Assembly (NCBI RefSeq): GCF_900108505.1
Contig: NZ_FNWU01000001.1
Coordinates: forward strand, 760,725 to 824,724
Length of the DNA: 64,000 nt
Reading direction: 5' to 3'
Source of the DNA: Halopenitus malekzadehii
GTDB taxonomy: Archaea > Halobacteriota > Halobacteria > Halobacteriales > Haloferacaceae
The notes under the pieces are model-generated. The model made no database searches, was not told the origin of the DNA, and saw only the letters and a list, made by a program, of their open reading frames with translations. A program made the position numbers and the translations under genes. Below are positions 1 through 64,000 of the stretch, piece after piece; the first letter of the stretch is position 1; every line of letters starts with the position of its first letter.

Positions 1-1309
1 CGTCCTCGCCACGCTGATGGACCGCGAACCCTCGGTCGGCCAGCTCCGAGACGACTGCCTCGGCGTCGCCGTCGATCTCGGCGGTGAACTCCCGGAAGTG
101 GTAGGCGTCGTTTGCCGGCGCCGACACACCCGGAACCTCGTCGAGTTCGGCGGCGAGCCGCGCGGGCAGGCGCGTACAGCGGTCCGCGAGGTCGGTGAGC
201 CCCTCGGGACCGAGGTACGTCGCGTGGATCGCCGTCCGAAGCGCGACCCACGCCTGGTTGCTGCAGATGTTACTCGTCGCCCGTTCGCGGCGGATGTGCT
301 GTTCGCGCGTCTGGAGCGTGAGCGTGTACGTCCGGTCTCCGTCGGCGTCCTCGCTTGCGCCCACGAGCCGCCCGGGCACCTGTCGGAGGAACTCCTCGCG
401 GCAGGCGAACAGCCCGATGCCCATCCCGAAGGCGTTCGGCAGTCCCAGCACGCCGGCGTTTCCGACCACGACGTCGGCGCCGACCGTGGCCGGGTTTTCG
501 AGCAGCGACAGCGCCAGGAGGTCCGAGCCGAGACAGAACAGCGTCTCCCGGTCCTCGAGGATCGACCCGACCGCCCCGAGGTGCTCCTCGATGACGCCGT
601 CGGTGGTCGGGGTCTCGACGTACACCAGGAGGACGTCCTCGTCCAGAGCCGTCTCCAGCGCGTCGGGATCGACCATCCCGTTCTCGGTCGGGAACTCGCA
701 GATCGACAGCCCGGCGCCGTCGGTGTAGTTCTCGAGGACCGCCCGTCGCTCCGCCCGCAGGTAGTCCGGCACGAGGATCGTCGATCCGTCCGCGGCTCGC
801 ACCCGGTCCGCCAGGGTGGCGGCCTCGCCGAGGGCGGTCGCGGCGTCGTACATCGAGCAGTTCGCGACGTCCATCCCCGTCAGCTCGGTCACGAGTGACT
901 GGAACTCGAACAGCACCTGGAGGAATCCCTGTGAGATCTCCGGCTGATACTGCGTGTAGGACGTGATGAACTCCGAGCGCAGCGAGAGGGAGTCGACGAC
1001 CGACGGCACGTAATGGGCGTAGTGGCCGCGACCGAGGAACTCGGTGACGTCGGCGTTCGCGTCCAACGTTCGTTCGAGGCGTCGTCGGACGCCCTGCTCG
1101 GACTCCCCCTCGATCCCGAATGACCCGTCGTAGCGGACTGGGTCCGGGATGTCGAACAGCTCCTCGACGTCGTCCACGTCGATGGCGGCCAGCATCTCCG
1201 CCACGTCGTCCGCGTCGTGCGGCGTGAACGGGCTCCCCGATTCGGCCTGCGCCAGGTCGTCTATCTGGGGAATCGGTTCACGCGTGGGGTGGGCTCGTTC
1301 CATCGTCAT
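1..1309 (-). CDS. gcvPA: Glycine dehydrogenase (decarboxylating) subunit 1, P-protein alpha, partial
   Basis: The first about 436 residues of the N-terminal half of the split, PLP-dependent P-protein are present; the C-terminus lies beyond the left edge. GcvPA with GcvPB decarboxylates glycine and passes the aminomethyl group to lipoyl-GcvH. The translated minus strand shows family stretches such as [19 protein letters not shown] and [12 protein letters not shown]. The chosen start is ATG at 1309, which overlaps the gcvH stop as ATGA. A second in-frame ATG at 1303 is also possible. It is the third gene of the gcvT-gcvH-gcvPA operon, with gcvPB expected further left. Confidence 0.93.
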
Positions 1310-1686
1310 ATCTGCTCCTCGTACTCCTCGGCCGTGAGGAGGTGGTCGACGTCGTCATCGGTGCGTATCTCGACGAGCCAGCCGTCGCCGTGTGGGTCCT
1401 CGTTGATGAGCTCCGGCTGGTCCGTGATCGCTTCGTTGACCGCCTCGATCGTTCCCGAGACCGGGAGGTAGATGTCCGAGACGGCCTTGATGCTCTCGAC
1501 GACGGCGAACTGGTCGCCCCGGTCGAACGTCTCACCCTCCCGCGGCAGCTCCGCGAAGACGATATCGCCGAGTTCGTCCTGCGCGAAGTCGCTGATGCCG
1601 ATCCGGAGGACGCCCTCCGCGTCGGTCTCGTGTACCCATTCGTGCGATTCTGCGTATCGCCGGTCGGTTGGTATCTCGTGGTCCAT
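1306..1686 (-). CDS. gcvH: Glycine cleavage system H protein (lipoyl carrier)
   Basis: A 126-residue lipoyl-domain protein that shuttles the aminomethyl group between P- and T-protein. The lipoylated lysine is in the motif [10 protein letters not shown] (Lys67 with the start used here), and the N-terminal YAESHEWV is typical of GcvH. An open frame extends upstream to 1776 but there encodes only a Thr/Pro/Lys low-complexity run that is the out-of-frame shadow of the gcvT tail, so ATG at 1686 is preferred. It lies 4 nt after the gcvT stop and overlaps gcvPA by 4 nt. Confidence 0.95.
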
Positions 1687-1690
1687 GGCG

Positions 1691-2863
1691 TTATTCGTCG
1701 GTTTCGTGGGTTGCGTCGTCGGATTCGTCGGCGTCGTCGGTTTCGTCGGCGTCGTCGGTTTCGTCGGTGTCGACAAGGGAGTCGAGGAACCGCTGGCCGA
1801 CGATCGTCGCCGGCACCTGCCGCCCGCGTACGTCGACCGCGATCGATGTCCCGGTCGAGGCGTAGTCGGCGTCGACGTATCCGAGCCCGATCGGCTCCGA
1901 GAGCGTGGGACTCATCGTCCCGCTCGTGACGTGGCCGATCCGTTCGTCGTCGTGGTGGATCCCGTACCCGCTTCGTGGCACTCCGCGTCCGTTCAGGTGG
2001 ATGCCCACGAGCAGTTCCTCGGGGCCCGTTTCCGCCTGGATCGAGAGCGCCTCCTTGCCGACGAAGTCGTTCTTCGAGTCGTCGACGACGAACCCGAGTT
2101 TCGCTTCGAGCGGCGTTCTGGGTTCTGTTTCCGGGTCGAAATCCTGTCCGGACAGCAGGAGGCCGGCTTCCAGCCGCAGCGTGTCCCGGGCGCCGAGGCC
2201 GCAGGGCTGGACGTCCTCAAACGTTCCCCAGAGTTCCCGCGATCGGTCGACGTCGACGAACACCTCGACGCCGTCCTCGCCGGTGTATCCCGTCCGTGCG
2301 ACGAGACACTCGACGCCGTTGATCGTGGTTCGGACCGCGGAGAATCGGCCGACGTCCGCGATCGAGCCGGCCGCGTTCGCGTCGACGGTCTCGATCGCGT
2401 CGGGGCCCTGGATCGCGAACAAGCCCAGATCGTCGGTTACGTCCGTGACCGTGGCGTCCGCGTCGATCGACGCGGCGTGCGTCCTCCAGCGATCGGTCAT
2501 CTGCGCTCCGTGGCCGGCGTTGGGGACGAACAGGTACGCGTCCTCGTCCGGGTCCCGATAGACGACCGTGTCGTCGATGATGTGGCCGTCCTCGTTCAGG
2601 ATGCACGAGTACTGTGCGTCCCCGGGATCGAGGTCCCGCACGTCGTTGGTCGTGAGGCGATTCATGAGCGCCGTCGCGTCAGGACCGCGAACCTCGAGCT
2701 CGCTCATGTGGCTGACGTCGAAGATCCCGACGGACTCCCGAACCGCGGAGTGTTCCGTGCTGATCCCCGCGTATGAAACGGGCATCTCCCACCCTCCGAA
2801 GTCGGTGAACTCCGCCCCGGAGTCGCGGTGTACCTGATACAATGGTGGCGTACGTAGCGACAC
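1691..2863 (-). CDS. gcvT: Glycine cleavage system T protein (aminomethyltransferase)
   Basis: GcvT transfers the methylene group from aminomethyl-GcvH to tetrahydrofolate and releases ammonia. Family blocks are visible from the N-terminus: [30 protein letters not shown] and [17 protein letters not shown] at 2863 gives [12 protein letters not shown], the normal haloarchaeal N-terminus; the frame stays open to 2968, but the extension has no family similarity. The protein ends in an extra tail of about 28 residues built from Asp/Glu/Thr/Ala repeats (DETDDA units), encoded by a short in-frame DNA repeat around 1695-1775. It is the first gene of the operon. Confidence 0.93.
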
Positions 2864-3037
2864 ACGTATATCTGGCCAGTAGAGCGACAAAAACCTTTCT
2901 GTGCTTGCGACGAGGACGCTCGACGCCGTCGAAGGGATGCCGTCAGGAGTGATGCCGTCAGTGGTCATCCCGCCGCTGAGGTCGTCATCGGTGGGCCGTC
3001 ATCGTCGACCGAGTACCTTTATCACTCTCCAACAGCT

Positions 3038-3054
3038 TTTCCCAATATGGGAAA
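3038..3054. promoter_or_regulatory. Perfect palindrome over the IclR-gene start (probable autoregulatory operator)
   Basis: TTTCCCA-ATA-TGGGAAA is a perfect 7-3-7 inverted repeat, and its centre contains the ATG of the downstream IclR-type gene. A TATA-like ctttat at about 3017-3022 lies roughly 25-30 nt upstream, so a leaderless transcript would begin inside the palindrome. Binding there would block initiation. IclR-family dimers typically bind inverted repeats of this size; assigning the site to the adjacent regulator is inference. Confidence 0.65.
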
Positions 3055-3799
3055 CCAATCGCGAAAGACGTCGAAGACGTCTCTGGAGGCCATCGAGGCG
3101 ATCCGGGACCTCGAGGGCGCGACGCTGTCGGAGATCGCCGACCACACGGACGTGCCGGTGAGCACGCTGCACACGCATCTGCAGACCCTCCGTGAGATGG
3201 AGTACGTGATCCGCGACGACGGCACCTATCGGCTCGGGATGAAGCTCTTTCACCTGGGCGAGCGCGCGAGATGGCGCGATGAACGCTATCATATCGTGAA
3301 GGAACACGCGTGGAACCTCTCGAATCGGGTCGGCGAGGAGGTGAGCTTCGCGATCCGGGAGAACGACCGAATGGTCATCCTGCTGGACGAAACCACCGTC
3401 CCCTCGGAGGACGGCTTCCAGGTCGGTCGGTACTTCGACCTCCACAGTTCGGCATGTGGAAAAGCGACGCTGGCGAAGCTGTCCGAGTCCTGGGTCGACG
3501 ACTACGTCGATCGACACGGGCTGCCGGCGTACACCGACACGACGATCACCGATCGCGAGGCCCTCCACGACGAGCTCGAGACGATCCGGAACCGTGGCTA
3601 TGCGGTGAATGAGCAGGAGGAACTGGAGGGATTGCGGGCTGTGGCCCTCGCGATCGAGGAACCGGACGGCGGCGTCTTCGGAACGCTCGACATCTCCGGG
3701 CCGCCGTATCGCCTTCCGGAGGCAGACGTCGTCGCCGAACGACTCCGATCGGCAGTGACGGAGATCGAGGCCGCACTCGAGGAGTACACGCGGTCGTGA
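3047..3799 (+). CDS. IclR-family transcriptional regulator
   Basis: A 250-residue protein with an N-terminal winged helix (residues about 8-70; SEIADHTDVPVSTLHTHLQTL is the HTH) and a C-terminal IclR effector-binding domain (about 80-245; HSSACGKATLAKLS, RGYAVNEQEELEGLRAVA and ISGPPYRL are characteristic). It probably acts as a homodimeric repressor or activator of a small-molecule pathway; the ligand cannot be told from sequence. It is divergent from the gcv operon and has a perfect palindrome on its own start codon, which suggests autoregulation. A near copy of the palindrome lies just after its stop codon. Confidence 0.9.
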   Translation: MGNQSRKTSKTSLEAIEAIRDLEGATLSEIADHTDVPVSTLHTHLQTLREMEYVIRDDGTYRLGMKLFHLGERARWRDERYHIVKEHAWNLSNRVGEEVSFAIRENDRMVILLDETTVPSEDGFQVGRYFDLHSSACGKATLAKLSESWVDDYVDRHGLPAYTDTTITDREALHDELETIRNRGYAVNEQEELEGLRAVALAIEEPDGGVFGTLDISGPPYRLPEADVVAERLRSAVTEIEAALEEYTRS

Positions 3800-3814
3800 C
3801 GGTCGATCGACTTC

Positions 3815-3835
3815 AGTTTTCCAGTCTGGGAAACT
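3815..3835. promoter_or_regulatory. Second IclR-type inverted repeat downstream of the regulator
   Basis: AGTTTTCC-AGTCT-GGGAAACT is an 8-5-8 inverted repeat with one mismatch. It shares the TTTCCCA/TGGGAAA core with the site over the regulator's start codon. It sits 16 nt beyond the stop codon at the beginning of a 750-nt gene-poor, AT-rich spacer. Which transcript it would control is unclear. Confidence 0.4.
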
Positions 3836-4554
3836 CGGTCGTCGCCGGTCGCGACGGACGGGGGTGGTGCGTTCGCCGTGACCCGATCGCGGCCGATCCG
3901 AGATACAACTGACAAATATATGTGTGTAATGGATCGTCAACTTTCCTCGCGGATCGTCGCTGCCCGTCACGGAGCGCCGACTTCCGCGACCGGGGACCGA
4001 TCGATCGCGGACTGATCGACCGTGGATCGTTTCACGGAATCCGAACCGACACCGTCACCGCCGATCGGCAGTCATTTCGGCATATCGAAAGATAATATAA
4101 ACTATGTTACTGGTGTTTATTTGTATATCTGAATAGTTTGGTTCGACGTCTCTCCGATCCACCACCGTCGATCGGCGTCGCCGACGTCGTGTCCGAAGAC
4201 GCCCGTTTTGTGGGACGAACCGATGATCTCGGAGAGACGTTTACCGCTGCCCCTTGATGCTCGGAGCGTCCCCGACCGTGTTTGAGCTGAAACGGCACGA
4301 TCGGTCGTATGGGTCGACTCGATCGGGCCGTTGTGAAATCACTACTCCATAAATATAAAATAATATATAAATATAATCAATGTATTAATTGTATTTGGTG
4401 TTTATTGACCGAGACGGCGTTCGACATCGAGATCTGCCGATGCAGTCTCGCCCGTCCGATGGCGACGACGATACAGGCCCGACGCGCTCCGGTTCCCGTC
4501 GTCGTGGTCCCGTTCGACCGATGTACCAGACGGCCTATATCGCCGGGTGGCGTT
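3836..4554. other. AT-rich spacer upstream of nosD
   Basis: I see no convincing gene here. The spacer has two strongly AT-rich tracts (about 4080-4135 and 4345-4410) that look like promoter DNA. The decamer GGTGTTTATT occurs at 4112-4121 and again at 4397-4406. Open frames continue upstream from the NosD coding region to 4309 and 4459, but they encode sequence without signal-peptide or family character. No remnant of nosZ was recognised. Confidence 0.5.
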
Positions 4555-6927
4555 GTGTCATCCGTGTCGCGGATCGATCCGTACGGCGATGGCTCGCGTA
4601 CCGTGGTCCGCCTGGCCTGGCTCACGGTCGCGGCGCTCGTCGTCGTCGCCACGGCTGCGTTCGTCGTCGACGTCGGGACGGCAGCGCCCGACCCGGTCGC
4701 ATACGATCGAACCGCAGAACTCGGCGTCTCGGCCGAAACGGACGCCGTTATGGCCGGTGCGGTCGAGATACCCACCGCACAGGTGTTCTACTCGCAGTTC
4801 CAGTACGTCGTCGGCTATGCAGGGATCGAGACGATGGTCGCCGATATCGACGACCCCCGGACGGAGCGACAGCTCGGCTCCCCGATTGCCGCGTACGTCC
4901 GGACGTACGACGACGTGGAACCAACCGTCGACGGTCGTGGCCGCCTGACGACGGCTGGATCGCCGGCCTGGACCCCGGCGGCGGAGGCGGTCTACGTCGT
5001 CGGGAGCGACGCCCGGACCACCGCCGGGAAGACGGTCGTCCCGTTCGGGACCACGGATGCGGCCGAGTCGTTCGCGTCGGAGGAGAGCGGCACCGTCATC
5101 GCGTGGTCGTCGCTTCGTGAGCGCTCGTTCGACGTCGCGACGGCGGACACGGTTCGGGGGTTCGTTCCCGACCGATGGGCCCGTGCGAACGAGCGGATCG
5201 ATCGGGCCACCGACCGAACGGACCGACCGGTGTCCGTCGTCGTTGAACCGGATATGGATTCGGCTCGGCAGCCGGATACAGCCCGGCAGGAGGATTCGGC
5301 CCGGCAGGAGGATTCGGCCCGGCAGGAGGATTCGGCCCGGCAGGAGGATTCGGCCCGACAGTCGGATCCGGTTCGACGAGCGGGCTCGATCCAGGCGGCG
5401 ATCGACGCCGCGCCACCGAACACGACGGTTCGGGTCCCTGAGGGAACCTATGCGGAGCAGATCACCGTCTCGAAGTCGATCACCATTGCGGGCCAGGATG
5501 CCCGTCTTCGGGGGAACGGAACCGGATCGGTGATCACGGTCGAGTCGGCGAACGTTTCGATCACGGGGGTTCGGATCGCGGGCACCGGGAACCGAACGCG
5601 GAACGACGAGGCGATCAGCCAGCCGCCGGGAGACGACGGGGAGGAGCCCGATGACGCGAACACGGACTGGGACGAACACATCCGAACCGGCTACGGGTAC
5701 GGTGACGCCGCCATTCTGGCGGCCGACTCGCCGGGTCTCGTGGTCGCACACACGACGATCGAAACGAACGCCAGCGGCATCCTGCTTCGGGAGGGATCCG
5801 ACGCGGTCATCCGGAACGTCCGGGTGATCGGAACGGACGGCTGGCAGGACGGATTTATGGGAGTCACCGCGTTGAACTCCCGGATCACGGTCACCGGGAG
5901 CACGTTCTCGGGGGGACGGGACGGGATCTATATTCACCGAGGCGACGGATCAGTGGTCCGAAACAGCACGTTCCGGAACAATCGATACGGGATCCACCTG
6001 ATGTACACGAGCGATACGCTGCTCGCCGACAACGTGATTCGCGACCAGGAGTTCGGCGGAATCACGGTGATGACGCGTCCCGAAGGGAACGCGATCGTCG
6101 GCAACGACATCCGTCGGACGCCGACCGCGATCCAGCCCTCCGGAATCCGGAGCTATATCGGCTACAACACGCTCGTCGACAATGAACTCGGGCTGTCGAC
6201 GACTGCCCGCGAATCCGTCTACGAGTACAACGTGATCGCCGACAACGGGATGGGTGCGCGATCGACGACTGTCATCCCCTCGAGCGAGATCGCGCGAAAC
6301 GACTTCGTCGGGAACGACCGACACGCCTCCGCGGGATCCGGGCCGTTGCGGATCTGGGCGGATGACGACCACGGGAACTATTGGCAAGGCGCGTACGAAT
6401 CGCCGTTCGCCGTGGGCACGACGTCGGCGGATTCGGACGTCGCGGACGGTCCGAACGCTACAGACGGCCCGGACGGCTCGCCGCTCACGCGATCGGCGAC
6501 GTTCGATCGACCCTATCGGCCGAGTTCACCGGTCGACGCCGCGCTCCACCGGGACCCGGCCGCTACGACGCTCGCGGAATCACCGGCGCTCCGCGCGCTC
6601 ACCGCGTTCCGGGGATCGGTCCCCGGTGCTCGCACCGGAAGCGTGATCGACCCCGAACCGGCGCGGGCACCGTATTCGCCGGCACGGGTCGATCGGGCGA
6701 CGACGTCCGGCGATCCTGTCCACGCGGACTGGTGGCAGGACCTGCTCAACGGCACGCGCGGTTCCCCCGATTCGGCCGACAGCACACTCCTGGAGACCGA
6801 AATGACCAACGACACGGCCGACAACGGCGGCACGGACAGCTCCGCCGACACGAACAGCCACGACACGAACAGCACCGCCGACACGGACGACATCGAGGAC
6901 GGAACCGGCGCGGGTGCGACGCAATGA
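4555..6927 (+). CDS. nosD: NosD-type copper-site maturation protein with N-terminal NosL-like domain
   Basis: NosD is an exported right-handed beta-helix protein that, with the NosFY transporter, helps build the copper centres of nitrous-oxide reductase. From the GTG at 4555 (about 790 residues) the order is: signal/anchor helix (about 20-40), a NosL-like domain (about 65-205), a 6-residue tandem repeat EDSARQ encoded by 18-bp units (5257-5382), PbH1 beta-helix repeats (RSIQAAIDAAPPNTTVRVPEGTY onward to about residue 600), and an acidic Thr/Asn/Asp tail. The NosL-like part matches the stand-alone NosL of this cluster in order (YV..D-V.., YVV.SD.R, PF...D.A..F). Starts at 4459 or 4309 are possible. 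The stop overlaps nosF as ATGA. Confidence 0.88.
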   Translation: MSSVSRIDPYGDGSRTVVRLAWLTVAALVVVATAAFVVDVGTAAPDPVAYDRTAELGVSAETDAVMAGAVEIPTAQVFYSQFQYVVGYAGIETMVADIDDPRTERQLGSPIAAYVRTYDDVEPTVDGRGRLTTAGSPAWTPAAEAVYVVGSDARTTAGKTVVPFGTTDAAESFASEESGTVIAWSSLRERSFDVATADTVRGFVPDRWARANERIDRATDRTDRPVSVVVEPDMDSARQPDTARQEDSARQEDSARQEDSARQEDSARQSDPVRRAGSIQAAIDAAPPNTTVRVPEGTYAEQITVSKSITIAGQDARLRGNGTGSVITVESANVSITGVRIAGTGNRTRNDEAISQPPGDDGEEPDDANTDWDEHIRTGYGYGDAAILAADSPGLVVAHTTIETNASGILLREGSDAVIRNVRVIGTDGWQDGFMGVTALNSRITVTGSTFSGGRDGIYIHRGDGSVVRNSTFRNNRYGIHLMYTSDTLLADNVIRDQEFGGITVMTRPEGNAIVGNDIRRTPTAIQPSGIRSYIGYNTLVDNELGLSTTARESVYEYNVIADNGMGARSTTVIPSSEIARNDFVGNDRHASAGSGPLRIWADDDHGNYWQGAYESPFAVGTTSADSDVADGPNATDGPDGSPLTRSATFDRPYRPSSPVDAALHRDPAATTLAESPALRALTAFRGSVPGARTGSVIDPEPARAPYSPARVDRATTSGDPVHADWWQDLLNGTRGSPDSADSTLLETEMTNDTADNGGTDSSADTNSHDTNSTADTDDIEDGTGAGATQ
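5257..5382 (+). repeat. In-frame 18-bp tandem repeats inside nosD
   Basis: Seven consecutive 18-bp units of the type GATTCGGCCCGGCAGGAG encode DSARQE-like hexapeptides. Three central copies (5293-5346) are identical and the flanking units have diverged. The array forms a linker between the NosL-like domain and the beta-helix. There are no spacers, so it is a minisatellite and not a CRISPR. Confidence 0.9.
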
Positions 6928-7682
6928 CCGAGACACGGCCACTCATTCGGGTCGACGGTATCACGCGAACGTACGGCGGCGTCCCGGTACTTGCCGGCAT
7001 TTCCGCTGACATCCATCCCGGCGTGACGGCCGTGGTGGGCCCGAACGGGTCCGGAAAATCGACTCTGTTGCGCCTCCTCGTCGGCGAGACCTCACCCATC
7101 GATGGAACGGTTCAGTACGAGGGACCGAACGCTCCAAAACGGATCGGCTATCTCCCGCAGCGGGCGTCCTTCCGGGAGTCGTTCACCGCTCGGGAAACGC
7201 TCGCGTTCTACGCGCGACTGCTCGGCAAGCGCCCGGACGGGCATCTCGAGCGTGTCGGCTTGTCCGATGCAGCCGATCGATCTATCGGGGATCTTTCGGG
7301 CGGAATGCGTCGATTGTTGGGCATCGCGCAGGCGACGATCGGCGATCCGCCCGTTCTCGTCCTGGATGAACCGACGAGCGGTCTGGACCCCACAATGCGT
7401 GATCGGATATTCCGGTTGGCGGAGGAGTACGCGACCGCCGGCACCGCGGTCGTCGTGAGCACCCACGACCTCGATCTGGTCGACCGCTATGCGGACCGCG
7501 TGCTCTGTCTGCGACACGGGTCGGTTGCGGCGTCGGGGTCGCTCTCGGATCTCTACGCCGCTCACGGCGTGGAGACCGCAACCGACCTCTACCGATCGAT
7601 CGTTCACGACTCGAGCATCGAGACGGACCCATCCGAAGAGCCCACCGGGTCGGTCCACGTTACGGGGGTGTCGGACCGATGA
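6924..7682 (+). CDS. nosF: ABC transporter ATP-binding protein NosF
   Basis: A 252-residue ABC ATPase with Walker A GPNGSGKST (residues 39-47), Q-loop GYLPQRAS, signature LSGGM, Walker B VLVLDEPTSGLD and H-loop STHDL. With NosY it forms the membrane transporter thought to supply a sulfur species or drive NosD for assembly of the NosZ copper centres. The start ATG at 6924 overlaps the nosD stop, and its stop overlaps the nosY start; both are ATGA junctions. It therefore belongs to a tightly coupled nosDFY operon. Confidence 0.92.
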   Translation: MTETRPLIRVDGITRTYGGVPVLAGISADIHPGVTAVVGPNGSGKSTLLRLLVGETSPIDGTVQYEGPNAPKRIGYLPQRASFRESFTARETLAFYARLLGKRPDGHLERVGLSDAADRSIGDLSGGMRRLLGIAQATIGDPPVLVLDEPTSGLDPTMRDRIFRLAEEYATAGTAVVVSTHDLDLVDRYADRVLCLRHGSVAASGSLSDLYAAHGVETATDLYRSIVHDSSIETDPSEEPTGSVHVTGVSDR

Positions 7683-8548
7683 CCGCGTCACGGTCGCGCG
7701 TCTTCGGCGCCGTCCTCCGTCGCGAGCTCGCGACGGTCGTTCGAACCCCCGGTTACTGGCTCACGGTTTTTGGACTCCTCGTCGTGCTTGGCGGGGTTCT
7801 CGCCGTCGGTGGCGGCGGCGAAACGGGATTCATACCCACGATCGTCGACCTGCTGATGCCGACCGAGGTAGTCGTTCCGGTAGTTGCGGTCGTGCTCGGG
7901 TACCGCGCCTTGCTCGCCGACGTCGAGGAGCTGGCGATGATCCGGACGTATCCGGTCTCGATGGCTACGTACGTCTGTGGCGTCTTCGTCGCTCGCGTTG
8001 CCGCACTCGTGGGATCGATGGTCCCGTTCGCGCTGATCGGCGGGGTCGTCTGGCTTACCGCGAGTCCGGACACGACCATCTACGCCACCCACACCGGCGT
8101 CGATTCGCCGTTGCTTTTCGTCCGGTTTCTCGTCCTCGTCGTCCTGCTCGGGATCCCGTACCTGTCGATGTCGATGGTTGCCGGCGTGGTCGCGAGCAGC
8201 CGGCGAGGAGCGATCGCGCTCGCCGCGCTCCTTCTCGTCGGCGGCGTGCTGGGCGGCGACCTCGCCGTGGTCGGATCGCTGGGCGGTGGCGCCGGCAGCG
8301 GATCGCTTCCGGCCCGCGTCGCGATCCCGCCCAACGGCGCCTTCCGGGGGCTCGTCTTCGAACACGTCGTCGGGGTCGCACTGCCCCCCGATTCCGGATT
8401 CGTGTCGTCCCGGGCGGCGATCGGGATCCTCATCGGCTGGACGGTGGTGGGCGTCGGGAGCGCGGTCTGCACCCTGACGGTCGGCGGCGCAGTCGGCGAT
8501 CGCCTCGAGCGGCTTCGAGTGCGGATCGAGTCCGTCCGTGATCGGTGA
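7679..8548 (+). CDS. nosY: ABC transporter permease NosY
   Basis: A 289-residue integral membrane protein with about six hydrophobic helices, including a first helix after the motif RRELATVVRTPGYW and further ones near residues 55-75, 95-120, 140-165, 170-195 and 245-275. This is the ABC-2 permease layout of NosY. It is translationally coupled to nosF. The family pairs with NosF for copper-site maturation of nitrous-oxide reductase; the assignment rests on the gene order nosD-nosF-nosY. Confidence 0.88.
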   Translation: MTASRSRVFGAVLRRELATVVRTPGYWLTVFGLLVVLGGVLAVGGGGETGFIPTIVDLLMPTEVVVPVVAVVLGYRALLADVEELAMIRTYPVSMATYVCGVFVARVAALVGSMVPFALIGGVVWLTASPDTTIYATHTGVDSPLLFVRFLVLVVLLGIPYLSMSMVAGVVASSRRGAIALAALLLVGGVLGGDLAVVGSLGGGAGSGSLPARVAIPPNGAFRGLVFEHVVGVALPPDSGFVSSRAAIGILIGWTVVGVGSAVCTLTVGGAVGDRLERLRVRIESVRDR

Positions 8549-8575
8549 GTCAGGGCGGGCGATGGGGTCCGTGAG

Positions 8576-9076
8576 TCACAGGAGTTCGTCCACGCTTCGG
8601 AGGAAGCGGTCGACGAGCCGGTCGGACAGCGAGGGTGACACAGTATCGACGAGCTGCGCGGTTCGTGCCGGGCGCGTGAGCGAAACGGTCATCGGTGACG
8701 ACGGCGATTTCTCGACGACGTCGTGTTCCGCAAGCGTCGAGAGGTGCCACGAGACGGTGCTCTCGGCGAGATCCAGGTCGGTCGCGAGCGTGCCCGGCCG
8801 TCGGTCCCCGTCCGCCGCGAGGCGAACGACGATGCCGCGTGCGGTCTCCCGACGGAGGAACGCGATCGTCCGTCGATCCCACGGATCGAACGACGGCGCG
8901 AAGTAGTGGGTCTTTCCGCCGACCGGCTCCTTGACGACCGTTCCCTCACGGGTGAGGCGACGGAGATGGTACTGGACCTGCCCGGTCGCGAGATCGAGGT
9001 CGCGACCGATCCGCCGGAAGTGGAGCCCGGGCGTGGCGTGGACGTGCCGACGGATCCGATCCCTGGTGTCGGACAT
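8576..9076 (-). CDS. Two-domain winged-helix transcriptional regulator
   Basis: A 166-residue cytosolic protein with two ArsR/MarR-like winged helices in tandem. The first (about 1-65) contains RRIGRDLDLATGQVQYHLRRL and the second (about 70-135) contains ATDLDLAESTVSWHLSTLAEHD. Such double-wHTH proteins are common in haloarchaea. Its position between nosDFY and a divergent small membrane-protein gene suggests local control of the nos/copper cluster, but this is inference. The stop is 28 nt from the nosY stop, in convergent orientation. No metal-binding cysteines are seen. Confidence 0.85.
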   Translation of the reverse strand: MSDTRDRIRRHVHATPGLHFRRIGRDLDLATGQVQYHLRRLTREGTVVKEPVGGKTHYFAPSFDPWDRRTIAFLRRETARGIVVRLAADGDRRPGTLATDLDLAESTVSWHLSTLAEHDVVEKSPSSPMTVSLTRPARTAQLVDTVSPSLSDRLVDRFLRSVDELL

Positions 9077-9263
9077 TGCATACTGGTCGCGTCCCGATCG
9101 TGGTTAATCGTGTGCCGGTTTTCAGCGCGTGGGAACGGCGATCGGGACGTGGCTCCGCGTCACTGACCGGCCGTTCGATCCGGGCGAACACCGTTCGGCC
9201 GTTCGATCCGGGCGATCGCTCGTCGACCGGTGTCCTTCTTATCCCGGCGTCCGTACATCCGTC

Positions 9264-9602
9264 GTGATTCGGACAGTGCTGGGGCAGGTGACCTGGGGCG
9301 TTGACGCCGCGGTCCCGATCCTCGTGGTTATCCTGTTGGCGTCGGTGGGAACCGGCCTGCTCTTCGTGGTGAGCGTGGTCGCGTACCGCCGCCGTCGACG
9401 GCCACAGTACGGGCTGATCGCGGTCGCGATCGGGGCACTGTGGCTTCGGTCGGTGGTCGGCGCCGGAACCGTTCTCGGCGTCGTGCCGATGCCCGCACAC
9501 CACTTCATCAGCCACTCCCTCGATCTGCTGACCGCCGGCACCGTGCTCTATGCGGTCTACATGTACGCACCGGGATCGGTCGCTGCGCCCGACGATCGGT
9601 GA
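9264..9602 (+). CDS. Small membrane protein in the nos cluster (DUF7471-like)
   Basis: A 112-residue protein with three predicted membrane helices: ILVVILLASVGTGLLFVVSV, GLIAVAIGALWLRSVVGAG and HSLDLLTAGTVLYAVYMYA. An Arg-rich loop (YRRRRRPQ) follows the first, and a His pair lies at PAHHFISH. The layout agrees with my recollection of a haloarchaeal family near winged-helix regulators and copper genes (DUF7471); the name is unverified. A GTG at 9264 is chosen because the frame upstream to 9129 is Arg-rich and non-hydrophobic. It is divergent from the preceding regulator gene. Confidence 0.7.
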   Translation: MIRTVLGQVTWGVDAAVPILVVILLASVGTGLLFVVSVVAYRRRRRPQYGLIAVAIGALWLRSVVGAGTVLGVVPMPAHHFISHSLDLLTAGTVLYAVYMYAPGSVAAPDDR

Positions 9603-9751
9603 CGACCTCGCTTCGGTGGTCGGGATCGACGAGCGGTCCCTGCGGCGTGTCGATCCCAGCGGCGTGTCGTCCCGACCGCGTCCCCATCCAGTCTGGTGCG
9701 TTCGTCGAACGTGCCAGACCGACTATGGCCGGTGTGGGCGTGGGGATCACT

Positions 9752-10441
9752 ATGCGACGACGAGCGCTGCTGTGTGGGATCGGGGGCGGAACGGCCATCG
9801 CGATGGCCGGGTGTCTCTCGGCCGTTCGCGACGAGACGCCCGCGAACGTGGTCCTCGATCCACAGTCGGACCAGCGAGCCGACAGCGCGGACCTGGCGTA
9901 TCCTGCCTACGGCGAACCGCTTCCGGCCGTCGAACTCCCCGACCCACTGACCGACACCCGGATCGATACCGGCGATCTCGATCGAACCGCGGTCGTCACG
10001 GCGTTCTTCGCGACCTGTCCCGCCGAGTGTGGGGTCCTGCTCCGTCGACTGGCCGACGTGCAGACGATGGTCGACGACCGTGGACTGACGCCTTCGGTCG
10101 TGTTCCTGCCGATCACCTTCGACCCGGAGCGTGACGATGCCGACGCGCTTCGGGACCACGCCCGAATGGTCGATGCGGATCTGGACGCCGGCAACTGGCA
10201 CTATCTCCGTCCCGAGTCGCCCGCTGCCGCCGAGCGCGTCGTCGAGGACCGGCTCGGGATCGGGTTCGAGCGGGACACGACGAGCGATCGCGTCTCGGGA
10301 TACGACTTCACACACGCCGTCGTGACGCTGCTCGTGAACCCGGACGGGATCGTTGAACGGGCCTATCGCGGCGAGGCGATCGATCGCGATCGCGTCGCCG
10401 ACGACGTCGAGGCGGTCGTGGTCGGCACCGAACGGAGCTAG
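9752..10441 (+). CDS. SCO1/SenC/PrrC-like copper chaperone lipoprotein
   Basis: A 229-residue exported thioredoxin-fold protein. Arginines at the N-terminus followed by a hydrophobic stretch and AGC (Cys21) suggest a lipoprotein signal, perhaps Tat-exported. The copper-binding CPAEC motif (Cys89, Cys93) and the distal His in DFTHAVV (His188) are the three Sco ligands. In this setting it probably delivers copper to nitrous-oxide reductase or a terminal oxidase. An in-frame ATG at 9725 is an alternative start. Its TAG stop overlaps the stop of the convergent gene within one CTAG. Confidence 0.88.
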   Translation: MRRRALLCGIGGGTAIAMAGCLSAVRDETPANVVLDPQSDQRADSADLAYPAYGEPLPAVELPDPLTDTRIDTGDLDRTAVVTAFFATCPAECGVLLRRLADVQTMVDDRGLTPSVVFLPITFDPERDDADALRDHARMVDADLDAGNWHYLRPESPAAAERVVEDRLGIGFERDTTSDRVSGYDFTHAVVTLLVNPDGIVERAYRGEAIDRDRVADDVEAVVVGTERS

Positions 10442-11289
10442 TGGGCCATCCCGGTTCCCGAGAGGGGGTTCCAGAACGGGAACATCGGATGCGGAACGTG
10501 GATGCCGACGGCCATCAGTCCGTGCGCGAGAAGCACGTATCCGAGCACGACGAACACGACGCCGAGTATGCGGTGGAGCTGCCGACGTCGTCGAACGCCC
10601 AGTCCCTGAATCACCGTTCCGTACGCGAACACGGCCGGAATCGTTCCGACGCCCAGCGCGGCGAGCGCGATCCCGCCTGCAGTCGGTGACCCACTCGCGA
10701 ACGCGTAGAGGTACGCCGGATAGAGGATCGGACACGGCAACAGCCCGTGGAGGCCGCCGAGGAGGACGATCCCCGGGCCTCCCGCGAGGCCATCGATCCG
10801 GCTCGTCAGGACGCTCGTGACACGGTGCACGCCGGGAAGGTGGATCCCCGCGGAGACGCGGCCCAGCACGTATGACACGCCGATCGCGATGACGAGGGCG
10901 CCGATGAGGATGCCGACGATCGCCCGAAGGAGCTGTGCCGCGGCGGTGATCGCGTCGAGGCCGAGAAACACCGTCCCGCCGAGTGCGCCCATCGCGGCGC
11001 CGATGAGCGTGTAACTCACGGTTCGCCCGAGGTTGAACAGCGCGTGCTGTCGAACTTCGTACACCGAGAGGTGGTCGCGGCGGGATGCCGGATCGGTCCG
11101 TGATCCACGCTCGGCTTGTGGACCGGTTCCCGTGACCGGTTCGCCGCCGTCGGGTTCCGGCGTCGCCGTCATTCGGGTGCCGTAGATTGTAACCAGCGGC
11201 CCGCACATTCCGATGCAGTGGGCGCCACCGAGGAGTCCGATCGTGAGAAACAGCGCGACGTCGACGCCGATGACTGCCGGGAGCGCCAT
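10438..11289 (-). CDS. SafE/UreH-like membrane protein of the copper-maturation cluster
   Basis: A 283-residue polytopic membrane protein with about six helices. It has the paired motifs GGAHCIGMCGPL (residues 21-32) and GGLHGLLPCPILYP, typical of the sulfite-exporter TauE/SafE and UreH-like families often found with heavy-metal or cytochrome biogenesis genes. The conserved Cys residues inside the membrane could handle copper or reductant; this is inference. ATG at 11289 is chosen; upstream frame to 11520 overlaps nosL in another frame. It starts 4 nt after the nosL stop, so the two form an operon. Confidence 0.85.
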   Translation of the reverse strand: MALPAVIGVDVALFLTIGLLGGAHCIGMCGPLVTIYGTRMTATPEPDGGEPVTGTGPQAERGSRTDPASRRDHLSVYEVRQHALFNLGRTVSYTLIGAAMGALGGTVFLGLDAITAAAQLLRAIVGILIGALVIAIGVSYVLGRVSAGIHLPGVHRVTSVLTSRIDGLAGGPGIVLLGGLHGLLPCPILYPAYLYAFASGSPTAGGIALAALGVGTIPAVFAYGTVIQGLGVRRRRQLHRILGVVFVVLGYVLLAHGLMAVGIHVPHPMFPFWNPLSGTGMAH

Positions 11290-11293
11290 CGTG

Positions 11294-11878
11294 CTATTCG
11301 CCCTCGCGGAGCCCCTGGACGAGCGCCCGATCGATGTCGTCAAACCCGATCGGTCGCCCGCCGTGGTCGTCGACGAACGCTGCGGCCTCGTCCGCCTCGG
11401 AGAAGGGGTGGAGGCCGGGACCCATCCCGCCCCGAACGTCGCTTTCGACGACGTAGGTGAGCGCCGTCGCATCGGCGAACGTCTCCGGTGCGGTCGGGGA
11501 GGGCATCGTCGGGCCGGCATCTCGGTCCTCGATCGTCCAGTCGACGGCCGAGAAATCGGTCACGTAGATGACGTCGGCCTCCCAGCCCCGGTCGAGTCGG
11601 TCGAAGTGGAACGGAAACAGGCTGAACACGAGCGTGTGAAACCAGAACGGGCCCTCCTCCCGGTCCGGCGGCGTGTGCTCCGCGTAGTAGATCTGCCCGT
11701 TCGCGCCGCCGTGGGGACCGATCTCCATCCCGTGATCGTCGTCGAACGTCCCTCCGGAGAGATCGACCGGTTCCGGATCCGGACCGCCCGACCCGGGAGC
11801 GAGCCGATCGAGACACCCGGCCGTCGATCCGATTCCACCGATCGTCGTGGCCGCCGTGAGAAACTGCCGTCGTTCCAT
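11294..11878 (-). CDS. nosL: NosL-like copper lipoprotein
   Basis: A 194-residue exported lipoprotein. The N-terminus MERRQFLTAATTIGG is Tat-like and the lipobox is TAGC (Cys22). The family core follows: GGANGQIYYAE, EGPFWFHT, VIYVTDFSAVDW and TYVVESDVRGGMGPGLHPF. NosL binds Cu(I) and supplies the CuZ site of nitrous-oxide reductase. It is the first gene of a two-gene operon with the SafE-like protein, convergent with the Sco gene. The same domain is found fused to the N-terminus of NosD in this cluster. Confidence 0.87.
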   Translation of the reverse strand: MERRQFLTAATTIGGIGSTAGCLDRLAPGSGGPDPEPVDLSGGTFDDDHGMEIGPHGGANGQIYYAEHTPPDREEGPFWFHTLVFSLFPFHFDRLDRGWEADVIYVTDFSAVDWTIEDRDAGPTMPSPTAPETFADATALTYVVESDVRGGMGPGLHPFSEADEAAAFVDDHGGRPIGFDDIDRALVQGLREGE

Positions 11879-12064
11879 CGAATCATCCTACACACCGTCG
11901 CTACAAGCCGATTCTGGTGCGATCGTCGAACGTCGCGGCACTCGTCCGACACCGTCGATCGATGGCCTCGCTTTCACCGCCCGTTCACAAACGATCGTGG
12001 TCGCATCTGCCGCCACACGATCGGGTTCGGATGCCGACGTCGATGACGTCGCGGTGAGCCAAAC

Positions 12065-12280
12065 TTAAAAGACGTATTCGTCCTCGTGGCCCATCATTCC
12101 CTCTTCTTCGAAGCCCGGTCCCTCTTCCTCGTCCATCGGTCCGCTGGTCTTGTACGCCTTGATCCCCGTCGACAGGAGTTCCTCGATCGCCTCCTCCCGG
12201 TTGAGGAACTCGCCCTGCTCGACCATTTGAGCGATCTGCATCTCCTGATGTTCCGGGACCGTGATCTCGACTTTCGGCAT
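12065..12280 (-). CDS. Small RHH-like protein (DUF7120-like)
   Basis: A 71-residue protein starting MPKVEITVPEHQEMQIAQMVEQGEF. It has the strand-helix-helix pattern of a ribbon-helix-helix domain (residues about 1-45, FLNREEAIEELLSTGIKAY) followed by a very acidic Gly/Glu tail ending in DEYVF. It could be a DNA-binding protein, but no partner toxin gene is adjacent. It matches my memory of the haloarchaeal DUF7120 family. An AT-rich promoter-like stretch precedes it at about 12300-12330. Confidence 0.8.
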   Translation of the reverse strand: MPKVEITVPEHQEMQIAQMVEQGEFLNREEAIEELLSTGIKAYKTSGPMDEEEGPGFEEEGMMGHEDEYVF

Positions 12281-12454
12281 TCTCTACCCCGTCGTAATTC
12301 GAGGGGATATATAAACCTACTGCCAAACTCTCGGGGATACGAAAAGACGATTCCGTTCGAGAGAACGTTTAATTGAGTATTCTGAAAGAATAGTTTAAAA
12401 ACCACAATGTTTTCGACCCGACACCCATAGGTGGATCCGGCTCCGATCGACGGT

Positions 12455-13048
12455 ATGGTCGAGGACGTTACGGATCTGTACCGCGAGTTCGGGGAGAACC
12501 GGCTCCCGCCTGGCCAACGGCAAACCGACCGGTTTCCGGTGCTTTCCAAGAGCGGGACTCCCGATTATAACCCTGCCGATTGGCGGTTCGAGGTGTACGG
12601 TGCCGTCGACGAGCAGCTCACCTACGATCTCGAGTCCTTCGCGGCGCTGCCGCACGTCCGCCAGCGCCAGGACTTCCACTGTGTGACCGGCTGGAGCCGG
12701 TTGGACTGCGAGTTCGCCGGCGTCCCGTTCGTCGAGATCGCCGACCGGGCTGGCGTCGACGCCGATGCCGAACACGTCCTGTTTCACGCGCTCGACGGGT
12801 ACACGACCGACCTGCCGCTGTCGGCGTGTCGTCGCGAGGAGGTGCTGTTCGCCGACGGACTCGACGGTGAGGACCTTCCCGCGGATCACGGTGGACCGGT
12901 CCGGGTCGTCACGCCACACAAGTACGCGTATAAAGGTGCGAAGTGGGTGACGGGCGTCGAGTTCCGTACCGAACCGCAGCGCGGCTACTGGGAGAAGCGC
13001 GGGTATTCGGAGACGGCGAACCCCTGGAACGAGGAGCGGTATAGTTAG
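12455..13048 (+). CDS. Molybdopterin-dependent oxidoreductase (sulfite-oxidase/MsrP fold), cytosolic
   Basis: A 197-residue protein covering only the molybdopterin-binding domain. DWRFEVYGAV, DFHCVTGWSR (the Mo-ligand Cys is Cys76), GYTTDLPLSACR and PHKYAYKGAKWVTGVEF are the diagnostic stretches. It lacks a Tat signal and a dimerisation or heme domain, so it is probably a small cytosolic reductase or oxidase of unknown substrate. ATG at 12455 is preferred over GTG at 12431. Upstream, ATTCT-GAA-AGAAT (12379-12391) abuts a TATA-like TTTAAAAA, which may be a regulated promoter. No membrane partner is adjacent. Confidence 0.85.
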   Translation: MVEDVTDLYREFGENRLPPGQRQTDRFPVLSKSGTPDYNPADWRFEVYGAVDEQLTYDLESFAALPHVRQRQDFHCVTGWSRLDCEFAGVPFVEIADRAGVDADAEHVLFHALDGYTTDLPLSACRREEVLFADGLDGEDLPADHGGPVRVVTPHKYAYKGAKWVTGVEFRTEPQRGYWEKRGYSETANPWNEERYS

Positions 13049-13080
13049 CGTAAAGGGTGTCGCTCACCGATCCCGTGTCA

Positions 13081-14520
13081 ATGGACCCGTTCGCGCTGAC
13101 CGATTCGTCGCGGCTCGTCAGCCGTGCCCGGCGGATCGACGATCCGTCGTTCCGCGCGGCCTTCGAGGCGATCGAGACGCCACGCGTCGTGTGGGGCGCG
13201 CCCGAGGAGTCGACGGTGATCGGCGGCGGCGCGGCCGCGACCCTGACGGCCAGCGGCCCCGATCGGTTCGCCACGATCCGTGATGGTGCCGACCGGCTGT
13301 TCGCGTCCGGCGACGTTCACGCCGGGACCGAGGCCGCCCGTCCGCGGCTGTTCGGCGGGTTCGCGTTCCACGAGGCGGCGACGGACGGGGAACCCTGGAC
13401 GTCGTTTCCCGAGGCGTGGTTCGTCTTCCCCCGCGTCCAGGTCACCGCGGCCGACAACGGGACGTGGGTAACGGTCAACGCGGTGGGTCCCGACGTCACG
13501 GCGACCGACGTCGAACGCCGCCTCGACGAGGCGGTGACGACGTTTGACGCGCTCGGCGCAGCCGACCGGGAAGCCGACGATCACGGCACCGACGCGTCGG
13601 ACGGAACTGCCGATCCGGATCGGAATCCGGACCGTCCCGGGATCGTCTCCCGCCACCGAACGACGACACGTGCGGAGTGGCGGACCGGCGTCGAAGCCGC
13701 CGTCGATCGCATTCGGCAGGGCGATCTCGAGAAGGTCGTTCTGGCACAGGCGCTTGCGGCTGAACTCCGGGATGATGCGCCACGATGCGCGATGATCGAT
13801 CGACTGCGGCACCGGTATCCGAACTGTTACCCGTTCCTCATCGAGACCGATGCGGCCGGAACACCGGATGCGGCCGGAACGCCGGATGAGACCGGCACAC
13901 CGGATGCGGCTGGCGCGGCCTTCGTCGGCGCGACCCCGGAACGGCTCGTCTCGATGCGCGGACGTACGGTCGAGACCGACGCGCTCGCGGGCACCACGGG
14001 ACGAGGTGAGACGCCCGAGGAGGACGAGTGGCTCGCCTCGGAGCTGGCCGCCGACCGGAAGAACGGACACGAACACGACCTCGTCGTTGAGGCGATCCGC
14101 GACCAACTCGAGCCGTTTACCGCCTCGATCTCGACCGGCGATCGGCGCATCAAGCGGCTGGCGGAGGTCCAACACCTCCACACCCCGATCACGGCGGATC
14201 TCGCGGCGACCACCCACGTGTTGGAGCTCGTGGAGGCCCTCCATCCGACGCCGGCGGTCGGCGGGCTCCCGCCCGCGGCCGCGCTCGAGACGATCCGCGA
14301 GACGGAGCCGTTCGACCGCGGCTGGTACGCCGCCCCGGTCGGCTGGATCGACGCGGCGGGCAACGGAACCTTTACCGTCGGCATCCGGTCCGCCGTCTTT
14401 GAGCGGCGCCAGGCGACGCTGTTCGCCGGCGTCGGGATCGTTGCCGATTCGGACGCCGACGAGGAGTGGGACGAGATACAGCTCAAGTACCGGCCGATCC
14501 TGAACGAACTCGAGGACTGA
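13081..14520 (+). CDS. menF: Isochorismate synthase
   Basis: A chorismate-binding enzyme of about 479 residues that converts chorismate to isochorismate for menaquinone or catechol-type synthesis. Family motifs are EKVVLAQALAAEL, FVGATPERLVS, ALAGTTGRGETPEED, EVQHLHTPI, HPTPAVGGLPP, RGWYAAPVGWID and the C-terminal EIQLKYRPIL. A loop between YPFLIET and AAFVGATPE is enlarged by four 18-bp repeats (13849-13920; DAAGTP-type hexapeptides). GTG at 13057 is an alternative start. No menD follows; the next gene is convergent. Confidence 0.9.
   Translation: MDPFALTDSSRLVSRARRIDDPSFRAAFEAIETPRVVWGAPEESTVIGGGAAATLTASGPDRFATIRDGADRLFASGDVHAGTEAARPRLFGGFAFHEAATDGEPWTSFPEAWFVFPRVQVTAADNGTWVTVNAVGPDVTATDVERRLDEAVTTFDALGAADREADDHGTDASDGTADPDRNPDRPGIVSRHRTTTRAEWRTGVEAAVDRIRQGDLEKVVLAQALAAELRDDAPRCAMIDRLRHRYPNCYPFLIETDAAGTPDAAGTPDETGTPDAAGAAFVGATPERLVSMRGRTVETDALAGTTGRGETPEEDEWLASELAADRKNGHEHDLVVEAIRDQLEPFTASISTGDRRIKRLAEVQHLHTPITADLAATTHVLELVEALHPTPAVGGLPPAAALETIRETEPFDRGWYAAPVGWIDAAGNGTFTVGIRSAVFERRQATLFAGVGIVADSDADEEWDEIQLKYRPILNELED
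13849..13920 (+). repeat. In-frame 18-bp tandem repeats inside menF
   Basis: Four consecutive 18-bp units related to GATGCGGCCGGAACACCG encode DAAGTP-like hexapeptides. They fall in a surface-loop position just before the conserved FVGATPERL block. The unit length is the same as in the nosD array. Confidence 0.85.
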
Positions 14521-14550
14521 CGGAGCGGACCGAATCCGGACGCCGTTCGA

Positions 14551-15291
14551 TCACTGATACATACGGAGCGGACGCGCCTCGGTGCTCTCCTCCTCGATGT
14601 CCTGCATCCGCATCGCGAGCTGCTCCTTCGCGCGCTGGATCTCGTCGGCCCGATCGACGAGCGTGTCCGTCGGGATGTCGACGTCCGTGATCGGTTCGAT
14701 CCCGTGTGTGATAAGGGCCCGCGATGCCTCGGGATCCGGGAACTGCGGGTCGGACTCGACGACCAGTCCGACGGCCGTTCGATCGTTCTCCAACGCGTGG
14801 GACAGGAGGGCGCCCGTCGGCCCGGTGACGAGCCCCATCTCCGAGGGCGCGTCGATGCCGGCTCGATCGAGATGCGTACCGCCCTCGCCGGTCGCGATCC
14901 CGTACAGCGCCGGCGGGGCCGCCTCCTTCTCCGCCGGGCGACCGGAGAGGTATAGCGGGGTGACGGCCTCCTCCTCGAACCAGCCGGCGACGCAGTCGGC
15001 GAACTCGGTCGCCGCGGCCGGCGAGACCGGCACGTCGCTTTGCAGAACCAGCAGATCGCGTTCGGCGTCGGCGTAGATCCGCACCGGCGTCGACAGCCGC
15101 GAGTCGTCCTCGGGATAGGTCACGACCGGCGGGATCCCCTCACAGTGGACGTTCGCGTAGTGAATCATATCGAACGCCTCCACGATGTGGTCGGCGGCGA
15201 TCTTCCCCACGAGCCCGACGCCCGGGAGCCCCTCGATCAGGAACGGCGCGTCGAGTTCGACGTCCTCGGCGAGTACGTTTATCCGAGCCAT
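14551..15291 (-). CDS. PAC2-family proteasome assembly chaperone-like protein
   Basis: A 246-residue protein of the PAC2 (DUF75) family. The N-terminal PFLIEGLPGVGLVGKIAADH is the family hallmark, and a TGEGGTHLDRAGI / LVTGPTGALL middle region follows. The C-terminus is a charged helix (DRADEIQRAKEQLAMRMQDIEEE). Archaeal homologues are related to PbaA/PbaB, which assist or cap the 20S proteasome; a direct chaperone role here is inferred from the family. It is convergent with menF. Confidence 0.87.
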   Translation of the reverse strand: MARINVLAEDVELDAPFLIEGLPGVGLVGKIAADHIVEAFDMIHYANVHCEGIPPVVTYPEDDSRLSTPVRIYADAERDLLVLQSDVPVSPAAATEFADCVAGWFEEEAVTPLYLSGRPAEKEAAPPALYGIATGEGGTHLDRAGIDAPSEMGLVTGPTGALLSHALENDRTAVGLVVESDPQFPDPEASRALITHGIEPITDVDIPTDTLVDRADEIQRAKEQLAMRMQDIEEESTEARPLRMYQ

Positions 15292-15466
15292 ACGCGACGG
15301 TTCGGCGGCCAGCCACTTATAACGCCGCGCGGCCCGGAGGCGATGGGTGCCGTCGCCGATCCGTGACCGTCGTCGGTTCCTGACCGGCGGTCATCGATTC
15401 CGGACGCCGGATGGGCCGTCGGGATGGAGTCGAAATCGACAAACCGACCCGCCGCGAACCCGGCGT

Positions 15467-16417
15467 ATGAATCCACTCGAGCGGTACCTCCCGCTCGTCG
15501 ACGACGAGGACGCGTTCCTTGCGGCCTGCGACCGGCCGCTGCCGTCGGTCGTTCGCACGAATCCGATCGCGGCGGCGCCCGAGCGTGTGCGTCGGGCCTT
15601 CGACGAGGAGGGGATCGACTACGAACCGGTCGACTGGCACGACGGCCTCTTCCGGCTGCCGGCGGGAAGCCCCGGCACGAACTGGCCGTACGTCCACGGC
15701 TGGATCCACGGCCAGGAGGAGGTCTCGACGCTGCCCGGACTCGCCCTCGACGCGCAGCCGGGCGAACGCGTGCTCGATACGTGTGCGGCGCCGGGCAGCA
15801 AGACGACCCAGATCGCGGCCGATATGGACGACCGCGGCACCCTCGTCGCGAACGACAACAACCTCGGCCGGCTCTCGGCGCTGCGCCACAACGCCGAACG
15901 GCTCGGGGTGACGAACGTGGCCGTCACGAACCAGGACGCACGGAACCTCTCGCTGCGGCCGTTCCCGTTCGACGCGTTCGACCGGGCGCTCGTCGACGTT
16001 CCCTGCTCGTGTGAGGGGACCTGCCGGAAGAACCCGGACGTTCTCGACGAGTGGACGCTCGACCACGTCCACGCGATCGCCGGCGTGAGCAAGGGGATCC
16101 TGACCCGCGCCATCCAGACGACTCGACCGGGCGGCGTCGTCGTCTTCTCGACGTGCACCTTTGCACCCGAGGAGAACGAGGCCGTCCTCCAGCACGTCCT
16201 CGAGTCGGAGCCGTGCGAGCTGACGACCTTCGACCTCCCGCTCCGGACCGAGCCCGGGATCACCGAGTGGGACGGGGAGACGTTCAACGACGCGATGAAG
16301 CGGGCACACCGGATCTATCCCCACCACAACGACACGGGCGGGTTCTTCTGCGCGAAGCTTCGCGTGACGGCGGCACAGCAGGACGGGTCCGGAACCGACG
16401 GGGTGACCGCACGATGA
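15467..16417 (+). CDS. RsmB/NOP2-family RNA (cytosine-5) methyltransferase
   Basis: A 316-residue SAM-dependent methyltransferase. The SAM site is VLDTCAAPGSKTTQIA, motif IV with its catalytic cysteine is DVPCSCEGTC, and motif VI with the nucleophile is FSTCTFAPEEN. Substrate is probably a cytosine of tRNA or rRNA. It lacks a C-terminal PUA domain, which appears to be supplied by the next gene, coupled through an ATGA overlap at 16414-16417. ATG at 15467 is selected; the upstream frame lacks similarity. Confidence 0.9.
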   Translation: MNPLERYLPLVDDEDAFLAACDRPLPSVVRTNPIAAAPERVRRAFDEEGIDYEPVDWHDGLFRLPAGSPGTNWPYVHGWIHGQEEVSTLPGLALDAQPGERVLDTCAAPGSKTTQIAADMDDRGTLVANDNNLGRLSALRHNAERLGVTNVAVTNQDARNLSLRPFPFDAFDRALVDVPCSCEGTCRKNPDVLDEWTLDHVHAIAGVSKGILTRAIQTTRPGGVVVFSTCTFAPEENEAVLQHVLESEPCELTTFDLPLRTEPGITEWDGETFNDAMKRAHRIYPHHNDTGGFFCAKLRVTAAQQDGSGTDGVTAR

Positions 16418-16986
16418 GCGACGACGGATCGGACCCATCGAACGACGACGGATCGGACTCCCCAAGCAACGACGGCCAGCGCTTCGATCGACTCCCCGAG
16501 ACCGCCGCGGACCGGGCCGTCCCGGGTCGGCCGACTCGTGAGGAGGTCCTCGCGTGGTGGGAGGACCGCTTCGGCATCGACCGGTCGGTCCTGGAGCCGT
16601 ACACCTTCCTCGAGAAGGGCGCCGGAAAGGTCTGGATCTATCGCGGGGAGGCGACCGACCCGTGCCGGATCGAGGCGCTTGGAATGGCGTTCCTGCGGAC
16701 GCGCCAGGAGCACTGGAAGCCGACGACGCGGGCCGTCTCCCGATTCGGCCGGCACGCGACCCGTAACGTGGTCGAGCTCGACCCCGCCGAGGCGGCCCGG
16801 TTCGTCGCCGGCGAGGACCAGCCGATCGACCGCTGGGACGGCGACTGGGGGTACCTGATCGCCGCCCACGAACTGTCCGGCGATCGGGAGCCGATCGGCG
16901 TCGGGCTCTATCTCCACGGCGAACTCCGATCGCGGGTCCCGAAGGGGAGCCGGACCGACGTCGGACGGCTGGACGGTGAGGAGTAG
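16414..16986 (+). CDS. PUA-like companion of the m5C methyltransferase (DUF7122-like)
   Basis: A 190-residue protein beginning with a Ser/Asp/Asn-rich acidic leader (about 25 residues), followed by a compact domain (about 45-175) with REEVLAWWEDRFGI, GKVWIYRG, RIEALGMAFLR and GYLIAAHELSG. The order and the C-terminal PIGVGLYLHGELRSRVPKG resemble the RNA-binding C-terminal part of fused RsmF-like methyltransferases. It is translationally coupled to the methyltransferase, so the two may be one enzyme split into two chains. DUF7122 is from memory. Confidence 0.78.
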   Translation: MSDDGSDPSNDDGSDSPSNDGQRFDRLPETAADRAVPGRPTREEVLAWWEDRFGIDRSVLEPYTFLEKGAGKVWIYRGEATDPCRIEALGMAFLRTRQEHWKPTTRAVSRFGRHATRNVVELDPAEAARFVAGEDQPIDRWDGDWGYLIAAHELSGDREPIGVGLYLHGELRSRVPKGSRTDVGRLDGEE

Positions 16987-17125
16987 CGCGGGCGTCGATC
17001 GGGGCCGACACTACCGCCGCCACTGCCGCCACCATCGCCACTGCCACCGTCGCCACCGCCACTGCCGAGGCTGACGCCGACGGCCGAGTCCGGCGCTTTA
17101 TGAGTGATGCCGACCGAGTGCCCGT

Positions 17126-18016
17126 ATGACCGACGAGGGACGGCGGTTCAAGCGCGCGGCCGGGGTGAACGTCCTCGGGAACGCGATCAAGATCCTGGTC
17201 GAGGGTGCCGCCGGGATCGCGTTCGGGAGCGTCGCACTCGTGGCCGACGCCGCCCACTCGGTCGCCGATCTCGTCGCCAGCCTCGTGGTCTTTGTCTGGG
17301 GCGGCGCCGCCTACACCGACCCGGACGAGACGCATCCACACGGGCACCAGCGCATCGAGCCGCTGACGGCCCTCTTCGTCGGCGCCGTCATCGTCCTGCT
17401 CGGCGCGAACCTGCTCCGGGAGTCCGCGCTCGCGCTGATCGAGGGGCCGGAGGTCGTCTTCGATCCGCTGTTGCTCGGCGCGCTCGGGTTCGCGATGGCG
17501 GATATGTATCTGCTGTACTGGTACACGATGCGGGTGAACGCCGATCTGGGTTCGACTGCCCTCGACGCGCTCGCGGTCGACTGCCTCAACGACATCTACA
17601 CGACGATCGCTGCCGCCGTCGGCGTCCTTGGGGTGTTGTTGGGCTATCCCATTCTTGATGCCGTCGCCGGCGGGTTGGTCAGCCTGCTCGTCGTCTACCA
17701 GGGCGTCGAGATCGCCCGCGAGAACGTGACCTACCTCGTCGGCGCCGCGCCCCCCGCCGAGAAGTACGACCGCGTCCGGACCACTCTGCGTGACCACCCC
17801 GACGTCGAGGGGATCCACGACCTGCGGGTCTTCTACGACGGCACCGACATCGAGGTCGAGGTCCACGTCGAGGTCGACGGTGAGATGACGCTCCGGCAGG
17901 CTCACGACCTCGAGACCGAACTCATGGACCGGCTCCGTGGACTTCCCGCGGTCGGCGACGCCCACGTTCACCTGGATCCCTCGGGCGTGGGCGAGTGGAA
18001 GGACGCCCTCGAGTGA
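17126..18016 (+). CDS. Cation diffusion facilitator (CDF) family metal transporter
   Basis: A 296-residue membrane antiporter with six predicted helices and a C-terminal cytosolic ferredoxin-like domain (about 205-290). Metal ligands are HxxxD in TM2 (DAAHSVAD) and DxxxD in TM5 (VDCLNDIY); the motif HPHGHQRIEP lies in the TM2-TM3 loop. The mixed H-D/D-D site does not allow Zn, Fe or Mn to be chosen with confidence. The upstream spacer has a CCACTGCCG-like run without coding meaning. Confidence 0.9.
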   Translation: MTDEGRRFKRAAGVNVLGNAIKILVEGAAGIAFGSVALVADAAHSVADLVASLVVFVWGGAAYTDPDETHPHGHQRIEPLTALFVGAVIVLLGANLLRESALALIEGPEVVFDPLLLGALGFAMADMYLLYWYTMRVNADLGSTALDALAVDCLNDIYTTIAAAVGVLGVLLGYPILDAVAGGLVSLLVVYQGVEIARENVTYLVGAAPPAEKYDRVRTTLRDHPDVEGIHDLRVFYDGTDIEVEVHVEVDGEMTLRQAHDLETELMDRLRGLPAVGDAHVHLDPSGVGEWKDALE

Positions 18017-18039
18017 GTCGACGGCTGTGACCGACTCAC

Positions 18040-18395
18040 ACCGGCTCGATCTGCAGTTTTCGAGGCGGAGCCTCCGGCCTCAAGGAGCGAGGGGTTCCGA
18101 CGCTCAGTTGGAAGCGCGACGCGAGTAGGCCGGAGAGAAAGCCGACACGAGCTTTCGCAACTACTATCTTACACCATATCTTACTGCCAGTTAGTGCTGT
18201 GCGTCCACAAGCGGCGCGCAGTACGGGCCGCAGTAGCCCGGCCCTGAATGGTGGGTTTGTCGACCCCGAAGGGCGTCCGGTAGGCGGGGCGCACAAGACG
18301 CCCCGTCGCGCCAACCGAGGGCGAAAACCACATCAAAGCCCCACCCTCAACGAGCGAGGCCGCAAGGCCGAGCGAAGTAGGGTGGGGTCGGTTAC
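18040..18395 (+). mobile_element. Decayed IS605/IS1341-type element: tnpB 3' end and right-end hairpin
   Basis: The plus strand at 18199-18390 can be read as a degenerate TnpB C-terminus ending QSPTLNERGRKAERSRVG, comparable with GSPTLKREGVSPSGRVG of the intact TnpB in this window. The right end is a hairpin with a 9-bp stem CCCCACCCT (18339-18347) / AGGGTGGGG (18379-18387) and an inner GGCC-GCAA-GGCC stem-loop. The intact element has the same 9-bp stem at 44188-44196/44225-44233. Another stem, GGGGCG/CGCCCC, is near 18288-18306. No transposase frame is intact, and the left boundary is uncertain. Confidence 0.72.
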
Positions 18396-19106
18396 TGAGT
18401 CGTCGTCGTTCGACGGGTCGTTCACGCGCTCGGAAACCGGATACGCGTGCAGTCCGTCGGGATCGATCGGGTCAAGCAGCGACGCCGCCGTTTCGGCGTC
18501 TCCGTGGAGATACCGCTCCTCCTCGTCCGGTTCGAGGATCACGGCCATCCGGTGATGAAGGTCGACGATGAGGTCGTTCGGCTCGGTCGTGACGATCGAG
18601 AACGTCTCCACCGGTTCCGGACCCGGTACGTCGGGGGAAACGTCGCTTCCGCCCCCGTCCCCGGCACCACCCGCGAACCGATCGAGCCCCGTCTGGGTCG
18701 GCCCGTCGGGCTCGGGTGGCGCCCAGCGTTCGTAGACGCCGGCCATCGCGAACGGACGATCGTCGTCGAACGCGACGCGATACGGACGCGTTCCGGACTC
18801 CGTCTCGACCCACTCGTAGAAGCCGTCCGCCGGGACCAGACATCGGCGTCGCTCGAACGCCTCCCGAAAGGCGGGTTTCTCCCGAACGGTCTCCGCACGC
18901 GCGTTGATCAGGTCCATCCGGTCGTCCGCCCAGGCGGGCGTCAATCCCCATTTTGACGGCCTCGCCTCGTCCGGGGAGCCGGCAGAGATCACTGGGAGAT
19001 CCTGGCCGGGTGCGCAGTTGTACCGTGGCGTGAAGTCGGGGAACGCGGTGTCGAAACGCGCCTCGAGGTCCTCGCGCGGGGTCGACAACGAGTACCGGCC
19101 ACACAT
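18333..19106 (-). CDS. SRAP (HMCES/YedK) family protein
   Basis: A 257-residue SOS-response-associated peptidase-family protein that crosslinks to abasic sites in single-stranded DNA. Catalytic Cys2 (MCGRYSLS), NARAETV, CLVPADGFYEW and the active-site His in LHHRMAVIL are present. An insertion of Gly/Asp/Pro-rich sequence separates the core from FSIVTTEPN. The last about 20 residues (after VNDPSND) have no family similarity and are read from the right-end hairpin of the adjacent decayed IS element. ATG at 19106 is required because the Cys must be residue 2. Confidence 0.9.
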   Translation of the reverse strand: MCGRYSLSTPREDLEARFDTAFPDFTPRYNCAPGQDLPVISAGSPDEARPSKWGLTPAWADDRMDLINARAETVREKPAFREAFERRRCLVPADGFYEWVETESGTRPYRVAFDDDRPFAMAGVYERWAPPEPDGPTQTGLDRFAGGAGDGGGSDVSPDVPGPEPVETFSIVTTEPNDLIVDLHHRMAVILEPDEEERYLHGDAETAASLLDPIDPDGLHAYPVSERVNDPSNDDDSVTDPTLLRSALRPRSLRVGL

Positions 19107-19206
19107 ATGTCCCGATAGAGCGGCCCCCGCAAAAACGCTCGCGGTCAGCGGTCGGACACCGACGCATCGCGAGAGGTTCAAGGGGGCGGAGCGCCCCGGT
19201 GGGGAC

Positions 19207-19983
19207 GTGCGCATCGAGAACAGCTTCATCCCGGTTCGGGGCGTCGGCGAACGGACGGAGCGGCGCCTCTGGGAACACGGGATCACTCAGTGGGACGACT
19301 TCGACCGGTCCGTCGACGTGCCGGGGGTCGGATCGACGACCGCCGATCGGATCGACGCGTTCATCGACAGAGCCCGTGACCGGCTCCGGGCCGGTGACGC
19401 CGCGTTCTTCGACGACGCCTTCCCGAGCGATCAGCGCTGGCGCCTGTACGAGGATTTCCGGGCGGAGACGTGCTTTTTCGACATCGAGACGACCGGCCTC
19501 GACGAGCACTCGGACCGTGTGACGACGGTGAGCTTCCACCGCGACGGCGAGACGTCGACGCTCGTCGCCGGCGAGGACCTCACCGCGGAGGCGGTCCGTG
19601 ACCGGCTGACCGACGCCGCCGTGATCGCCTCGTTCAACGGCGCGCGCTTCGACGTGCCGTTCCTCGAGACCGCCCTCGGGATCGAGATCGGTACCCCTCA
19701 CCTCGATCTGCTGTATCCCTGTCGACGGCTGGGACTCTCGGGCGGGCTCAAGGCGATCGAGTCCGAGATCGACATCGAGCGTGACCGCCCGGACATCAGC
19801 GGACACGATGCGGTCCGGCTCTGGCGGGAGTACGAACGCGGCGACGAGGACGCCCTTGAGACGCTCGTCTCGTACAACCGGGAGGACGCGCGGAACCTCG
19901 AGACGCTGGCCGACGTCGTCTGTGACTCCCTCCACCGCGACGTCTTCGGCGACGTCGCCGGATCGACGGGCGTGGATCGCTGA
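19207..19983 (+). CDS. Ribonuclease H-like (DEDD exonuclease) domain protein with helix-hairpin-helix
   Basis: A 258-residue protein. The N-terminus (1-60) carries a helix-hairpin-helix-like DNA-binding motif (IPVRGVGERTERRLWEHG, VPGVGSTTADRID). A YprB-like exonuclease core follows, with FFDIETTGLD (acidic motif I), SFNGARFDVPFLE (motif II) and SYNREDARNLE (motif III). It probably degrades or trims nucleic acid. The GTG start at 19207 gives MRIENSFIPVRG; frames upstream overlap the divergent SRAP gene. The spacer to SRAP is 100 nt, so the two may share a promoter region. Confidence 0.85.
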   Translation: MRIENSFIPVRGVGERTERRLWEHGITQWDDFDRSVDVPGVGSTTADRIDAFIDRARDRLRAGDAAFFDDAFPSDQRWRLYEDFRAETCFFDIETTGLDEHSDRVTTVSFHRDGETSTLVAGEDLTAEAVRDRLTDAAVIASFNGARFDVPFLETALGIEIGTPHLDLLYPCRRLGLSGGLKAIESEIDIERDRPDISGHDAVRLWREYERGDEDALETLVSYNREDARNLETLADVVCDSLHRDVFGDVAGSTGVDR

Positions 19984-20093
19984 TCCGGTCATACCGGCCA
20001 CTTCGACCGCGCTTGCCGATCCGACTCGCACCGACGTCCAACCACCTCGACCGAACCGAAACGTTCCTACGCCGCCGCCGAGACGCCATCGAT

Positions 20094-21884
20094 ATGTCGT
20101 CTCGTGCGGACGCTCGTCGTCCCGAACGCCGGTCCCGGAGTCGTGGCTTCGATCCGCGGACCTGGACGCGGTCGGACCGGCGTGTGCGAGCCGTCGTCGC
20201 GATCGTCGTCTGCTGTTCGTTGCTCGTTCGGATCGTCGCGCTGGGCGACCGCCCCTTCCACTGGGACGAGGCCCGGGTCGGGTACTGGACGCTTCGGTCG
20301 CTCGAGACCGGGCAGTACGAGTATCGGCCTGTCGCCGGCGGACCGGTCGTGTTCCACCTGGCTCGCCTCGCGCTCTCGGTCGCGCCGCCGAGCGACGCTC
20401 TCGCCCGGCTCCCGTTCGCGATCGCCGGCGGACTCCTTCCCGCGACGGCGCTCCTCTTTCGCGGCCGGCTGCGTGACGACGAGACGGTCGCCGCCGCAGT
20501 CGTGCTCGCGTTTGCGCCCCCGCTCGTCTACTACGGACGGTTCCTCCGCGGCGACGTGATCGCCGCGGGAGCGGCGTTCCTGGCGGTCGGCCTGTGTCTC
20601 CGGTGGCTGGATGCCGCGACCGGGCCCGAGTCCGACCCGCGTGATCGGGACCTGTACGGGGGCGTCGTCGCCTGGGCGGTGGCGCTCGGCGCGTCCGGGT
20701 TCGCCGTCGCGACGCTCGTCATCGCGATCGTCGCCGCCCTCGTCACGCTCGACCACCCGCGCGTTGCAGGGACTCCCACCCGCCTCGGCAAGTCGGTTCG
20801 GCGGGGCTGTCTCCGGGCGATCGGGCAGGCAACCCCGATCGCGCGCGCAGCGTTCGTCTTCCTCGGGACCTGGGGCGTGCTGTTCGCGCCGCGGGGACCG
20901 GGCGCCGCCGGCGGGGTGGGGGGGCTCGGTGCGGATCCGGTCGGGATGGCTGTGCGGACGTACGTGGATCCGGTCACGGCCTTCACCGGCGTTCGGGTCG
21001 AGGGGCGTGCCGGCACGCAGCTGCTCCCGTTCGTGACCGACGCGGCGTCGACCGTCGTCGCGACCGCGGCGCCGATCCTCGCCATCGCCGTTGCCGGGTT
21101 CCTCGCCGACCGGTACGGGCTGCTCCGGACTCGGTCGGGGGATTCCTCCGTGGGCGGACGGCCGTTCGTCCTGTTCGCGTCCGTGTGGGCCGGGGTCGGC
21201 CTGGTCGGGTACCCCGTCGTCGCCGAGGTCGTCGCGCCCTGGACGCTCGTGCACGCTCTGGTTCCGCTGGCCGTTCCGGCCGGGGTCGGGATCGCGGCCG
21301 TGTACCGATACGGACGGCGAGCTGCCGGGACGATCGCCGGGTTGGAGGCAGCGTCGGACGGTGCTCGCGAGCGCGTCGGCGACGCGGCGCGGGTGGCGGC
21401 GGCGGGGCTGGTCCTGTTCGCGATCGTCGTCCACGGGGGGATCGTCGTTCTCGATGGCGTCGCCACCGACCCGTCTCCCGAGTCGGAGTTGGCACAGTAC
21501 GGCCAACCAGCCGATGACCTCGAGCCGCTCGTCGGGGAGATGGAGGCGGCGCTTTCGGCCGCCGATGGCGGGAACGCGCGCGTCGTCTGGGTCGGCGACC
21601 GGTTCCACCTCTCGGCGGAGACGGTCGCTGACCGTCCCCCGATCGCCGCGGAATCCGACCGCGAGGCGTGGGGCGAGCGGCTGCCGCTCCCGTGGTACCT
21701 CGAGCGGACCGGCGCCGACGTCGAGAGCGTGACCACACCCAGCGCCCTGGAGGGTGAACCGGCGGTCGTGATCGCCGATCCGGATCACGAGGGGTCGCTC
21801 GACGCGCTGCTCCCCGCACACGAGTCGCGAACCCTGCGGCTCGGACTCTGGAACCGGGAGGTCGTGGTGTTCATCGCGGCGTAG
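20094..21884 (+). CDS. Agl23-like polytopic membrane protein (ArnT/PMT-like fold)
   Basis: A 596-residue membrane protein with about 10-11 helices. The first extracellular loop has FHWDEARVGYWTLR, the acidic motif of the GT-C glycosyltransferase superfamily, followed by YRPVAGGPVVFH and YYGRFLRGDVIAAG. This matches the haloarchaeal TIGR03663 group (flippase activity-associated protein Agl23), linked to transfer of lipid-bound glycans across the membrane. No other agl genes are adjacent. The C-terminal domain (about 470-596) is soluble and presumably outside. Confidence 0.8.
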   Translation: MSSRADARRPERRSRSRGFDPRTWTRSDRRVRAVVAIVVCCSLLVRIVALGDRPFHWDEARVGYWTLRSLETGQYEYRPVAGGPVVFHLARLALSVAPPSDALARLPFAIAGGLLPATALLFRGRLRDDETVAAAVVLAFAPPLVYYGRFLRGDVIAAGAAFLAVGLCLRWLDAATGPESDPRDRDLYGGVVAWAVALGASGFAVATLVIAIVAALVTLDHPRVAGTPTRLGKSVRRGCLRAIGQATPIARAAFVFLGTWGVLFAPRGPGAAGGVGGLGADPVGMAVRTYVDPVTAFTGVRVEGRAGTQLLPFVTDAASTVVATAAPILAIAVAGFLADRYGLLRTRSGDSSVGGRPFVLFASVWAGVGLVGYPVVAEVVAPWTLVHALVPLAVPAGVGIAAVYRYGRRAAGTIAGLEAASDGARERVGDAARVAAAGLVLFAIVVHGGIVVLDGVATDPSPESELAQYGQPADDLEPLVGEMEAALSAADGGNARVVWVGDRFHLSAETVADRPPIAAESDREAWGERLPLPWYLERTGADVESVTTPSALEGEPAVVIADPDHEGSLDALLPAHESRTLRLGLWNREVVVFIAA

Positions 21885-21982
21885 CTGGGCCGTGGTGGGC
21901 GGATCGATTCGGGGTGGACGGGGTCGTGACTGGCGGGATCGGGACGCCGGTCAGAACGCGTGGCGGGTCGGGACTCGATCGG

Positions 21983-22933
21983 TCAGCGAAAGCCCATCGC
22001 CTCGATCTGCTCCTGGTAGCGGTTGCGGATGGTGACCTCGGTCACCTGTGCCACCTGGGCGACCTCGCGTTGGGTCTTCTTCTCGTTGCACAAAAGCGAG
22101 GCCGCGTAGATCGCCGCCGCCGCGAAGCCGGTTGGGGACTTCCCGGAGAGCAGCCCCTGTTCGGCCGAGACGTCGATGATCTCCGTTGCCTTCGTCTGAA
22201 CCTCCTCGCTGAGGTCGAGCGCGGAGGCGAACCGGGGAACGAACTGCTTTGGATCGACGGGCTTGAGCTCCAGCCCGAGCTCCTGTGAGATGTACCGATA
22301 GGTTCGGCCGATCTCCTTTTGCGGGACCCTGGAGACCTCGGCGACCTCGTCGAGCGACCGGGGGATCCCCTCCTGCCGACAGGCGGCGTACAGCGCCGAG
22401 GTGGCCACACCCTCGATCGACCGGCCCCGAATGAGGTCCTCGGCGAGCGCGCGCCGATAGATGACCGAGGCGACCTCCCGAACCGATCGAGGGACGCCCA
22501 GCGCGGAGGCCATCCGGTCGATCTCCGAGAGCGCGAACTGGAGGTTGCGCTCGCCCGCGTCCTTCGTCCGAATGCGCTCCTGCCACTTGCGCAGCCGGTG
22601 CATCTGGGAGCGCTTCTCCGAGGAGAGCGATCGTCCGTATGCGTCCTTGTCCTTCCAGTCGATCGTCGTCGTCAGCCCCTTGTCGTGCATCGTCTCGGTG
22701 ATCGGCGCACCGACCCGGGACTTCGACTGCCGTTCGGAGTGGTTAAACGCCCGCCACTCCGGCCCGCGATCGAGCTGCTGTTCGTCGAGCACCAGCCCGC
22801 AGTCGTCACACACCAACTCGTGGTCCCCGTCCGCCACGACGTCCGCGGAACCACACTCCGGACAGGAGACCGTTTCGCCCGCCTCCTGGTCGGCCTCCCG
22901 TTCCTGCTCCCGCTGCCGGCTCGGACGTTCCAT
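21983..22933 (-). CDS. tfb: Transcription initiation factor B (TFB)
   Basis: A 316-residue archaeal TFIIB. The N-terminal zinc ribbon is CPECG-(n)-CDDCG (residues about 24-47), followed by the B-reader/B-linker [16 protein letters not shown] and two cyclin-fold repeats (about 125-215 and 220-312). The C-terminal [31 protein letters not shown], contacts the BRE. It recruits RNA polymerase to TBP-bound promoters. Haloarchaea encode several TFBs, so the paralogue cannot be fixed. The upstream spacer has TATA-like TTTAAAATTT at about 22957. Confidence 0.96.
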
Positions 22934-23029
22934 ATAAGGTTTGTGGCTAGTGGCCTATTTAAAATTTGGTGTCAAAAATTAGATATATACGTCGAGTAGC
23001 GTCGAGGATCGTACAGCCCGACCGCGATT

Positions 23030-24436
23030 TTACTCGAGATCCTCGACGGCGGTCTCGGCGGCGATCCGTCCGTAGACGGCGGCGTTCGTCAGGCCAGTAC
23101 CGCCGGGATAGTTGTTGTAGAACAGTCCGCCGGTCGCGTTGCCGGCGGCGTAGAGGCCGGGGATCGGATCGTCCCGCGTGTCGAGCACCTCGGCGTCCGG
23201 CGTGATGGCGACGCCGCCGAACCCGAACGTCATCCCGCCGGTGACGGGATAGCCGGTGAACGGCGGCTCATCGAGCGGGAGCGCCCAGTTGGATTTCGGA
23301 GGGTCGATGCCGGGCGCATCGTTGCCGTCGAGGACGTTCGGGTCGTACGCCTCGATCCCGTCGCCCTCGACTGTACAGGCCTCGTTGAACCGGTCGACAG
23401 TCTCGACGGCCGTCTCCGGGTCCTCGATGTCGAGGCGCCGGACGAGCGACTCGATCGAGTCGGCCGTGACCGCCCGTCCGGGGCCCATGTGCGCGACGTC
23501 GTCGACGGTCTTGGAGTCGACGATGATGAACGCCTCGTGATAGGGCTGTTCGAAGATCTCCCGGCCGAACTTCGCGTAGGTGTGTGCGCGAGCGTCCTCG
23601 CCCTCGTCGACGAACCGTTCGCCATCGTGGTTGAGGATGAGGCCGTACTGATAGCCGTCGATGCGGGTGATCCCGCCCTCGATGTCCGGGGATTGCACGT
23701 CGATGATCGCCATATGGGCATCACCCCACTCCCCCTCGGATTTGGCGCCGACGTCCATCGCGGCATCCAGCGCCTCGCCGGTGTTGTATCGGCTGCCGCG
23801 AACCTTCATATTCCCGTAGCCGGGTCCGTAATACCGGGTTCGGCGCTCCTTGCTCGAGCCGTAGTCGCCGGCCGCGAGGATCACGGCGTCGCCCGTAAAG
23901 AGCGTCCGGCGTCCCTCGTGGCGGGCTTCGACGCCCGAGACGTCCCCGTCGTCGTCGCGCCGAAGGGATCGAGCCTCGGCCTCGTAGAAGATCTCGACGC
24001 CGCGGTCCTCGACGATCTCGACCAGCTCGTCCACCATATCCTCGCCGTGGAGCCAGACCCGACCCGCGGTGTACCCCGGATGTGGCGCCTGGTACTCCCA
24101 GCTGACCCCGTGGTCGGTCAACCACTCGAACGTGTCCGGCGATTCGGAGACCAGCCGATCGACGAGGTCCTCGTCGGCCCGATAGTTCGTCACCTGCATG
24201 ATGTCCGAGTAGAAGTCGGCCGTCGAGTAGTCCTCCACGTTGAACGTCGCGTCGCTGTCGATGTCCGCGGTCGGGATCCGGAACGACTCGGTAAAGCGGG
24301 TGTGGCCGCCGCGGTGTTCCTTCGGACTCTTCTCCAGGAGGCAGACGGATTGATCGAGTTCGGCCGCGCGAAGTCCCGCGGCGAGACCGGCGATGCCACA
24401 GCCGATGACGACGATGTCGAAGGAGTGTCGGTTCAT
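23030..24436 (-). CDS. tcuA: FAD-dependent tricarballylate dehydrogenase-like oxidoreductase
   Basis: A 468-residue flavoprotein of the succinate dehydrogenase/fumarate reductase flavoprotein family. The FAD site is VVIGCGIAGLAAGLRAAELD, with EKSPKEHRGGHTRFTES, VRGSRYNTGEALD and the C-terminal YAAGNATGGLFYNNYPGGTGL. These agree with TcuA, which oxidises tricarballylate to cis-aconitate. No tcuB or tcuC partner is adjacent, so the substrate is uncertain. ATG at 24436 is chosen. The spacer to the divergent next gene contains a palindrome, TACAAA-GATA-TTTGTA. Confidence 0.8.
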   Translation of the reverse strand: MNRHSFDIVVIGCGIAGLAAGLRAAELDQSVCLLEKSPKEHRGGHTRFTESFRIPTADIDSDATFNVEDYSTADFYSDIMQVTNYRADEDLVDRLVSESPDTFEWLTDHGVSWEYQAPHPGYTAGRVWLHGEDMVDELVEIVEDRGVEIFYEAEARSLRRDDDGDVSGVEARHEGRRTLFTGDAVILAAGDYGSSKERRTRYYGPGYGNMKVRGSRYNTGEALDAAMDVGAKSEGEWGDAHMAIIDVQSPDIEGGITRIDGYQYGLILNHDGERFVDEGEDARAHTYAKFGREIFEQPYHEAFIIVDSKTVDDVAHMGPGRAVTADSIESLVRRLDIEDPETAVETVDRFNEACTVEGDGIEAYDPNVLDGNDAPGIDPPKSNWALPLDEPPFTGYPVTGGMTFGFGGVAITPDAEVLDTRDDPIPGLYAAGNATGGLFYNNYPGGTGLTNAAVYGRIAAETAVEDLE

Positions 24437-24531
24437 TGGGTGTTGCGTATTGGATCCCGGTTGTATGGGTTGGTACTTAACGATTCTCACGGTGGATGTA
24501 CCCGCCCCTCACAAAATTACTACTAAGCATT

Positions 24532-24547
24532 TACAAAGATATTTGTA
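24532..24547. promoter_or_regulatory. Palindrome in the divergent promoter region of the TcuA-like gene
   Basis: TACAAA-GATA-TTTGTA is a 6-4-6 perfect inverted repeat 22 nt upstream of the ATG at 24570 and 96 nt upstream of the TcuA-like start. A dimeric repressor could act here on one or both genes. The regulator is not identified; part of the repeat could simply be a TATA element. Confidence 0.35.
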
Positions 24548-24569
24548 TAACCAGAGAATATGTGGTTGT

Positions 24570-24971
24570 ATGAGCACCACCGAGTCCACGAACGTCGACG
24601 GCCCGATTTCGGGGTGTCGACCCGCCGACATCGATCCCGTCGTCGTCGACGGTGCCGACCTCGAAAGCACCGCTCCCGAATACCTGCGTGACCTCAAAGC
24701 CGAACTGTCGCAGCGGGGCTACCAGCCCGCGGCGCTGGCGGTGACGGCGTGTTTCGCCGAGGACTGCTCGCTTGCCACCCAGGAGGAGGCCGATCGGCTT
24801 CGCGGGTTCGTCCGCGCCGCCGCGTTCCTCGGTGCCGGCCGGATCGAGATCGCGGTCGACGACGTCGCCGAACCGGCGAAGGTTGATCCCGCGCTGTCGG
24901 CCCTGTCGGAACGAGCCGCTCGTGAGGGCGTGACCCTCCGGATCACCGGCGACGCCGAGATCGCCGGGTGA
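24570..24971 (+). CDS. Conserved haloarchaeal protein of unknown function
   Basis: A 133-residue acidic protein. The N-terminal 40 residues are Thr/Asp-rich (ESTAPEYLRDLKAEL). The rest looks like a small alpha/beta domain with ALAVTACFAEDCSLATQEEADRLRGFVRAAAFLGAGRIEIAVDD and a C-terminal VTLRITG strand. Two cysteines (ACFAEDC) are near each other, but no metal site is obvious. It is 3 nt from a methyltransferase gene downstream, so the two are probably co-transcribed. A role related to the methyltransferase is possible but not shown. Confidence 0.78.
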   Translation: MSTTESTNVDGPISGCRPADIDPVVVDGADLESTAPEYLRDLKAELSQRGYQPAALAVTACFAEDCSLATQEEADRLRGFVRAAAFLGAGRIEIAVDDVAEPAKVDPALSALSERAAREGVTLRITGDAEIAG

Positions 24972-24974
24972 TCG

Positions 24975-25607
24975 ATGGCGTCGCGGCGTTCCCTGGCGAC
25001 GAAGCTCGGCGTCGTCGCCGGGTTCGAGCAGCCGACCGCGTCCCTCGAACAGTACCCGACGCCTCCGGGACTGGCCGCCCACGTCGTCCACTTCGCCGAC
25101 TTGCAGGGCGACGTTGAGGGACGAACGATACTCGATCTCGGGACCGGAACCGGTATGCTCGCGCTTGCGGCCGCGCTCCGCGGCCCCGCCCGCGTGGTCG
25201 GTCTCGAGGTCGACCCCGGCCCGCTCGGGACCGCCCGCGAGAACGAACGTCGCGTCGGCACGAACGCGCCGGTTCATTGGCTGCGTGCCGACGCGACCCG
25301 CCCGCCGATCCGAACCGCCGAGCCCACGACCGTCCTGATGAATCCCCCGTTCGGCGCACAGGACGGAAACCGCCACGCCGACCGCGGGTTCCTCGCGGCC
25401 GCCGGAACCCTCGCCGACGTCTCCTACTCGGTCCACAACGACGGCAGCGAGGCGTTCGTCCGCTCGTTCGCCGCCGACAACGGCGGCACGGTGACCCACG
25501 CGTTCGCGGCCGAGTTCGATCTGGAGAACCGGTTCGACCACCACACCGACGACTCGACGGCGATCGATACCGAGGTGTATCGGATCGAGTGGTCGGGTGA
25601 CGGCTAG
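24975..25607 (+). CDS. METTL5-like RNA adenine-N6 methyltransferase
   Basis: A 210-residue class I SAM methyltransferase. EQYPTPPGLAAHVV is the N-terminal family motif, ILDLGTGTGMLALAA binds SAM, and MNPPFGAQ is the NPPF catalytic motif of N6-adenine enzymes. Archaeal METTL5 homologues are thought to modify rRNA. The enzyme follows the small conserved protein with a 3-nt gap. Its TAG stop overlaps the stop of the convergent rhomboid gene within one CTAG tetranucleotide. Confidence 0.88.
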   Translation: MASRRSLATKLGVVAGFEQPTASLEQYPTPPGLAAHVVHFADLQGDVEGRTILDLGTGTGMLALAAALRGPARVVGLEVDPGPLGTARENERRVGTNAPVHWLRADATRPPIRTAEPTTVLMNPPFGAQDGNRHADRGFLAAAGTLADVSYSVHNDGSEAFVRSFAADNGGTVTHAFAAEFDLENRFDHHTDDSTAIDTEVYRIEWSGDG

Positions 25608-27328
25608 GAACTGGCGTCGACCGCACCGAGATCGACCTCCCGTGCTCGTTCCCGGCCCTCGTACCGCTCGGCCTCGAGGACCCGCACCCGTGTCCCGTTC
25701 GTCTCGGCGTATATCCGCCGATCCTCGCGAACGAGCCGGATCCCCGAAAGCCGTACCGACTCGTTCGCGGCCGGGAGCGGCGCGGTCGCGGCGCCGGTGC
25801 CGTTCGCGACCGTCACCTCGAAGACGCCCTGTCGGGCGGACACGGTGACGTTCCGTCCGTCGATCGTCGGCTCGGCCGTCGCCGAGTCCGAGACGTGGAC
25901 GGTCCGCCGGTCGCCGTCGTGTTCGAGGTCAACCCGGTAGCTCACCCCCGCGCCGACCGCCCGCCAGCCGGTTCGGTGGGCGGTGACGGTTTCACGCCAG
26001 CCGATCCCGCCGAGGGTGACCTCGCGGGAGCCCCAGTAGGCGAGATTCCCACGGGAGACCGCCGTGATCCAGACGTCGCGCTCCGCGTTTTTGACGATCA
26101 CTCCGGAGGTCGTGACGTTCGTCGCGCCCTCGAACGCCTCGACGTCGATCACGTTCACGAGCTGGTTCGGTACGTCCTCGGCGTAGGTCACCTCGTAGCC
26201 CTCGACCTCGACCGGGTCGCCGGGAAGGGATTCCTCCGCGGGAACGGTCACGAGGTTCGGAACGACCGAGGGTCCGACGAGGATCCCGAACGCCGCCACC
26301 ACCAACACGACCCCGACGATCCGCGGCGTGGCGGACCGGAGGGCCTCACGCATCGTCTCCGGGTTCGGAACGGCGTACTCCGGGCGGAGGGGCCGATCGC
26401 TTCCGGCCACCGCGAGCGTCACGATCGCCGCGAGCAGCGCGACGAGCGCGACGCCGACCGCCCGATAGAGGACGTACCGCTCGTTCCCGAGGTACCAGTA
26501 GACGGCCCACAGCGACCGCGAGGACGCGAACAGGAGGACGCCGGCGAAGACGACGGCGGCGGAGGGTACGTCCGTCTCACAGCGGCGCAGCAGCACGATC
26601 CCGACCAGGACGCCGAGCAGGAACCCAACCGCGTGCCCCTGGATCGAGATGTTTGCCCACCAGGGACCGCCGTAGGAGGGGCTGGCGGCGGCCCGCGTGA
26701 CGGGGCTCGTGAACGCCGAGTACAGCAGGTTCACGAGCGACGTCCCGGCGAGCGCGACGATAGACCCGAGCGGGTAGTGGACGATCGCGACCCCCCAGAG
26801 CGCGAAGACGACGCCGGAGAACCCGATGACGGGACCGACCGCGATCACGCTCGAGAGGACCGCGCCGCCGACGATCGCGGCCGGAACGACGAGGAACGCT
26901 CGCACGTAGGGGTTCGATCGCCACGAGGCGAAGGAACTGGCGCCGCGAGCGCGCGGATAGTGGCCGTAGGCGTACTCCGCGAGCGTCCCCGCGACGAGCG
27001 TCGCCAGGAGGTTCCCCGTGAGGTGGCCGAGGCTCGCGTGTGACAGCCCCGAGAGGAGCAGTCCGTCGAGCGAGAAGTACGACCAGGCACGAAACGGGAT
27101 CACGACCGGCGAACTCGGGTCGTCGATCCCCCGCTGGACGAAGAGGTAGACGAGGAGGACGACGCCGACGGCGACGAGCGTCCCCCAGGGAACACCACGG
27201 AGCAGCCGGGATCGGACCCGTCGCCCCCACCGGCCACGCGGGCGGTCGATCGCCCACACGATCACGAACGAGAGGAGGAACGCGACCGGGATACTCAGGC
27301 GGTGGAACGGGACCCACTCCGGAAGCAT
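25604..27328 (-). CDS. Rhomboid-family intramembrane serine protease with C-terminal extracellular domain
   Basis: A 574-residue protein. A rhomboid core (about residues 70-270) has HASLGHLTGN in TM2, the nucleophile Ser in VIGFSGVVFALWG and the catalytic His in IQGHAVGFLLG. Additional helices flank it (about 10-30, 45-65, 275-300, 315-345). After a last anchor near residue 370, about 200 residues of beta-rich soluble sequence follow. The protease cleaves membrane proteins in the bilayer; the substrate is unknown. The C-terminal domain is larger than in short rhomboids. Confidence 0.87.
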   Translation of the reverse strand: MLPEWVPFHRLSIPVAFLLSFVIVWAIDRPRGRWGRRVRSRLLRGVPWGTLVAVGVVLLVYLFVQRGIDDPSSPVVIPFRAWSYFSLDGLLLSGLSHASLGHLTGNLLATLVAGTLAEYAYGHYPRARGASSFASWRSNPYVRAFLVVPAAIVGGAVLSSVIAVGPVIGFSGVVFALWGVAIVHYPLGSIVALAGTSLVNLLYSAFTSPVTRAAASPSYGGPWWANISIQGHAVGFLLGVLVGIVLLRRCETDVPSAAVVFAGVLLFASSRSLWAVYWYLGNERYVLYRAVGVALVALLAAIVTLAVAGSDRPLRPEYAVPNPETMREALRSATPRIVGVVLVVAAFGILVGPSVVPNLVTVPAEESLPGDPVEVEGYEVTYAEDVPNQLVNVIDVEAFEGATNVTTSGVIVKNAERDVWITAVSRGNLAYWGSREVTLGGIGWRETVTAHRTGWRAVGAGVSYRVDLEHDGDRRTVHVSDSATAEPTIDGRNVTVSARQGVFEVTVANGTGAATAPLPAANESVRLSGIRLVREDRRIYAETNGTRVRVLEAERYEGRERAREVDLGAVDASS

Positions 27329-27423
27329 ACCCCGGATTCGATCGTGATCGGTAAAGAACCCGCGGGTCGGAGATCTCCACGACCTCGATCATTCGTGCTT
27401 CCGGTCTCGTCGGCGATCTCGGC

Positions 27424-27927
27424 CTATTCGACGACCTCGACTGCGCCGCGCATTCCGCTTGCCTGATGGGGGGTACAGATGTACCGATACGTTCCCGCCG
27501 TCTCGAAGACGTGGGTGAACGTCGATCCCGCTTCCCGATACAGATCGCTCTCGAACCGGCCATTCTCCTCCACGACGTTGTGTTGGCCTCCCTCGCCGGT
27601 CCAGTCCCAGACGACCTCGGTGCCGGCGCTCACCCGGACCGCCGCGGGTCCGAACGCGAGCCCCCCGGCGGCGCCGACGCCGACCGTCACGGTCGACTCG
27701 CCGGTGCGATCGACGACGCCGTCGTAGTTGTTCGCGCTCGCGATCCAGTCGTCGGTGCCGGAGGCGGACCCATCGTCGCCACCAGTCCCGTCCTCGCCAC
27801 CGGTCCCGCTCTGGCCACCGGCTTCATCCGTACCGCCACCCACACAGCCGGATCCGAACACGAGCGCGGTCGATCCCACCGCTGCGAGTACGGCACGCCG
27901 AGAGGGTCGGTTGTGGTGTCGCGCCAT
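27424..27927 (-). CDS. Halocyanin-like blue copper lipoprotein
   Basis: A 167-residue exported protein. RPSRRAVLAAVGSTALVFGSGC gives a Tat motif and lipobox (Cys28). A Gly/Thr/Asp linker leads to a plastocyanin/halocyanin domain with copper ligands His in GGQHNVV and Cys, His and Met in YICTPHQASGM. It is an electron carrier at the outer membrane face. It lies about 95 nt from the rhomboid start and is divergent from a DUF5799-like gene. ATG at 27927 is chosen; the frame upstream to 28041 lacks signal-peptide character. Confidence 0.92.
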   Translation of the reverse strand: MARHHNRPSRRAVLAAVGSTALVFGSGCVGGGTDEAGGQSGTGGEDGTGGDDGSASGTDDWIASANNYDGVVDRTGESTVTVGVGAAGGLAFGPAAVRVSAGTEVVWDWTGEGGQHNVVEENGRFESDLYREAGSTFTHVFETAGTYRYICTPHQASGMRGAVEVVE

Positions 27928-28045
27928 ACTCGCTCTCGGGGAGATCGATCCAAAACGGGATCGATCCGAACCGGTATCGATCCGGGGGGACGGCGGAACA
28001 GCACCGAGCACAACGCTCTTTGGAGCGGTCCGCGTAGCCACCGCT

Positions 28046-28495
28046 ATGAGCGATTGGACGGACGCGATCGTCGGCGACAGAATGGCCGTCGATCAGGAGT
28101 TCAACGACCGCGTTATGAACTCCCAGTTCAGCAACCAGGAGTGGGGACTGATCATGACCGCAACCGAACTCGAGATCGAGAACCCAGAGGATCCCGACCG
28201 GGCGCGGATCGTCGCCGACACCTCCAAGCTCCCGGAGATGATGCCGGAGCTCGACTCGCTGCGCGAGCAGATGCCGGGCGCGGCCGGTGGTGGCGGCGGA
28301 AGCGGCGGTGGCGGCAGCGGCGGCTTCCTCGGGTCGGTTCGCAGTGCACTCGGTCTCGACGGCGACGACGGCGAGGCCGACGCGGAACGCCTTGAAGCGG
28401 CCGAAACGATGACTCAGGAGTACGCGGAGCGACTCCAGCAACGCCTCGAGGACAACGGGAAGTTCGAACGCGCCCGCACCGCCTACCTTGAGTAG
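28046..28495 (+). CDS. DUF5799-like conserved haloarchaeal protein
   Basis: A 149-residue acidic soluble protein starting MSDWTDAIVGDRMAVDQEF. The N-terminal domain (1-75) includes SNQEWGLIMTATELEIE and a DTSKLPEMMPEL segment. A Gly/Ser linker at about 80-95 leads to a C-terminal helix (DAERLEAAETMTQEYAERLQQRLE). The pattern agrees with my recollection of DUF5799, a haloarchaeal family without known function. It stands alone, divergent from halocyanin. Confidence 0.82.
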   Translation: MSDWTDAIVGDRMAVDQEFNDRVMNSQFSNQEWGLIMTATELEIENPEDPDRARIVADTSKLPEMMPELDSLREQMPGAAGGGGGSGGGGSGGFLGSVRSALGLDGDDGEADAERLEAAETMTQEYAERLQQRLEDNGKFERARTAYLE

Positions 28496-28593
28496 GTCGC
28501 CGGACCCGTTCCAGACGGAGTCGGTGTCGAACGTCCGGTTATGAACCGGTAGGGGAACCATTACTATGGGATTTCGAGCCCGTTTCGTCGATT

Positions 28594-28911
28594 ATGTCCC
28601 GTTCCTCACACGGTACGGCCGTCGTCGACGCGGAGCTCCCACGGACCGAACAGATCCGGCGTGCCGCCGATCGACTCGGGGGTGTCCTGCAGTCGCTGGA
28701 TCTCGAGGAGGACGCACGGCTCGCCGACGAACTGATCACGGCGATCCGGGCGGTTGACCGGGCGTACGACCTCGAGATGACGGTTCGAGACGCTGACCGA
28801 AAAACGGTTCGAGACGCTGACCGAAAAACGGTTCGAGACCGCGATCGGGGAGCCGACGGATTTCGGTTTCCGTCGTCGCTCGCCGACGAGCGTCTCCCCC
28901 GCAATCGGTAG
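28594..28911 (+). CDS. Small helical protein of unknown function with internal repeat
   Basis: A 105-residue protein. Residues 15-65 are predicted helical (RTEQIRRAADRLGGVLQSLDLEEDARLADELI). The segment VRDADRKT is repeated exactly twice by a 24-bp tandem duplication (28783-28806 and 28807-28830), with a third partial copy. The C-terminus is basic. No family was recognised. The start could be elsewhere, but this frame is the one with a helical amphipathic pattern and acidic composition. Confidence 0.6.
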   Translation: MSRSSHGTAVVDAELPRTEQIRRAADRLGGVLQSLDLEEDARLADELITAIRAVDRAYDLEMTVRDADRKTVRDADRKTVRDRDRGADGFRFPSSLADERLPRNR

Positions 28912-28958
28912 GGACGCCGCCTCAGTGACACCGTCACCGGCGTCGATCGGTGACGCTT

Positions 28959-29108
28959 TCACTCGGCGTCGCCGCTGTGGAACAGCGTCAGCTCTTCGGC
29001 CTCGTAGATGTTGATGAGTTCGTTGATGAGGTCGTCGTACTCTTCATCCTCGATGCGGAGTCCGTCGAGCCGTTCGATCGTCTCCTCGTCAATATGGATC
29101 TGTGGCAT
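28959..29108 (-). CDS. Small DUF7557-like protein (49 residues)
   Basis: A very short gene on the minus strand: ATG at 29108, TGA at 28959-28961. The translation begins MPQIHIDEETIERLDGLR and continues with EDEEYDDLINELINIYEAEEL. The strand plus two helices resemble a ribbon-helix-helix fold, like small haloarchaeal antitoxin-like proteins (DUF7557 from memory). There is no adjacent toxin; downstream lies a membrane-bound hydrolase gene about 70 nt upstream of its start. Confidence 0.75.
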   Translation of the reverse strand: MPQIHIDEETIERLDGLRIEDEEYDDLINELINIYEAEELTLFHSGDAE

Positions 29109-29179
29109 ACTTCCCGGTTTGCCGGCCCGATTCATAAGTTATCGGGAGCGAAACGACGGCTGGGATCCAGTCCGCAGCA

Positions 29180-29677
29180 TCACCAGCCGACGAGCCGACC
29201 GGCCAACGCGAAGGTACCGACCGCCATCGCGACGCCGACGACGAGCAGCCCGTAGTTCGCGACGGTGTTGTCCGCCCGCCAGAGTGACAGCGAGTAGGTC
29301 CGTCCCGAAAGCGGCCACAGGAGCGGGACGCCGGCCGGCGTCAACGCGTCGGCGAGCAGATGTGCGCCGACCGTTGCGATGCCGAGCACGAGGCCGAAGG
29401 CACCCAGCCCGACGGCCGCGGTCACGCCGAGTTCGCTCGCCGCCAGCGATCCCGCACCGCCGAAGACGCCGCCCACGGCCAGCGCGAACAGCAGGCTGTG
29501 TGTCGGCCCGCGGTGGGGAACGATCGGCAGTCGATGGTCGATGTCGGGCAGCATCGTGAACCACAGCATCACGGCGCCCGCGAGGACAGCGAGGGAGTCC
29601 GCACCGGCCGCGAACAGTCCCACGCCGAAGGGCGCATAGACCGCGATCGACGCCCCGAGATGACCGGTTCGATACAC
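29180..29677 (-). CDS. Membrane-bound metal-dependent hydrolase (DUF457/YdjM-like)
   Basis: A 165-residue protein with four to five hydrophobic helices and the conserved metal-binding pattern DIDHRLPIVPHRGPTHS, with the second site in VGAHLLADALTP. This is the YdjM/DUF457 family, related to phospholipase-C-like hydrolases; its substrate is unknown. GTG at 29677 gives MYRTGHLGASI, the family N-terminus; the frame is open to 29746 but that part is Arg-rich and unconserved. It is divergent from the HTTM gene. Confidence 0.85.
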   Translation of the reverse strand: MYRTGHLGASIAVYAPFGVGLFAAGADSLAVLAGAVMLWFTMLPDIDHRLPIVPHRGPTHSLLFALAVGGVFGGAGSLAASELGVTAAVGLGAFGLVLGIATVGAHLLADALTPAGVPLLWPLSGRTYSLSLWRADNTVANYGLLVVGVAMAVGTFALAGRLVGW

Positions 29678-29783
29678 GGTCCGGCGTCCGCGTTCGGGAC
29701 GTATGAACCGTTGGGTTTCGGACCGGTAGCAGTCGGTGCTCCACAAAACCTATTCGTACGACTGCGGTAGACTGGACCGAGAG

Positions 29784-31292
29784 ATGTTCGACCGCCCATC
29801 ACGTCGCCGGATCGCGAACGCCGTGGGGCGGTTCGTCCGTGCTCGGGCCGCCGTCGATCGGCGCGCGCTTGCCGCCGTTCGGATCGGGCTCGGGCTCGTG
29901 ATCCTGATCGACCTCCTCCTCCGTAGCCGTCATCTGCGAGCTCTCTACACTGACTCCGGCGTGTTGACGACCGACGCGCTTGCGAGCGCGTACCCGTCGC
30001 TTGCCGGCGTCTCGATGCACGCCGTCGCGGAGTCGGTTGCAGGGCCCGCGGGCGTTGCCGCCCTGTTCGTGATCGCCGGCATCGTCGCGGTCGCGCTCGC
30101 CGTCGGGTACCACAGCCGGATCGCCGCGGCCGTCTCGCTCGCGTTCGTGCTCTCGTTGCAGGCGCGCAACCCCTTCGTGCTCAACTCCGGCGATCTGCTG
30201 TTGTGGCAGCTGTGTCTGTTCGCCACGCTGCTCCCGGTCGGCTCGCGGTGGTCGATCGACGCGGTGCGTGGGCCTCCGGTATCGGGTGACAGAGCGCACC
30301 CAGGGCGGGCCGACGTGCAGGTCGCGTCGGTCGCGACCGCGGCCCTCCTCGTCCACGTCGCCCTCGTCTACGTCACGAACGCGGTGTTCAAGCTCCGGGG
30401 CGACCGCTGGATCGCGGGCGACGGCGCCGCGATCGCGTTCAGTATGGACCAGTTCACGGTCCTGTTGGGGCCGTGGGTCGCGGGGTCGCCGACGCTGCTG
30501 TGGATCCTGAACTACGCGTGGCTCGGACTGCTCGTCGCATCGCCGCTGCTCGTGGTCGCACGGGGTCGGATCCGAACCGCGATCGCGGCCGGGATCGCCG
30601 GCGGCCACGCGGGGATGGTGCTCACGATGGCGATTTCGGTCTTTCCGCTGGTGTCCATCGTCTCACTGCTGCCGTTTCTCGGGTCCGGCGTCTGGGACCG
30701 GATCGAGGCGGCGACGGCGGGCATTCGGTATCGCCTCATAGCTGTCGTCGACGGTGACAGTAACGGTGACAGTATGGCGACCGTTGATCCCGGGATCGGA
30801 CCGTGGCTCCACGCCGCCGTCCGGACGATCGCAGTCGCGTTGCTCGTCGGTACGCTCGTCTGGAACGCGGCCGCGCTCGGCTACGTGGAGGTGGGAGCGG
30901 ACGACGCCGGGATCGACCCGACCGAGTACGGCTGGGAGATGTTCGCTCCGGACCCCTCCGGGACCGACCACTGGTTCGTGATCAACGCCGAGCTGGCGAG
31001 CGGCGAGCACGTCGACGGCCTCGGTCGCGGGTCGGTCACGAGCGAGCCGCCCCCCGACGTGGACGCGACCTACCCCTCCGCACGCTGGCGCAAGTACCTG
31101 ATATCGATCACCGTCGCCGACGATCCGACGGTCTCGCGCTCGACCGCGGCGTACGTCTGCCGGACCGTCGCCGATCGGACCGGCGAGTCCGTCGAGTCCG
31201 TGGAGATAACCTATTACCAACGGATGGCGTGGCCGGAGCCGAGCGAGGAGGTCGGAACCAACCGGCTCGTGACGCACGACTGTCGGGCGTGA
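29784..31292 (+). CDS. HTTM-domain membrane protein
   Basis: A 502-residue integral membrane protein with the horizontally transferred transmembrane (HTTM) layout related to vitamin K-dependent gamma-carboxylase. It contains about nine helices, RIGLGLVILIDLLLRSRHLRALYTDSG near the start, SGDLLLWQLCLFATLLPVG and VYVTNAVFKLRGDRWIAGDGA in the middle. A soluble C-terminal domain (about 370-502; YGWEMFAPDPSGTDHWFV) follows. Haloarchaeal members have no proven activity. The start ATG at 29784 is favoured over an extension to 29736. Confidence 0.83.
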   Translation: MFDRPSRRRIANAVGRFVRARAAVDRRALAAVRIGLGLVILIDLLLRSRHLRALYTDSGVLTTDALASAYPSLAGVSMHAVAESVAGPAGVAALFVIAGIVAVALAVGYHSRIAAAVSLAFVLSLQARNPFVLNSGDLLLWQLCLFATLLPVGSRWSIDAVRGPPVSGDRAHPGRADVQVASVATAALLVHVALVYVTNAVFKLRGDRWIAGDGAAIAFSMDQFTVLLGPWVAGSPTLLWILNYAWLGLLVASPLLVVARGRIRTAIAAGIAGGHAGMVLTMAISVFPLVSIVSLLPFLGSGVWDRIEAATAGIRYRLIAVVDGDSNGDSMATVDPGIGPWLHAAVRTIAVALLVGTLVWNAAALGYVEVGADDAGIDPTEYGWEMFAPDPSGTDHWFVINAELASGEHVDGLGRGSVTSEPPPDVDATYPSARWRKYLISITVADDPTVSRSTAAYVCRTVADRTGESVESVEITYYQRMAWPEPSEEVGTNRLVTHDCRA

Positions 31293-31386
31293 GGTTCGGT
31301 CCGATCGACGTCCGCCGGAAACGGGGGACAGCCGGGTCGGGCGACGACCGGTGGGCGACAACCAGCCGGGCGAAACGACTTAGTCG

Positions 31387-32724
31387 ATGACGGGAGACTC
31401 CCCGGCAGTGAGCGAACGGTGGCTCCTCGCGTGGGGGACGGGCTACGCCGCGGTGGGTGCGGCGTCGCTGTTGCTCCCCCTCTACGCGATCGAACTCGGT
31501 GCGGGCGCGTTCCTCGTGGGAGCGATGGCCTCGACCGCCGCCTTCGCCGGCGTCCCGGGGGCGATCCTGTGGGGCCAGCTGGCGGCACGAACGCGGCGGC
31601 GACGACCCTTCGTGCTCGTCGCGCTCGCGTCGGTCGCGGGAGTGCTGGGTATCGTCCCGCTTTTGGGATCGCCGTGGTCGCTGCTCGTTGCGAACGCGGC
31701 CCTCTGGTTCGTCGTCTCGGCGGCTGCGCCCGTGCTCAACCTGATCGTCGTCGAGGGCGCCGACGCGGCCGAGTGGGACGTGCGGATCGGTCGACTCAAC
31801 GCCGTTCAGGGATACGGGTGGGTAGCCGGACTCGTCCTCGGGACCGTCTGGACCGCGACCGTCAGCCGGCTGCTCCCCACGGTAGCGGCACAGGAACTCC
31901 TGTTCGTCGTGCTCGCCGCCGCGGGCGCGATGGCCACGCTCGCCGCGATCCGGTGGTACCCGGAGCGTCCCACGACGAGTCCCGAACGGTTCGATCGGAT
32001 CTACCACCGGCTGAACCGCCCCGATTGGGGTGCTGGACGGTACCTCCGTGCGACGCCGTACGGAACCGCCCGGCTCTACTGGGGCATTCGCGAGTGGATC
32101 GCCGCCAGACGTCGCGGCCGTCGCCCCGGGGGGTCATTTGACCGGACGCTTCGGAAATATCTGGTCGCCGTCGGGCTGTTCTCGGTCGGATTCGCCGTCT
32201 TCTGGGGGCCGATGCCCGTCTATCTGACCGAAACGGGTTCCTCGACCGGGGCGGTCTTCGTGTTGTTCCTGCTCGCGAACGCCGGCAGCGCCGTCTGCTA
32301 TTCGCCCGTTGGGCGGCTGGTGGGCAAACGCGGGCCATATACGCTACAGGCCGTGGCACTCGGCGGTCGCGCGCTGCTGTTTCCCGGGATTGCAGTCGTC
32401 GGGATCGCCGCGCCCACGGTCGCGACGTCCGCGAACGCGGTCGGATTCACCCTGATCGGCGTGACGTGGGCGTTGATCGCGGTGACGGCGACCGGGATCG
32501 TCACACGACTGGCCGCCGAGCCGGTCCGCGGCTATGCGCTCGGCGCCTACACGGCGATTGCGGGTATCGGAACCGGCCTCGGGAGCATCGTGGGCGGCGG
32601 CGTCGCCGAGGTGGCCGGGTATCCCGCGACGTTCGTCGGGGCCGGGGGCGTCGTGTTGGCGGCACTCGGCCTGTTCGTGTGGTCGGTCGGGTTTGACGGA
32701 GGGGGGTCGAGAGCGTCGAGCTGA
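31387..32724 (+). CDS. MFS transporter
   Basis: A 445-residue major facilitator with 11-12 helices and a cytosolic mid-loop of about 65 residues (YPERPTTSPERFDRIY... up to SFDRTLRKY). GAILWGQLAARTRRRRP is the loop-2-3 motif A, and a second copy is SPVGRLVGKRGPYT. Substrate cannot be inferred; drug or metabolite export is common for such relatives. It is a stand-alone gene between the HTTM gene and the kinase-like gene. Confidence 0.85.
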   Translation: MTGDSPAVSERWLLAWGTGYAAVGAASLLLPLYAIELGAGAFLVGAMASTAAFAGVPGAILWGQLAARTRRRRPFVLVALASVAGVLGIVPLLGSPWSLLVANAALWFVVSAAAPVLNLIVVEGADAAEWDVRIGRLNAVQGYGWVAGLVLGTVWTATVSRLLPTVAAQELLFVVLAAAGAMATLAAIRWYPERPTTSPERFDRIYHRLNRPDWGAGRYLRATPYGTARLYWGIREWIAARRRGRRPGGSFDRTLRKYLVAVGLFSVGFAVFWGPMPVYLTETGSSTGAVFVLFLLANAGSAVCYSPVGRLVGKRGPYTLQAVALGGRALLFPGIAVVGIAAPTVATSANAVGFTLIGVTWALIAVTATGIVTRLAAEPVRGYALGAYTAIAGIGTGLGSIVGGGVAEVAGYPATFVGAGGVVLAALGLFVWSVGFDGGGSRASS

Positions 32725-32806
32725 CGCGCCGTGGGACGCGAGCGGAACACACGCCGCGACGCGCACGGTCGTGCCGTTTAACCGCATCCCCGCCGTGTGG
32801 TCCCGT

Positions 32807-33694
32807 ATGGAACTGCAGCGACTCGTTCGGGGACGGATCGACTGGCCCCAGATCGAACGAGTCGCGGTCGACCTCGCCGAGCGATACGGCCGCGAGACGG
32901 TGCACGTCCGGTTCCTCGACGCGGACAACTGGCTGTCGACCCCGATGGTCCTCGACGACGACCGCTTCGTGAAGGTGATCACGAAACAGAACACGCTGGT
33001 CCACGCCCTGTTCACGACCGGACGCAACCTCGGGGCGTTCTCCTCGGGGACGGAGGGGTTCTTCGAGCGGTTCGAGACGCCCTACGAGATGGCCCGCCAC
33101 GAGCTCGAGGCGACCCGGAAGCTGCGCGAGCTCGGGATCAACGCCCCCGACCCCATCGAGGCGCTCGAGATCGACGGGCTCGGTGTGCTCGTCCTGGAGT
33201 ATCTTCCGGAGTTTCGATCCCTCGACGAGCTCGACACCGATCGCGAGCGCGAACTCGCTCCCGCCCTCTTCGAGACGCTGCGAACGGTCCACGACGCGGG
33301 ACTCGCCCACGGCGACCTCCGGGCGGAGAACGTGTTGATCCTCGACGGCGAGATCTACGTCATCGACGCGACGAACGTCGCCGACGACGCCAGGGACGAC
33401 GCCCGCGCGTACGATCTCGCGAGCGCGATCGCCTCGCTGGAGCCGCTCATCGGTCCGCGGGAGACGATCGCGGCCGCGCTCACCGCCTACACGACTACGG
33501 AGCTGCTTGATGCCCGTCGATTCCTGGATTTCGTCGCATTGCGCCCCGATCACGACTTCGACGCAACCGGGCTGAAGGGGGAACTCGAGAAGCGTGCCAC
33601 CCGGTCGCGGGAGGCCGAAAGGGGGAACGCTGTTGGCGGGGAGACCGAGAGCGGGGGCCCCGCCTCGATCGACGAGGAACGACCCCGGTCCTGA
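32807..33694 (+). CDS. RIO/ABC1-like atypical protein kinase
   Basis: A 295-residue kinase-fold protein. VKVITKQN provides the probable ATP-binding Lys (about 63). The catalytic loop is AHGDLRAENVLI (HxDxxxxN) and the metal-binding DFG equivalent is YVIDATNV. The fold resembles RIO1 and Bud32-like small kinases, with a helical C-terminal extension of about 50 residues that is acidic. Substrate is unknown. It is convergent with the HerA-like gene, 17 nt apart. ATG at 32807 is selected over the long upstream frame. Confidence 0.8.
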   Translation: MELQRLVRGRIDWPQIERVAVDLAERYGRETVHVRFLDADNWLSTPMVLDDDRFVKVITKQNTLVHALFTTGRNLGAFSSGTEGFFERFETPYEMARHELEATRKLRELGINAPDPIEALEIDGLGVLVLEYLPEFRSLDELDTDRERELAPALFETLRTVHDAGLAHGDLRAENVLILDGEIYVIDATNVADDARDDARAYDLASAIASLEPLIGPRETIAAALTAYTTTELLDARRFLDFVALRPDHDFDATGLKGELEKRATRSREAERGNAVGGETESGGPASIDEERPRS

Positions 33695-33711
33695 GACTCG
33701 ACCGCGCTCGA

Positions 33712-36030
33712 CTACTCCTTCGGGTCCACGATCTCGGCGTCGTCCGCTGCGGGATCGAACTCGGTGCCGTCGTTTTCCGCCGTGCCGTCCCCGCTCGCCT
33801 TCCCCGCTTCGTCGGGTGTGGAGAGCACCTCTGCGTCCTCGTCGCGATCCGAGCCGGCAGCGTCGTCTACGTCTCCATCCGCGTCTCCGTCCGCATCTCC
33901 GTCCGTCTCCGCAGTCGCTTCTGCCCTGGTCCCTCCCACACCGGTTCCTCCCGCCTCGGTCTCTCCCACACCGGCCTCTCCCGCCTCGGCAGCGATCGAT
34001 CTGGCGGTGTCGGTTAACCCAGGTGTGGCAACCGGAGAGTCGACCGGGGTCCCTGAAGCCGGCTCGTTTTCGGCCGACGCGTCGACGTCCATCGGAGGTG
34101 CCGCGTCCTCGAGTGCCGCGTCGATCCGAGAGGCGTCGATCCCCGTTTCGGGATCGGTGGCGGGTGCTCCACCGGTGTCTCCGTCCTCGTCCGCGAAATC
34201 GTGTTCTTGGGACCCGAGGAAGGCGTCCTCGACGGCGGCAACCATCTCGTCGACGGCGTCCCCATCGAGACGGTCGGCGTACGCGTCACGGACGAGCCAG
34301 GGGATCCCGTACTCATATCTGCTCCCTGCCACGTGACGGACGAGCCCCGACCGCCGAAGCGGCCGATGTCGGGCGTAGGCGTGTTCGGTGTCGCCGCCGC
34401 CGCCGGCGGCGATGTGGGCGGTGACGGGATCGCTGGTCCCCTCACGGCGGTAGTGTCGCAGCATCTCCGTCGACATCTCCGTGAGCGCCTCGACCCGGTC
34501 TCGAAGGTTCTCGACCACGGCCTCACGGGTTCCCAGATCGATCGCCTCGTCGAACCGGAGCGCGCTCTCAGCGACGTCCGCAGCGGAGATCGGGTCGACC
34601 GCGTCGATCCCGAACGCACCGTCATCGGCGACGCCGTCAGTTGCCACACCGGCGGCGTCACCGGTCGCGTCGGCGGCGTCGAGCGCGTCGGCGAGGTCAC
34701 CGGCGTCCGCGACCGCCTCCGGGTCCTCGATCCACTCGATCGAGTCCTCCGTGGTTTCGGTATCCTCGCCGTCGTATTCGTTCCCCGCCCTGCGTTCGTC
34801 GTCCGCCCCGCGTTCGTCGTTCGTCCCGCGTTCGTCGTCCACCTCATCGGTGTCCGACCCACGTTCGTCGTTCGCCTCGCGCTCGTCGTCTCCCTTGGAT
34901 TCGTCAGCCGCGCCGCGCTCGTGGTCTTCGAGGGTCGACTGGCTCTCACCCGAGCCGCTGCGGTGGGGGGCCTCGGCTCGTCCGAGCAGCGCCTGCGAGA
35001 ACCGGTCGGCCATCCGGGAGAGGTCCTTCGCCTCCTCGAGTTCCTGTTCGAGCTGGGTGATCCGCGCGCGCTTCTTCTCGAGTTCCTGGCGGAGGTCGGC
35101 CAGCTCGGACTCCCGCCGTTCCTGTTCGTCGGAGATGGTTTCGAGCTCGGAGACGAGGTCCCCGGAGACGGACTTCAACTCCGGCCGTTCGAAGTCCTCG
35201 AGGCCGGGGGTCGCGCCGGCGTCGAAGGTTTGCTTGCGGTGGAACTGGATGCGGCGGATCGACTCGTCCCAGTCGGTCATCAGGAACGCCTCGCCGTCAC
35301 CCATGTCCTCGATCGCGTCGGCGTACTCGGACCCGAGGATCCGGCTCACGACGTTGGTGTCGTTGTCCCACGTCAGGCGGTGCCAGACGAGCCAGTCACA
35401 CTGGGTGATGAAGTCCTTCTTGACGTCGGCCGGCCGCTGGCTGATGCCGACGATCCCCAGCCCGTGCTTGCGGCCGCGCTTGCCGACCTTGATCAGCATC
35501 TTGCCGGTCTCGTCCATTCCGCCGCCCTCCGGGATATACTCGTGACACTCCTCGATCACGAGCAGGAAGGGTCGTTTGAGCTTCTTCTCCTTCGCGAAGA
35601 GGTGTTTGACCACGTTGAGGATGAGTTCGGAGGCGACCGACTCCTCGAGATACCCCGAGACGTCGAGGATGATCGGCACGTTCTGGTCGAGCGCGAGCGT
35701 GGCGATCTTCTCCGCGTGCTCCGGCGAGACAACGATGTCGCACTCGTCGTCGGCTCCGACGTGGAGGATCTCGTACTCCTCCTTGAGCCCGTAGTACTCC
35801 CCGTCGCTGTCGATGATCAGTACCGGATAGTTGTCCGCAAGCAGGTTCTCGATCAACACCGAGGCGGTGTTCGACTTGCCGGACCCGCTTTTGCCCGTGA
35901 TGAACGACCGCCCGGTCAGCACGTCGACGACGGGCAGTTCGACCGGGTCGCCCGGCTCCGACTCCGCATCCCCCCCGACCCCATCGCTCACGTCCGCGAC
36001 GTGGATCGTCTCGGCGTTGTCCTCGCTCAT
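33712..36030 (-). CDS. HerA-like ATP-binding protein (DUF87) with acidic repeat linker
   Basis: A 772-residue FtsK/HerA-superfamily ATPase. The motor (about 30-290) has Walker A ITGKSGSGKSNTA and Walker B LLVIEECHEYIPEGGG, plus GKRGRKHGLGIVGISQRPADV and LVWHRLTWDNDTN. A coiled coil follows (about 300-345; LRQELEKKRARITQLEQELEEA), then about 100 residues of DERG/ADDE repeats. A second folded part (about 450-600) ends in a winged-helix-like segment (YARHRPLRRSGLVRHVAGS), and a disordered acidic tail completes the protein. HerA motors translocate on DNA with NurA; no nurA is adjacent. Confidence 0.87.
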   Translation of the reverse strand: MSEDNAETIHVADVSDGVGGDAESEPGDPVELPVVDVLTGRSFITGKSGSGKSNTASVLIENLLADNYPVLIIDSDGEYYGLKEEYEILHVGADDECDIVVSPEHAEKIATLALDQNVPIILDVSGYLEESVASELILNVVKHLFAKEKKLKRPFLLVIEECHEYIPEGGGMDETGKMLIKVGKRGRKHGLGIVGISQRPADVKKDFITQCDWLVWHRLTWDNDTNVVSRILGSEYADAIEDMGDGEAFLMTDWDESIRRIQFHRKQTFDAGATPGLEDFERPELKSVSGDLVSELETISDEQERRESELADLRQELEKKRARITQLEQELEEAKDLSRMADRFSQALLGRAEAPHRSGSGESQSTLEDHERGAADESKGDDEREANDERGSDTDEVDDERGTNDERGADDERRAGNEYDGEDTETTEDSIEWIEDPEAVADAGDLADALDAADATGDAAGVATDGVADDGAFGIDAVDPISAADVAESALRFDEAIDLGTREAVVENLRDRVEALTEMSTEMLRHYRREGTSDPVTAHIAAGGGGDTEHAYARHRPLRRSGLVRHVAGSRYEYGIPWLVRDAYADRLDGDAVDEMVAAVEDAFLGSQEHDFADEDGDTGGAPATDPETGIDASRIDAALEDAAPPMDVDASAENEPASGTPVDSPVATPGLTDTARSIAAEAGEAGVGETEAGGTGVGGTRAEATAETDGDADGDADGDVDDAAGSDRDEDAEVLSTPDEAGKASGDGTAENDGTEFDPAADDAEIVDPKE

Positions 36031-36133
36031 ACCCGTAACGACGCCGGCCGGTCCTCAAAGACCTTCGCCCGCGTCCGACGGACGTCTGACGACGATCGGC
36101 GTCGATCGGCTCACGTCGTTTCCGGCGGCGGGA

Positions 36134-37567
36134 TCACTCGAACTCGGGGAGCGATGCCTGTCCCGTCCGCTGCCGGCGTCCACCGGTCCGATCGCCGTCA
36201 CCGCGGTTTCGGCCGTCATCACGGCCATGATCGTCGGATCTCTCACCGCCGCGATCGCCGCTGGTTCCGTTCTCCGCCTGCGTGTTCTCGAACCCCGACA
36301 GGGTCGCCTGGTCGCTGTCGGCGAAGTCGAGCTTGGCGACGCGGACGCCGAGCTTGCGGGCCCGGTCGTCGGCGAACTCCGCGAGGAGGTCGAGTGCCAC
36401 CGCCTCGACCAGGTCCGGGTCGTCGACGGGACCCGGGAGGCTCCGTGCGCGGGTATGCACCTCGTAGGGCGGCGTCACGACCTTCACGCCGATGGTTCGG
36501 TAGAGACACTCGCGCTCGCGGGCGCGCCGGGCCACGTCGGCCGCGAGCGCTTTCACGCGCTCGCGTTTCGTCTCCTCGTCGTCGGTCGGCGGGAGCGAGG
36601 ACTCCCGCGAGAGGCTCTTCGGGAGCCCGGTCGGGGTTACCTCTCGGTCGTCCTCACCGCCGGCACGCTCGTGGAGTTCCCGGCCGCGCTCGCCCAGTTC
36701 GGCCTCGAGGGCCGCAGGATCGGCGCTCGCCAGGTCGCCCGCGGTCTCGATCCCCATCTCGGCGAGCGTGCGCGCCGTGACCGGGCCGACGCCGTGAACC
36801 GTCTCGGTCGGGAGCGGCGCGAGGAACTCCCGGACGCGGCCGGGCGGGACGACCACCAGCCCCTCCGGCTTGTCGTGGTCGCTGGCGATCTTCGCGGTGG
36901 ACATGTTCGGCGCGACGCCGACGCTGGCGGTGACGCCCGCCTCGCGCTCGATCCGGTCGCGGACGTACCTGGCGTAGCCCTCCGCGAGCGTTCGACGCTC
37001 CGCGGGGCCCGCGGCGGCGCTTTCGGGGACGTCGCCGTCACCATCGTCGCCGCCGTTCGCGTCGTCGCCGGTGTTTGGGTCACCCTCGTCGACGCCGGAC
37101 TGACCCGCGAGTCCCCAGGACGTGCGGTCGGTCACGTCCAGGTACGCCTCGTCGATGCTCACCTCGCGGACGACGTCCGCACAGTCGTGCAGGATCGCCT
37201 TCACGTCCGCCGCGACCGACGTGTAGAACTCCAGATCGACGGGGCGGTAGTGGGCGGTCCGATCGGGATCCGGCGCGTTCGGATCGTCGGGGTCGGCCTC
37301 GGCGCGGCGCGGAAGGCGATCGAGGGCTCGGGAGATCGGGTCTGCGCTGTTCACGCCGAACGCGCGCGCCTCGTAGCTCGCGGTGGCCACCGCGCCGATC
37401 GTCTCGCCGGGCTCGTACCCCATTCCGACGACGACGGGCTCTCCGCGGAGCGACGGGTCACGCAGGCGTTCACAGGACGCATAAAAGCAGTCCATATCCA
37501 CGTGGAGGAGCACCCGATCGGCTCCCGTCGTGGGCTGCTGTGTACCCGGAAGCGTGTCCCCATCCAT
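36134..37567 (-). CDS. dinB: DNA polymerase IV (Y-family translesion polymerase)
   Basis: A 477-residue lesion-bypass polymerase. Catalytic acids are in LHVDMDCFYASCE and VSIDEAYLDV, steric and fingers residues in SYEARAFGV, then MSTAKIASDHDKPEG and the thumb GVGPVTARTLAEMG. An acidic insertion (GVDEGDPNTGDDANGG) sits in the palm. Near the C-terminus are two PCNA-interaction-like motifs, QATLSGFE and the terminal QASLPEFE, joined by an Arg/Asp-rich linker. ATG at 37567 follows the tight upstream spacer with the structured palindrome. Confidence 0.93.
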   Translation of the reverse strand: MDGDTLPGTQQPTTGADRVLLHVDMDCFYASCERLRDPSLRGEPVVVGMGYEPGETIGAVATASYEARAFGVNSADPISRALDRLPRRAEADPDDPNAPDPDRTAHYRPVDLEFYTSVAADVKAILHDCADVVREVSIDEAYLDVTDRTSWGLAGQSGVDEGDPNTGDDANGGDDGDGDVPESAAAGPAERRTLAEGYARYVRDRIEREAGVTASVGVAPNMSTAKIASDHDKPEGLVVVPPGRVREFLAPLPTETVHGVGPVTARTLAEMGIETAGDLASADPAALEAELGERGRELHERAGGEDDREVTPTGLPKSLSRESSLPPTDDEETKRERVKALAADVARRARERECLYRTIGVKVVTPPYEVHTRARSLPGPVDDPDLVEAVALDLLAEFADDRARKLGVRVAKLDFADSDQATLSGFENTQAENGTSGDRGGERSDDHGRDDGRNRGDGDRTGGRRQRTGQASLPEFE

Positions 37568-37618
37568 CGATCGACCGCTTAGTCGGCGAGCGACTTAAAC
37601 GCCGGCCGTGAACCGCCT

Positions 37619-37687
37619 CGGGGTCACGTGGTTCGAGACGCGAAGCGTCTCGTCATCACGGAAATCTGAGATTTCCGTCCGACCCCG
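37619..37687. repeat. Three-stem palindromic element (PATE/IS605-end-like or structured RNA)
   Basis: An outer stem CGGGGTC (37619-37625) / GACCCCG (37681-37687) encloses two perfect 8-bp hairpins: CGAGACGC-GAA-GCGTCTCG (37634-37652) and CGGAAATC-TGA-GATTTCCG (37659-37677). This would fold as a three-way junction in RNA or single-stranded DNA. It resembles the palindrome-rich ends of IS200/IS605 elements and their derivatives in haloarchaea (PATEs), but it shares no obvious stem with the tnpB element in this window. Confidence 0.65.
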
Positions 37688-38002
37688 GGGCATTCGCCTC
37701 GACCGCCTGTAAAGCGAACTGATGGCGCTGTGAGGATCGGTTTTGTCGATCGAGCCGGATTCGATACGAGCGCACATTTTGATTTCATATAGTAAATATA
37801 GAATATTTTATTTAAATGGGAAATATGGATTCAAGATCCATCGGGTTCGGAGTATGAAAACACAGTAAACGCGATCTGTAGGGATAATAGTCCGATATCA
37901 AAGAACAGTATATCTGTGTATTTTTATAATAATATAAATATATGTTGTATATTAAATATAAATATGCCGGGGGTCGAACGGCGGTGGTGGCAGATGTGAT
38001 AG

Positions 38003-38187
38003 CTATTAGAGAACGAAGTCGATATCGAATATCGTGACAGATATATGCGTGTAATAGAAGTCACTGACTCACCCGATAATTCCCATCAATTCCCGGGGAT
38101 CTCGACTGGGTCCCGTCAAGTCGGCTGATTCAGGCAGTCTCGATCCCGTCTGACTCCGCTATGACCGATCAGGTAGTTCTCTAATAG
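38003..38187. repeat. 12-nt inverted repeats bracketing about 160 nt
   Basis: CTATTAGAGAAC (38003-38014) and GTTCTCTAATAG (38176-38187) are perfect inverted repeats. Outer flanks GATAG and, after a gap, CTATC extend the symmetry. The element could be a small MITE or a pair of regulator sites upstream of the amidohydrolase-Rieske operon. Confidence 0.45.
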
Positions 38188-38259
38188 AGAATCTATAGTG
38201 CTATCATCCCGGCGTCGAGAACACAAACTATATATTGTATGACTCAAAGATGGTGACGT

Positions 38260-39396
38260 ATGGCATCATCAGTCAAACGGCTGGACGCCGACGCGGAGGT
38301 ACCGGATCAGGCGTTCGAGGACCATATCATTGATATGGACTTCCACGTCAATCCGGTCGAGGACGAGCTGTTGGCCTACGTGGAGGACGACCGCGCCCTC
38401 GACAAGCTGACGACCGAGTTCGGCGCGACGCCGGTCGTCGGCAAGTGGGACGCCGCCTACGGCATCAAGGAGGGACAGGAGGGGCTGTTCACCCAGGGGC
38501 GCGCGAAGTACGCCGCCGACGTGCGGGAAGCGTGCAAGAACATCGCGGTCGACGACCCGATCGTCAATCCGGGCATCAACAACCTCAACCTCCAGCACCA
38601 CCCGGTGTTGAAGAACGCCGTCGCCCAGGCGGCCAACGACTACATGCTCGACAACTTCGTCGACGAGGGCGTCTCCACCTCGATGATGGTTCCAAAGTGG
38701 GATCCCGACTACGCCGTCGAGGAGATCGAGCGCGTCGCCGCCGAGGACGGGATCGTCGCGGCCTACTCCTGGTTCGACCCGAAGGTCCCGTGGGGCAACG
38801 AGCAGTTCGACCCCGTCTTCGAGGCGCTGGTCGAACACGACCTGCCGCTGTTGCTGCACGGGTCGCTGGCCTATTGGCCACAGCACTCCTACATCGGCGA
38901 CGACATGTTGACCTGGACGGAGGTGCTCGGGTTCGACTGGCCGCTCCACACCATGGTCAACATCGTGAACATGATTATGCGGGGCGTCTTCGACAAGTAT
39001 CCCGAACTCGACGTCGTCTTCCAGGAGGGCGGCCACTGGTGGGTTCCGTTCCTTCGCTACCGGATGGACGAGTTCTACGAGATGCACCCCGACGACGTCA
39101 AGATCACGCCCCGGAAGATGGACTCCGGCGAGGAGTACCTCCAGCGCGCGCCCAGCGAGTACCTGCGTGACAACATCTACGTCTGCACGCAGCCGTTCGC
39201 GCTCCCGCGCAACGCGGGCCACGCCAGCGACCTGCTGAAGCTGTCGATGGCGGAGGACATGTTCATCTACTCGAGCGACTGGCCCCACCAGACGCTGGAC
39301 CCGCCGACGTGGTTCTACACGTCGAACGCCTTCGACGACGACACGCGAGAGGCCGTGCTGCACGAAAACGCCGAGGAGATCCTGCGGGGGTACTGA
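38260..39396 (+). CDS. Amidohydrolase-2 family (ACMSD-like) metal-dependent enzyme
   Basis: A 378-residue TIM-barrel hydrolase or decarboxylase. Probable metal and active-site residues lie in IIDMDFHVNP, LLLHGSLAYWPQ, EGGHWWVPFLRYR and SSDWPHQTLD. The first motif lacks the second His of DxHxH, as in some ACMSD-like decarboxylases. It likely acts on a carboxylated ring or amide compound; the substrate is unknown. The Rieske gene begins 6 nt after its stop. The upstream promoter region is long and AT-rich. Confidence 0.85.
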   Translation: MASSVKRLDADAEVPDQAFEDHIIDMDFHVNPVEDELLAYVEDDRALDKLTTEFGATPVVGKWDAAYGIKEGQEGLFTQGRAKYAADVREACKNIAVDDPIVNPGINNLNLQHHPVLKNAVAQAANDYMLDNFVDEGVSTSMMVPKWDPDYAVEEIERVAAEDGIVAAYSWFDPKVPWGNEQFDPVFEALVEHDLPLLLHGSLAYWPQHSYIGDDMLTWTEVLGFDWPLHTMVNIVNMIMRGVFDKYPELDVVFQEGGHWWVPFLRYRMDEFYEMHPDDVKITPRKMDSGEEYLQRAPSEYLRDNIYVCTQPFALPRNAGHASDLLKLSMAEDMFIYSSDWPHQTLDPPTWFYTSNAFDDDTREAVLHENAEEILRGY

Positions 39397-39401
39397 GACG
39401 A

Positions 39402-39914
39402 ATGAATTCCGATTCACCGTCCGACATCACGTGCGATCACGGTCCCTGTACCGGGGCTGCAAGCGACGTCGAGGCTGCAAGCGACGTCGAGACTGAGACT
39501 GAAACGGCCGCCGACGGCGGGACGACCATCACCGATCCCGACGACGAAGCATTCGACCGCGAGGCGTTCACCAAGGTCGCGACCGTCGACGAGATCCCCG
39601 CCGGCGAGGGCGAGGGGTACACCGTGAAGGGCATCGAGATCGCGGTGTTCAACCTCGACGGCGACTTCTACGCGATCAGCAACCGGTGTGCTCATCAGCG
39701 CGCACCGCTGCACAAAGCCGGCGATCGAAAGATCAATGCCGAGGATACTTGGACCGAAAAGCGCGGCGGCGTCAACGTCGAGGACTGTACGGTCTCGTGC
39801 CCCTGGCACCTCTGGGAGTGGGACCTCGAAACGGGCGTCCACGAGGCCTCCGGCAAGCGAATCGGCAGCTTCGACTGCGTCGTCGACGGCGAGGACGTCC
39901 TCGTCCGGATCTGA
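39402..39914 (+). CDS. Rieske [2Fe-2S] ferredoxin-like protein
   Basis: A 170-residue soluble protein with a Rieske cluster site: CAHQRAP (CxH) and CPWHLWEWD (CxxH), about 40 residues apart. The first 45 residues are acidic and low-complexity and include an 18-bp in-frame duplication (AASDVE twice, about 39456-39491) plus two cysteines (CDHGPC). There is no signal or catalytic mononuclear-iron domain, so it is probably an electron donor. It is co-transcribed with the amidohydrolase. Confidence 0.88.
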   Translation: MNSDSPSDITCDHGPCTGAASDVEAASDVETETETAADGGTTITDPDDEAFDREAFTKVATVDEIPAGEGEGYTVKGIEIAVFNLDGDFYAISNRCAHQRAPLHKAGDRKINAEDTWTEKRGGVNVEDCTVSCPWHLWEWDLETGVHEASGKRIGSFDCVVDGEDVLVRI

Positions 39915-40235
39915 TACTGGCGGGCGAAAATCCTCGTGGATATCCGTCCTCGTGGACGGACGGGGTGACAATACCTGGGAAAATACGTATTCCGCGTTTT
40001 GAAATTTCTGCTCGAGTGTTCGTTCGTCGCTGCTCGTCCGTCGTCGGGAGATGGCCCGCTCGACCCGATGGCCACAAACGGCGGAGAAACGGTCATTGAT
40101 CCCGAAACACGGCATACCGATCGATCGTCGGACGTTCTGGTGGGAGCGGTGGCTGGGTCCGTGATTCGGAACGGACAATTTGACAGAACTACATCACGAT
40201 TCGGTATGTATAGATATATTGTCACTCTACCGGCG
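39915..40235. other. Intergenic region between the Rieske gene and lrpA1
   Basis: I see no gene or strong structural signal in these 320 nt. A T-rich run occurs around 40183-40220. The two flanking genes converge here, so it presumably holds two terminators. Confidence 0.4.
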
Positions 40236-40664
40236 TTACTTCAGCCGCTCCTGGAGGAACGAGGGATGCGCCGCCGTGACGCCGTCGATCGCCAGCAGCT
40301 TCTCGGAGATGACGTCGCCGAGCTCGTCGCCGTCGCCGGCGCGAACCTCGGCCATCAGCATGTGGTCACCCGAGGAGGTGTACAGCGCCTCGACCTCCGG
40401 AAGGTCCTTGATCGCTCGGGTTGCCTCCACGTATCGGCCGCTATCGACGTCCATTCCGACCAGGGCGATGCTCTGTCCCGAGAGCTTCTTGGGATCGACG
40501 TCGGCCGAGTAGCCCACGATGACGCCCTCCTCCTCCAGTTGTCGAATGTACTTGCGAACCGTCGGCTTCGACACGTCGGCGCGGTCCGCGATCTCCGCGT
40601 AGGAGGCCTGCGCGTCCTCCTCCAACACGGAGAGGATGCGTTCCTCCGTCGACACGGTACTCAT
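40236..40664 (-). CDS. lrpA1: Lrp/AsnC-family regulator LrpA1
   Basis: A 142-residue regulator with an N-terminal HTH (residues 5-55; SYAEIADRADVSKPTVRKYIRQLEEEGVI) and a C-terminal RAM domain (ALVGMDVDSGRYVEATRAIKDLPEV, MLMAEVRAGDGDELGD). The sequence and its position immediately downstream of porB agree with LrpA1 of Halobacterium, which lies beside the pyruvate:ferredoxin oxidoreductase genes. It probably senses amino acids or related metabolites. ATG at 40664 is preferred over longer frames. Confidence 0.87.
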   Translation of the reverse strand: MSTVSTEERILSVLEEDAQASYAEIADRADVSKPTVRKYIRQLEEEGVIVGYSADVDPKKLSGQSIALVGMDVDSGRYVEATRAIKDLPEVEALYTSSGDHMLMAEVRAGDGDELGDVISEKLLAIDGVTAAHPSFLQERLK

Positions 40665-40801
40665 ACGCGTTTCTTTCGCGTCACTGGAAAAATACCTTGC
40701 GAACCAACAAAGAGTCTTTTCGCCCCCGGTGTCGATTCCGGTGCCGTCGATCGGTCCGAGTCGTGTCTCGAAACGTGGCCGGCGGGGCTCGTGCTGCTCG
40801 A

Positions 40802-41740
40802 CTAGGCGTGTTTGTCGAGGAAGTGGTCGTAGGACCGTTCCCACTCGTAGTCGTCGTCCCAGTACCGTTCCGCGAGCGGCTCATCGGGCATCTCGCCGAT
40901 CGCCTGCTTCTCCTGCTGGTAGGAGGGTCGCTCCTCGTCGACGTAGAACCGGCCGGTGAGGACCTCGCCCTTGTAGAGCGCCTCCTCGGTCGTTCGCATC
41001 ATCTCGGCTGCCTCGACGCGGTCGGTGACGTCGAACTCGTAGTCGTCGGAGTCGTTGACGTCGATGTAGGGCACGTACTGGCGTGCGTCCTTGTTCCACG
41101 TGGGACACTGGGTCAGGAAGTCCACGTGCGCGAAGCCGTCGTGTTCCATCGCCTCGATCAGGATCTCCTTGGCCTGGTTGGGGTTCACGGCGGCCGTCCG
41201 CGCCACGTAGGAGGCGCCCGCGTTGAGCGACAGCGAGAGCGGCTTCACCGGCTCCTTGGCGCTGCCGTGGGGCTGCGTCTTCGATTTGTGGCCCTTCGGG
41301 CTCGTCGGGGAGGTCTGGCCCTTCGTCAGCCCGAAGATCTCGTTGTTGAACACGATGTAGGTCATGTCGTGGTTCTCACGGGCTGTGTGAGTGAAGTGGT
41401 TCCCGCCGATCCCGTAGCCGTCGCCGTCGCCGCCGGCGGCGATGACCTCGAGGCCGGGATTCGCGAGTTTCGCCGCCCGCGCGACCGGCAGCGATCGCCC
41501 GTGGAGCGTGTGGAACCCGTAGGAGTCGAGGTAGCTGTTCAGCTTGCCCGAACAGCCGATCCCGGTGCACAAAAGCGTCTCCTCGGGGGTGCGGCCGACC
41601 TCCGGCAACGCCTGTTTGAGCGCCTTCAGGACGCCGAAGTCGCCACAGCCCGGACACCACGTCGGTTGGGGCTCGACGCCCGGCGTGTACTCGTCGCGGT
41701 CGATCTCCCGTTCCTCGCCGATGGCTGAGAATGCGCTCAT
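40802..41740 (-). CDS. porB: 2-oxoacid (pyruvate):ferredoxin oxidoreductase, beta subunit
   Basis: A 312-residue thiamine-diphosphate subunit. TPP-Mg motif GGDGDGYGIGGNHF and the cysteines WCPGCGDF and CTGIGCSGK, thought to hold a [4Fe-4S] cluster, are present, as is NEIFGLTKGQTSPTSPKG. With PorA it oxidatively decarboxylates pyruvate (or another 2-oxoacid) to acyl-CoA and reduces ferredoxin. The adjacent LrpA1-like gene favours pyruvate; 2-oxoglutarate is the alternative. It starts 2 nt after the porA stop. Confidence 0.9.
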   Translation of the reverse strand: MSAFSAIGEEREIDRDEYTPGVEPQPTWCPGCGDFGVLKALKQALPEVGRTPEETLLCTGIGCSGKLNSYLDSYGFHTLHGRSLPVARAAKLANPGLEVIAAGGDGDGYGIGGNHFTHTARENHDMTYIVFNNEIFGLTKGQTSPTSPKGHKSKTQPHGSAKEPVKPLSLSLNAGASYVARTAAVNPNQAKEILIEAMEHDGFAHVDFLTQCPTWNKDARQYVPYIDVNDSDDYEFDVTDRVEAAEMMRTTEEALYKGEVLTGRFYVDEERPSYQQEKQAIGEMPDEPLAERYWDDDYEWERSYDHFLDKHA

Positions 41741-41742
41741 AT

Positions 41743-43635
41743 CTAATCACCCGCCGCAGGTACGAAGGTGGTCGTGGAACTGTCCAGGTCGTCCCCCTCG
41801 ACGACGACCGACTCGAACCCGTCGACGATCTCGGCGGGCTCGAAGGGGTTGCCGTTGTACTTCAACAGGCTCGAGAGCTTCTCGCCGTGGCGACCGAGGT
41901 TCTTCTGGATGAGCCCGCGGAACTGTCCGGAGGCGGTCATCTCGACGACGAGCGCCGCGTCGACGCTCTCGATGAACGCCTCGACCTCCGCGGTCGGGAA
42001 CGGCAGCATGTCCGAGACGCCGAGCGCCTTCACGGAGTGGCCGTTCGCGTTCAACACGTCGACCGCCTCCGCGACGGTTCCCTGCTGGCTCCCGAAGGTG
42101 AGAATACCGTACTCGGCCTCCTCGGGACCCATATACGTCTGGGTGTCGGCGGTGTCGAGGTGCTCCCGGATCACCTCGAGCTTCTCGAGGCGCCGGTCGA
42201 TCTGTGCGGTCCGGTTGTCGGGGTCCTCATTGATGTGGCCGCTCGGGCCGTGCTCGTTGCCCGTCGCGAGGTACCGGCCGCCCTTCTGGCCGGGGATCGA
42301 CCGCGGCGAGACGCCGTCGTCGGCCTCGTGCTGGAACCGGTGGAACTTCCCGTCAGGGGTGTGCGGCTGTTCGGTCAGCTGGGCCTCCGAGAGCGTCTTC
42401 CCGAGGTCCGCGTTGGGCTCGCGGTCGAAGTGGCTCTTCGGGACGTTCAGCATCTCGCCGCCGAGCTTCTGGTCGTACAGCAGGATCGCCGGGATCTGGT
42501 ACTCGTAGGCAATCTCGAACGCGAGCCGGCTCTGCTCGTAGGCCTCCTCGACGGTGCCCGGCGCCAACACGACGCGCTGGGAGTCGCCCTGGGAGGTGTA
42601 CAGGACGTGTTCGAGGTCGGACTGTTCGGGTTTCGTCGGCATCCCGGTCGAGGGTCCGGCGCGCATCGCCTCGATGAGCACGACCGGGGTTTCGGTCATT
42701 TCGGCCAGTCCGAGCGGCTCGGACATCAACGCGAAGCCGCCGCCGGAGGATCCGGACATCGCCTTCACGCCGGCGTGTGAGGCACCGACCGCCATCGCGG
42801 CAGCGGCGATCTCGTCTTCGACCTGCTCGGAGATCCCCCCCAGCTCGGGCAGGTTCTTGGTCATGATCGTGAACACCTCGGTCCACGGCGTCATCGGGTA
42901 GCCGGCGATGAACCGGCAGCCCTCGTCGATCGCCCCGTAGGAGATGGCGTCCGACCCGGACAGCAACACCTGCTGTTCATCGTGCTCTCCGGAGGGCACG
43001 GTGACGTCGTGGGCGTCGGCGTCGTAGTTCTCGAGAACCGACTCGTAGGCGGTTTCGAGGATCTCGAGGTTCGGTTCGAAGATCTTCTCCGGCATCGCAT
43101 CGCGCATCAGGTCCTCGACGTGCTCGCGGTTCATCCCGATGAGCGCGCACGTCGCGCCGACGCCGGCGGTGTTGCGCATGACCTCGCGGCCCTGCTCGCG
43201 GGCGAGCCCGCGAAGGTCGAGCGGATAGACGTGCCAGTCGTTCTCCTCGACGCGCTCGTCGAAGTCCGGGATGTCACTCGGGTCGAGCAACCCCTCGTCG
43301 TAGACGATGACGCCGCCCTCCCGAAGTTCGTCCAGGTTCTCGGAGAGCGGCTTGACCTCCTCGTTGCCGTAGACGGCGTTCTCCTGAGGGTTCCGGGCGA
43401 AGGAATCGCCAAGCGCCAACAGGAAGTTGTAGCCGTCGCCGCGCGAGCGGACGGGCTCCGCCGACGCGCGGATCTCGGTGTAGGTGTGGCCGCCGCGGAT
43501 CCGGGACGGGTAATGTCGATGCGTGAACACGTGTAGCCCCGATCGCATCAGGGCCTTTGCGAAGTTCTGGCTCGTCGAGGCGATCCCGTCGCCGGATCCC
43601 CCGGAGATGCGCCAGATGAGTTCGTTGTCAGTCAT
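41743..43635 (-). CDS. porA: 2-oxoacid (pyruvate):ferredoxin oxidoreductase, alpha (gamma-alpha fused) subunit
   Basis: A 630-residue subunit. The N-terminal gamma domain (1-190) starts ISGGSGDGIASTSQNFAKAL and has HRHYPSRIRGGHT; the alpha domain (about 205-590) includes GSDAISYGAIDEGCRFIAGYPMTPWTE and VKAMSGSSGGGFALMSEPLG. It forms the other half of the two-subunit archaeal enzyme. ATG at 43635 gives MTDNELIWRISGG. The upstream spacer to the divergent gene is about 280 nt with a TATA-like tttataa at 43734-43741. Confidence 0.9.
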   Translation of the reverse strand: MTDNELIWRISGGSGDGIASTSQNFAKALMRSGLHVFTHRHYPSRIRGGHTYTEIRASAEPVRSRGDGYNFLLALGDSFARNPQENAVYGNEEVKPLSENLDELREGGVIVYDEGLLDPSDIPDFDERVEENDWHVYPLDLRGLAREQGREVMRNTAGVGATCALIGMNREHVEDLMRDAMPEKIFEPNLEILETAYESVLENYDADAHDVTVPSGEHDEQQVLLSGSDAISYGAIDEGCRFIAGYPMTPWTEVFTIMTKNLPELGGISEQVEDEIAAAAMAVGASHAGVKAMSGSSGGGFALMSEPLGLAEMTETPVVLIEAMRAGPSTGMPTKPEQSDLEHVLYTSQGDSQRVVLAPGTVEEAYEQSRLAFEIAYEYQIPAILLYDQKLGGEMLNVPKSHFDREPNADLGKTLSEAQLTEQPHTPDGKFHRFQHEADDGVSPRSIPGQKGGRYLATGNEHGPSGHINEDPDNRTAQIDRRLEKLEVIREHLDTADTQTYMGPEEAEYGILTFGSQQGTVAEAVDVLNANGHSVKALGVSDMLPFPTAEVEAFIESVDAALVVEMTASGQFRGLIQKNLGRHGEKLSSLLKYNGNPFEPAEIVDGFESVVVEGDDLDSSTTTFVPAAGD

Positions 43636-43916
43636 AGTTTGTCGGCCCGCTGTGGGCGCGTGGTCGAACGTTGTGAGGGGCACCTATTATGGCTTGCTAT
43701 GGATTCACAATGAACGATCCTTGCAGATCCTTAGTTTATAAGTAATGATGATGATCGATAGCCGGGCGGAATCGAGATATCGTGGTCGATCACCGGCGCC
43801 GACGGACACCGCTTGTGGACCGCCCCAGTCGCGACGGACACCGCTTGTGGATCACCCGATCGATATGTCCTCGAACCGGCGACGGATTTACCCGTCTGGA
43901 TGACCTTTTAATAGGT

Positions 43917-44183
43917 ATGCAAAAGACGGAACTCATCCACCTCCACGACCTGCTCGGGACGGTCTCGACGGACCTGTACGAGGAGGGGACGCTGGCGACT
44001 GACGACCTATCTGCGTACCGTGATCTCGGGACGTCGCCGATGTCGATCCGGGGATCACGAGCCGACCACGAGGCGGCCGTCATCGAACTGGCCGACGCGC
44101 TGGCCGGCGCGATCGAATCGGACCGCGGCGATGCATCGACGTCGGAGCCCCACGAGGACGCCGAATCACCGGTCACTGCGTGA
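43917..44183 (+). CDS. UPF0058 family protein
   Basis: An 88-residue helical protein beginning MQKTELIHLHDLLGTVSTDL, the hallmark of the UPF0058 family in Halobacteria and other Euryarchaeota. No function is known. A TATA-like ttttaat lies just before the start at about 43907. Its stop codon (44181-44183) is 1 nt from the stop of the convergent tnpB, so the IS right end abuts the gene without disrupting it. The C-terminal 15 residues are Ser/Glu-rich. Confidence 0.85.
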   Translation: MQKTELIHLHDLLGTVSTDLYEEGTLATDDLSAYRDLGTSPMSIRGSRADHEAAVIELADALAGAIESDRGDASTSEPHEDAESPVTA

Positions 44184-44330
44184 ACTACCCCACCCTACCG
44201 CTCGGGCTGACGCCCTCGCGCTTGAGGGTGGGGCTTCCTGTTTCAACGACGCGCTTTGCAGATACGGGTGTATCCGCAGGGAGCGTAGTCTCCACAGGCG
44301 TTGACGAGAGCGCAGCTCTCGTCCGCACAT
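44184..44330 (-). ncRNA. Candidate omega (right-end) guide RNA of the tnpB element
   Basis: On the tnpB strand the 3' end of the gene folds into several stems: GACGAGAGC-GCA-GCTCTCGTC near 44299-44319, CAGAATCG/CGATTCTG near 44330-44352, and the terminal 9-bp hairpin 44188-44233. TnpB proteins use such right-end transcripts, and the nucleotides just beyond the hairpin act as guide. Here that guide would begin AGTTCACGCAGTGACC, antisense to the UPF0058 gene end. Extent and expression are inferred. Confidence 0.5.
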
Positions 44331-45477
44331 CAGAATCGCAACGCGATTCTGAGGACGTTGATTCGGAGCGTCCCCCTCCTAACCGCTTCTTGATGCCGCG
44401 AGAAAGAATGTTCCGCGCCGCATTCGCGTCTCTATCCGTCTCGAAACCGCACGCCGGGCACGAGTGTTCGCGTACCCACAGCGGCTTATCCGTCGAGACG
44501 CCGCATGCCGCACACTCTTTCGTCGTGCCACGCGGATTCACGGCGACAAAGTGCGTTCCTTCGCGTTCGCACTTGTACTCAAGCATCCGCAGGAACCTCC
44601 CCCACGCCGCACCCGCCCGGTTCCGCGAGTTGCCCGGGAGTTCGACAAGTCCCTTCGCGTCCAAGTCCTCGACGGCCACGAGGTCGTATTCGCGGGCGTA
44701 GTAGTTCGAGAGTTTGTGCAAGAAGTCTCGCCGCTTGCGCTTCAGGTCGGCGTGACGTTCGGCCACGACGCGGCGCTGTTTCTTCCAATTCGAGGAACCG
44801 TGTTCCTTCCGCGAGAGGTCGCGTTGGGCGCGTTCCAACCGCTCGCGTTCGTCGGACAGGTCGAGGGATTCGACGGCGGTTCCGTCGGTGTCGTGGGCGT
44901 ACTTGAGAATCCCTACGTCGATACCGACGCACTTCTCGGGATTCTCGGGTTTCTCCGGCGGGTCGTCGGGAGTCTCGACCCCGAGGATGGCGTACCACTT
45001 CCCGGTGGGTTCCTGCTTGACCGTGACGGTCTTGATTTCGGCGTCATCGGGAAGGTCACGGTGGAAAGTGAGCGGGATTTCCCCGAGTTTCGAGAGACAC
45101 AATCGTGTCCGACCACTCGTGTTCTTGAGCTCGAAGCCGGATTGACTGTAGGTGAAACTTCGGTACTCGCCCGGTGCCTTCCACTTGAGGGTGCCGACGC
45201 GGTAGCCGTTTTCTTTGTGACCGCGAAGTGTGGAGAGGCTGTCGTACAACCGCTGAACGACTTTCTGAAGCACCTTCGAGTGAACGCTCTTCAGGTCGTC
45301 CCACCACTTCTTGAGGCTCGGCAAGAGTTTCTGTTCGCTGTATGCCGAGGTCTGGTCGGTTCGGTTGAGACGGTGGAGGAAGTGGTTGTAGACTTGTCTA
45401 CAGGTATCGACAGTCCACGCTAATCGCTCTTCGAGCGCGTCGGACGGTCGGAGTCGATACCTGTAGTTGTAGTTCAT
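44185..45477 (-). CDS. tnpB: TnpB RNA-guided endonuclease (IS1341-type)
   Basis: A 430-residue TnpB. The RuvC acids are Asp in VGIDVGILKYA, Glu in AVEDLDAKGL and Asp in DRDANAARNIL. The zinc finger is CAACG ... CPACG. N-terminal RLRPSDALEERLAWTVDTCRQVYN and the region RQFLHKLSNYYAREYDLV-like (RDFLHKLSNYY) are standard. All catalytic motifs are present, so it appears functional. The C-terminal 15 residues (GSPTLKREGVSPSGRVG) are read from the right-end hairpin. The upstream RHH gene ends 1 nt before the start. Confidence 0.93.
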   Translation of the reverse strand: MNYNYRYRLRPSDALEERLAWTVDTCRQVYNHFLHRLNRTDQTSAYSEQKLLPSLKKWWDDLKSVHSKVLQKVVQRLYDSLSTLRGHKENGYRVGTLKWKAPGEYRSFTYSQSGFELKNTSGRTRLCLSKLGEIPLTFHRDLPDDAEIKTVTVKQEPTGKWYAILGVETPDDPPEKPENPEKCVGIDVGILKYAHDTDGTAVESLDLSDERERLERAQRDLSRKEHGSSNWKKQRRVVAERHADLKRKRRDFLHKLSNYYAREYDLVAVEDLDAKGLVELPGNSRNRAGAAWGRFLRMLEYKCEREGTHFVAVNPRGTTKECAACGVSTDKPLWVREHSCPACGFETDRDANAARNILSRGIKKRLGGGRSESTSSESRCDSDVRTRAALSSTPVETTLPADTPVSAKRVVETGSPTLKREGVSPSGRVG

Positions 45478-45600
45478 CTACGAGCGTTCTTCGATGAGTT
45501 CGTCAAGTTTCTCTTGGACGAACGACGAGAGGTTGAGGTGGTTGTCCTCGACCCACTCGGCTTGGTCGTCGCGGATAGAGATGTTCTTGCGCGTTGCCAT
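45478..45600 (-). CDS. Small RHH-type protein associated with tnpB
   Basis: A 40-residue protein, ATG at 45600, starting MATRKNISIRDDQAEWVEDN and ending FVQEKLDELIEERS. The strand (NISIRDD) and following helices fit a ribbon-helix-helix DNA-binding fold. Its stop is adjacent to the tnpB start (ATG at 45477), so it is co-transcribed. Similar small genes accompany haloarchaeal tnpB and may repress the element. Confidence 0.8.
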   Translation of the reverse strand: MATRKNISIRDDQAEWVEDNHLNLSSFVQEKLDELIEERS

Positions 45601-45753
45601 ATGACACAATACACAAACTACACAAATAAGGGTTGCGATTGCGTGGGCCTGTGGGCCGAGCGTTGGACGTGTTTGAGAACTGTGCGGCGCTGTATCCCCT
45701 CCCAACTCACTCGCTTCGATCGTTCGTTGAGGAAGGGGCCTTATCGCCTTAAA

Positions 45754-46047
45754 TCAGTAATCCTCGTCCATCAACCGGGGGTTCTGGACGCGGTGGAAGT
45801 CCTCTAACACGAACGCGGTCTGTTCCCGATCGAGACCGTACGCGTGGAACGCGGCCGCGTCGAGTTCGGCCTGCACCTCCCGCCGCTCGTCCATCTCCGT
45901 CGCCGGCTCGATACCGCCAAGCCGATCGCGCATCTCCTCGAAGTCCTCCCCGTAACAGTTGAGTCGGTCGGCCCGAGTCGAGATGTAGTCAAACCACTCG
46001 TCGCCTTCGGTGAGACGGGGGACCTGTGACTCGGTGAATTTGTGCAT
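45754..46047 (-). pseudogene. Truncated C-terminus of a DNA methylase/restriction protein (Eco57I/PglX-like)
   Basis: The about 97-residue frame MHKFTESQVPRLTEGDEWFD... ends AYGLDREQTAFVLEDFHRV and RLMDEDY. The motif YGL(T/D)REQxxFVL.DFH is characteristic of the very C-terminus of large haloarchaeal Eco57I/PglX-type methyltransferases. The whole catalytic part is missing and the last residues are cut next to the IS left end. It is a relic of a restriction or BREX-type gene removed by recombination or insertion. Confidence 0.6.
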
Positions 46048-46052
46048 ATCGG

Positions 46053-46298
46053 TCACCGGTGCTCGTCGATCCATCGGCACCACGCGTGAAAGTTTTCGGC
46101 GCCACACTGGTCGGCGATCGAGTGGAGCGTACCGATCCTGACTTCGTCGTGCTGCGGAACGTCGATGAGTCGTATCTCGCCAGTATCCGGATTTTCGTAC
46201 CGCAGTCGGATGTGGCTCCCTTCCCGGGAGACCGGTATGTATCCGAAGTCGATTAGCACGCCGACGATCTCATGTCCGGAAAATGTCGTCCGGACCAT
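46053..46298 (-). CDS. hicA: HicA-family mRNA interferase toxin
   Basis: An 81-residue toxin with a double-stranded-RNA-binding-like fold. FSGHEIVGVLIDFGYIPVSREGSHIRLRY contains the GSH motif with the catalytic His. It cleaves mRNA and is neutralised by HicB. It begins 3 nt after the hicB stop, so hicB is upstream in this operon. The last residues (AENFHAWCRWIDEHR) form a C-terminal helix. Confidence 0.85.
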   Translation of the reverse strand: MVRTTFSGHEIVGVLIDFGYIPVSREGSHIRLRYENPDTGEIRLIDVPQHDEVRIGTLHSIADQCGAENFHAWCRWIDEHR

Positions 46299-46301
46299 CC
46301 A

Positions 46302-46577
46302 TCACCGCATAAAGTCGGGGAGTTCCTTCGGCTCGTCGGGGACCTCGTCGGGATCGATTCCCAACTCCTCTTCGAGAAACGCATCGGGATCGTCGATCGG
46401 CTCGCCGCCCCCCTCGTGAAGTTCCAAAACCTCCGACAGGTAGCGGAGCGCCTCGCCGCGGGTGTCACCTCCGCGGGCCAGTCCCGTCTCCAGGTCCCTT
46501 GCGGTGATCGAGCCGTCGTCCTCGTGAATGAATTCGACGCCCTCACCATCGGGAGCGTCGCGTGTCGCGCTCGCCAT
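46302..46577 (-). CDS. hicB: HicB-family antitoxin
   Basis: A 91-residue HicB with the partial RNase-H-like fold: EFIHEDDGSITARDLETGLARGGDTRGEALRYLSEVLELHEGGG. The acidic C-terminus (DPDAFLEEELGIDPDEVPDEP) replaces a DNA-binding domain. ATG at 46577 is chosen; the frame upstream to 46757 may contain relics of another hicA. It pairs with the hicA gene directly downstream. Confidence 0.84.
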   Translation of the reverse strand: MASATRDAPDGEGVEFIHEDDGSITARDLETGLARGGDTRGEALRYLSEVLELHEGGGEPIDDPDAFLEEELGIDPDEVPDEPKELPDFMR

Positions 46578-46747
46578 ATTTTCCCTTCGAGAACCGAACG
46601 AATAAGCGTTCTGTCGAGCGGCAAGACCCGATCGGAACCCTCGGGTTTCACTTATGATCTCTCGACCGCCAAAACTCGCGTGAACCGGCTCGGGATCAAG
46701 CCCCCGAGGCACTCGGCCTGTTCCGCCTGTAGACCATTCCGGCGAGA

Positions 46748-47005
46748 CTACTCCCACGGCGGCTCCCCGGCGTCTTCGATCTCGTCGGGGTCCACGCCGA
46801 TCTCCTCGAAGAATGCCTCCTCGTCGTCGATCGGTTCCCCGCCGCCGGTATGGAGGGTCAGCGCGTCAGCGAGTCGCGACAGCGCGACCGGCTTCGACTC
46901 GCCGGACGCAGCGACCCCTGATTCGGCGTCGCGTGCCGTCACGAGGTCGTCCTCGTAGGTGAACTCCACCCCGTCGGCACGGTCGTTCTTCGACGTGGTC
47001 GCCAT
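46748..47005 (-). CDS. hicB: Orphan HicB-family antitoxin
   Basis: An 85-residue paralogue of the neighbouring HicB with the same plan: VEFTYEDDLVTARDAESGVAASGESKPVALSRLADALTLHTGGGEPIDDEEAFFEEIGVDPDEIED. No intact hicA follows. The 170-nt gap to the next hicB reads, on the minus strand, ASFGGREIISETRGFRSG, which resembles the start of HicA (FSGHEI...). This pattern suggests a duplicated hicBA module that lost its toxin. Confidence 0.78.
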   Translation of the reverse strand: MATTSKNDRADGVEFTYEDDLVTARDAESGVAASGESKPVALSRLADALTLHTGGGEPIDDEEAFFEEIGVDPDEIEDAGEPPWE

Positions 47006-47076
47006 TACCTGTATGGAGGCGCAGAACGGATAAAAAGTGTTCTGGCGAGTACTGGCCCGTCTTCGTGATCTGAGAG

Positions 47077-47163
47077 TCACTCGTCGCGATAGCAGTCCTC
47101 AGCATCCAGCTCGCCCTCGAGGTGCGCTCGCCCGCGATCGGAGATATCGTAGGAAGGTACGAA
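47077..47163 (-). pseudogene. C-terminal fragment of a PhiH1-type winged-helix repressor
   Basis: On the minus strand the frame reads VPSYDISDRGRAHLEGELDAED and stops at 47077. The pattern (Y.I...G.A.LEGELDAE) is the C-terminus of haloarchaeal PhiH1-repressor-like wHTH proteins. The rest of the gene is absent. It supports the view that 44-47.5 kb is a region of repeated insertion and loss. Confidence 0.5.
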
Positions 47164-47456
47164 CTCTCACTTCGATCGACGTTCAGGAACCGTGATCGAC
47201 GAGAACTCCGAGCCTCTCGCTCGTGTACCCGCTTCTTACCCCGGTCTTTCGAGCGATGCTCCCTGCGGTTAACTCGAGGGATTTGGGTGGCCCCAACGAC
47301 TGGAGGATGGACTGGTCTGCCGCCTTCATTCAGTCGATCGTTCTGTACAGTCGGTTTCGAGCGCGTGGAACACCCGTACGGCGTCTATGAGGACGACGTC
47401 GCCGAGGGCGTCGAGCGGTCCCGTTCCGTCTCGCGAGCCGGCCCGCCCATCGACGC
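47164..47456. other. Gene-poor stretch in the accessory region
   Basis: A plus-strand frame runs through here to 47460 but has no recognisable family, start signal or codon pattern. I regard the stretch as non-coding or a decayed gene. Its stop would overlap the convergent small gene in a CTAG. Confidence 0.4.
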
Positions 47457-47681
47457 CTAGATCTCCTCGAAGCCGTCGAAGGTGTCCCGGATCGCCCAGA
47501 ACGTCGACTGGGAGACGATGACGTCGCCGCGTCGAACCGCGGCCTGGAGGAGGCGGTTCGTCCGGCGGGGATCGAGCCCCTTGGCGGCCACGAGCTCGGC
47601 GAGCTCGGCGGCCGTACAGCCGGGATGATCCAGAACGAGCCCGACGACCACCTCGACGTCGTCCGATTCGGTGGCGGGCAT
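47457..47681 (-). CDS. Small winged-helix-like protein
   Basis: A 74-residue protein starting MPATESDDVEVVVGLVLDHP. Helices GCTAAELAELVAAKGLDPRRTNRLLQAAVRRGDV make an HTH-like arrangement, followed by a wing-like VIVSQSTFWAIRDTF. It may be a transcription regulator or a C-terminal-less relative of replication/repression proteins. ATG at 47681 fits haloarchaeal composition better than the upstream frame to 47906. The 350-nt upstream region has no recognised gene. Confidence 0.65.
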   Translation of the reverse strand: MPATESDDVEVVVGLVLDHPGCTAAELAELVAAKGLDPRRTNRLLQAAVRRGDVIVSQSTFWAIRDTFDGFEEI

Positions 47682-48035
47682 ACACGGGGAGAACCGCCCG
47701 TACCGGGTAGTTATGCGTTCGCTACGCGCGTTCCCGGGGGCTGCAACCGATCGGAACGGCCCGTTCGGTCGCGGACCGACGGGGGTGGCACCGACGGGGT
47801 GGCGTGATTCCGCGAAGAATCGGCGACGCCGATCGTGGGACGAATCGGGTGGTGGTGTGGGGGATCGACGTTCGGATCGGCGCCACCGGTCGGATCGCTC
47901 CGACACCGGCGGTTCGTCGGGTGGACATAAATATACTCACTGCCTACCGGGGGTCACCGTCCACGCGTTCCAGCGAAGTTCCTCCACCCGGCACGGGCAC
48001 CGGGTCGTCAGCGACCGTCCGAACGCGTCCTGCGG
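47682..48035. other. Intergenic region upstream of the small wHTH gene
   Basis: No gene is supported. A TATA-like ataaatatac lies at about 47927-47936. The rest is GC-rich and without obvious repeats. Confidence 0.4.
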
Positions 48036-49469
48036 CTAGCCGGCGCGGTAGGTTTCGGCCCACCGATCAGCAGCGCGATCGGAGAGCCACAGTCCCAGCC
48101 CGCCGAGGCCGACGGCGGCGAAAAGCGTTCCACCGATCACCGGTGCCGAAAGCGTTCGCGGTGCGACGACGAACCCGACGAGCAGGAGCGGGATCAACGG
48201 CAGGGCGACGCCGAGGAAGAAGGCGAGAAAGCGGGCCGTATCGAAGAGGAACTCGTTGGGCGAGAACCCGGCGATGGAGACGGTGAGCCCGTAGAAGTAG
48301 AGTGCACAGCCCGCGAGCACGGCCGCCCCGAGCAGCGCGTCGACGGGGGTCGTGGGAAAGACCACGAGCGCGGCGAGGTAGGTGACGCCGGCGGCGGGCA
48401 CGCCGATGAGGAGGAAGGCGAGGCGCTTCGCGCGGAAGACGTCGGCGACCGAGATGGGTAACAGGAGATACTCGTCGACGCCGTCGAACTGCGTGAGCCA
48501 GTTGTACGTGGTGAACGCGCTCAACGCGAGGACGGCGCCGAAGAAGACGCCGGTCGCGGGCCGAAGACCGACGATCGACTCCACGAGGTCGACAAGGGCC
48601 GCCACGAGTGCGAACAGGAGCCCGACGGAGACGAACGGCTTGGCGAAGCCGCCGGTTGACCGGCCGAGATCGAGCAGTGTCTTGGTGAGCAGCCCCGCCG
48701 TCTCCGCGGGGAGGCGACGCTCCAGGGCGCGGAAGCGGTTCGAGCGCGTGCGGGCGGGGCGTCGCATAGCCGGGTCGTACACACGGAACGCGGCCGCACC
48801 GCCGACCAGGACGGTGGCGGCGACGCTGATCGCCGCGAGCGGGCCGTCATCGACGACGACGAGCGCGTCCCAGGCCGGTGTGAGCGATCCCAACGAGGCG
48901 AGACCGACGATGCTGGCCCCCAGCAGACCGGCGACCGCCCATCGAGGGGCGCCGCGCGTTCGAGCCGCAATGGCCGCGACCGACAGGGTCAGCCCCGCGG
49001 CAAAGACCAGCGACAGCGAGACCCACACCCACGGGACGGCGGTCAGCGGGATCACGCTGATGGCAACGAGTGGCGAGAAGCCGAGCGCGATCGGCAACAC
49101 GAACAGGACCAGGTAGTAACACACGTCGGACAGGACGAACAGACCGATCAGCGTCCGACGTGAGACGGGAAGCGTCCGAAAGACGGACGACAACAGCGTC
49201 ACGTCGCCGAGGACGCGCTCTACCATCTCGGCCCCGACGAGGACGGCGGTGCCCGTGTACAGGCCGAACCCGAAGACGAGGACGTGAACGGCGGTATACA
49301 GCGTCGAGACGTCGGTTCGTCCGTAGTACGCGCCGGCGATGCCGCCGGCCGAGAGCACCGCGACGAGGAGGGGAAACGGCGCGAAGCGCGTGCCGCCGAA
49401 CAGCCGCGCGTGGAGCCGCCATTCCTGCCGCAACAGCTCGCGGAACACGGTGCGCGTGGCGCGGGTCAT
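48036..49469 (-). CDS. ABC-2-type exporter permease
   Basis: A 477-residue integral membrane protein with about 12 hydrophobic helices. It starts MTRATRTVFRELLRQEWRLH, typical of ABC-2-like permeases that follow an ATP-binding gene. Two half-repeats are visible, each opening with an amphipathic helix before the first TM (second near ETAGLLTKTLLDLGRS). The ATP-binding partner is directly upstream. Substrate is unknown. Confidence 0.83.
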   Translation of the reverse strand: MTRATRTVFRELLRQEWRLHARLFGGTRFAPFPLLVAVLSAGGIAGAYYGRTDVSTLYTAVHVLVFGFGLYTGTAVLVGAEMVERVLGDVTLLSSVFRTLPVSRRTLIGLFVLSDVCYYLVLFVLPIALGFSPLVAISVIPLTAVPWVWVSLSLVFAAGLTLSVAAIAARTRGAPRWAVAGLLGASIVGLASLGSLTPAWDALVVVDDGPLAAISVAATVLVGGAAAFRVYDPAMRRPARTRSNRFRALERRLPAETAGLLTKTLLDLGRSTGGFAKPFVSVGLLFALVAALVDLVESIVGLRPATGVFFGAVLALSAFTTYNWLTQFDGVDEYLLLPISVADVFRAKRLAFLLIGVPAAGVTYLAALVVFPTTPVDALLGAAVLAGCALYFYGLTVSIAGFSPNEFLFDTARFLAFFLGVALPLIPLLLVGFVVAPRTLSAPVIGGTLFAAVGLGGLGLWLSDRAADRWAETYRAG

Positions 49470-49476
49470 CGTCCCC

Positions 49477-50262
49477 TCACGCCCCTCCCGGCGGCGACGA
49501 GGCCGAATCGGAATCGGACGTCGCCGTCTGGCCGGCCGAATCCGCCGGATCGGCCGTCTCGACCGTCTCGAGAAAGACGTCGAGGAGGGAGTCCTCGGCG
49601 AAGGCCTCGGCGGCACGCTCGGCGACGATCCGGCCGTCGGACACGATTCCCACCCGCGTGCAGATGTCCTGGGCGACCTCGACGTTGTGCGTCGACACGA
49701 ACACGGCGTTGTCGGCCGCGGCGTACTCGCGGAGGGCACGCTTGACCCGCTCTTGAACGATCGGGTCGAGATTCGCCAGCGGCTCGTCGATGAAGACCGC
49801 CGCGGGCTCGTGCAGGAACGCCTGGGTCACCATCACCTTCTGTTGCTGGCCGCGTGAAAGATCCGCACAGAGCGTGTCGAGCGTTCCGGCGTAGCCGAGG
49901 CGATCGGCCCACGTCGCGACACGATCGCGAACCGTCATCTCGTCGAGATCGCGAACGCGGCCGACGAAGTCGAAGTACTCCCGCGGGGTGAGAAAGCTCG
50001 GGGGCGAAAGCTGTTCCGGGAGGATCCCGACGCGCTCTCGGGTCGCGACCGGCTCCATGGACGGATCGGTTCCGAGCACCTCGAGGTGCCCCGCATCGGG
50101 ACGAAGCTGCCCCGTGAGTATCTCCATCGTGGTCGTCTTGCCCGCGCCGTTCGGGCCGAGAAAGCCGTACAGCTCGCCGCGGTCGACGGCGACGGAGAGC
50201 CCGTCGAGTGCCCGGACCTCGCCGTAGGTCTTCCGGAGGTTTTTCGCGGAGATCGCGGTCAT
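49477..50262 (-). CDS. ABC transporter ATP-binding protein
   Basis: A 261-residue CcmA/NatA-like ABC ATPase: Walker A GPNGAGKTTT (about 36-45), Q-loop GILPEQLSPP, signature LSRGQQQK, Walker B AVFIDEPLANLD and switch His STHNV. The C-terminal 25 residues are Ser/Ala/Asp-rich. It forms an operon with the permease 7 nt downstream and is probably an exporter of unknown substrate. Confidence 0.9.
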   Translation of the reverse strand: MTAISAKNLRKTYGEVRALDGLSVAVDRGELYGFLGPNGAGKTTTMEILTGQLRPDAGHLEVLGTDPSMEPVATRERVGILPEQLSPPSFLTPREYFDFVGRVRDLDEMTVRDRVATWADRLGYAGTLDTLCADLSRGQQQKVMVTQAFLHEPAAVFIDEPLANLDPIVQERVKRALREYAAADNAVFVSTHNVEVAQDICTRVGIVSDGRIVAERAAEAFAEDSLLDVFLETVETADPADSAGQTATSDSDSASSPPGGA

Positions 50263-50400
50263 CGGGCAGTGGTTTCGACAGACGGTACAAAGCCGTACCG
50301 GAGGATCCGGGAACCGTCGGTGTGGGGTCCACGACCGGGCGCAGCGACACCACCCGTTCCAGTGGTTCGGCCCGGTCGACGTGCCGCACTCGGCTCCGTC

Positions 50401-50556
50401 TCACACACGTTTCGATCGGGCTTCCCTGACGCCGGCCCCGTCGCGGACCATATCCTCACAGTCGGGACAGACGCGGACGGCGTCGAGTTCCGGCGGGGCG
50501 AACACCCGGACGTAGCGTTCCGTCACGAACGAGCCGCAGTTCCGACATTCCGGCAT
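50401..50556 (-). CDS. Small zinc-ribbon protein (DUF7563-like, 51 residues)
   Basis: ATG at 50556, TGA at 50401-50403. The protein begins MPECRNCGSFVTERYVRVF and has a second pair in VCPDCEDMV, giving CxxC-(n)-CxxC. Such tiny zinc ribbons are widespread in haloarchaea (DUF7563 from memory). The function is unknown; nucleic-acid or protein binding is likely. It lies upstream of the ABC operon with a 138-nt gap. Confidence 0.78.
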   Translation of the reverse strand: MPECRNCGSFVTERYVRVFAPPELDAVRVCPDCEDMVRDGAGVREARSKRV

Positions 50557-50769
50557 CGATCGGGAGTTGGGAGTCGTCCCAGGTAGTGCTTTTGGCCGAG
50601 GCCATTGTCACCGATTCACATTCAGGGGTCGGAGGACCCCGATCGAGACCGCGTCGGGGAACCGTCGGACGCTCCGGGATCGGCTGACGACGATCCGGTC
50701 GACGGCGATCCGGCCAACGGCGATCCAGTCACCCGTCGGGATTAAGGCGACGGCGAGCGTATCGGACGT

Positions 50770-51312
50770 ATGAGCGAGACCACGGCGACGGCGACGGTCG
50801 GAGGCGGCTGCTTTTGGTGTACCGAGGCGGCGTTTCTGGAGGTATCCGGCGTCGAATCGGTGACGTCGGGCTATGCGGGCGGCGAGACCGCGGACCCGAC
50901 CTACCGGGAGGTTTGCACGGGCGAGACGGGCCACGCGGAGGTGGTTCAGGTGGAGTACGACCCGGACGTCCTCGAGTACGCCGACCTGCTCGAGGTGTTC
51001 TTCACCGTTCACGATCCAACACAGCTGAACCGGCAGGGTCCCGACGTGGGCTCACAGTACCGATCGATCATCCTGACACACGACGCGGACCAGCGGCAGC
51101 AGGCCGAGGCGTACGTCGAGGCGCTTGCCGTCGAGGGCGGGTATGACGACCCGATCGTCACCGAGATCGAACCGCTGGAGACGTTCTGGCGGGCCGAGGA
51201 GAAACATCAGAACTACTTCGAGAAGAACCCCGAGGACGCCTACTGCCGGATGCACGCCCAGCCGAAGGTGGAGACAGTCCGAGAACGGTTCCGCGAGGAA
51301 CAGACCGCGTAG
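50770..51312 (+). CDS. msrA: Peptide-methionine (S)-S-oxide reductase
   Basis: A 180-residue MsrA. The catalytic cysteine is in GGGCFWCTEAAF near the N-terminus, followed by VTSGYAGG, TGHAEVVQVEYDP, HDPTQLNRQGPDVGSQYRS and KHQNYFEKNP. It repairs oxidised methionine in proteins. The C-terminus has a single additional Cys (AYCRMHAQPK). It is a stand-alone gene convergent with the ATPase gene. Confidence 0.95.
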   Translation: MSETTATATVGGGCFWCTEAAFLEVSGVESVTSGYAGGETADPTYREVCTGETGHAEVVQVEYDPDVLEYADLLEVFFTVHDPTQLNRQGPDVGSQYRSIILTHDADQRQQAEAYVEALAVEGGYDDPIVTEIEPLETFWRAEEKHQNYFEKNPEDAYCRMHAQPKVETVRERFREEQTA

Positions 51313-51360
51313 CGATCGCCGCGGTGGCCGTGCGGGATGGCCGCCGTTCGGCGCCGGATC

Positions 51361-51969
51361 CTACTTGCCGAGCCGGATCGTCGGTTCCGCGTCCTCGCTC
51401 GTGGTGATGATGCCGTCGAAGAGCTGTTTGAGGGTGTTCATCGTCTGGTCGTCGTGGGCGCTCGAGTCGATACAGAAGAGCCCGAACCCGCCGACGCTCT
51501 GGACGCGGCCGGTGAAGACGTGGAGGAACCGGAAGACGGTCTGTAGCTCCGCATACATCAACAGCGTCGACAGCGAGTGGACCATGATGCGGTTGCGCTC
51601 GATCCCGCGGTCGGTGTAGAACTCCTCGAGGAACTCCGAGAGCTTGATCCCGATCCCGGTCATGTCGACCGGCGAGGAGGTGTACTTGATCCGGTCGTCG
51701 TCGCGGGCGTCACCGACGCCCTGCTGGCGGGTGACACAGTCGACGACCGCCACCGGCTTGTCCGCATAGTCGATCCGGGTGCCGAACTCCTCGAGCACGC
51801 GGTCACCGTTGTCCTTCGTCGTGACGATGATGGCGGACTCCCCGCTCTCAGTTCCATCGGCCAGAATGTCGAGCGCGAGGCTTCGCTTGCCGGTCAGGGC
51901 CGGTCCGCTGAGCAGAAGGTTCGTGCCCGGCTCGACCGCCGTCTCGAGATGGGGGCGGAGGTCATACAT
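51361..51969 (-). CDS. RecA-fold RAD55-like ATPase (DUF7504-like)
   Basis: A 202-residue KaiC/RAD55-like protein. The degenerate Walker A is LLLSGPALTGKRSLA and a Walker-B-like strand is GFGLFCIDSS. IMVHSLSTLLMYAEL and a cross-strand SSPVDMTGIGIKLSEFLE are typical of haloarchaeal HTR-like/RAD55 ATPases. It lacks the long C-terminal domains of KaiC. It may take part in signalling or DNA-related processes; the role is unknown. Confidence 0.82.
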   Translation of the reverse strand: MYDLRPHLETAVEPGTNLLLSGPALTGKRSLALDILADGTESGESAIIVTTKDNGDRVLEEFGTRIDYADKPVAVVDCVTRQQGVGDARDDDRIKYTSSPVDMTGIGIKLSEFLEEFYTDRGIERNRIMVHSLSTLLMYAELQTVFRFLHVFTGRVQSVGGFGLFCIDSSAHDDQTMNTLKQLFDGIITTSEDAEPTIRLGK

Positions 51970-52113
51970 CTGTGGTCCTCATCGGTCCCGCGCCGACCAG
52001 CGACGGCCGATCGGTTCCGCGACCGTCCTGCCGGGAATCATTGGGTGTCACAACGATATACGGTGCGGATATTATTCTTTTTGATTACCGCACGAGGTGG
52101 GGAAAGACCCCGA

Positions 52114-52962
52114 TCACCCGAGGGGAACCGCCCGCCCGGCGATGAAGGCGATCACGGCCAGAAACATCCCGGCTTTCACTCGTCGCTGTGCGCTTGCGGG
52201 ATCGCTGAACGACTGCACGGCAGCGACGAGCATCACCGCGTCCGCCGGAACGATGAGGACGAGATAGGCGCGTCCGAAGGTCCCCCAGAGGAACGGGCCG
52301 GCGCTCGCGACGATCGCGACGACGAGCAACGCGAGTCCGATCCACAGCGACCGTCGTTCGCCGATCGCGATCGGGAGAGTGGTGAGTCCCTCCTCCCGGT
52401 CGCCGGCGACGTCCTCGACGTCCTTGATTATCTCCCGTGTAACCGTCGCGATGGCCGCGAGCACGAACAGGGCGCCCGCCTCGAGGGGAGACCCGACCGC
52501 GGCGCCGCCGAAGAGGAACGTGGATCCCGTCAGGAATCCGACGACGACGTTGCCGACGCCGGGCAGTCCCTTGAACAGCTCGGTGTAGGCGACGAGCAGC
52601 ACCAGGTTGAAGACGGCCAACGCAATCGCCGCCGGCGGGAGCAGGAGCGCCGTCACCACGGCGCCCGCGAACAGCCCGAGGCTGACCAGCAGCGCCCCCC
52701 GTGCGGTGATCGCCCCCCGGGGAATCGGTCGATCGGGACGATTCACCCGGTCGATCTCGCGGTCGAAGTAGTCGTTCACCGCGTTGCCGGCTCCGGTCGC
52801 ACACACCGTCGCGACGACGGCCGCAAGCACGACGACCCGGTCGGCGCCCAGGATCGCGCCGCCGGCAACGTACGCGCCGGTCCCGGTCAACACGCCGGCG
52901 GCGATCGCGTTCAGCGGCCGCGTGAGTTCGATCGCTCCCCGAGCCTGCCGACGCATCGACAT
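52114..52962 (-). CDS. Digeranylgeranylglyceryl phosphate synthase (UbiA family)
   Basis: A 282-residue membrane prenyltransferase that adds the second geranylgeranyl chain in archaeal lipid synthesis. Eight or nine helices are present. The two Asp-rich motifs are NAVNDYFDREIDRVNRPDRPIP and IIKDVEDVAGDREEGL. The start MSM at 52962 is used; the frame upstream to 53154 crosses the tRNA and is spurious. Confidence 0.92.
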   Translation of the reverse strand: MSMRRQARGAIELTRPLNAIAAGVLTGTGAYVAGGAILGADRVVVLAAVVATVCATGAGNAVNDYFDREIDRVNRPDRPIPRGAITARGALLVSLGLFAGAVVTALLLPPAAIALAVFNLVLLVAYTELFKGLPGVGNVVVGFLTGSTFLFGGAAVGSPLEAGALFVLAAIATVTREIIKDVEDVAGDREEGLTTLPIAIGERRSLWIGLALLVVAIVASAGPFLWGTFGRAYLVLIVPADAVMLVAAVQSFSDPASAQRRVKAGMFLAVIAFIAGRAVPLG

Positions 52963-53078
52963 ACTCCGCCTCTCCCGCGAGTGCTCAAAAAGCGTGGCGG
53001 TTCGCCCGGACGGCACGCCGTGACAATCCCGTCCCGAATCGCGAGACTTAAACCGGGCAACCCGTAATCGAGAAGCGA

Positions 53079-53153
53079 GGGCGCTTAGCTCAGTTTGGAC
53101 AGAGTGCTTGGCTTCGGACCAAGTTGTCGGGGGTTCAAATCCTCCAGCGCCCA
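53079..53153 (+). tRNA. tRNA-Arg (anticodon TCG)
   Basis: The acceptor stem is GGGCGCT (53079-53085) with AGCGCCC (53146-53152) and discriminator A at 53153. The anticodon stem is CTTGG/CCAAG with loop CTTCGGA, giving anticodon TCG at 53114-53116, which reads CGA. The T arm contains GGTTCAAATCC. CCA is not encoded and no intron is seen. The accessory island begins directly downstream. Confidence 0.95.
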
Positions 53154-53327
53154 TGGTTCTGCCACGAGCTGAACGGCGAGTGGCGAGACGGATTCGACGG
53201 ATCCATATGGATTCCCCTTCAACGTTCGAGAACCGCCGTCGATTCCCGGGACGATCGTCTCGTCAGGGTCACGATCCACCCCGATCACCGGGGTGGGCTG
53301 ACCGGATCCACCCATCGGCCGTTCCGC

Positions 53328-54494
53328 TTACCCGGTGGAGGAGGTACACCTTCGACACCGAAGCGAGTTTTTGATGGTCGTTACCGGGTTCTCCGCGGAG
53401 AATACCCGGTCACACGACGAGCACCGTCTGTCGTCGGTGATTCCGATACCGCTTCCGTATCCGACGGTGACCGTCCGGGTCACTCCGTCGTGGGTCAATT
53501 CGACGTCGAGCTCCCCCCGTTCGTATTCCACCTCCGTTATCGTGAGCGGGTTCACCCGGACATCCAGTGCATGTCGATCACGAATCTCCCCCTGTTTGTG
53601 TGGGAATCCGTGGTCTCGCCGTTCGCGTAGATCACGTAATTCGGAAGTGACCCTCTCGGTTTCCGTGTTGACCTCCTTTCGCTCCTGTAGCGCCTCTACG
53701 TGGCTCTTTTGATCACCGTCGTTGATCGTCTCACTCAGTTCATCGACCTTCGACGACAGCTTCGAGCGTTCCGTTTCCAGCTCCCGGATACGCTGTTGTT
53801 GCAATCGGCGGTACTCTTCGAGTTCTGCGTCCGCAGCGCTGGATGCCTTCCTGTGGACGTCGTCGATCTCGGTCTGAACCGTCTCCAGTAGCTGATCCCG
53901 GGCCGTATCAAGCAGTGAGCGTGCCTCGGATTCCGTTAGTGACGATCGAGACGTCCTCTCCGTCGTCTCCGTCGTCACCGACGTGGTTCGGAGGAATGCC
54001 GCTTCCAGCGCCGGGAGACGGTTCTCCGAGCGGCGATCGATGGCACAGGCTCGAAGGAACTCACGTTGATACTCGCTAACGGTCTCGACACTCACCGTGA
54101 AGAGCACGACGACCGCCGATCGATCGTAATACGGCGTGAATCGGGCGCGTCTCACTTCGACGTCGTTTCCGTGCAGCCACTGTGGAACCGCCACTTCGGC
54201 TTGATCGGTTGCCATCGACAGTTTTCCGGTGGGACAACGTTCACTCGCATCTCCGAGTAGCCGTTGAAAGAACTCACTCTCCGGATGAAGGGACGCTCCA
54301 GCGGCATCGGCTTCGAGGTCGTTCCCACAGCGCACGGAGAGGCTCCCGGCTGGCAATTCCGTGTCCGCGTCGTCGGGGATCGTGACCTCCCACCGCGTCT
54401 CCCGTTTCTCGACGGCACCACCGAGCGACTCGATGTAGCGTTCAGTAACTGCCTCGACTGCGGACTGTGTCACCGCGAGTGCCGCATCAGTCAT
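53328..54494 (-). CDS. Coiled-coil protein with C-terminal zinc ribbon, helicase partner
   Basis: A 388-residue protein. The N-terminal alpha/beta domain (about 1-165) includes RRARFTPYYDRSAVVVLFTVSVETV and resembles the C-terminal module of RapA-like SNF2 enzymes. A long coiled coil follows (about 190-285; EEYRRLQQQRIRELETERSKL). A beta-rich segment leads to CSSC ... CRRC at the C-terminus, probably a zinc ribbon. Its ATG overlaps the helicase stop by 8 nt, so it is translated with the helicase. It may tether the helicase to DNA or to a partner. The function is unknown. Confidence 0.75.
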   Translation of the reverse strand: MTDAALAVTQSAVEAVTERYIESLGGAVEKRETRWEVTIPDDADTELPAGSLSVRCGNDLEADAAGASLHPESEFFQRLLGDASERCPTGKLSMATDQAEVAVPQWLHGNDVEVRRARFTPYYDRSAVVVLFTVSVETVSEYQREFLRACAIDRRSENRLPALEAAFLRTTSVTTETTERTSRSSLTESEARSLLDTARDQLLETVQTEIDDVHRKASSAADAELEEYRRLQQQRIRELETERSKLSSKVDELSETINDGDQKSHVEALQERKEVNTETERVTSELRDLRERRDHGFPHKQGEIRDRHALDVRVNPLTITEVEYERGELDVELTHDGVTRTVTVGYGSGIGITDDRRCSSCDRVFSAENPVTTIKNSLRCRRCTSSTG

Positions 54495-56241
54495 CGCTTG
54501 CTCCCAGATCGAAGCCTTCGAAAACGCCGCTGTTGAACTCCTCCAGCTTGTCAGCGAGTTCGCGTTGCTCCTGTAGATCGACGGCCATCGCGTCGAAGTC
54601 GTTCTCGAGATCGACGTCGGAATCAGCGTTCACGAGCCGCTCGAAGATGTGGTCTTCGAAGCTCGTTCCCGATTCCTCCAAGCGACTCAGGATCGAGCTC
54701 AGTTCTCCAACGCTCTGCTGGAACAGATCGATCTTGTGGTACAACCGTTCCAGTACGTACTCTTCGATCGTGTCCTTCAACGCCATGTTGAAGACGAAGA
54801 CGTCTCGTTTCTGCCCGATTCGATGTATCCGACCGATGCGCTGTTCGACGCGCATCGGGTTCCAGGGCAAGTCCAGATTGACCAACATATTACAAAACTG
54901 CAAATTCCGGCCTTCGCTCATCGCGTCGGTTGAAACGAGGATTCCCCCCTCGGCTTCGAAGTCTTCGACGATCTGCTCCTTCTCGCTGCTCGAGTGCCCG
55001 CCGTGGAACGCGTGTACCGTGTAGCCCTCCGCAGCGAGTCTATCGAGAATCTGCCGTTGAGTTGCTCGGAACTGCGTGAAGACGATGACCCTCCCCATCT
55101 CGACGGTGTCGCGGGCCTCTTCGACGATGTCCAAGAGTCGCTCCTGTTTGGTCACCGTCTCGATCTCGTCGATCAGATCCAGGATGGTCTCCAGGTCGTC
55201 CGCGTGGGTGAGCGCCGACCGTTCGTCGAGTCGTTTCTCGATCGTCTCCTTGAGTGCGACCGGGCTACTGACGACCTCCTTCTGGAGGAGCATCAACACG
55301 AGCTTCTGACCCTGGTCCTGGCTGTAGGCTCCCTTGACGTAGTCCGAAACCGCTTGGTAGAGTTCGCGTTCCTTCGGTGTCGGATCGAACGTCCGTGTGT
55401 CGATCGTCCGCTCCGTGAAGTCGATGTCCGTGTCTTCCCGTCGGTTCCGGATCATCACCTCGTTCAACCGATCCTGGAGCTCGTCTCGGTTGACGAGCGT
55501 CTCCTGGTCGCCGTTCACGAAGTACTGGTGGAAGACGTCGCGTGTACCGAACAGTCCGGGCCGGAGCAGCGAGACGACGTTGTACAGGTCCGTCAGCTCG
55601 TTCTGTATCGGCGTCGCCGTCAGGAAGAACGCGTAGTTGTAGGAGAGCCGGTCGATCAGGTCATAGCGGTCCGTCGCTTCGTTCTTGACGTAGTGTGCCT
55701 CGTCGAGTACCAGAACGTCCCAATCGCGGTCGAGAACCGTCCGGCGGTGTCGCTCGCTCTTTGCAGTGTCGATGCTCGCAATGATGTAGTCGTGGGCGTC
55801 GAAGTCCTCGAATCCGTCGTCGTAGTTGCAGACGAACTCGAGTCCGAACTTCTCTCGGAGTTCAGCCTGCCACTGTTTGGCCAACTGTGCGGGAGTGAGG
55901 ATGAGGACGGATTCGTCCGTTTCACGGAAGTGCATCTCCTTGAGGATCATTCCGACCTCTATGGTCTTCCCGAGCCCGACCTCGTCTGCGAGGAGGGCCT
56001 TCCCGTCCATCTCGAAGAGGGCGCGATAGGCTGCATCCACCTGATGTTCAAGTAACTTGACGGCGTTTTCGTCCAGTTCTTTCAGTGACCGAAGCTCGGA
56101 ATCCGGTTGGCCAGCCTGGAGACGGACAGCCTGGATACTCTGTAAATGGTCTCCCTCGGTGTCGTTCTCAGACAGCGAATCGAGAAGATCGTCAGCAGAT
56201 TCGTGTGTGACCTCGACATCCACGAGGTCGTATCCGCTCAT
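54487..56241 (-). CDS. SNF2-family DNA helicase/translocase
   Basis: A 584-residue superfamily-2 ATPase: LADEVGLGKTIEVGMIL (motif I), DVLVLDEAHYVKN (motif II, DEAH), FLTATPIQN (motif III), VIVFTQFRATQRQIL (motif IV), STDAMSEGRNLQ (motif V) and QRIGRIHRIGQ (motif VI). The order and spacing are RapA/DrmD/BrxH-like. It probably moves on double-stranded DNA during restriction or repair. ATG at 56241 (MSGYDLVDVEV) is preferred; the open frame upstream to 56427 overlaps the divergent promoter region. It starts an operon with the zinc-ribbon protein. Confidence 0.88.
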   Translation of the reverse strand: MSGYDLVDVEVTHESADDLLDSLSENDTEGDHLQSIQAVRLQAGQPDSELRSLKELDENAVKLLEHQVDAAYRALFEMDGKALLADEVGLGKTIEVGMILKEMHFRETDESVLILTPAQLAKQWQAELREKFGLEFVCNYDDGFEDFDAHDYIIASIDTAKSERHRRTVLDRDWDVLVLDEAHYVKNEATDRYDLIDRLSYNYAFFLTATPIQNELTDLYNVVSLLRPGLFGTRDVFHQYFVNGDQETLVNRDELQDRLNEVMIRNRREDTDIDFTERTIDTRTFDPTPKERELYQAVSDYVKGAYSQDQGQKLVLMLLQKEVVSSPVALKETIEKRLDERSALTHADDLETILDLIDEIETVTKQERLLDIVEEARDTVEMGRVIVFTQFRATQRQILDRLAAEGYTVHAFHGGHSSSEKEQIVEDFEAEGGILVSTDAMSEGRNLQFCNMLVNLDLPWNPMRVEQRIGRIHRIGQKRDVFVFNMALKDTIEEYVLERLYHKIDLFQQSVGELSSILSRLEESGTSFEDHIFERLVNADSDVDLENDFDAMAVDLQEQRELADKLEEFNSGVFEGFDLGASDD

Positions 56242-56386
56242 ACGTTCGTAGAAACAGGTGTGCGTGAAATACGTTTTGTGACCGACAATCGTGGATCGGT
56301 ACGCAGTACTGTTGTTGCGCCTCGGGCTGAGTTCAACGGGACCATAGTGTTTATTGGGTGCCACTGAGGTGTGTTTAAGTATCAAG
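56242..56386. promoter_or_regulatory. Bidirectional promoter spacer of the defence-like locus
   Basis: The 145-nt spacer separates the leftward helicase operon from the rightward ATPase gene. For the plus strand, TTTATT at 56350-56355 lies about 32 nt before the ATG and TTTAAG at 56374-56379 is closer. The minus-strand promoter is not clear. Co-regulation of both halves is likely. Confidence 0.5.
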
Positions 56387-59300
56387 ATGGCACAGTCAGG
56401 ATCCTTATCGAACACCCTCGAAGACACGGTGACCCTCAGCCGCGAGCTTCGGGAGGAGGGGCAGATCGACGGGCAGGTAAAACTCTACAACGTCGACGAC
56501 GACGACGAATTCGAATCTGACGCGGAACTCTTCTTCGAGCGGACGCTGATGACGCAGGGCCTTCGAGAGGCCCTCTCGATCCTCCGTGATTCGTTAACTG
56601 GCGACGATCCACGCGGGACGCACATCCTCTACGGGCCGTACGGCAGCGGGAAGTCCCACCAGATGGTGGCGCTGTACCACTGTTTCGACGATCCTGCGGC
56701 GGCAGGGACGTGGGCGAGTGATTCGGTCGAAGGGTTTGACGCCGCACTTCCGGAGTCGGCGACGCCGATCACGGTTGCGATGCAGAACGAACAGTACGAG
56801 TACCTCTGGGAGCCGTTCTTCGAGGCGCTCGATCACGATCCAGGAACGTTCGAGTCGGGTGGCTATCCCGATATGCAGACGATTCAGGAGGCCGTCGGCG
56901 AAGACACGGTCGCATTTTTCGTAGACGAGCTGGAGGACTGGTTCGACACGCTACAGGGCGACCGCAAGAGCGCGAACAAGGCGTTCCTCCAGTCGCTGCT
57001 CGAATCGACGGCGCTCTCTGATCTCGAACTCTACACTATCGTCTCGGTACTCCGTGAAGGGTCCGAGGTTCACGACATTCTGAATCGGGAACAGGCGGTC
57101 GAGGTCAACATGAACAACCAGGTGGACAAGCGCGAGGTCCTGCGCCACCGCCTGATCGACTCCGTCGACGAGGGCGCGGCCCGCGAGATCGTCAACGGGT
57201 ACTTCGACGCATACGACCAAGCCGATGGGCACGTCGATCTCCCCGACGACTTGCTGTCGGAGATGCACGACCTCTATCCGTTCCATCCTGTGCTTCTGGA
57301 TGCGCTTGAGACGCGCTACTACGCCGACGAGGGCAACCAGAACACCCGCGGGATGATCTACCTCTTCTCGAAGGTTCTCCTGCAGATGCAGGATCAGACG
57401 GACCTGATCACACACGGCGACATCGACGCCATCGAGTTCGAGGACGAACTGGCGAAGATCAACTACGAACGACTGAACGCCGCCACCGGAGACATCACAA
57501 GCCGTATCGACGTCGACGACGTGCCTCACGGTCGTCGCATCCTGAACACGATTCTCCTGTACTCGCTGAAGCCGAGCGAGGGCGAGGGTGCGGAGGTCTC
57601 GGAGATCGTGATGGGTGCCTACCAGACGGGTGATCTCGTCTCCGACGTCGTCCTCAACCTCGAACGGTTGCACGGCGTCGCGTGGCACCTCCACAAACTG
57701 AACGGAAAGTACGCCATCCGGGACCGACAGAACCCCAACGCGCTCATCCGGAACGCAGCCGTGGACGTGTCGGAGACGTCGGCGAAGGCCGAGATCGCGG
57801 ACTTCATTACGGATATCTTCGGCTCGAACGCGTACCCGGTCGGGTTCCGGACGAACGACATGCGAGACATCCCGGACGATCGCGACGTCAAAGTCGTCGT
57901 AAAGGACAGCCAGTGGAGCCAGGAGGAAGTGAAGAAAGTCATCACCAACGATGGCCGCGGACGCGAGTGGCGCAACACGCTCGTGTTCGTCCAACCTTCG
58001 GGCGACAAGGCCATCGAGTCCGGCACACGGTACATCGACAAGGCACGATACATCGAGGGTGCGCGGCAGGTACTCGCGGACGAGTCACTCGATGACGAGA
58101 TCCGCACGTCGATTCAGCGTATGAAGGAGCAGGAGGAGACCGAACTCCGCGAGGAGCTGCAGCTCCTGTACGGGGAAGTGCTCGACGGTGACGACCTCCT
58201 CAACGAGTTCGATCTCGCGGCGCCGATGGATCTCGACGTCTTCGTCCACGACGAGGCGGAACTCGACGCCTCGAACATTGCGGACTCCGCGGCGGCGGAC
58301 CCGTTTGACCTCCGGTCGCACGTCTGGGAGATCGCCGCGGACCTGCTGGATCGACGCGGGGAGATCTCGGTCGAGGACGTCTACGAACAGTTCCTCCGTG
58401 ACCCGGAGCTCCCGATTCCCGGCAGCGCGAACGACGTGTTGAACGCGACCGTGGAGGCGCTCGACGGGAAGCCGGTGCTGGCGCGTGATTCGGACGGGTT
58501 CAGTGAGGACCTCTCCGGGAGTTCACTCGACACCGTGCTCGTTCGGCGGGACGACGTCGACGTGTGGGGCGTCGACGACGTCGAACGGGAGCTGCGCCAG
58601 CGGTTCGGGAGCGGGACGACCGCACTCGACATCGGCAACTTCGAGCTGGAGCTCGTCGCGGACGGCGAGATCTGGGTCGACGGCGACACCCACGACGTCG
58701 TGATGCGAGCCATCGGCCGTCTCAACCGCGAGGACCAGTACGTCATCGTGAAGGGGAATGAGATCCTCGACAAGCCGCAGCCCGATGCGACGCTCCGTGA
58801 CGTCGGCGGGGCGGCGGTCGTCGGCGCGTCCGCGCTCGTGGACCGCATCGAGGCGCACATCGACGACGACGGGTACGCGACCCTCGAGACGATCATCGGG
58901 GCGGTCCGGTCGGACGAAGCGGTGTTCCTGCCGCCGGACGAGACCGAATCGGTTGCTCGTGAGGCGGTCAACGAGTTCCTCGTCGACGACTACGTGCTGG
59001 AGGCCGGCGGTCGGTATCTCGGATCGCTCGGCGATCGCGAGCCGACCACCGTCAAGATCGTCCCGACGGTATCCGACCGAATCGGTGACCAGATTCTGGC
59101 GTACATCGAGGACTTGGAGCCGGGTGACCAGTTCACGGTCAACAAGGTCACCGACCGCTTCGACGACAGCGTCACCGAGTACATGGTGCGGACGTTCCTG
59201 CTGGAGAACATCGGGAAGGACGAGGAACCGGAGTACGTGGTCAACACGACCGGGTCGGACAAGGCCACCGACTGGGTGCCCGGCTACCCGTTCCGGAAGG

Positions 59301-59596
59301 CCGACACGGAGGCAGACACGTGGCGCTTCGAGTACAACGGCGACGACGTCGCCGCGATGCGGAGCAAGTGGCGGAACAACCACCAGACGGGGAGCGTCGA
59401 GTACGGCGACGTCACGTTTATGCTGCCCGACAGGGAGGGCGTTCCCAGCGCGCTGCAGGGAACCGTCGACGTCGAGCGCACCCAGGTCAGCGTGACGCTG
59501 CGGTCCGAACAGGACTACACGAAGGTGCAGGACCTCTTCGAGCGAATGCCGGACGAGGCGTCGAGTCTGAAGATCGAGATCAGCTTCCAGAAGTAA
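56387..59596 (+). CDS. DUF499/BrxC-like P-loop ATPase
   Basis: A protein of about 1069 residues. The N-terminal region has THILYGPYGSGKSHQMVALYH (Walker A) and VAFFVDELEDWFDTL (Walker B-like), followed by SVLREGSEVHDILNRE (sensor-like) and FHPVLLDALETRYY (lid). The C-terminal half contains two repeats of winged-helix-like and beta domains. This is the layout of DUF499 and BrxC/PglY ATPases of phage-defence systems, which work with a DNA methyltransferase. It faces the helicase operon, and a DUF1156-type methyltransferase lies about 1.3 kb downstream. Confidence 0.8.
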   Translation: MAQSGSLSNTLEDTVTLSRELREEGQIDGQVKLYNVDDDDEFESDAELFFERTLMTQGLREALSILRDSLTGDDPRGTHILYGPYGSGKSHQMVALYHCFDDPAAAGTWASDSVEGFDAALPESATPITVAMQNEQYEYLWEPFFEALDHDPGTFESGGYPDMQTIQEAVGEDTVAFFVDELEDWFDTLQGDRKSANKAFLQSLLESTALSDLELYTIVSVLREGSEVHDILNREQAVEVNMNNQVDKREVLRHRLIDSVDEGAAREIVNGYFDAYDQADGHVDLPDDLLSEMHDLYPFHPVLLDALETRYYADEGNQNTRGMIYLFSKVLLQMQDQTDLITHGDIDAIEFEDELAKINYERLNAATGDITSRIDVDDVPHGRRILNTILLYSLKPSEGEGAEVSEIVMGAYQTGDLVSDVVLNLERLHGVAWHLHKLNGKYAIRDRQNPNALIRNAAVDVSETSAKAEIADFITDIFGSNAYPVGFRTNDMRDIPDDRDVKVVVKDSQWSQEEVKKVITNDGRGREWRNTLVFVQPSGDKAIESGTRYIDKARYIEGARQVLADESLDDEIRTSIQRMKEQEETELREELQLLYGEVLDGDDLLNEFDLAAPMDLDVFVHDEAELDASNIADSAAADPFDLRSHVWEIAADLLDRRGEISVEDVYEQFLRDPELPIPGSANDVLNATVEALDGKPVLARDSDGFSEDLSGSSLDTVLVRRDDVDVWGVDDVERELRQRFGSGTTALDIGNFELELVADGEIWVDGDTHDVVMRAIGRLNREDQYVIVKGNEILDKPQPDATLRDVGGAAVVGASALVDRIEAHIDDDGYATLETIIGAVRSDEAVFLPPDETESVAREAVNEFLVDDYVLEAGGRYLGSLGDREPTTVKIVPTVSDRIGDQILAYIEDLEPGDQFTVNKVTDRFDDSVTEYMVRTFLLENIGKDEEPEYVVNTTGSDKATDWVPGYPFRKADTEADTWRFEYNGDDVAAMRSKWRNNHQTGSVEYGDVTFMLPDREGVPSALQGTVDVERTQVSVTLRSEQDYTKVQDLFERMPDEASSLKIEISFQK

Positions 59597-59599
59597 CGG

Positions 59600-59794
59600 T
59601 CACCAATACCGGAGATCGTCGACCGGTTTCTGAATCATCTCGAACACCTCCCTTGCACGGAAGACGCGGTTCCGGCTCTGTCCGGTGACCTCTTGGAGGA
59701 CCCCATCATCTTCGAGTCGTCTCACAGCAACGTTTGCGGTTCTGTATGATATTTCGATGAGATCTCCGATAGAGTTCACCGAGTTTCCAGCCAT
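59600..59794 (-). pseudogene. C-terminal wHTH remnant of a Fic-family protein
   Basis: The 64-residue frame MAGNSVNSIGDLIEISYRTANVAVRRLEDDGVL... ends RVFRAREVFEMIQKP and DDLRYW. The pattern SYRTANVAVxRLExxGVLxEVTGxxRNRxFRA is the winged helix at the C-terminus of haloarchaeal Fic/DOC proteins. The Fic catalytic domain is missing and a stop codon lies a few codons upstream. It abuts the stop of the DUF499 gene in convergent orientation. Confidence 0.55.
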
Positions 59795-60163
59795 CTCCCC
59801 TGTCTCGAATCGTTAAATACCTATATTTCACCCATATCTGGGGTGCATAATGAACCCAATCCGGATATCGGTTCAATATGGGCTCGCCAAGACGGTGCAT
59901 AGTATATCCAACCATCTGTGAAATCGGATCCGAAACACCATTCACCGAGTCTCTGCGCCAGGTTCTGTGGAGAAACGTGCTCTAATCACCGCTACAATAA
60001 GACCGTCTCACAGAAAGTATAGTGAAGTGGATCGCGGAACGCTACACGAAGTGGGAGGAGTTCGAGCCCCTGGCTGCCGAGTATGAGGTCAAACTATGAA
60101 CCGTGAGCCGACGTTCCTACCGGGGCGGCGATCTGGCTCGTGAATCGCCCGGATCACGTGTAC
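59795..60163. other. Region of decayed sequence within the island
   Basis: No intact gene was found. A plus-strand tail reading VKWIAERYTKWEEFEPL..EYEVKL ends at 60099 and looks like the last residues of a lost protein. The composition is AT-richer than core DNA. Confidence 0.4.
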
Positions 60164-60286
60164 TTACTCGTCGTCTTCGTTCTCGTCGTCGCCAGTCACC
60201 TTCGCAACCGCTTTGGAGATGATCTCGGACCCCTTCCCGCTTTTTTGGCCCTTCTCTTTCGCCTTTTCTCGACTCTCAGCGCTCAT
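60164..60286 (-). CDS. Small charged protein (40 residues)
   Basis: A Lys/Glu-rich 40-residue protein, ATG at 60286, starting MSAESREKAKEKGQKSGKGS and ending in acidic residues (DDENEDDE). No family was recognised. It is 23 nt downstream of the three-TM protein on the same strand, so it could be a co-transcribed immunity or accessory peptide. It may not be a real gene. Confidence 0.45.
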   Translation of the reverse strand: MSAESREKAKEKGQKSGKGSEIISKAVAKVTGDDENEDDE

Positions 60287-60309
60287 ACGATCGTGTACAC
60301 AGTTCTCAC

Positions 60310-60780
60310 TTAAATAGCTGCGGCACAGACGGCCGCAATGATACCGAGGACGAGGGAGACTTGCGTGGCGGTCAACCACTTCGAGTTACGCCGCACGTCG
60401 TCGTAGTTCTCGGCGATCATTCCCGCCATCGTCTTCAGAAGATCCACTTCCCACGGTGGATCTGAAAAATCGTCCCTAGCCAGTTCTTCGATGTATTCTC
60501 CTCCCGGTCCAACGTAGAGATTCGATTCGTTGTACGTGATGATTCCACAAATCGTGGACACCAATAGGAACAGAAATGCGACTTGAAGGGTAGCAGTGTT
60601 GAACAGATCCGGTGCGAACTGGAGGCCAGTAATCAACAGTCCCAGAAGAACAGCGTTCAGCCGGACAGTCCGCATCGCCTTGTCATCGATGTCGGTCATG
60701 GTGGCGTTCTGCGCGTCCATCACTGCCCGTGCCTCGGTGTAGGCTATTTCTCGGCGCTTATCCGTCCAGTCGCCATCCAT
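60310..60780 (-). CDS. Three-TM membrane protein, possible defence effector
   Basis: A 156-residue protein with an N-terminal cytosolic helix (WTDKRREIAYTEARAVMDAQN), two adjacent TM helices (about 43-60 and 64-84), a cytosolic domain containing GPGGEYIEELARDDFSDPPW, and a C-terminal TM helix (about 135-155). The plan is like small membrane effectors of the SLATT or Pycsar-TM type seen with defence genes, but I could not confirm a family. It is divergent from the methyltransferase with a 122-nt spacer. Confidence 0.65.
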   Translation of the reverse strand: MDGDWTDKRREIAYTEARAVMDAQNATMTDIDDKAMRTVRLNAVLLGLLITGLQFAPDLFNTATLQVAFLFLLVSTICGIITYNESNLYVGPGGEYIEELARDDFSDPPWEVDLLKTMAGMIAENYDDVRRNSKWLTATQVSLVLGIIAAVCAAAI

Positions 60781-60902
60781 ATCGAGACCCGTCTCGTGTC
60801 GTTACTAAACGGTTACTCCCCGACGCTCGTTTCTTTGTCCGGCGAGCCGACGAGAACGCACACTTATGAAGCTCCTGTGTTATCCCTTGCACATACCGAA
60901 CT

Positions 60903-63563
60903 ATGGCTGAACAATCCGGGTCCTCGACGTCGCGCCACGATCGGACCGAACTCCCGATCGAACGCGGATTTCCGATCGAGCGCGTGAACGAGATCGCCGA
61001 GAAGGAGGGGCGGGCAAAGATGTACTACCGACCCATCTACACGATGCACAAGTGGTGGGCGCGACGCCTGGGCTGTGTCTTCCGGGCGGTCTCGCTGTAC
61101 ACGCTGCTCGACGATCCGGAGGCGGTCTCCGTCTACGAACCGGGTCACGAGGGGAGCACGCTCGCGTCCTATGGCGACGACGCCGACGGCGAGTCCGACC
61201 TCGACGTCGCCTCGCTGCTCGAACGCGTGGATATGTCCGACCCGGAGAGCCTCTGGGAACTCTACCCCAAGGACGTTCGTGTCGAGGACAAGAAGATCCT
61301 CGATCCGTTCATGGGCGGCGGCACGTCGCTCGTCGAGGCGTCGCGCTTCGGTGCTGAGGTCGTCGGCAACGACCTGAACCCGGTCGCGTGGTTCGTCACG
61401 AAGAAAGAACTCGAAGCAGGACAGACGGACGTCGAAGAGCTTGAGGAAGCCTTTGAGCAGGTGAAGGAGGACGTCGCCGACGAGATCACGCAGTACTACA
61501 AGACGCCTTGTCCGAATGGTGATCACGAAGCGGACGTGATGTACAACTTCTGGGTGAAGGAGTTGGACTGCGTCTCCTGTGGGCACACGGTTCCGCTGTT
61601 CAAGGACTACCGTGTCGCTGCTGGGCGCTACGAGAACGACGACAAGTACAATGTCCTCTGTCCGGGCTGTGGGTCAGTGACACTGGTGGACGACTGGCAG
61701 TCGGAAAGTGTCTGTAACGACTGTGGACATGGGTTCATTCCTAAGGAAGGGAACGTCTCACGCGGTGGTAAGTATAATTGTCCAGATTGTGGCCAAAAGT
61801 ACGCGATTACAGATGCGATTCAGGAACAGGACGGATACGATCTCCGTCTCTACGCTCTTGAGTACTATTGTGAGGTTTGCGATGAGGCAAACGAAGACAG
61901 GAGCATCCAGAAGGGGTATAAAAAGGCGGAAGCCGTCGATATAGGACTATTCGAAGATGCTCAACAGGAGTGGAAAGATAGCCCCGAACTTCGAGACTTT
62001 GTGCCCGATGAGGAAATCCCACCCGGTCATATGACTTCTGAACGAAATCCCGTTTTCGACCATGGGTTTGAAAAATGGGTTGACTTCTTCAATGATAGGC
62101 AACTTCTAGTCTTGTCGAAACTATTGCGAAGTATATCTCAGGTAGAGGACCGCAACGTCCGTGAGTATCTACTACTTGCGTTCAGTGACTCTCTAAATTT
62201 CAATAATTCACATACAGGGTATCAAGCGGCGATGAACAAAATCCAGCACCTGTTTAAAACCAATTCCTTCGACCCCCCACAAACCCCCTGTGAAAGTAAT
62301 CTCTGGGGAACAAAATATGGGATGGGGAGTTTCACTAAGACATTTGAACTTGTCAAAAGGGGGGTCAATTATGCCCATGCACCTACGGAACGGTACGTTG
62401 ATAATGGAGAAAGTAAAGAAACCGAGCCATTCTCACAGCCGATAGGTGGCGACTTTACTGTCAATCAGGGAGATATGCGGCAGATCAAGGCCACTGATGA
62501 GTATGATGCAGTGATCACAGATCCACCATACTACGATAATATCATGTATTCCGAGGTGGCTGATTTCTACTATGTATGGCAGAAAATTCTACTTGAGGGG
62601 AGTTACGATGGATTTAGTGAAGAGAAGACCCCTCGCGCGGAGTCAATCGTTACAAATCCCTATCTAGAAAAGACTGCTGAGGATTTCGAATCTGAATTGC
62701 AGCAATCATTTTCAGTTATCCATCGTGCTCTCAAAAATGAGGGCACACTCGCTTTTACTTATCACCACAGCGACTCCGAATCCTGGGGTGAACTTCTCGA
62801 ATCGCTCTGTGACGTTGGATTCGAAGTCACAGCCACCTATCCAATTACCGCTGACCTCCACAAGTTCATCTCCGGTGAAGCAGTCTCTTTCGACATCGTC
62901 GTCGTCGCCCGCCCCATCGATGACACCGAACCCGCTTCGTGGAAGTCACTCCGCCGCGACATCTACCGCACGGCCCGGCGCACTCGCCAGCAACTCGAAG
63001 AAAACCGCGACCTCTCCCGCGGCGACATCGGCGTGATGGAGATGGGCGCGTGTTTCCGCGAGTACTCCAAGCATCACGGGAAGGTGCAACGCGACGGCGA
63101 GATCATGAGCGCGAAGGATGTCGTCCAGGAGATTTACGGCATCATCCAAGAGGCCAGCGACATCGGCGTCGAGGACGTGTTCATCGATCTCCTCGACACG
63201 TCGAACGTCTCCTACGACGACGTCAACAAGCTCTGCCGCGGGACGAACGCCACACCGGAGGACCTCAAGGGCACGCGCCTGTACAACCAGGACGACGGCT
63301 TCGAACTCGGCACCTGGGACAACGAGAAGCGCCAGGCGTACATCCAGGAGCGCGTCAACGGCGACGGCGGCGACCACCTCTCGAACCTCGACAAGCTCCA
63401 GTTCCTCCGCTACCGCTACGAGAAGGGGCAGGCGGTCCAGAACTACGTTGAGAAGTGGGACGTCGATGACGACCTGCGCGAACTCGCCGGTCGGCTCGCC
63501 GACGTGACCGGCGACGACACGTACACGCGGGTGCTCGGAGACCGGGATATCACGAGCTACTGA
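60903..63563 (+). CDS. DUF1156-type DNA methyltransferase (adenine-specific, PglXI-like)
   Basis: An 886-residue methyltransferase. The N-terminal DUF1156 region has MYYRPIYTMHKWWARRLG. The SAM motif is ILDPFMGGGTSLVEASRFG and the catalytic motif is AVITDPPYYDNIMYSE (DPPY). Several CxxC pairs between residues about 200 and 325 suggest inserted zinc ribbons. The order is that of PglXI of BREX type 3 and other DUF1156 defence methylases. The central part (about 61700-62880) is AT-rich with unusual codons compared with both ends. It presumably marks self DNA for the associated ATPase and helicase. Confidence 0.84.
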   Translation: MAEQSGSSTSRHDRTELPIERGFPIERVNEIAEKEGRAKMYYRPIYTMHKWWARRLGCVFRAVSLYTLLDDPEAVSVYEPGHEGSTLASYGDDADGESDLDVASLLERVDMSDPESLWELYPKDVRVEDKKILDPFMGGGTSLVEASRFGAEVVGNDLNPVAWFVTKKELEAGQTDVEELEEAFEQVKEDVADEITQYYKTPCPNGDHEADVMYNFWVKELDCVSCGHTVPLFKDYRVAAGRYENDDKYNVLCPGCGSVTLVDDWQSESVCNDCGHGFIPKEGNVSRGGKYNCPDCGQKYAITDAIQEQDGYDLRLYALEYYCEVCDEANEDRSIQKGYKKAEAVDIGLFEDAQQEWKDSPELRDFVPDEEIPPGHMTSERNPVFDHGFEKWVDFFNDRQLLVLSKLLRSISQVEDRNVREYLLLAFSDSLNFNNSHTGYQAAMNKIQHLFKTNSFDPPQTPCESNLWGTKYGMGSFTKTFELVKRGVNYAHAPTERYVDNGESKETEPFSQPIGGDFTVNQGDMRQIKATDEYDAVITDPPYYDNIMYSEVADFYYVWQKILLEGSYDGFSEEKTPRAESIVTNPYLEKTAEDFESELQQSFSVIHRALKNEGTLAFTYHHSDSESWGELLESLCDVGFEVTATYPITADLHKFISGEAVSFDIVVVARPIDDTEPASWKSLRRDIYRTARRTRQQLEENRDLSRGDIGVMEMGACFREYSKHHGKVQRDGEIMSAKDVVQEIYGIIQEASDIGVEDVFIDLLDTSNVSYDDVNKLCRGTNATPEDLKGTRLYNQDDGFELGTWDNEKRQAYIQERVNGDGGDHLSNLDKLQFLRYRYEKGQAVQNYVEKWDVDDDLRELAGRLADVTGDDTYTRVLGDRDITSY

Positions 63564-63652
63564 CAACGGTTGTAGCTCAGTATCTCCGATTCGGGTACGA
63601 CCGAAGGTTTTTGAGCCGGGACGAAGTACACGGTACTGTAGAGAGCTTGAGT

Positions 63653-63931
63653 ATGAGTAAGGAACTAGCCGACCGATTCGAACGCGATCTGTCCGCATCC
63701 GATGAGACAGCGGAGCGTGCACGTCGGGCACGCAGCCGCGGTGCAGCTCTCGACGTAGACTGGGAGCGAGCGTTCGAGGTCTACTATGCTCAAGCGAACC
63801 TGGATCCCAAGAAGTTCATCCGCTTTCCCGATAGGGAAATCGATTTTCCGGATCCAGTCGTAACTGGTCGAGACTTCGGTGACGCTTCGTCGGACGATGA
63901 CGAGCGGTACGAATCGGCCACACCTCGATAG
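63653..63931 (+). CDS. Small acidic protein, possible antitoxin
   Basis: A 92-residue protein starting MSKELADRFERDLSASDETAERARRARSRG and ending FGDASSDDDERYESATPR. The helical N-terminus and acidic C-terminus fit an antitoxin. The following gene begins 12 nt later and opens like a PIN-domain toxin. No DNA-binding domain was recognised. Confidence 0.55.
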   Translation: MSKELADRFERDLSASDETAERARRARSRGAALDVDWERAFEVYYAQANLDPKKFIRFPDREIDFPDPVVTGRDFGDASSDDDERYESATPR

Positions 63932-63942
63932 CTCGCTTTTCG

Positions 63943-64000
63943 ATGGAGGCTACGCTGGACGTTCTGGATACACAACTACTGGTCTATATGGCCAACGAGG
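63943..64000 (+). CDS. Start of a probable PIN-domain protein (partial)
   Basis: The 19 visible residues, MEATLDVLDTQLLVYMANE, resemble the first strand of PIN-domain ribonucleases, whose first catalytic Asp lies in V.DT..L.Y. The frame continues beyond the window. With the preceding gene it may form a toxin-antitoxin pair. Confidence 0.4.
   Translation, partial: MEATLDVLDTQLLVYMANE

Follow-up and report, generated by a model that had tools for sequence, protein, structure and literature searches.

A probable terminal-only PATE with an omega-RNA-like scaffold lies upstream of dinB in Halopenitus malekzadehii

Upstream of the dinB gene of Halopenitus malekzadehii lies a short and strikingly structured palindrome, which raises the question of whether it serves the polymerase gene or is a mobile sequence that came to rest beside it. 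The initial annotation offered three readings: a mobile palindrome of the PATE type, a single-stranded DNA substrate for a TnpA, or a structured leader or antisense RNA controlling the translesion polymerase. The site was analyzed within a 64,000 nt stretch of contig NZ_FNWU01000001.1, here called the window, to which all coordinates refer unless another contig or locus is named. Within it dinB occupies positions 36134–37567 on the minus strand and encodes a Y-family DNA polymerase of 477 aa (IMS PF00817, E 2.9e-37).

The three-way junction is present in the sequence as described, with a 7-bp closing stem and two hairpins with 3-nt loops. The closing stem pairs CGGGGTC (37619–37625) with GACCCCG (37681–37687) and reaches 11 pairs when followed outwards (37615–37625 with 37681–37691), one of them a C.A on the minus strand. 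In plus-strand coordinates the first hairpin, CGAGACGC-GAA-GCGTCTCG (37634–37652), has the 8 bp that had been given for both, while the second, ACGGAAATC-TGA-GATTTCCGT (37658–37678), has 9 bp. The spacing of 52 nt to the dinB start, from 37619 to 37567, is likewise correct. On each strand the window fold was more stable than every one of 200 shuffles (z -4.06 for the plus strand, -3.31 for the minus strand). Rfam 15 gave no match at the gathering score, with one sub-threshold match elsewhere in the region 37000–38500, and a search of a phage collection found no match to the element.

The boundaries first assigned to the structure, 37619–37687, proved too narrow. The unit as delimited here is 101 bp long (37608–37708), lies on the minus strand, reads AGGCGG...GGTTCAC and stands directly after TTTAC. 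Its left end was set by comparison with full tnpB elements and 47-bp PATEs, which it matches, and its right border at 37608 was set where the flanks of the copies diverge, in most copies after (G/A)TTCAC or close variants. The left end, AGGCGGTCGAGGCGAAT (37692–37708, minus strand), is shared with 19 loci by exact pattern with R at one base, and is joined to an 84-nt three-way-junction scaffold (37608–37691, minus strand) recognized by covariance model R1 and by covariation. Within this scaffold the 9-bp hairpin at 37658–37678 is termed hairpin 1 and the 8-bp hairpin at 37634–37652 hairpin 2, both on the minus strand and with 3-nt loops; the right-end terminus is TTCAC (37608–37612). The adjoining target flank TTTAC (37709–37713, minus strand) is a candidate TAM, as other copies carry YTAC next to their left end. 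Model R1 scored 102.3 bits on the minus strand of the window and 42.1 on the plus strand, the window being one of the 14 sequences from which the model was built, and the scaffold forms 26 of the 27 model pairs and keeps the conserved junction bases.

At 101 bp the element is too short for a transposase gene, and tblastn found no tnpB in the 1200 nt upstream of it. Its ends, AGGCGGTCGA and GGCGGTTCAC, are not related by inversion and so form no terminal inverted repeats; TTTAC is absent after the right end, which leaves no target duplication, and the near-terminal palindrome is related to IS605-type ends. By sequence comparison the left end equals that of tnpB elements and the palindrome corresponds to the scaffold found behind tnpB, together with the TTCAC terminus and the TTTAC flank. 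The suggested PATE-type mobile palindrome fits a gene-less unit that has both ends, a near-terminal palindrome, IS605-type ends and many copies. We therefore regard the element as very probably a terminal-only PATE, a gene-less 101-bp unit of IS605/IS1341 type carrying a complete omega-RNA-like scaffold, and as probably a passive insertion upstream of dinB.

A search of the genome for further copies, one of the checks proposed at the outset, returned nine matches to a 101-base query (37600–37700) at E <= 1e-3 in the own genome, self included, so the palindrome is not a chance one. The own-genome copies L005–L007 lie at contig edges next to the 3' parts of tnpB genes and carry a scaffold of the same kind. 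Some 6.5 kb from the element, the window also holds a tnpB (44180–45477, minus strand) with a different right-end scaffold, whose closing stem is CCCCACCCT/AGGGTGGGG and which ends in AGTTCAC. When positions 37604–37730 were searched against three genomes of the genus, three matches of 31–33 bp at 97% were obtained that cover only 37684–37716, and these are the left ends of elements. One of them, from Halopenitus persicus (L098, a locus shared with L081/L085), has TTTAC-AGGCGGTCAAGGCGAATGCCCCGGGG ahead of a tnpB gene, with the right end some 1.4 kb further on. The 19 loci with the exact left-end pattern were found in genome contigs across many haloarchaeal genera. At 15 of them the right end follows directly, giving a terminal-only element of about 47 bp (about 52 with TTTAC); the remainder have it at 1.3–1.4 kb (3/19, full elements) or at 225 (1/19).

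The covariance model of 14 sequences matches 83 of the 148 genomes of the family at E <= 1e-5. From 98 sources (30 loci, 60 fetched regions, the window and 7 earlier loci) we classified 95 copies, which are the best-scoring among the matches listed and not a random sample; the duplicates L159, L167 and L170 and 25 weak antisense matches were excluded. Right ends beside tnpB account for 27 of these 95 best-scoring copies, and 9 more show a tnpB 3'-end motif with no tnpB within 450 nt. Solo units of about 101 bp, made of left end, scaffold and right end, number 31 of the 95 with the window copy included, one of which, L180, is a doubtful member; the pattern defining this class was written after the sequences had been viewed, so tests on it are exploratory. 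In a further 22 of the 95 best-scoring copies the scaffold lies within the left end of longer repeats (21 in g17 genomes, 1 in g15), and 6 have other contexts. Among the solos the left flank is TCTAC in 21 of 31 and TTTAC in 3 of 31, and the terminus is TTCAC in 25 of 31. Plasmid records matched in 39 of 72,556 cases and supplied named hosts; three solo-type plasmid copies that were inspected, in Haloferax mediterranei, Natronorubrum bangense and Haloprofundus salinisoli, are intergenic and unannotated.

Several single copies deserve mention. In two of them (L205 1522–1656 and G110:C5:4691–4825) the scaffold is longer by about 50 nt, which in L205 lie within hairpin 1; these internal additions recall the small mobile repeats of Haloquadratum, for which PATE palindromes are the target. 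Three others (L004, L068 and L124) have scaffolds and flanks that are nearly identical in the own genome (G000), in G002 and in another genus (G166), and end in GTTGAC; this looks like a shared mobile region.

Because the scaffold stands behind tnpB in 27 of the 95 best-scoring copies, we identify it as a match to the right-end or omega-RNA scaffold of IS605/IS1341-type elements. A fused unit, as the window element would be, carries one palindrome instead of two, which counts against movement of the solo form by TnpA. The core of a full element may have been lost between the near-identical GCC(T/C)CGGGG arms of the left and right palindromes, and this shared arm is the probable crossover point. 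Alternatively, the solo unit may have been copied from an earlier product of such a core loss. The 101-bp unit probably spreads as such, because the five most similar solo pairs, 94–97% identical, each lie within one genome and have different flanks. Movement, if any, would take place as single-stranded DNA through a TnpA acting in trans, so that the single-stranded TnpA substrate of the initial annotation is retained here as the probable mode of movement of the element. The own genome gave 6 Y1 transposase matches. One of these, with an open TnpA frame, belongs to a complete element at C25:23278–25338 (G000) with divergent tnpA and tnpB and with ends TTCTAC-AGGCGGGGCAGGCCGAGTGCCTCGGGG and GAGGCGGTTCAC that match the window element; it would be a plausible helper for the solo unit. 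No clean empty site of the window copy was found, the dinB flanks having diverged in the congeners, and joined-flank searches for two other solos returned nothing beyond the occupied locus or short fragments.

Whether the fold acts as RNA or as DNA was addressed through covariation and wobble pairs. Covariance across relatives, also named among the checks, supports the fold, with a covariation score of 0.212 against 0.111 in shuffles of the model alignment, as would be seen in the conserved fold of an omega-RNA. Solos alone also covary (0.186 against 0.073 in shuffles), with changes on both sides at 6 of 9 pairs of hairpin 1 and at 3 of 8 pairs of hairpin 2. A single copy, a lack of conservation and the absence of a transcript had together been given as grounds for dismissing the structure; on the first two points, multiple copies and covariation were found instead. 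The place of the scaffold behind tnpB and its covariation fit an omega-RNA; the window copy itself does not stand at a tnpB 3' end, as 27 of the 95 scaffold copies do. G.U cells outnumber A.C cells in tnpB-linked copies (14 vs 5) and in tnpB-remnant copies (7 vs 0), whereas solos have 17 G.U and 20 A.C cells and no strand bias by wobble pairs. Pooling both tnpB groups (21 vs 5) against the solos gives a Fisher p of 0.008, in a post hoc comparison of cells that are not independent, and setting the tnpB-linked group by itself against the solos gives p 0.087, again unplanned and with non-independent cells. Cells with non-standard pairs are commoner in solos (37/837 vs 17/729, p 0.026). We read this as a relaxation of RNA-level selection in the solos; a guide-RNA role there is possible and is disfavoured because the G.U excess of the tnpB-linked copies is absent from them.

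Because 22 of the 95 best-scoring copies carry the scaffold in their left ends (L144–L158, L160, L161, L163–L166 and L197), where no guide would follow, the scaffold is, as far as these sequences tell, not only a right-end or omega-RNA feature. These copies suggest a DNA-level role for the fold: TnpA might use it at both ends. Alternatively, the copies may have arisen by gene conversion.

The strongest RNA-level reading of the solos is that the transcribed element is used in trans by a resident TnpB with its flank as guide, alleles without the insertion being cut and the element thereby preserved. In the window the would-be guide, placed by omega-RNA analogy, is the flank 3' of the right end (37588–37607, minus strand) and spans the dinB TATA-like box; its first 16 nt match the own genome only at self with 0 mismatches and three places at 2 mismatches. 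The nearly complete set of model pairs, the intact junction bases, the tnpB 3' parts with a like scaffold at L005–L007 and the covariation retained among solos all speak for such use, as does the PATE of Halorubrum virus HRTV-DL1, described as strongly transcribed (PMC10544981, citing Gomes-Filho 2015), by which a PATE as a transcribed RNA is already in print. However, the covariation may reflect descent from different parents, the window element lacks the 5' part that precedes the scaffold in tnpB-linked copies, and the wobble pairs (17/20 in solos, 21/5 in the pooled tnpB-linked and remnant copies) point the other way. The transcribed viral PATE is moreover without the window scaffold: an unfiltered model search of it found none, with a best score of 13.2 bits, and the analogy was rejected as evidence of transcription. 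We hold a guide-RNA use of the solos to be improbable. The wider proposition, that solo guide-RNA elements of about 101 bp are widespread in haloarchaea, moving with a borrowed TnpA while a borrowed TnpB cuts empty sites in trans with the insertion flank as guide, we likewise give little chance, and the lack of strand bias in the wobble pairs of solos counts against it. If it were true, the dinB copy would target the uninterrupted dinB promoter.

A terminal-only PATE, probably inserted passively, remains our preferred reading. The element sits 8 bp upstream of a TATA-like box, TTTAAG (37594–37599, minus strand), which lies 26 nt before the dinB ATG and recurs at 25 nt in the congeners G001 and G002. 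A TATA-like box about 25–26 nt before the ATG is the spacing of leaderless haloarchaeal genes. Because this box at leaderless spacing lies between element and ATG, the element would be outside the dinB mRNA. In favour of dinB control by a structured leader or an antisense RNA one could point to the stable fold 52 nt from the start codon and to the shared strand. The element, however, is sense to dinB rather than antisense, stands upstream of a TATA-like box conserved in the congeners, adjoins unrelated genes as a 101-bp unit elsewhere, and has no dinB-adjacent copy in any of the 15 relatives with a dinB locus. The leader or antisense proposal therefore finds no support, and we consider it extremely unlikely.

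A second upstream sequence is of interest at this locus. The box TTTCACYTCCGCC, a consensus built from the same relatives on which it was scored, occurs upstream of the dinB TATA-like box in 8 of 15 relatives, the two congeners among them, with no more than 2 mismatches; in these 8, 0 to 7 of 500 shuffles were equally good. Over 150 nt in the window nothing comes closer than 4 mismatches; this best match is the end of the element itself and was equalled by 102 of 500 shuffles. By this comparison the element occupies the place where most close relatives keep the box, which may act in the damage response or as part of the core promoter. It is seen upstream of dinB in L037–L044 and L050, and in some genomes it continues into GCGCGTGGCG. 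The insertion might have altered dinB regulation by displacing this conserved box and have been kept for that, as its presence in relatives and poor match in the window would allow; however, the argument draws on one genome of the species and on a self-derived consensus, and we think it unlikely. A promoter effect of the insertion on dinB is in itself plausible, and is probably the sole likely effect of what we take to be a passive insertion; nothing suggests that the window copy was adopted for dinB control. Between dinB and an amidohydrolase gene the intergenic DNA at 37780–38250 is strongly AT-rich, and the region upstream of dinB in G001 and G002 likewise contains AT-rich DNA.

The striking palindrome thus becomes a defined and probably mobile unit, and a candidate for an insertion that alters the promoter of a translesion polymerase gene. 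It ties a haloarchaeal PATE to the right-end or omega-RNA scaffold of TnpB elements, within a uniform solo class present in many genera, and the copy on plasmid pHME505 (NZ_CP039140.1, about 7080–7187) of Haloferax mediterranei ATCC 33500 brings the solo-guide question within reach of experiment in a laboratory strain.

By titles and abstract starts we found no paper describing the 101-bp class, most subscription papers lying outside the coverage. Haloarchaeal omega-RNAs (sotRNA) are described with a right-end hairpin (PMC12558985), and the present element shares with the omega-RNA/reRNA of TnpB a scaffold whose kin stand behind tnpB, a right-end hairpin and a would-be guide flank directly after the end. 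It differs in that the element has neither tnpB nor the 5' part. A PATE-like element of Halanaerobium hydrogeniformans (PMC7290912), likened by its description, also fuses a left-end piece to a complete right end with hairpins, but it is bacterial and measures 271 nt with 58 nt of tnpB. The PATEs described in Haloquadratum walsbyi, including the terminal-only ISHwa23/HqIRS46 of 52 bp with the target counted within the element (PMC3119063), are likewise gene-less, lack an inverted terminal repeat, carry an IS605-like near-terminal palindrome and a target oligonucleotide, and have their core deleted from between the palindromes. Counted with the target, our 47-bp forms measure 52 bp, which is the published PATE length and convention. 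By description, the window unit differs from those PATEs in its length of 101 bp and in holding a whole two-hairpin three-way junction between its ends.

What the first reader, a model, noticed from the sequence alone, without database searches (positions are those of the whole stretch)
61700..62880. AT-rich mosaic core inside the DNA methyltransferase
The first about 800 nt and the last about 680 nt of the gene have the GC-rich codon use of core genes, while the middle is AT-rich with codons rare elsewhere (AAA, ATA, AAT, TTA) and two CTAG sites (62106, 62664), a tetramer otherwise scarce here. The frame is intact. This looks like recombinational replacement of the central segment, including the catalytic DPPY and possible target-recognition parts.
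Basis: seen in the sequence. Interest (0 to 1): 0.68.

Follow-up and report, generated by a model that had tools for sequence, protein, structure and literature searches.

The report
Swappable specificity core in archaeal DNA methyltransferase
In this salt-loving archaeon, the middle of a DNA methyltransferase that belongs to a virus-defence gene cluster has a different history from the two ends of its gene, and relatives in many genera carry dozens of different middles between nearly the same ends, so it looks like an exchangeable cartridge that decides which DNA sequence is marked as self.

Summary
In the 886-codon methyltransferase gene (60903-63563 +), GC3 is 0.82 in the ends and 0.47 in codons 306-658 (nt 61818-62876); no permutation reproduces the contrast. 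The DPPY motif lies inside, and both CTAG sites are real, but no in-frame TTA exists there. Among 63 haloarchaeal homologues the ends are similar (mean protein identity about 0.87 and 0.93 in the 26 closest) while the middle is hypervariable (0.64, synonymous sites near saturation). The three segments have mutually rejected phylogenies (all AU p<4e-4). Middle identity is bimodal: 184 pairs at 0.52-0.71, none at 0.72-0.78, 11 above. There are 53 middle classes against 28 N and 20 C classes. An AlphaFold model places the block over the distal half of the target-recognition insert plus the catalytic half of the fold. The helicase, DUF499 ATPase and McrBC-like genes of the conserved locus have no such block. 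Best reading: a TRD-plus-catalytic cassette exchanged in a BREX-related (Hma-like) defence system, analogous to type III mod alleles, which show the same AT-rich centre. A change of target sequence is inferred, not shown.

The parts
60903..63563 (+). DUF1156 adenine-type DNA methyltransferase, 886 aa (HmaB / PglXI-like)
   Evidence: Pfam DUF1156, UPF0020 and MethyltransfD12 above cutoff; PADLOC best hit HmaB 4.7e-33, also PglXI
60903..61817 (+). N part (aa 1-305): DUF1156 helical domain (aa 23-74), SAM motif I LDPFMGGG (aa 133-140), strand 2, zinc-ribbon cysteines; GC3 about 0.75-0.88, falling from aa ~240; conserved between genera
61380..62450 (+). Predicted target-recognition insert (aa 160-516) between Rossmann strands 2 and 3; conserved zinc-ribbon part aa 200-322, hypervariable part aa ~320-516
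   Evidence: AlphaFold2 model, mean pLDDT 85; insert position as described for this family in PMC12839542; variability
61818..62876 (+). Exchanged, AT-rich block (aa 306-658): GC3 0.47, mean pairwise protein identity 0.47-0.77 over most of it, synonymous sites near saturation, own phylogeny
62520..62531 (+). Catalytic DPPY motif (aa 540-543), invariant in 50 homologues
62877..63560 (+). C part (aa 659-886): last strand of the fold plus a helical C-terminal region; GC3 0.83-0.97; most conserved segment (mean protein identity 0.93)
56354..59596 (+). DUF499 AAA+ ATPase of the same conserved locus (HmaC-like), no hypervariable block
   Evidence: Pfam DUF499, PADLOC HmaC; DNA identity 0.80-0.91 throughout
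54487..56427 (-). SNF2-family helicase of the locus (DrmD/BrxH/HmaA-like), no fused nuclease domain detected
53328..54494 (-). 388-aa coiled-coil-like protein of unknown function, linked to the helicase in most homologous loci

Best explanation
The gene is the modification (self-marking) subunit of a conserved haloarchaeal defence locus related to the DUF499-centred BREX-related / Hma systems. Its central block, codons about 306-658, is an exchangeable specificity cassette holding the distal half of the target-recognition insert together with the catalytic DPPY half of the methyltransferase fold. Shown here: the block is hypervariable between near-constant ends, occurs as discrete alleles, has a different phylogeny from both ends, and is AT-rich in nearly all close relatives. 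Inferred: alleles are exchanged between related loci by ordinary homologous recombination in the conserved ends, drawing on an old, AT-rich pool of alleles such as those on haloarchaeal plasmids. Inferred: each allele recognises a different DNA sequence, so swapping it changes which DNA the same chassis treats as self.
For: Shared composition valley with synonymous saturation only in the middle: 4-fold-site excess identity N 0.23, M 0.07, C 0.31 over the 26 closest homologues. AU tests reject every segment on the others' trees. Window middle grouped with L068/L009/L065 (SH-aLRT 99), rejected for N and C. Bimodal allele identity at fixed end identity, 53 middle classes; example window vs Haloferax sulfurifontis (L045): DNA N 0.87, M 0.62, C 0.95, while L045 vs Natronorubrum sulfidifaciens (L067) is 0.86/0.85/0.88. 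Breakpoints cluster at aa 306 (10-90%: 274-319) and aa 658 (617-680). Helicase, ATPase and McrBC-like neighbours have no comparable block and are strongly correlated with each other (Spearman 0.75-0.89) but not with N or M. Structure places the block over TRD plus catalytic half. GC3 of N and C covary (r 0.65) while M covaries with neither. The published type III modA12 has 40/28/40% GC for 5'/DRD/3' and en-bloc DRD transfer (PMC3311624).
Against: No recent donor of the window's own middle was found (best protein identity about 0.70-0.72, synonymous sites saturated), so the actual event is not seen. Target specificity of any allele is unknown. Part of the block is not TRD but Rossmann core, and the zinc-ribbon part of the insert lies outside the block. 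The first part of the gene also moves relative to the rest of the locus (N and M correlate at 0.60 among 16 full systems), so the 5' boundary is not a fixed cassette edge. Homologues span species and genera; no strain pair within a species was available.
Confidence: 0.8

Rival explanations
1. The middle is not exchanged; it evolves faster in place, under diversifying or relaxed selection, and its codon usage decays to AT because translational selection is weak there.
For: The middle is the region expected to be under diversifying selection, and its protein identity is lower everywhere.
Against: Discrete alleles: at equal end identity the middle is either 0.78-1.00 or 0.52-0.71 identical, with no pairs at 0.72-0.78. 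Conflicting phylogenies with strong support. Synonymous sites, which protein-level selection does not speed up, are saturated only in the middle. Even its well-conserved stretch aa 621-650 (protein identity 0.89) is near saturation at synonymous sites.
Confidence: 0.07
2. It is mainly the ends that spread: a GC-rich N part and above all C part sweep through an ancestrally AT-rich gene family by recombination (possibly with GC-biased repair), leaving the old middles behind.
For: Diverged homologues L010, L016, L063 and L077 are AT-rich up to about aa 720 and GC-rich only after it, and for L010 and L063 that C part is 0.93-0.95 identical to the window's. Segment GC3 correlates with how similar a segment is to other copies (rho 0.64; partly confounded, because GC-rich third positions raise identity by chance). 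C is the segment least discordant with the neighbour genes (rho 0.26, not significant).
Against: Homologues that are GC-rich throughout exist (L014, L039, L074), so the ancestor need not be AT-rich; N does not follow the neighbour genes either (rho -0.28). The reading differs from the best one mainly in which partner is called the mover.
Confidence: 0.25
3. The AT-rich third positions are selected for themselves (translation pausing between domains, an RNA element, or an overlapping signal).
For: The valley recurs at the same place in nearly all close homologues and coincides with a domain insert.
Against: No clear synonymous conservation in the valley (4-fold identity 0.27-0.34 against 0.25-0.27 expected), as a specific signal would need; homologues with GC3 0.75-0.94 in the middle have intact frames.
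Confidence: 0.04
4. Assembly or chimera artefact in this genome.
For: None found.
Against: Intact frame, pattern repeated in many independent assemblies and in the second copy of the system in the same genome.
Confidence: 0.01

Closest known systems
DUF499-centred BREX-related (BR) systems = Hma (helicase, methylase, ATPase) systems (PMC12839542, PMC8565338)
   Same: DUF499 ATPase, DUF1156 N6-methyltransferase with target-recognition insert after strand 2 and zinc ribbons, SNF2 helicase, in one locus
   Different: Divergent (NCBIfam equivalog cut-offs not reached); no PglZ, DUF3780 or nuclease-fused helicase detected; instead a 388-aa coiled-coil protein, a 128-aa protein and an McrBC-like pair. 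Exchange of a TRD-plus-catalytic cassette was not found in the parts of the BR paper that were read
Type III mod (modA, modB, modD) DNA-recognition-domain alleles (PMC3311624, PMC2667262)
   Same: Conserved ends, hypervariable central recognition region moving en bloc between species; AT-rich centre (40/28/40% GC in modA12)
   Different: Not homologous at system level; here the exchanged block also holds the DPPY catalytic half; no simple repeats or phase variation looked for or seen; spread is across many archaeal genera
Type I hsdS TRD exchange and domain movement (PMC3077401, PMC3983042)
   Same: Recombination of target-recognition modules inside a conserved enzyme changes specificity
   Different: There the TRD lies in a separate specificity subunit, with repeats guiding movement; here it lies within the catalytic subunit
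Type 3 BREX PglXI (BrxXI)
   Same: Same methyltransferase architecture with internal insert-TRD (PMC12839542)
   Different: N-terminal DUF1156 domain here; no pglZ found in the conserved locus

Membership tests
DUF499-centred BREX-related (Hma) system | DUF499 AAA+ ATPase | tested here: met
   Pfam PF04465 8.3e-11, PADLOC HmaC 9e-19
DUF499-centred BREX-related (Hma) system | N6-methyltransferase with DUF1156 N-terminus, insert-TRD after strand 2 and zinc finger | tested here: met
   Pfam DUF1156 above cutoff; insert aa 160-516 between strands 152-157 and 518-522; invariant C223, C226, C293, C296
DUF499-centred BREX-related (Hma) system | Helicase in the same locus | tested here: met
   SNF2-rel_dom 1.4e-34 at 54487-56427; HmaA profile 1.4e-57
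DUF499-centred BREX-related (Hma) system | C-terminal HTH-like triad of the methyltransferase | tested here: inconclusive
   aa 680-886 is predicted mostly helical; HTH identity not tested
BR type 1 / type 2 | Nuclease fused to the helicase (most of type 1; HKD nuclease in type 2) and standalone DUF3780 (type 2) | tested here: not met
   Helicase gives only SNF2/Helicase_C-type Pfam hits; no DUF3780 hit among the system genes tested
BR type 3 | PglZ and iSTAND genes in the core locus | tested here: not met
   No PglZ hit in any conserved gene of the locus; iSTAND not tested by structure
NCBIfam DUF1156_antiphage / DUF499_antiphage equivalogs | Curated score cut-off | tested here: not met
   141 bits vs 1000; 71 bits vs 1200
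TRD allele exchange (mod / hsdS type) | Conserved ends with hypervariable recognition block as discrete alleles and conflicting phylogeny | tested here: met
TRD allele exchange (mod / hsdS type) | Different alleles methylate different motifs | not testable with these tools
   needs methylome data

The most novel reading that the evidence does not exclude
The haloarchaeal locus is a separate BREX-related subtype whose effector is an McrBC-like pair. In it a methyltransferase cassette (target recognition plus catalytic half) circulates among many genera as dozens of AT-rich alleles, so that one conserved chassis acquires new self/non-self specificities by recombination.
Probability: 0.4. Interest if true: 0.68.

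Novelty: new variant of a known kind. Interest (0 to 1): 0.52.

Why it matters
It suggests that BREX-related systems, whose target recognition is little studied, diversify specificity by swapping an internal methyltransferase cassette, as type I and type III systems do. It gives precise block borders (codons about 306 and 658) for testing chimeras, a ready set of about 53 natural alleles in archaea (many of them cultured), and an example in which a composition valley marks a recombining specificity module. It also points to a barrier to gene exchange that could change in one recombination step.

Tried and rejected
CTAG sites as a marker of the block: not specific to it in the family. TTA codons: none in frame. 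tRNA-Arg at 53079 as integration site: no repeat of its 3' end found downstream, and no tRNA in the 19 homologous loci scanned. Repeats at the block edges that might drive site-specific exchange: only short, poor matches. Viral reservoir: no match in the IMG/VR scan and only a 22% relative in Sulfolobus virus STSV2. PDB fold search: no match at E<=0.001, best ones generic SAM methyltransferase folds at E about 0.003-0.05, no help for the TRD. A first segment-tree run failed for a thread setting and a first large alignment for a stop codon in L079.

Full report
What is there. The gene at 60903-63563 (+) codes for an 886-aa protein with a DUF1156 domain, SAM motif I (LDPFMGGG, aa 133-140) and a catalytic DPPY (aa 540-543); Pfam and PADLOC place it with the methyltransferases HmaB and PglXI. 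The order motif I, long insert, DPPY is that of alpha-class adenine methyltransferases (established knowledge). The window lies in a haloarchaeal genome (relatives) at G000:C27:760725-824724, and the same genome carries a second, 78% identical copy on another contig.

Observation. GC3 is 0.78-0.88 in aa 1-200, 0.40-0.55 in aa 281-640 and 0.85-0.97 in aa 681-880. Codons 306-658 have GC3 0.467 against 0.818 outside, beyond all permutations, including those that keep the amino acids. Nucleotides 62001-63000 form the lowest-GC kilobase of the window. The codon claims are right for AAA, AAT and ATA and wrong for TTA; both CTAG sites exist, but CTAG is not concentrated in the block across the family.

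Homologues. About 47 haloarchaeal loci came from named genomes and more from the relatives search. After de-duplication 69 open frames were kept and 63 haloarchaeal ones were used for trees. The composition valley is shared: of 26 window-like homologues, 25 have GC3 lower in the middle than in the N part and all 26 lower than in the C part (means 0.70, 0.48, 0.81 for N, M, C). So the valley is not peculiar to this genome. More distant homologues show other mixtures: AT-rich up to about aa 720 with a GC-rich end (L010, L016, L063, L077), AT-rich nearly throughout (L009, L065), or GC-rich throughout (L014, L039, L074).

Divergence. Over the 26 closest homologues mean pairwise protein identity is 0.87, 0.64 and 0.93 for aa 1-240, 280-640 and 700-886. 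Excess identity at 4-fold sites over composition is 0.23, 0.07 and 0.31, so silent sites of the middle are nearly randomised while those of the ends are not. At finer scale the low-identity zone is aa 310-620, and silent saturation runs to about aa 650. In DNA the block 61800-62850 is 0.55-0.70 identical, while the helicase, DUF499 and McrBC-like genes of the locus are mostly 0.75-0.91. The 388-aa gene is also variable (0.59-0.69), and two cargo gaps are not conserved.

Recombination. Trees of aa 1-290, 311-640 and 671-886 reject each other in every direction (AU p from 4e-4 to below 1e-40). The window's middle is sister to L068, L009 and L065 (SH-aLRT 99); this grouping is rejected for the N part (p 2e-8) and the C part (p 4e-7), and 25 window-like sequences are not one clade for the middle (p 0.012). 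Among 195 pairs with N and C DNA identity at least 0.78, the middle is 0.52-0.71 in 184, 0.78 or more in 11, and never 0.72-0.78. That gap is the strongest argument for replacement by discrete alleles rather than faster change in place. Three-segment fits to 26 pairs put the borders at aa 306 (10-90%: 274-319) and 658 (617-680). Local identity is correlated within about aa 241-658 (with one exception, aa 431-490) and uncorrelated with aa 781-880.

Structure. An AlphaFold2 model (mean pLDDT 85) shows the first strands at 131-134 and 152-157, an insert from 160 to 516, strands at 518-522 and 534-539 (followed by DPPY), a last strand at 663-671 and a helical C-terminus. Published analysis of the same family describes the insert as the target-recognition domain with zinc fingers, and a C-terminal HTH triad (PMC12839542). 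The exchanged block therefore covers the distal half of the TRD and the catalytic half of the fold. The zinc-ribbon half of the insert (aa 200-305) stays with the N part.

Locus. The gene lies in a conserved set: 388-aa coiled-coil protein and SNF2 helicase (minus strand), DUF499 ATPase, methyltransferase, 128-aa protein, then McrC-like and McrB-like genes (minus strand; beyond the window end, read from L032). Gaps between these genes range from about zero to 6 kb and hold unrelated cargo. In 16 complete systems the helicase, DUF499, McrC and McrB identities correlate with each other (0.75-0.89) but not with the N part (-0.28) or the middle (-0.05), and weakly with the C part (0.26). The methyltransferase thus moves independently of its chassis, with N and M partly together (0.60).

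Mechanism. Best reading: homologous recombination in conserved ends exchanges a specificity block between related loci; the block probably sets the methylated sequence, and the conserved helicase, ATPase and McrBC-like parts act on DNA lacking that mark. Exchange is shown; the target change and the restriction role are inferred from architecture and from published BREX-related and Hma work. The AT-rich state of the block is best explained by a long-lived AT-rich pool of alleles (the nearest middles, L009 and L065, come from genes that are AT-rich throughout). A contribution from GC enrichment of the frequently recombining ends is not excluded (confounded).

Relation to known systems. Type III mod genes show the same picture, including composition: modA12 has 40% GC upstream, 28% in the recognition domain and 40% downstream, with en-bloc transfer between species (PMC3311624). 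The phenomenon is therefore known in kind. New here, as far as the held literature shows, is its occurrence in a BREX-related/Hma-type methyltransferase in archaea, with the catalytic half included in the block; only three papers in the library mention DUF1156. A survey of haloarchaeal restriction-modification genes reported no TRD-type variation in their type I systems (PMC6471742).

Noticed in passing
window 59600-60850 and 63570-65060; L042-L088: Fixed slots between the conserved system genes hold variable cargo (gaps of about 0 to 6 kb; in this genome a predicted 156-aa protein and a PIN-domain protein), while compact loci such as L063 have nearly no gaps around the methyltransferase.
   Followed up: partly
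L032 (beyond window end), equivalent to window 65450-68484: An McrC-like and an McrB-like AAA gene are consistently part of the locus in most homologues, possibly the restriction effector; the main BREX-related paper has no match for the term McrB.
   Followed up: partly
L034 (G000:C14:77578-80223): The same genome carries a second full system whose methyltransferase has a different middle (DUF499, SNF2, McrB, McrC also present), suggesting two specificities in one cell.
   Followed up: partly
window 53328-54494: The 388-aa coiled-coil-like protein next to the helicase is the other fast-varying gene of the locus (DNA identity 0.59-0.69) and has no Pfam family.
   Followed up: no
window 53079-53153: A tRNA-Arg gene directly precedes the locus, but no repeat of its 3' end was found downstream and homologous loci lack it.
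   Followed up: yes
L036, L037, L039 (G046:C4, G023:C5, G011:C2): Some haloarchaeal plasmids or contigs carry two or more diverged copies of this methyltransferase close together; two copies are read with one internal TAA by the search (G046:C4:26307, G023:C5:56178).
   Followed up: no
L082 vs window 62469-65444: In L082 the homology to the window continues without a break from the methyltransferase C part through the downstream PIN cargo (88% identity), suggesting that C part and cargo can travel together.
   Followed up: no
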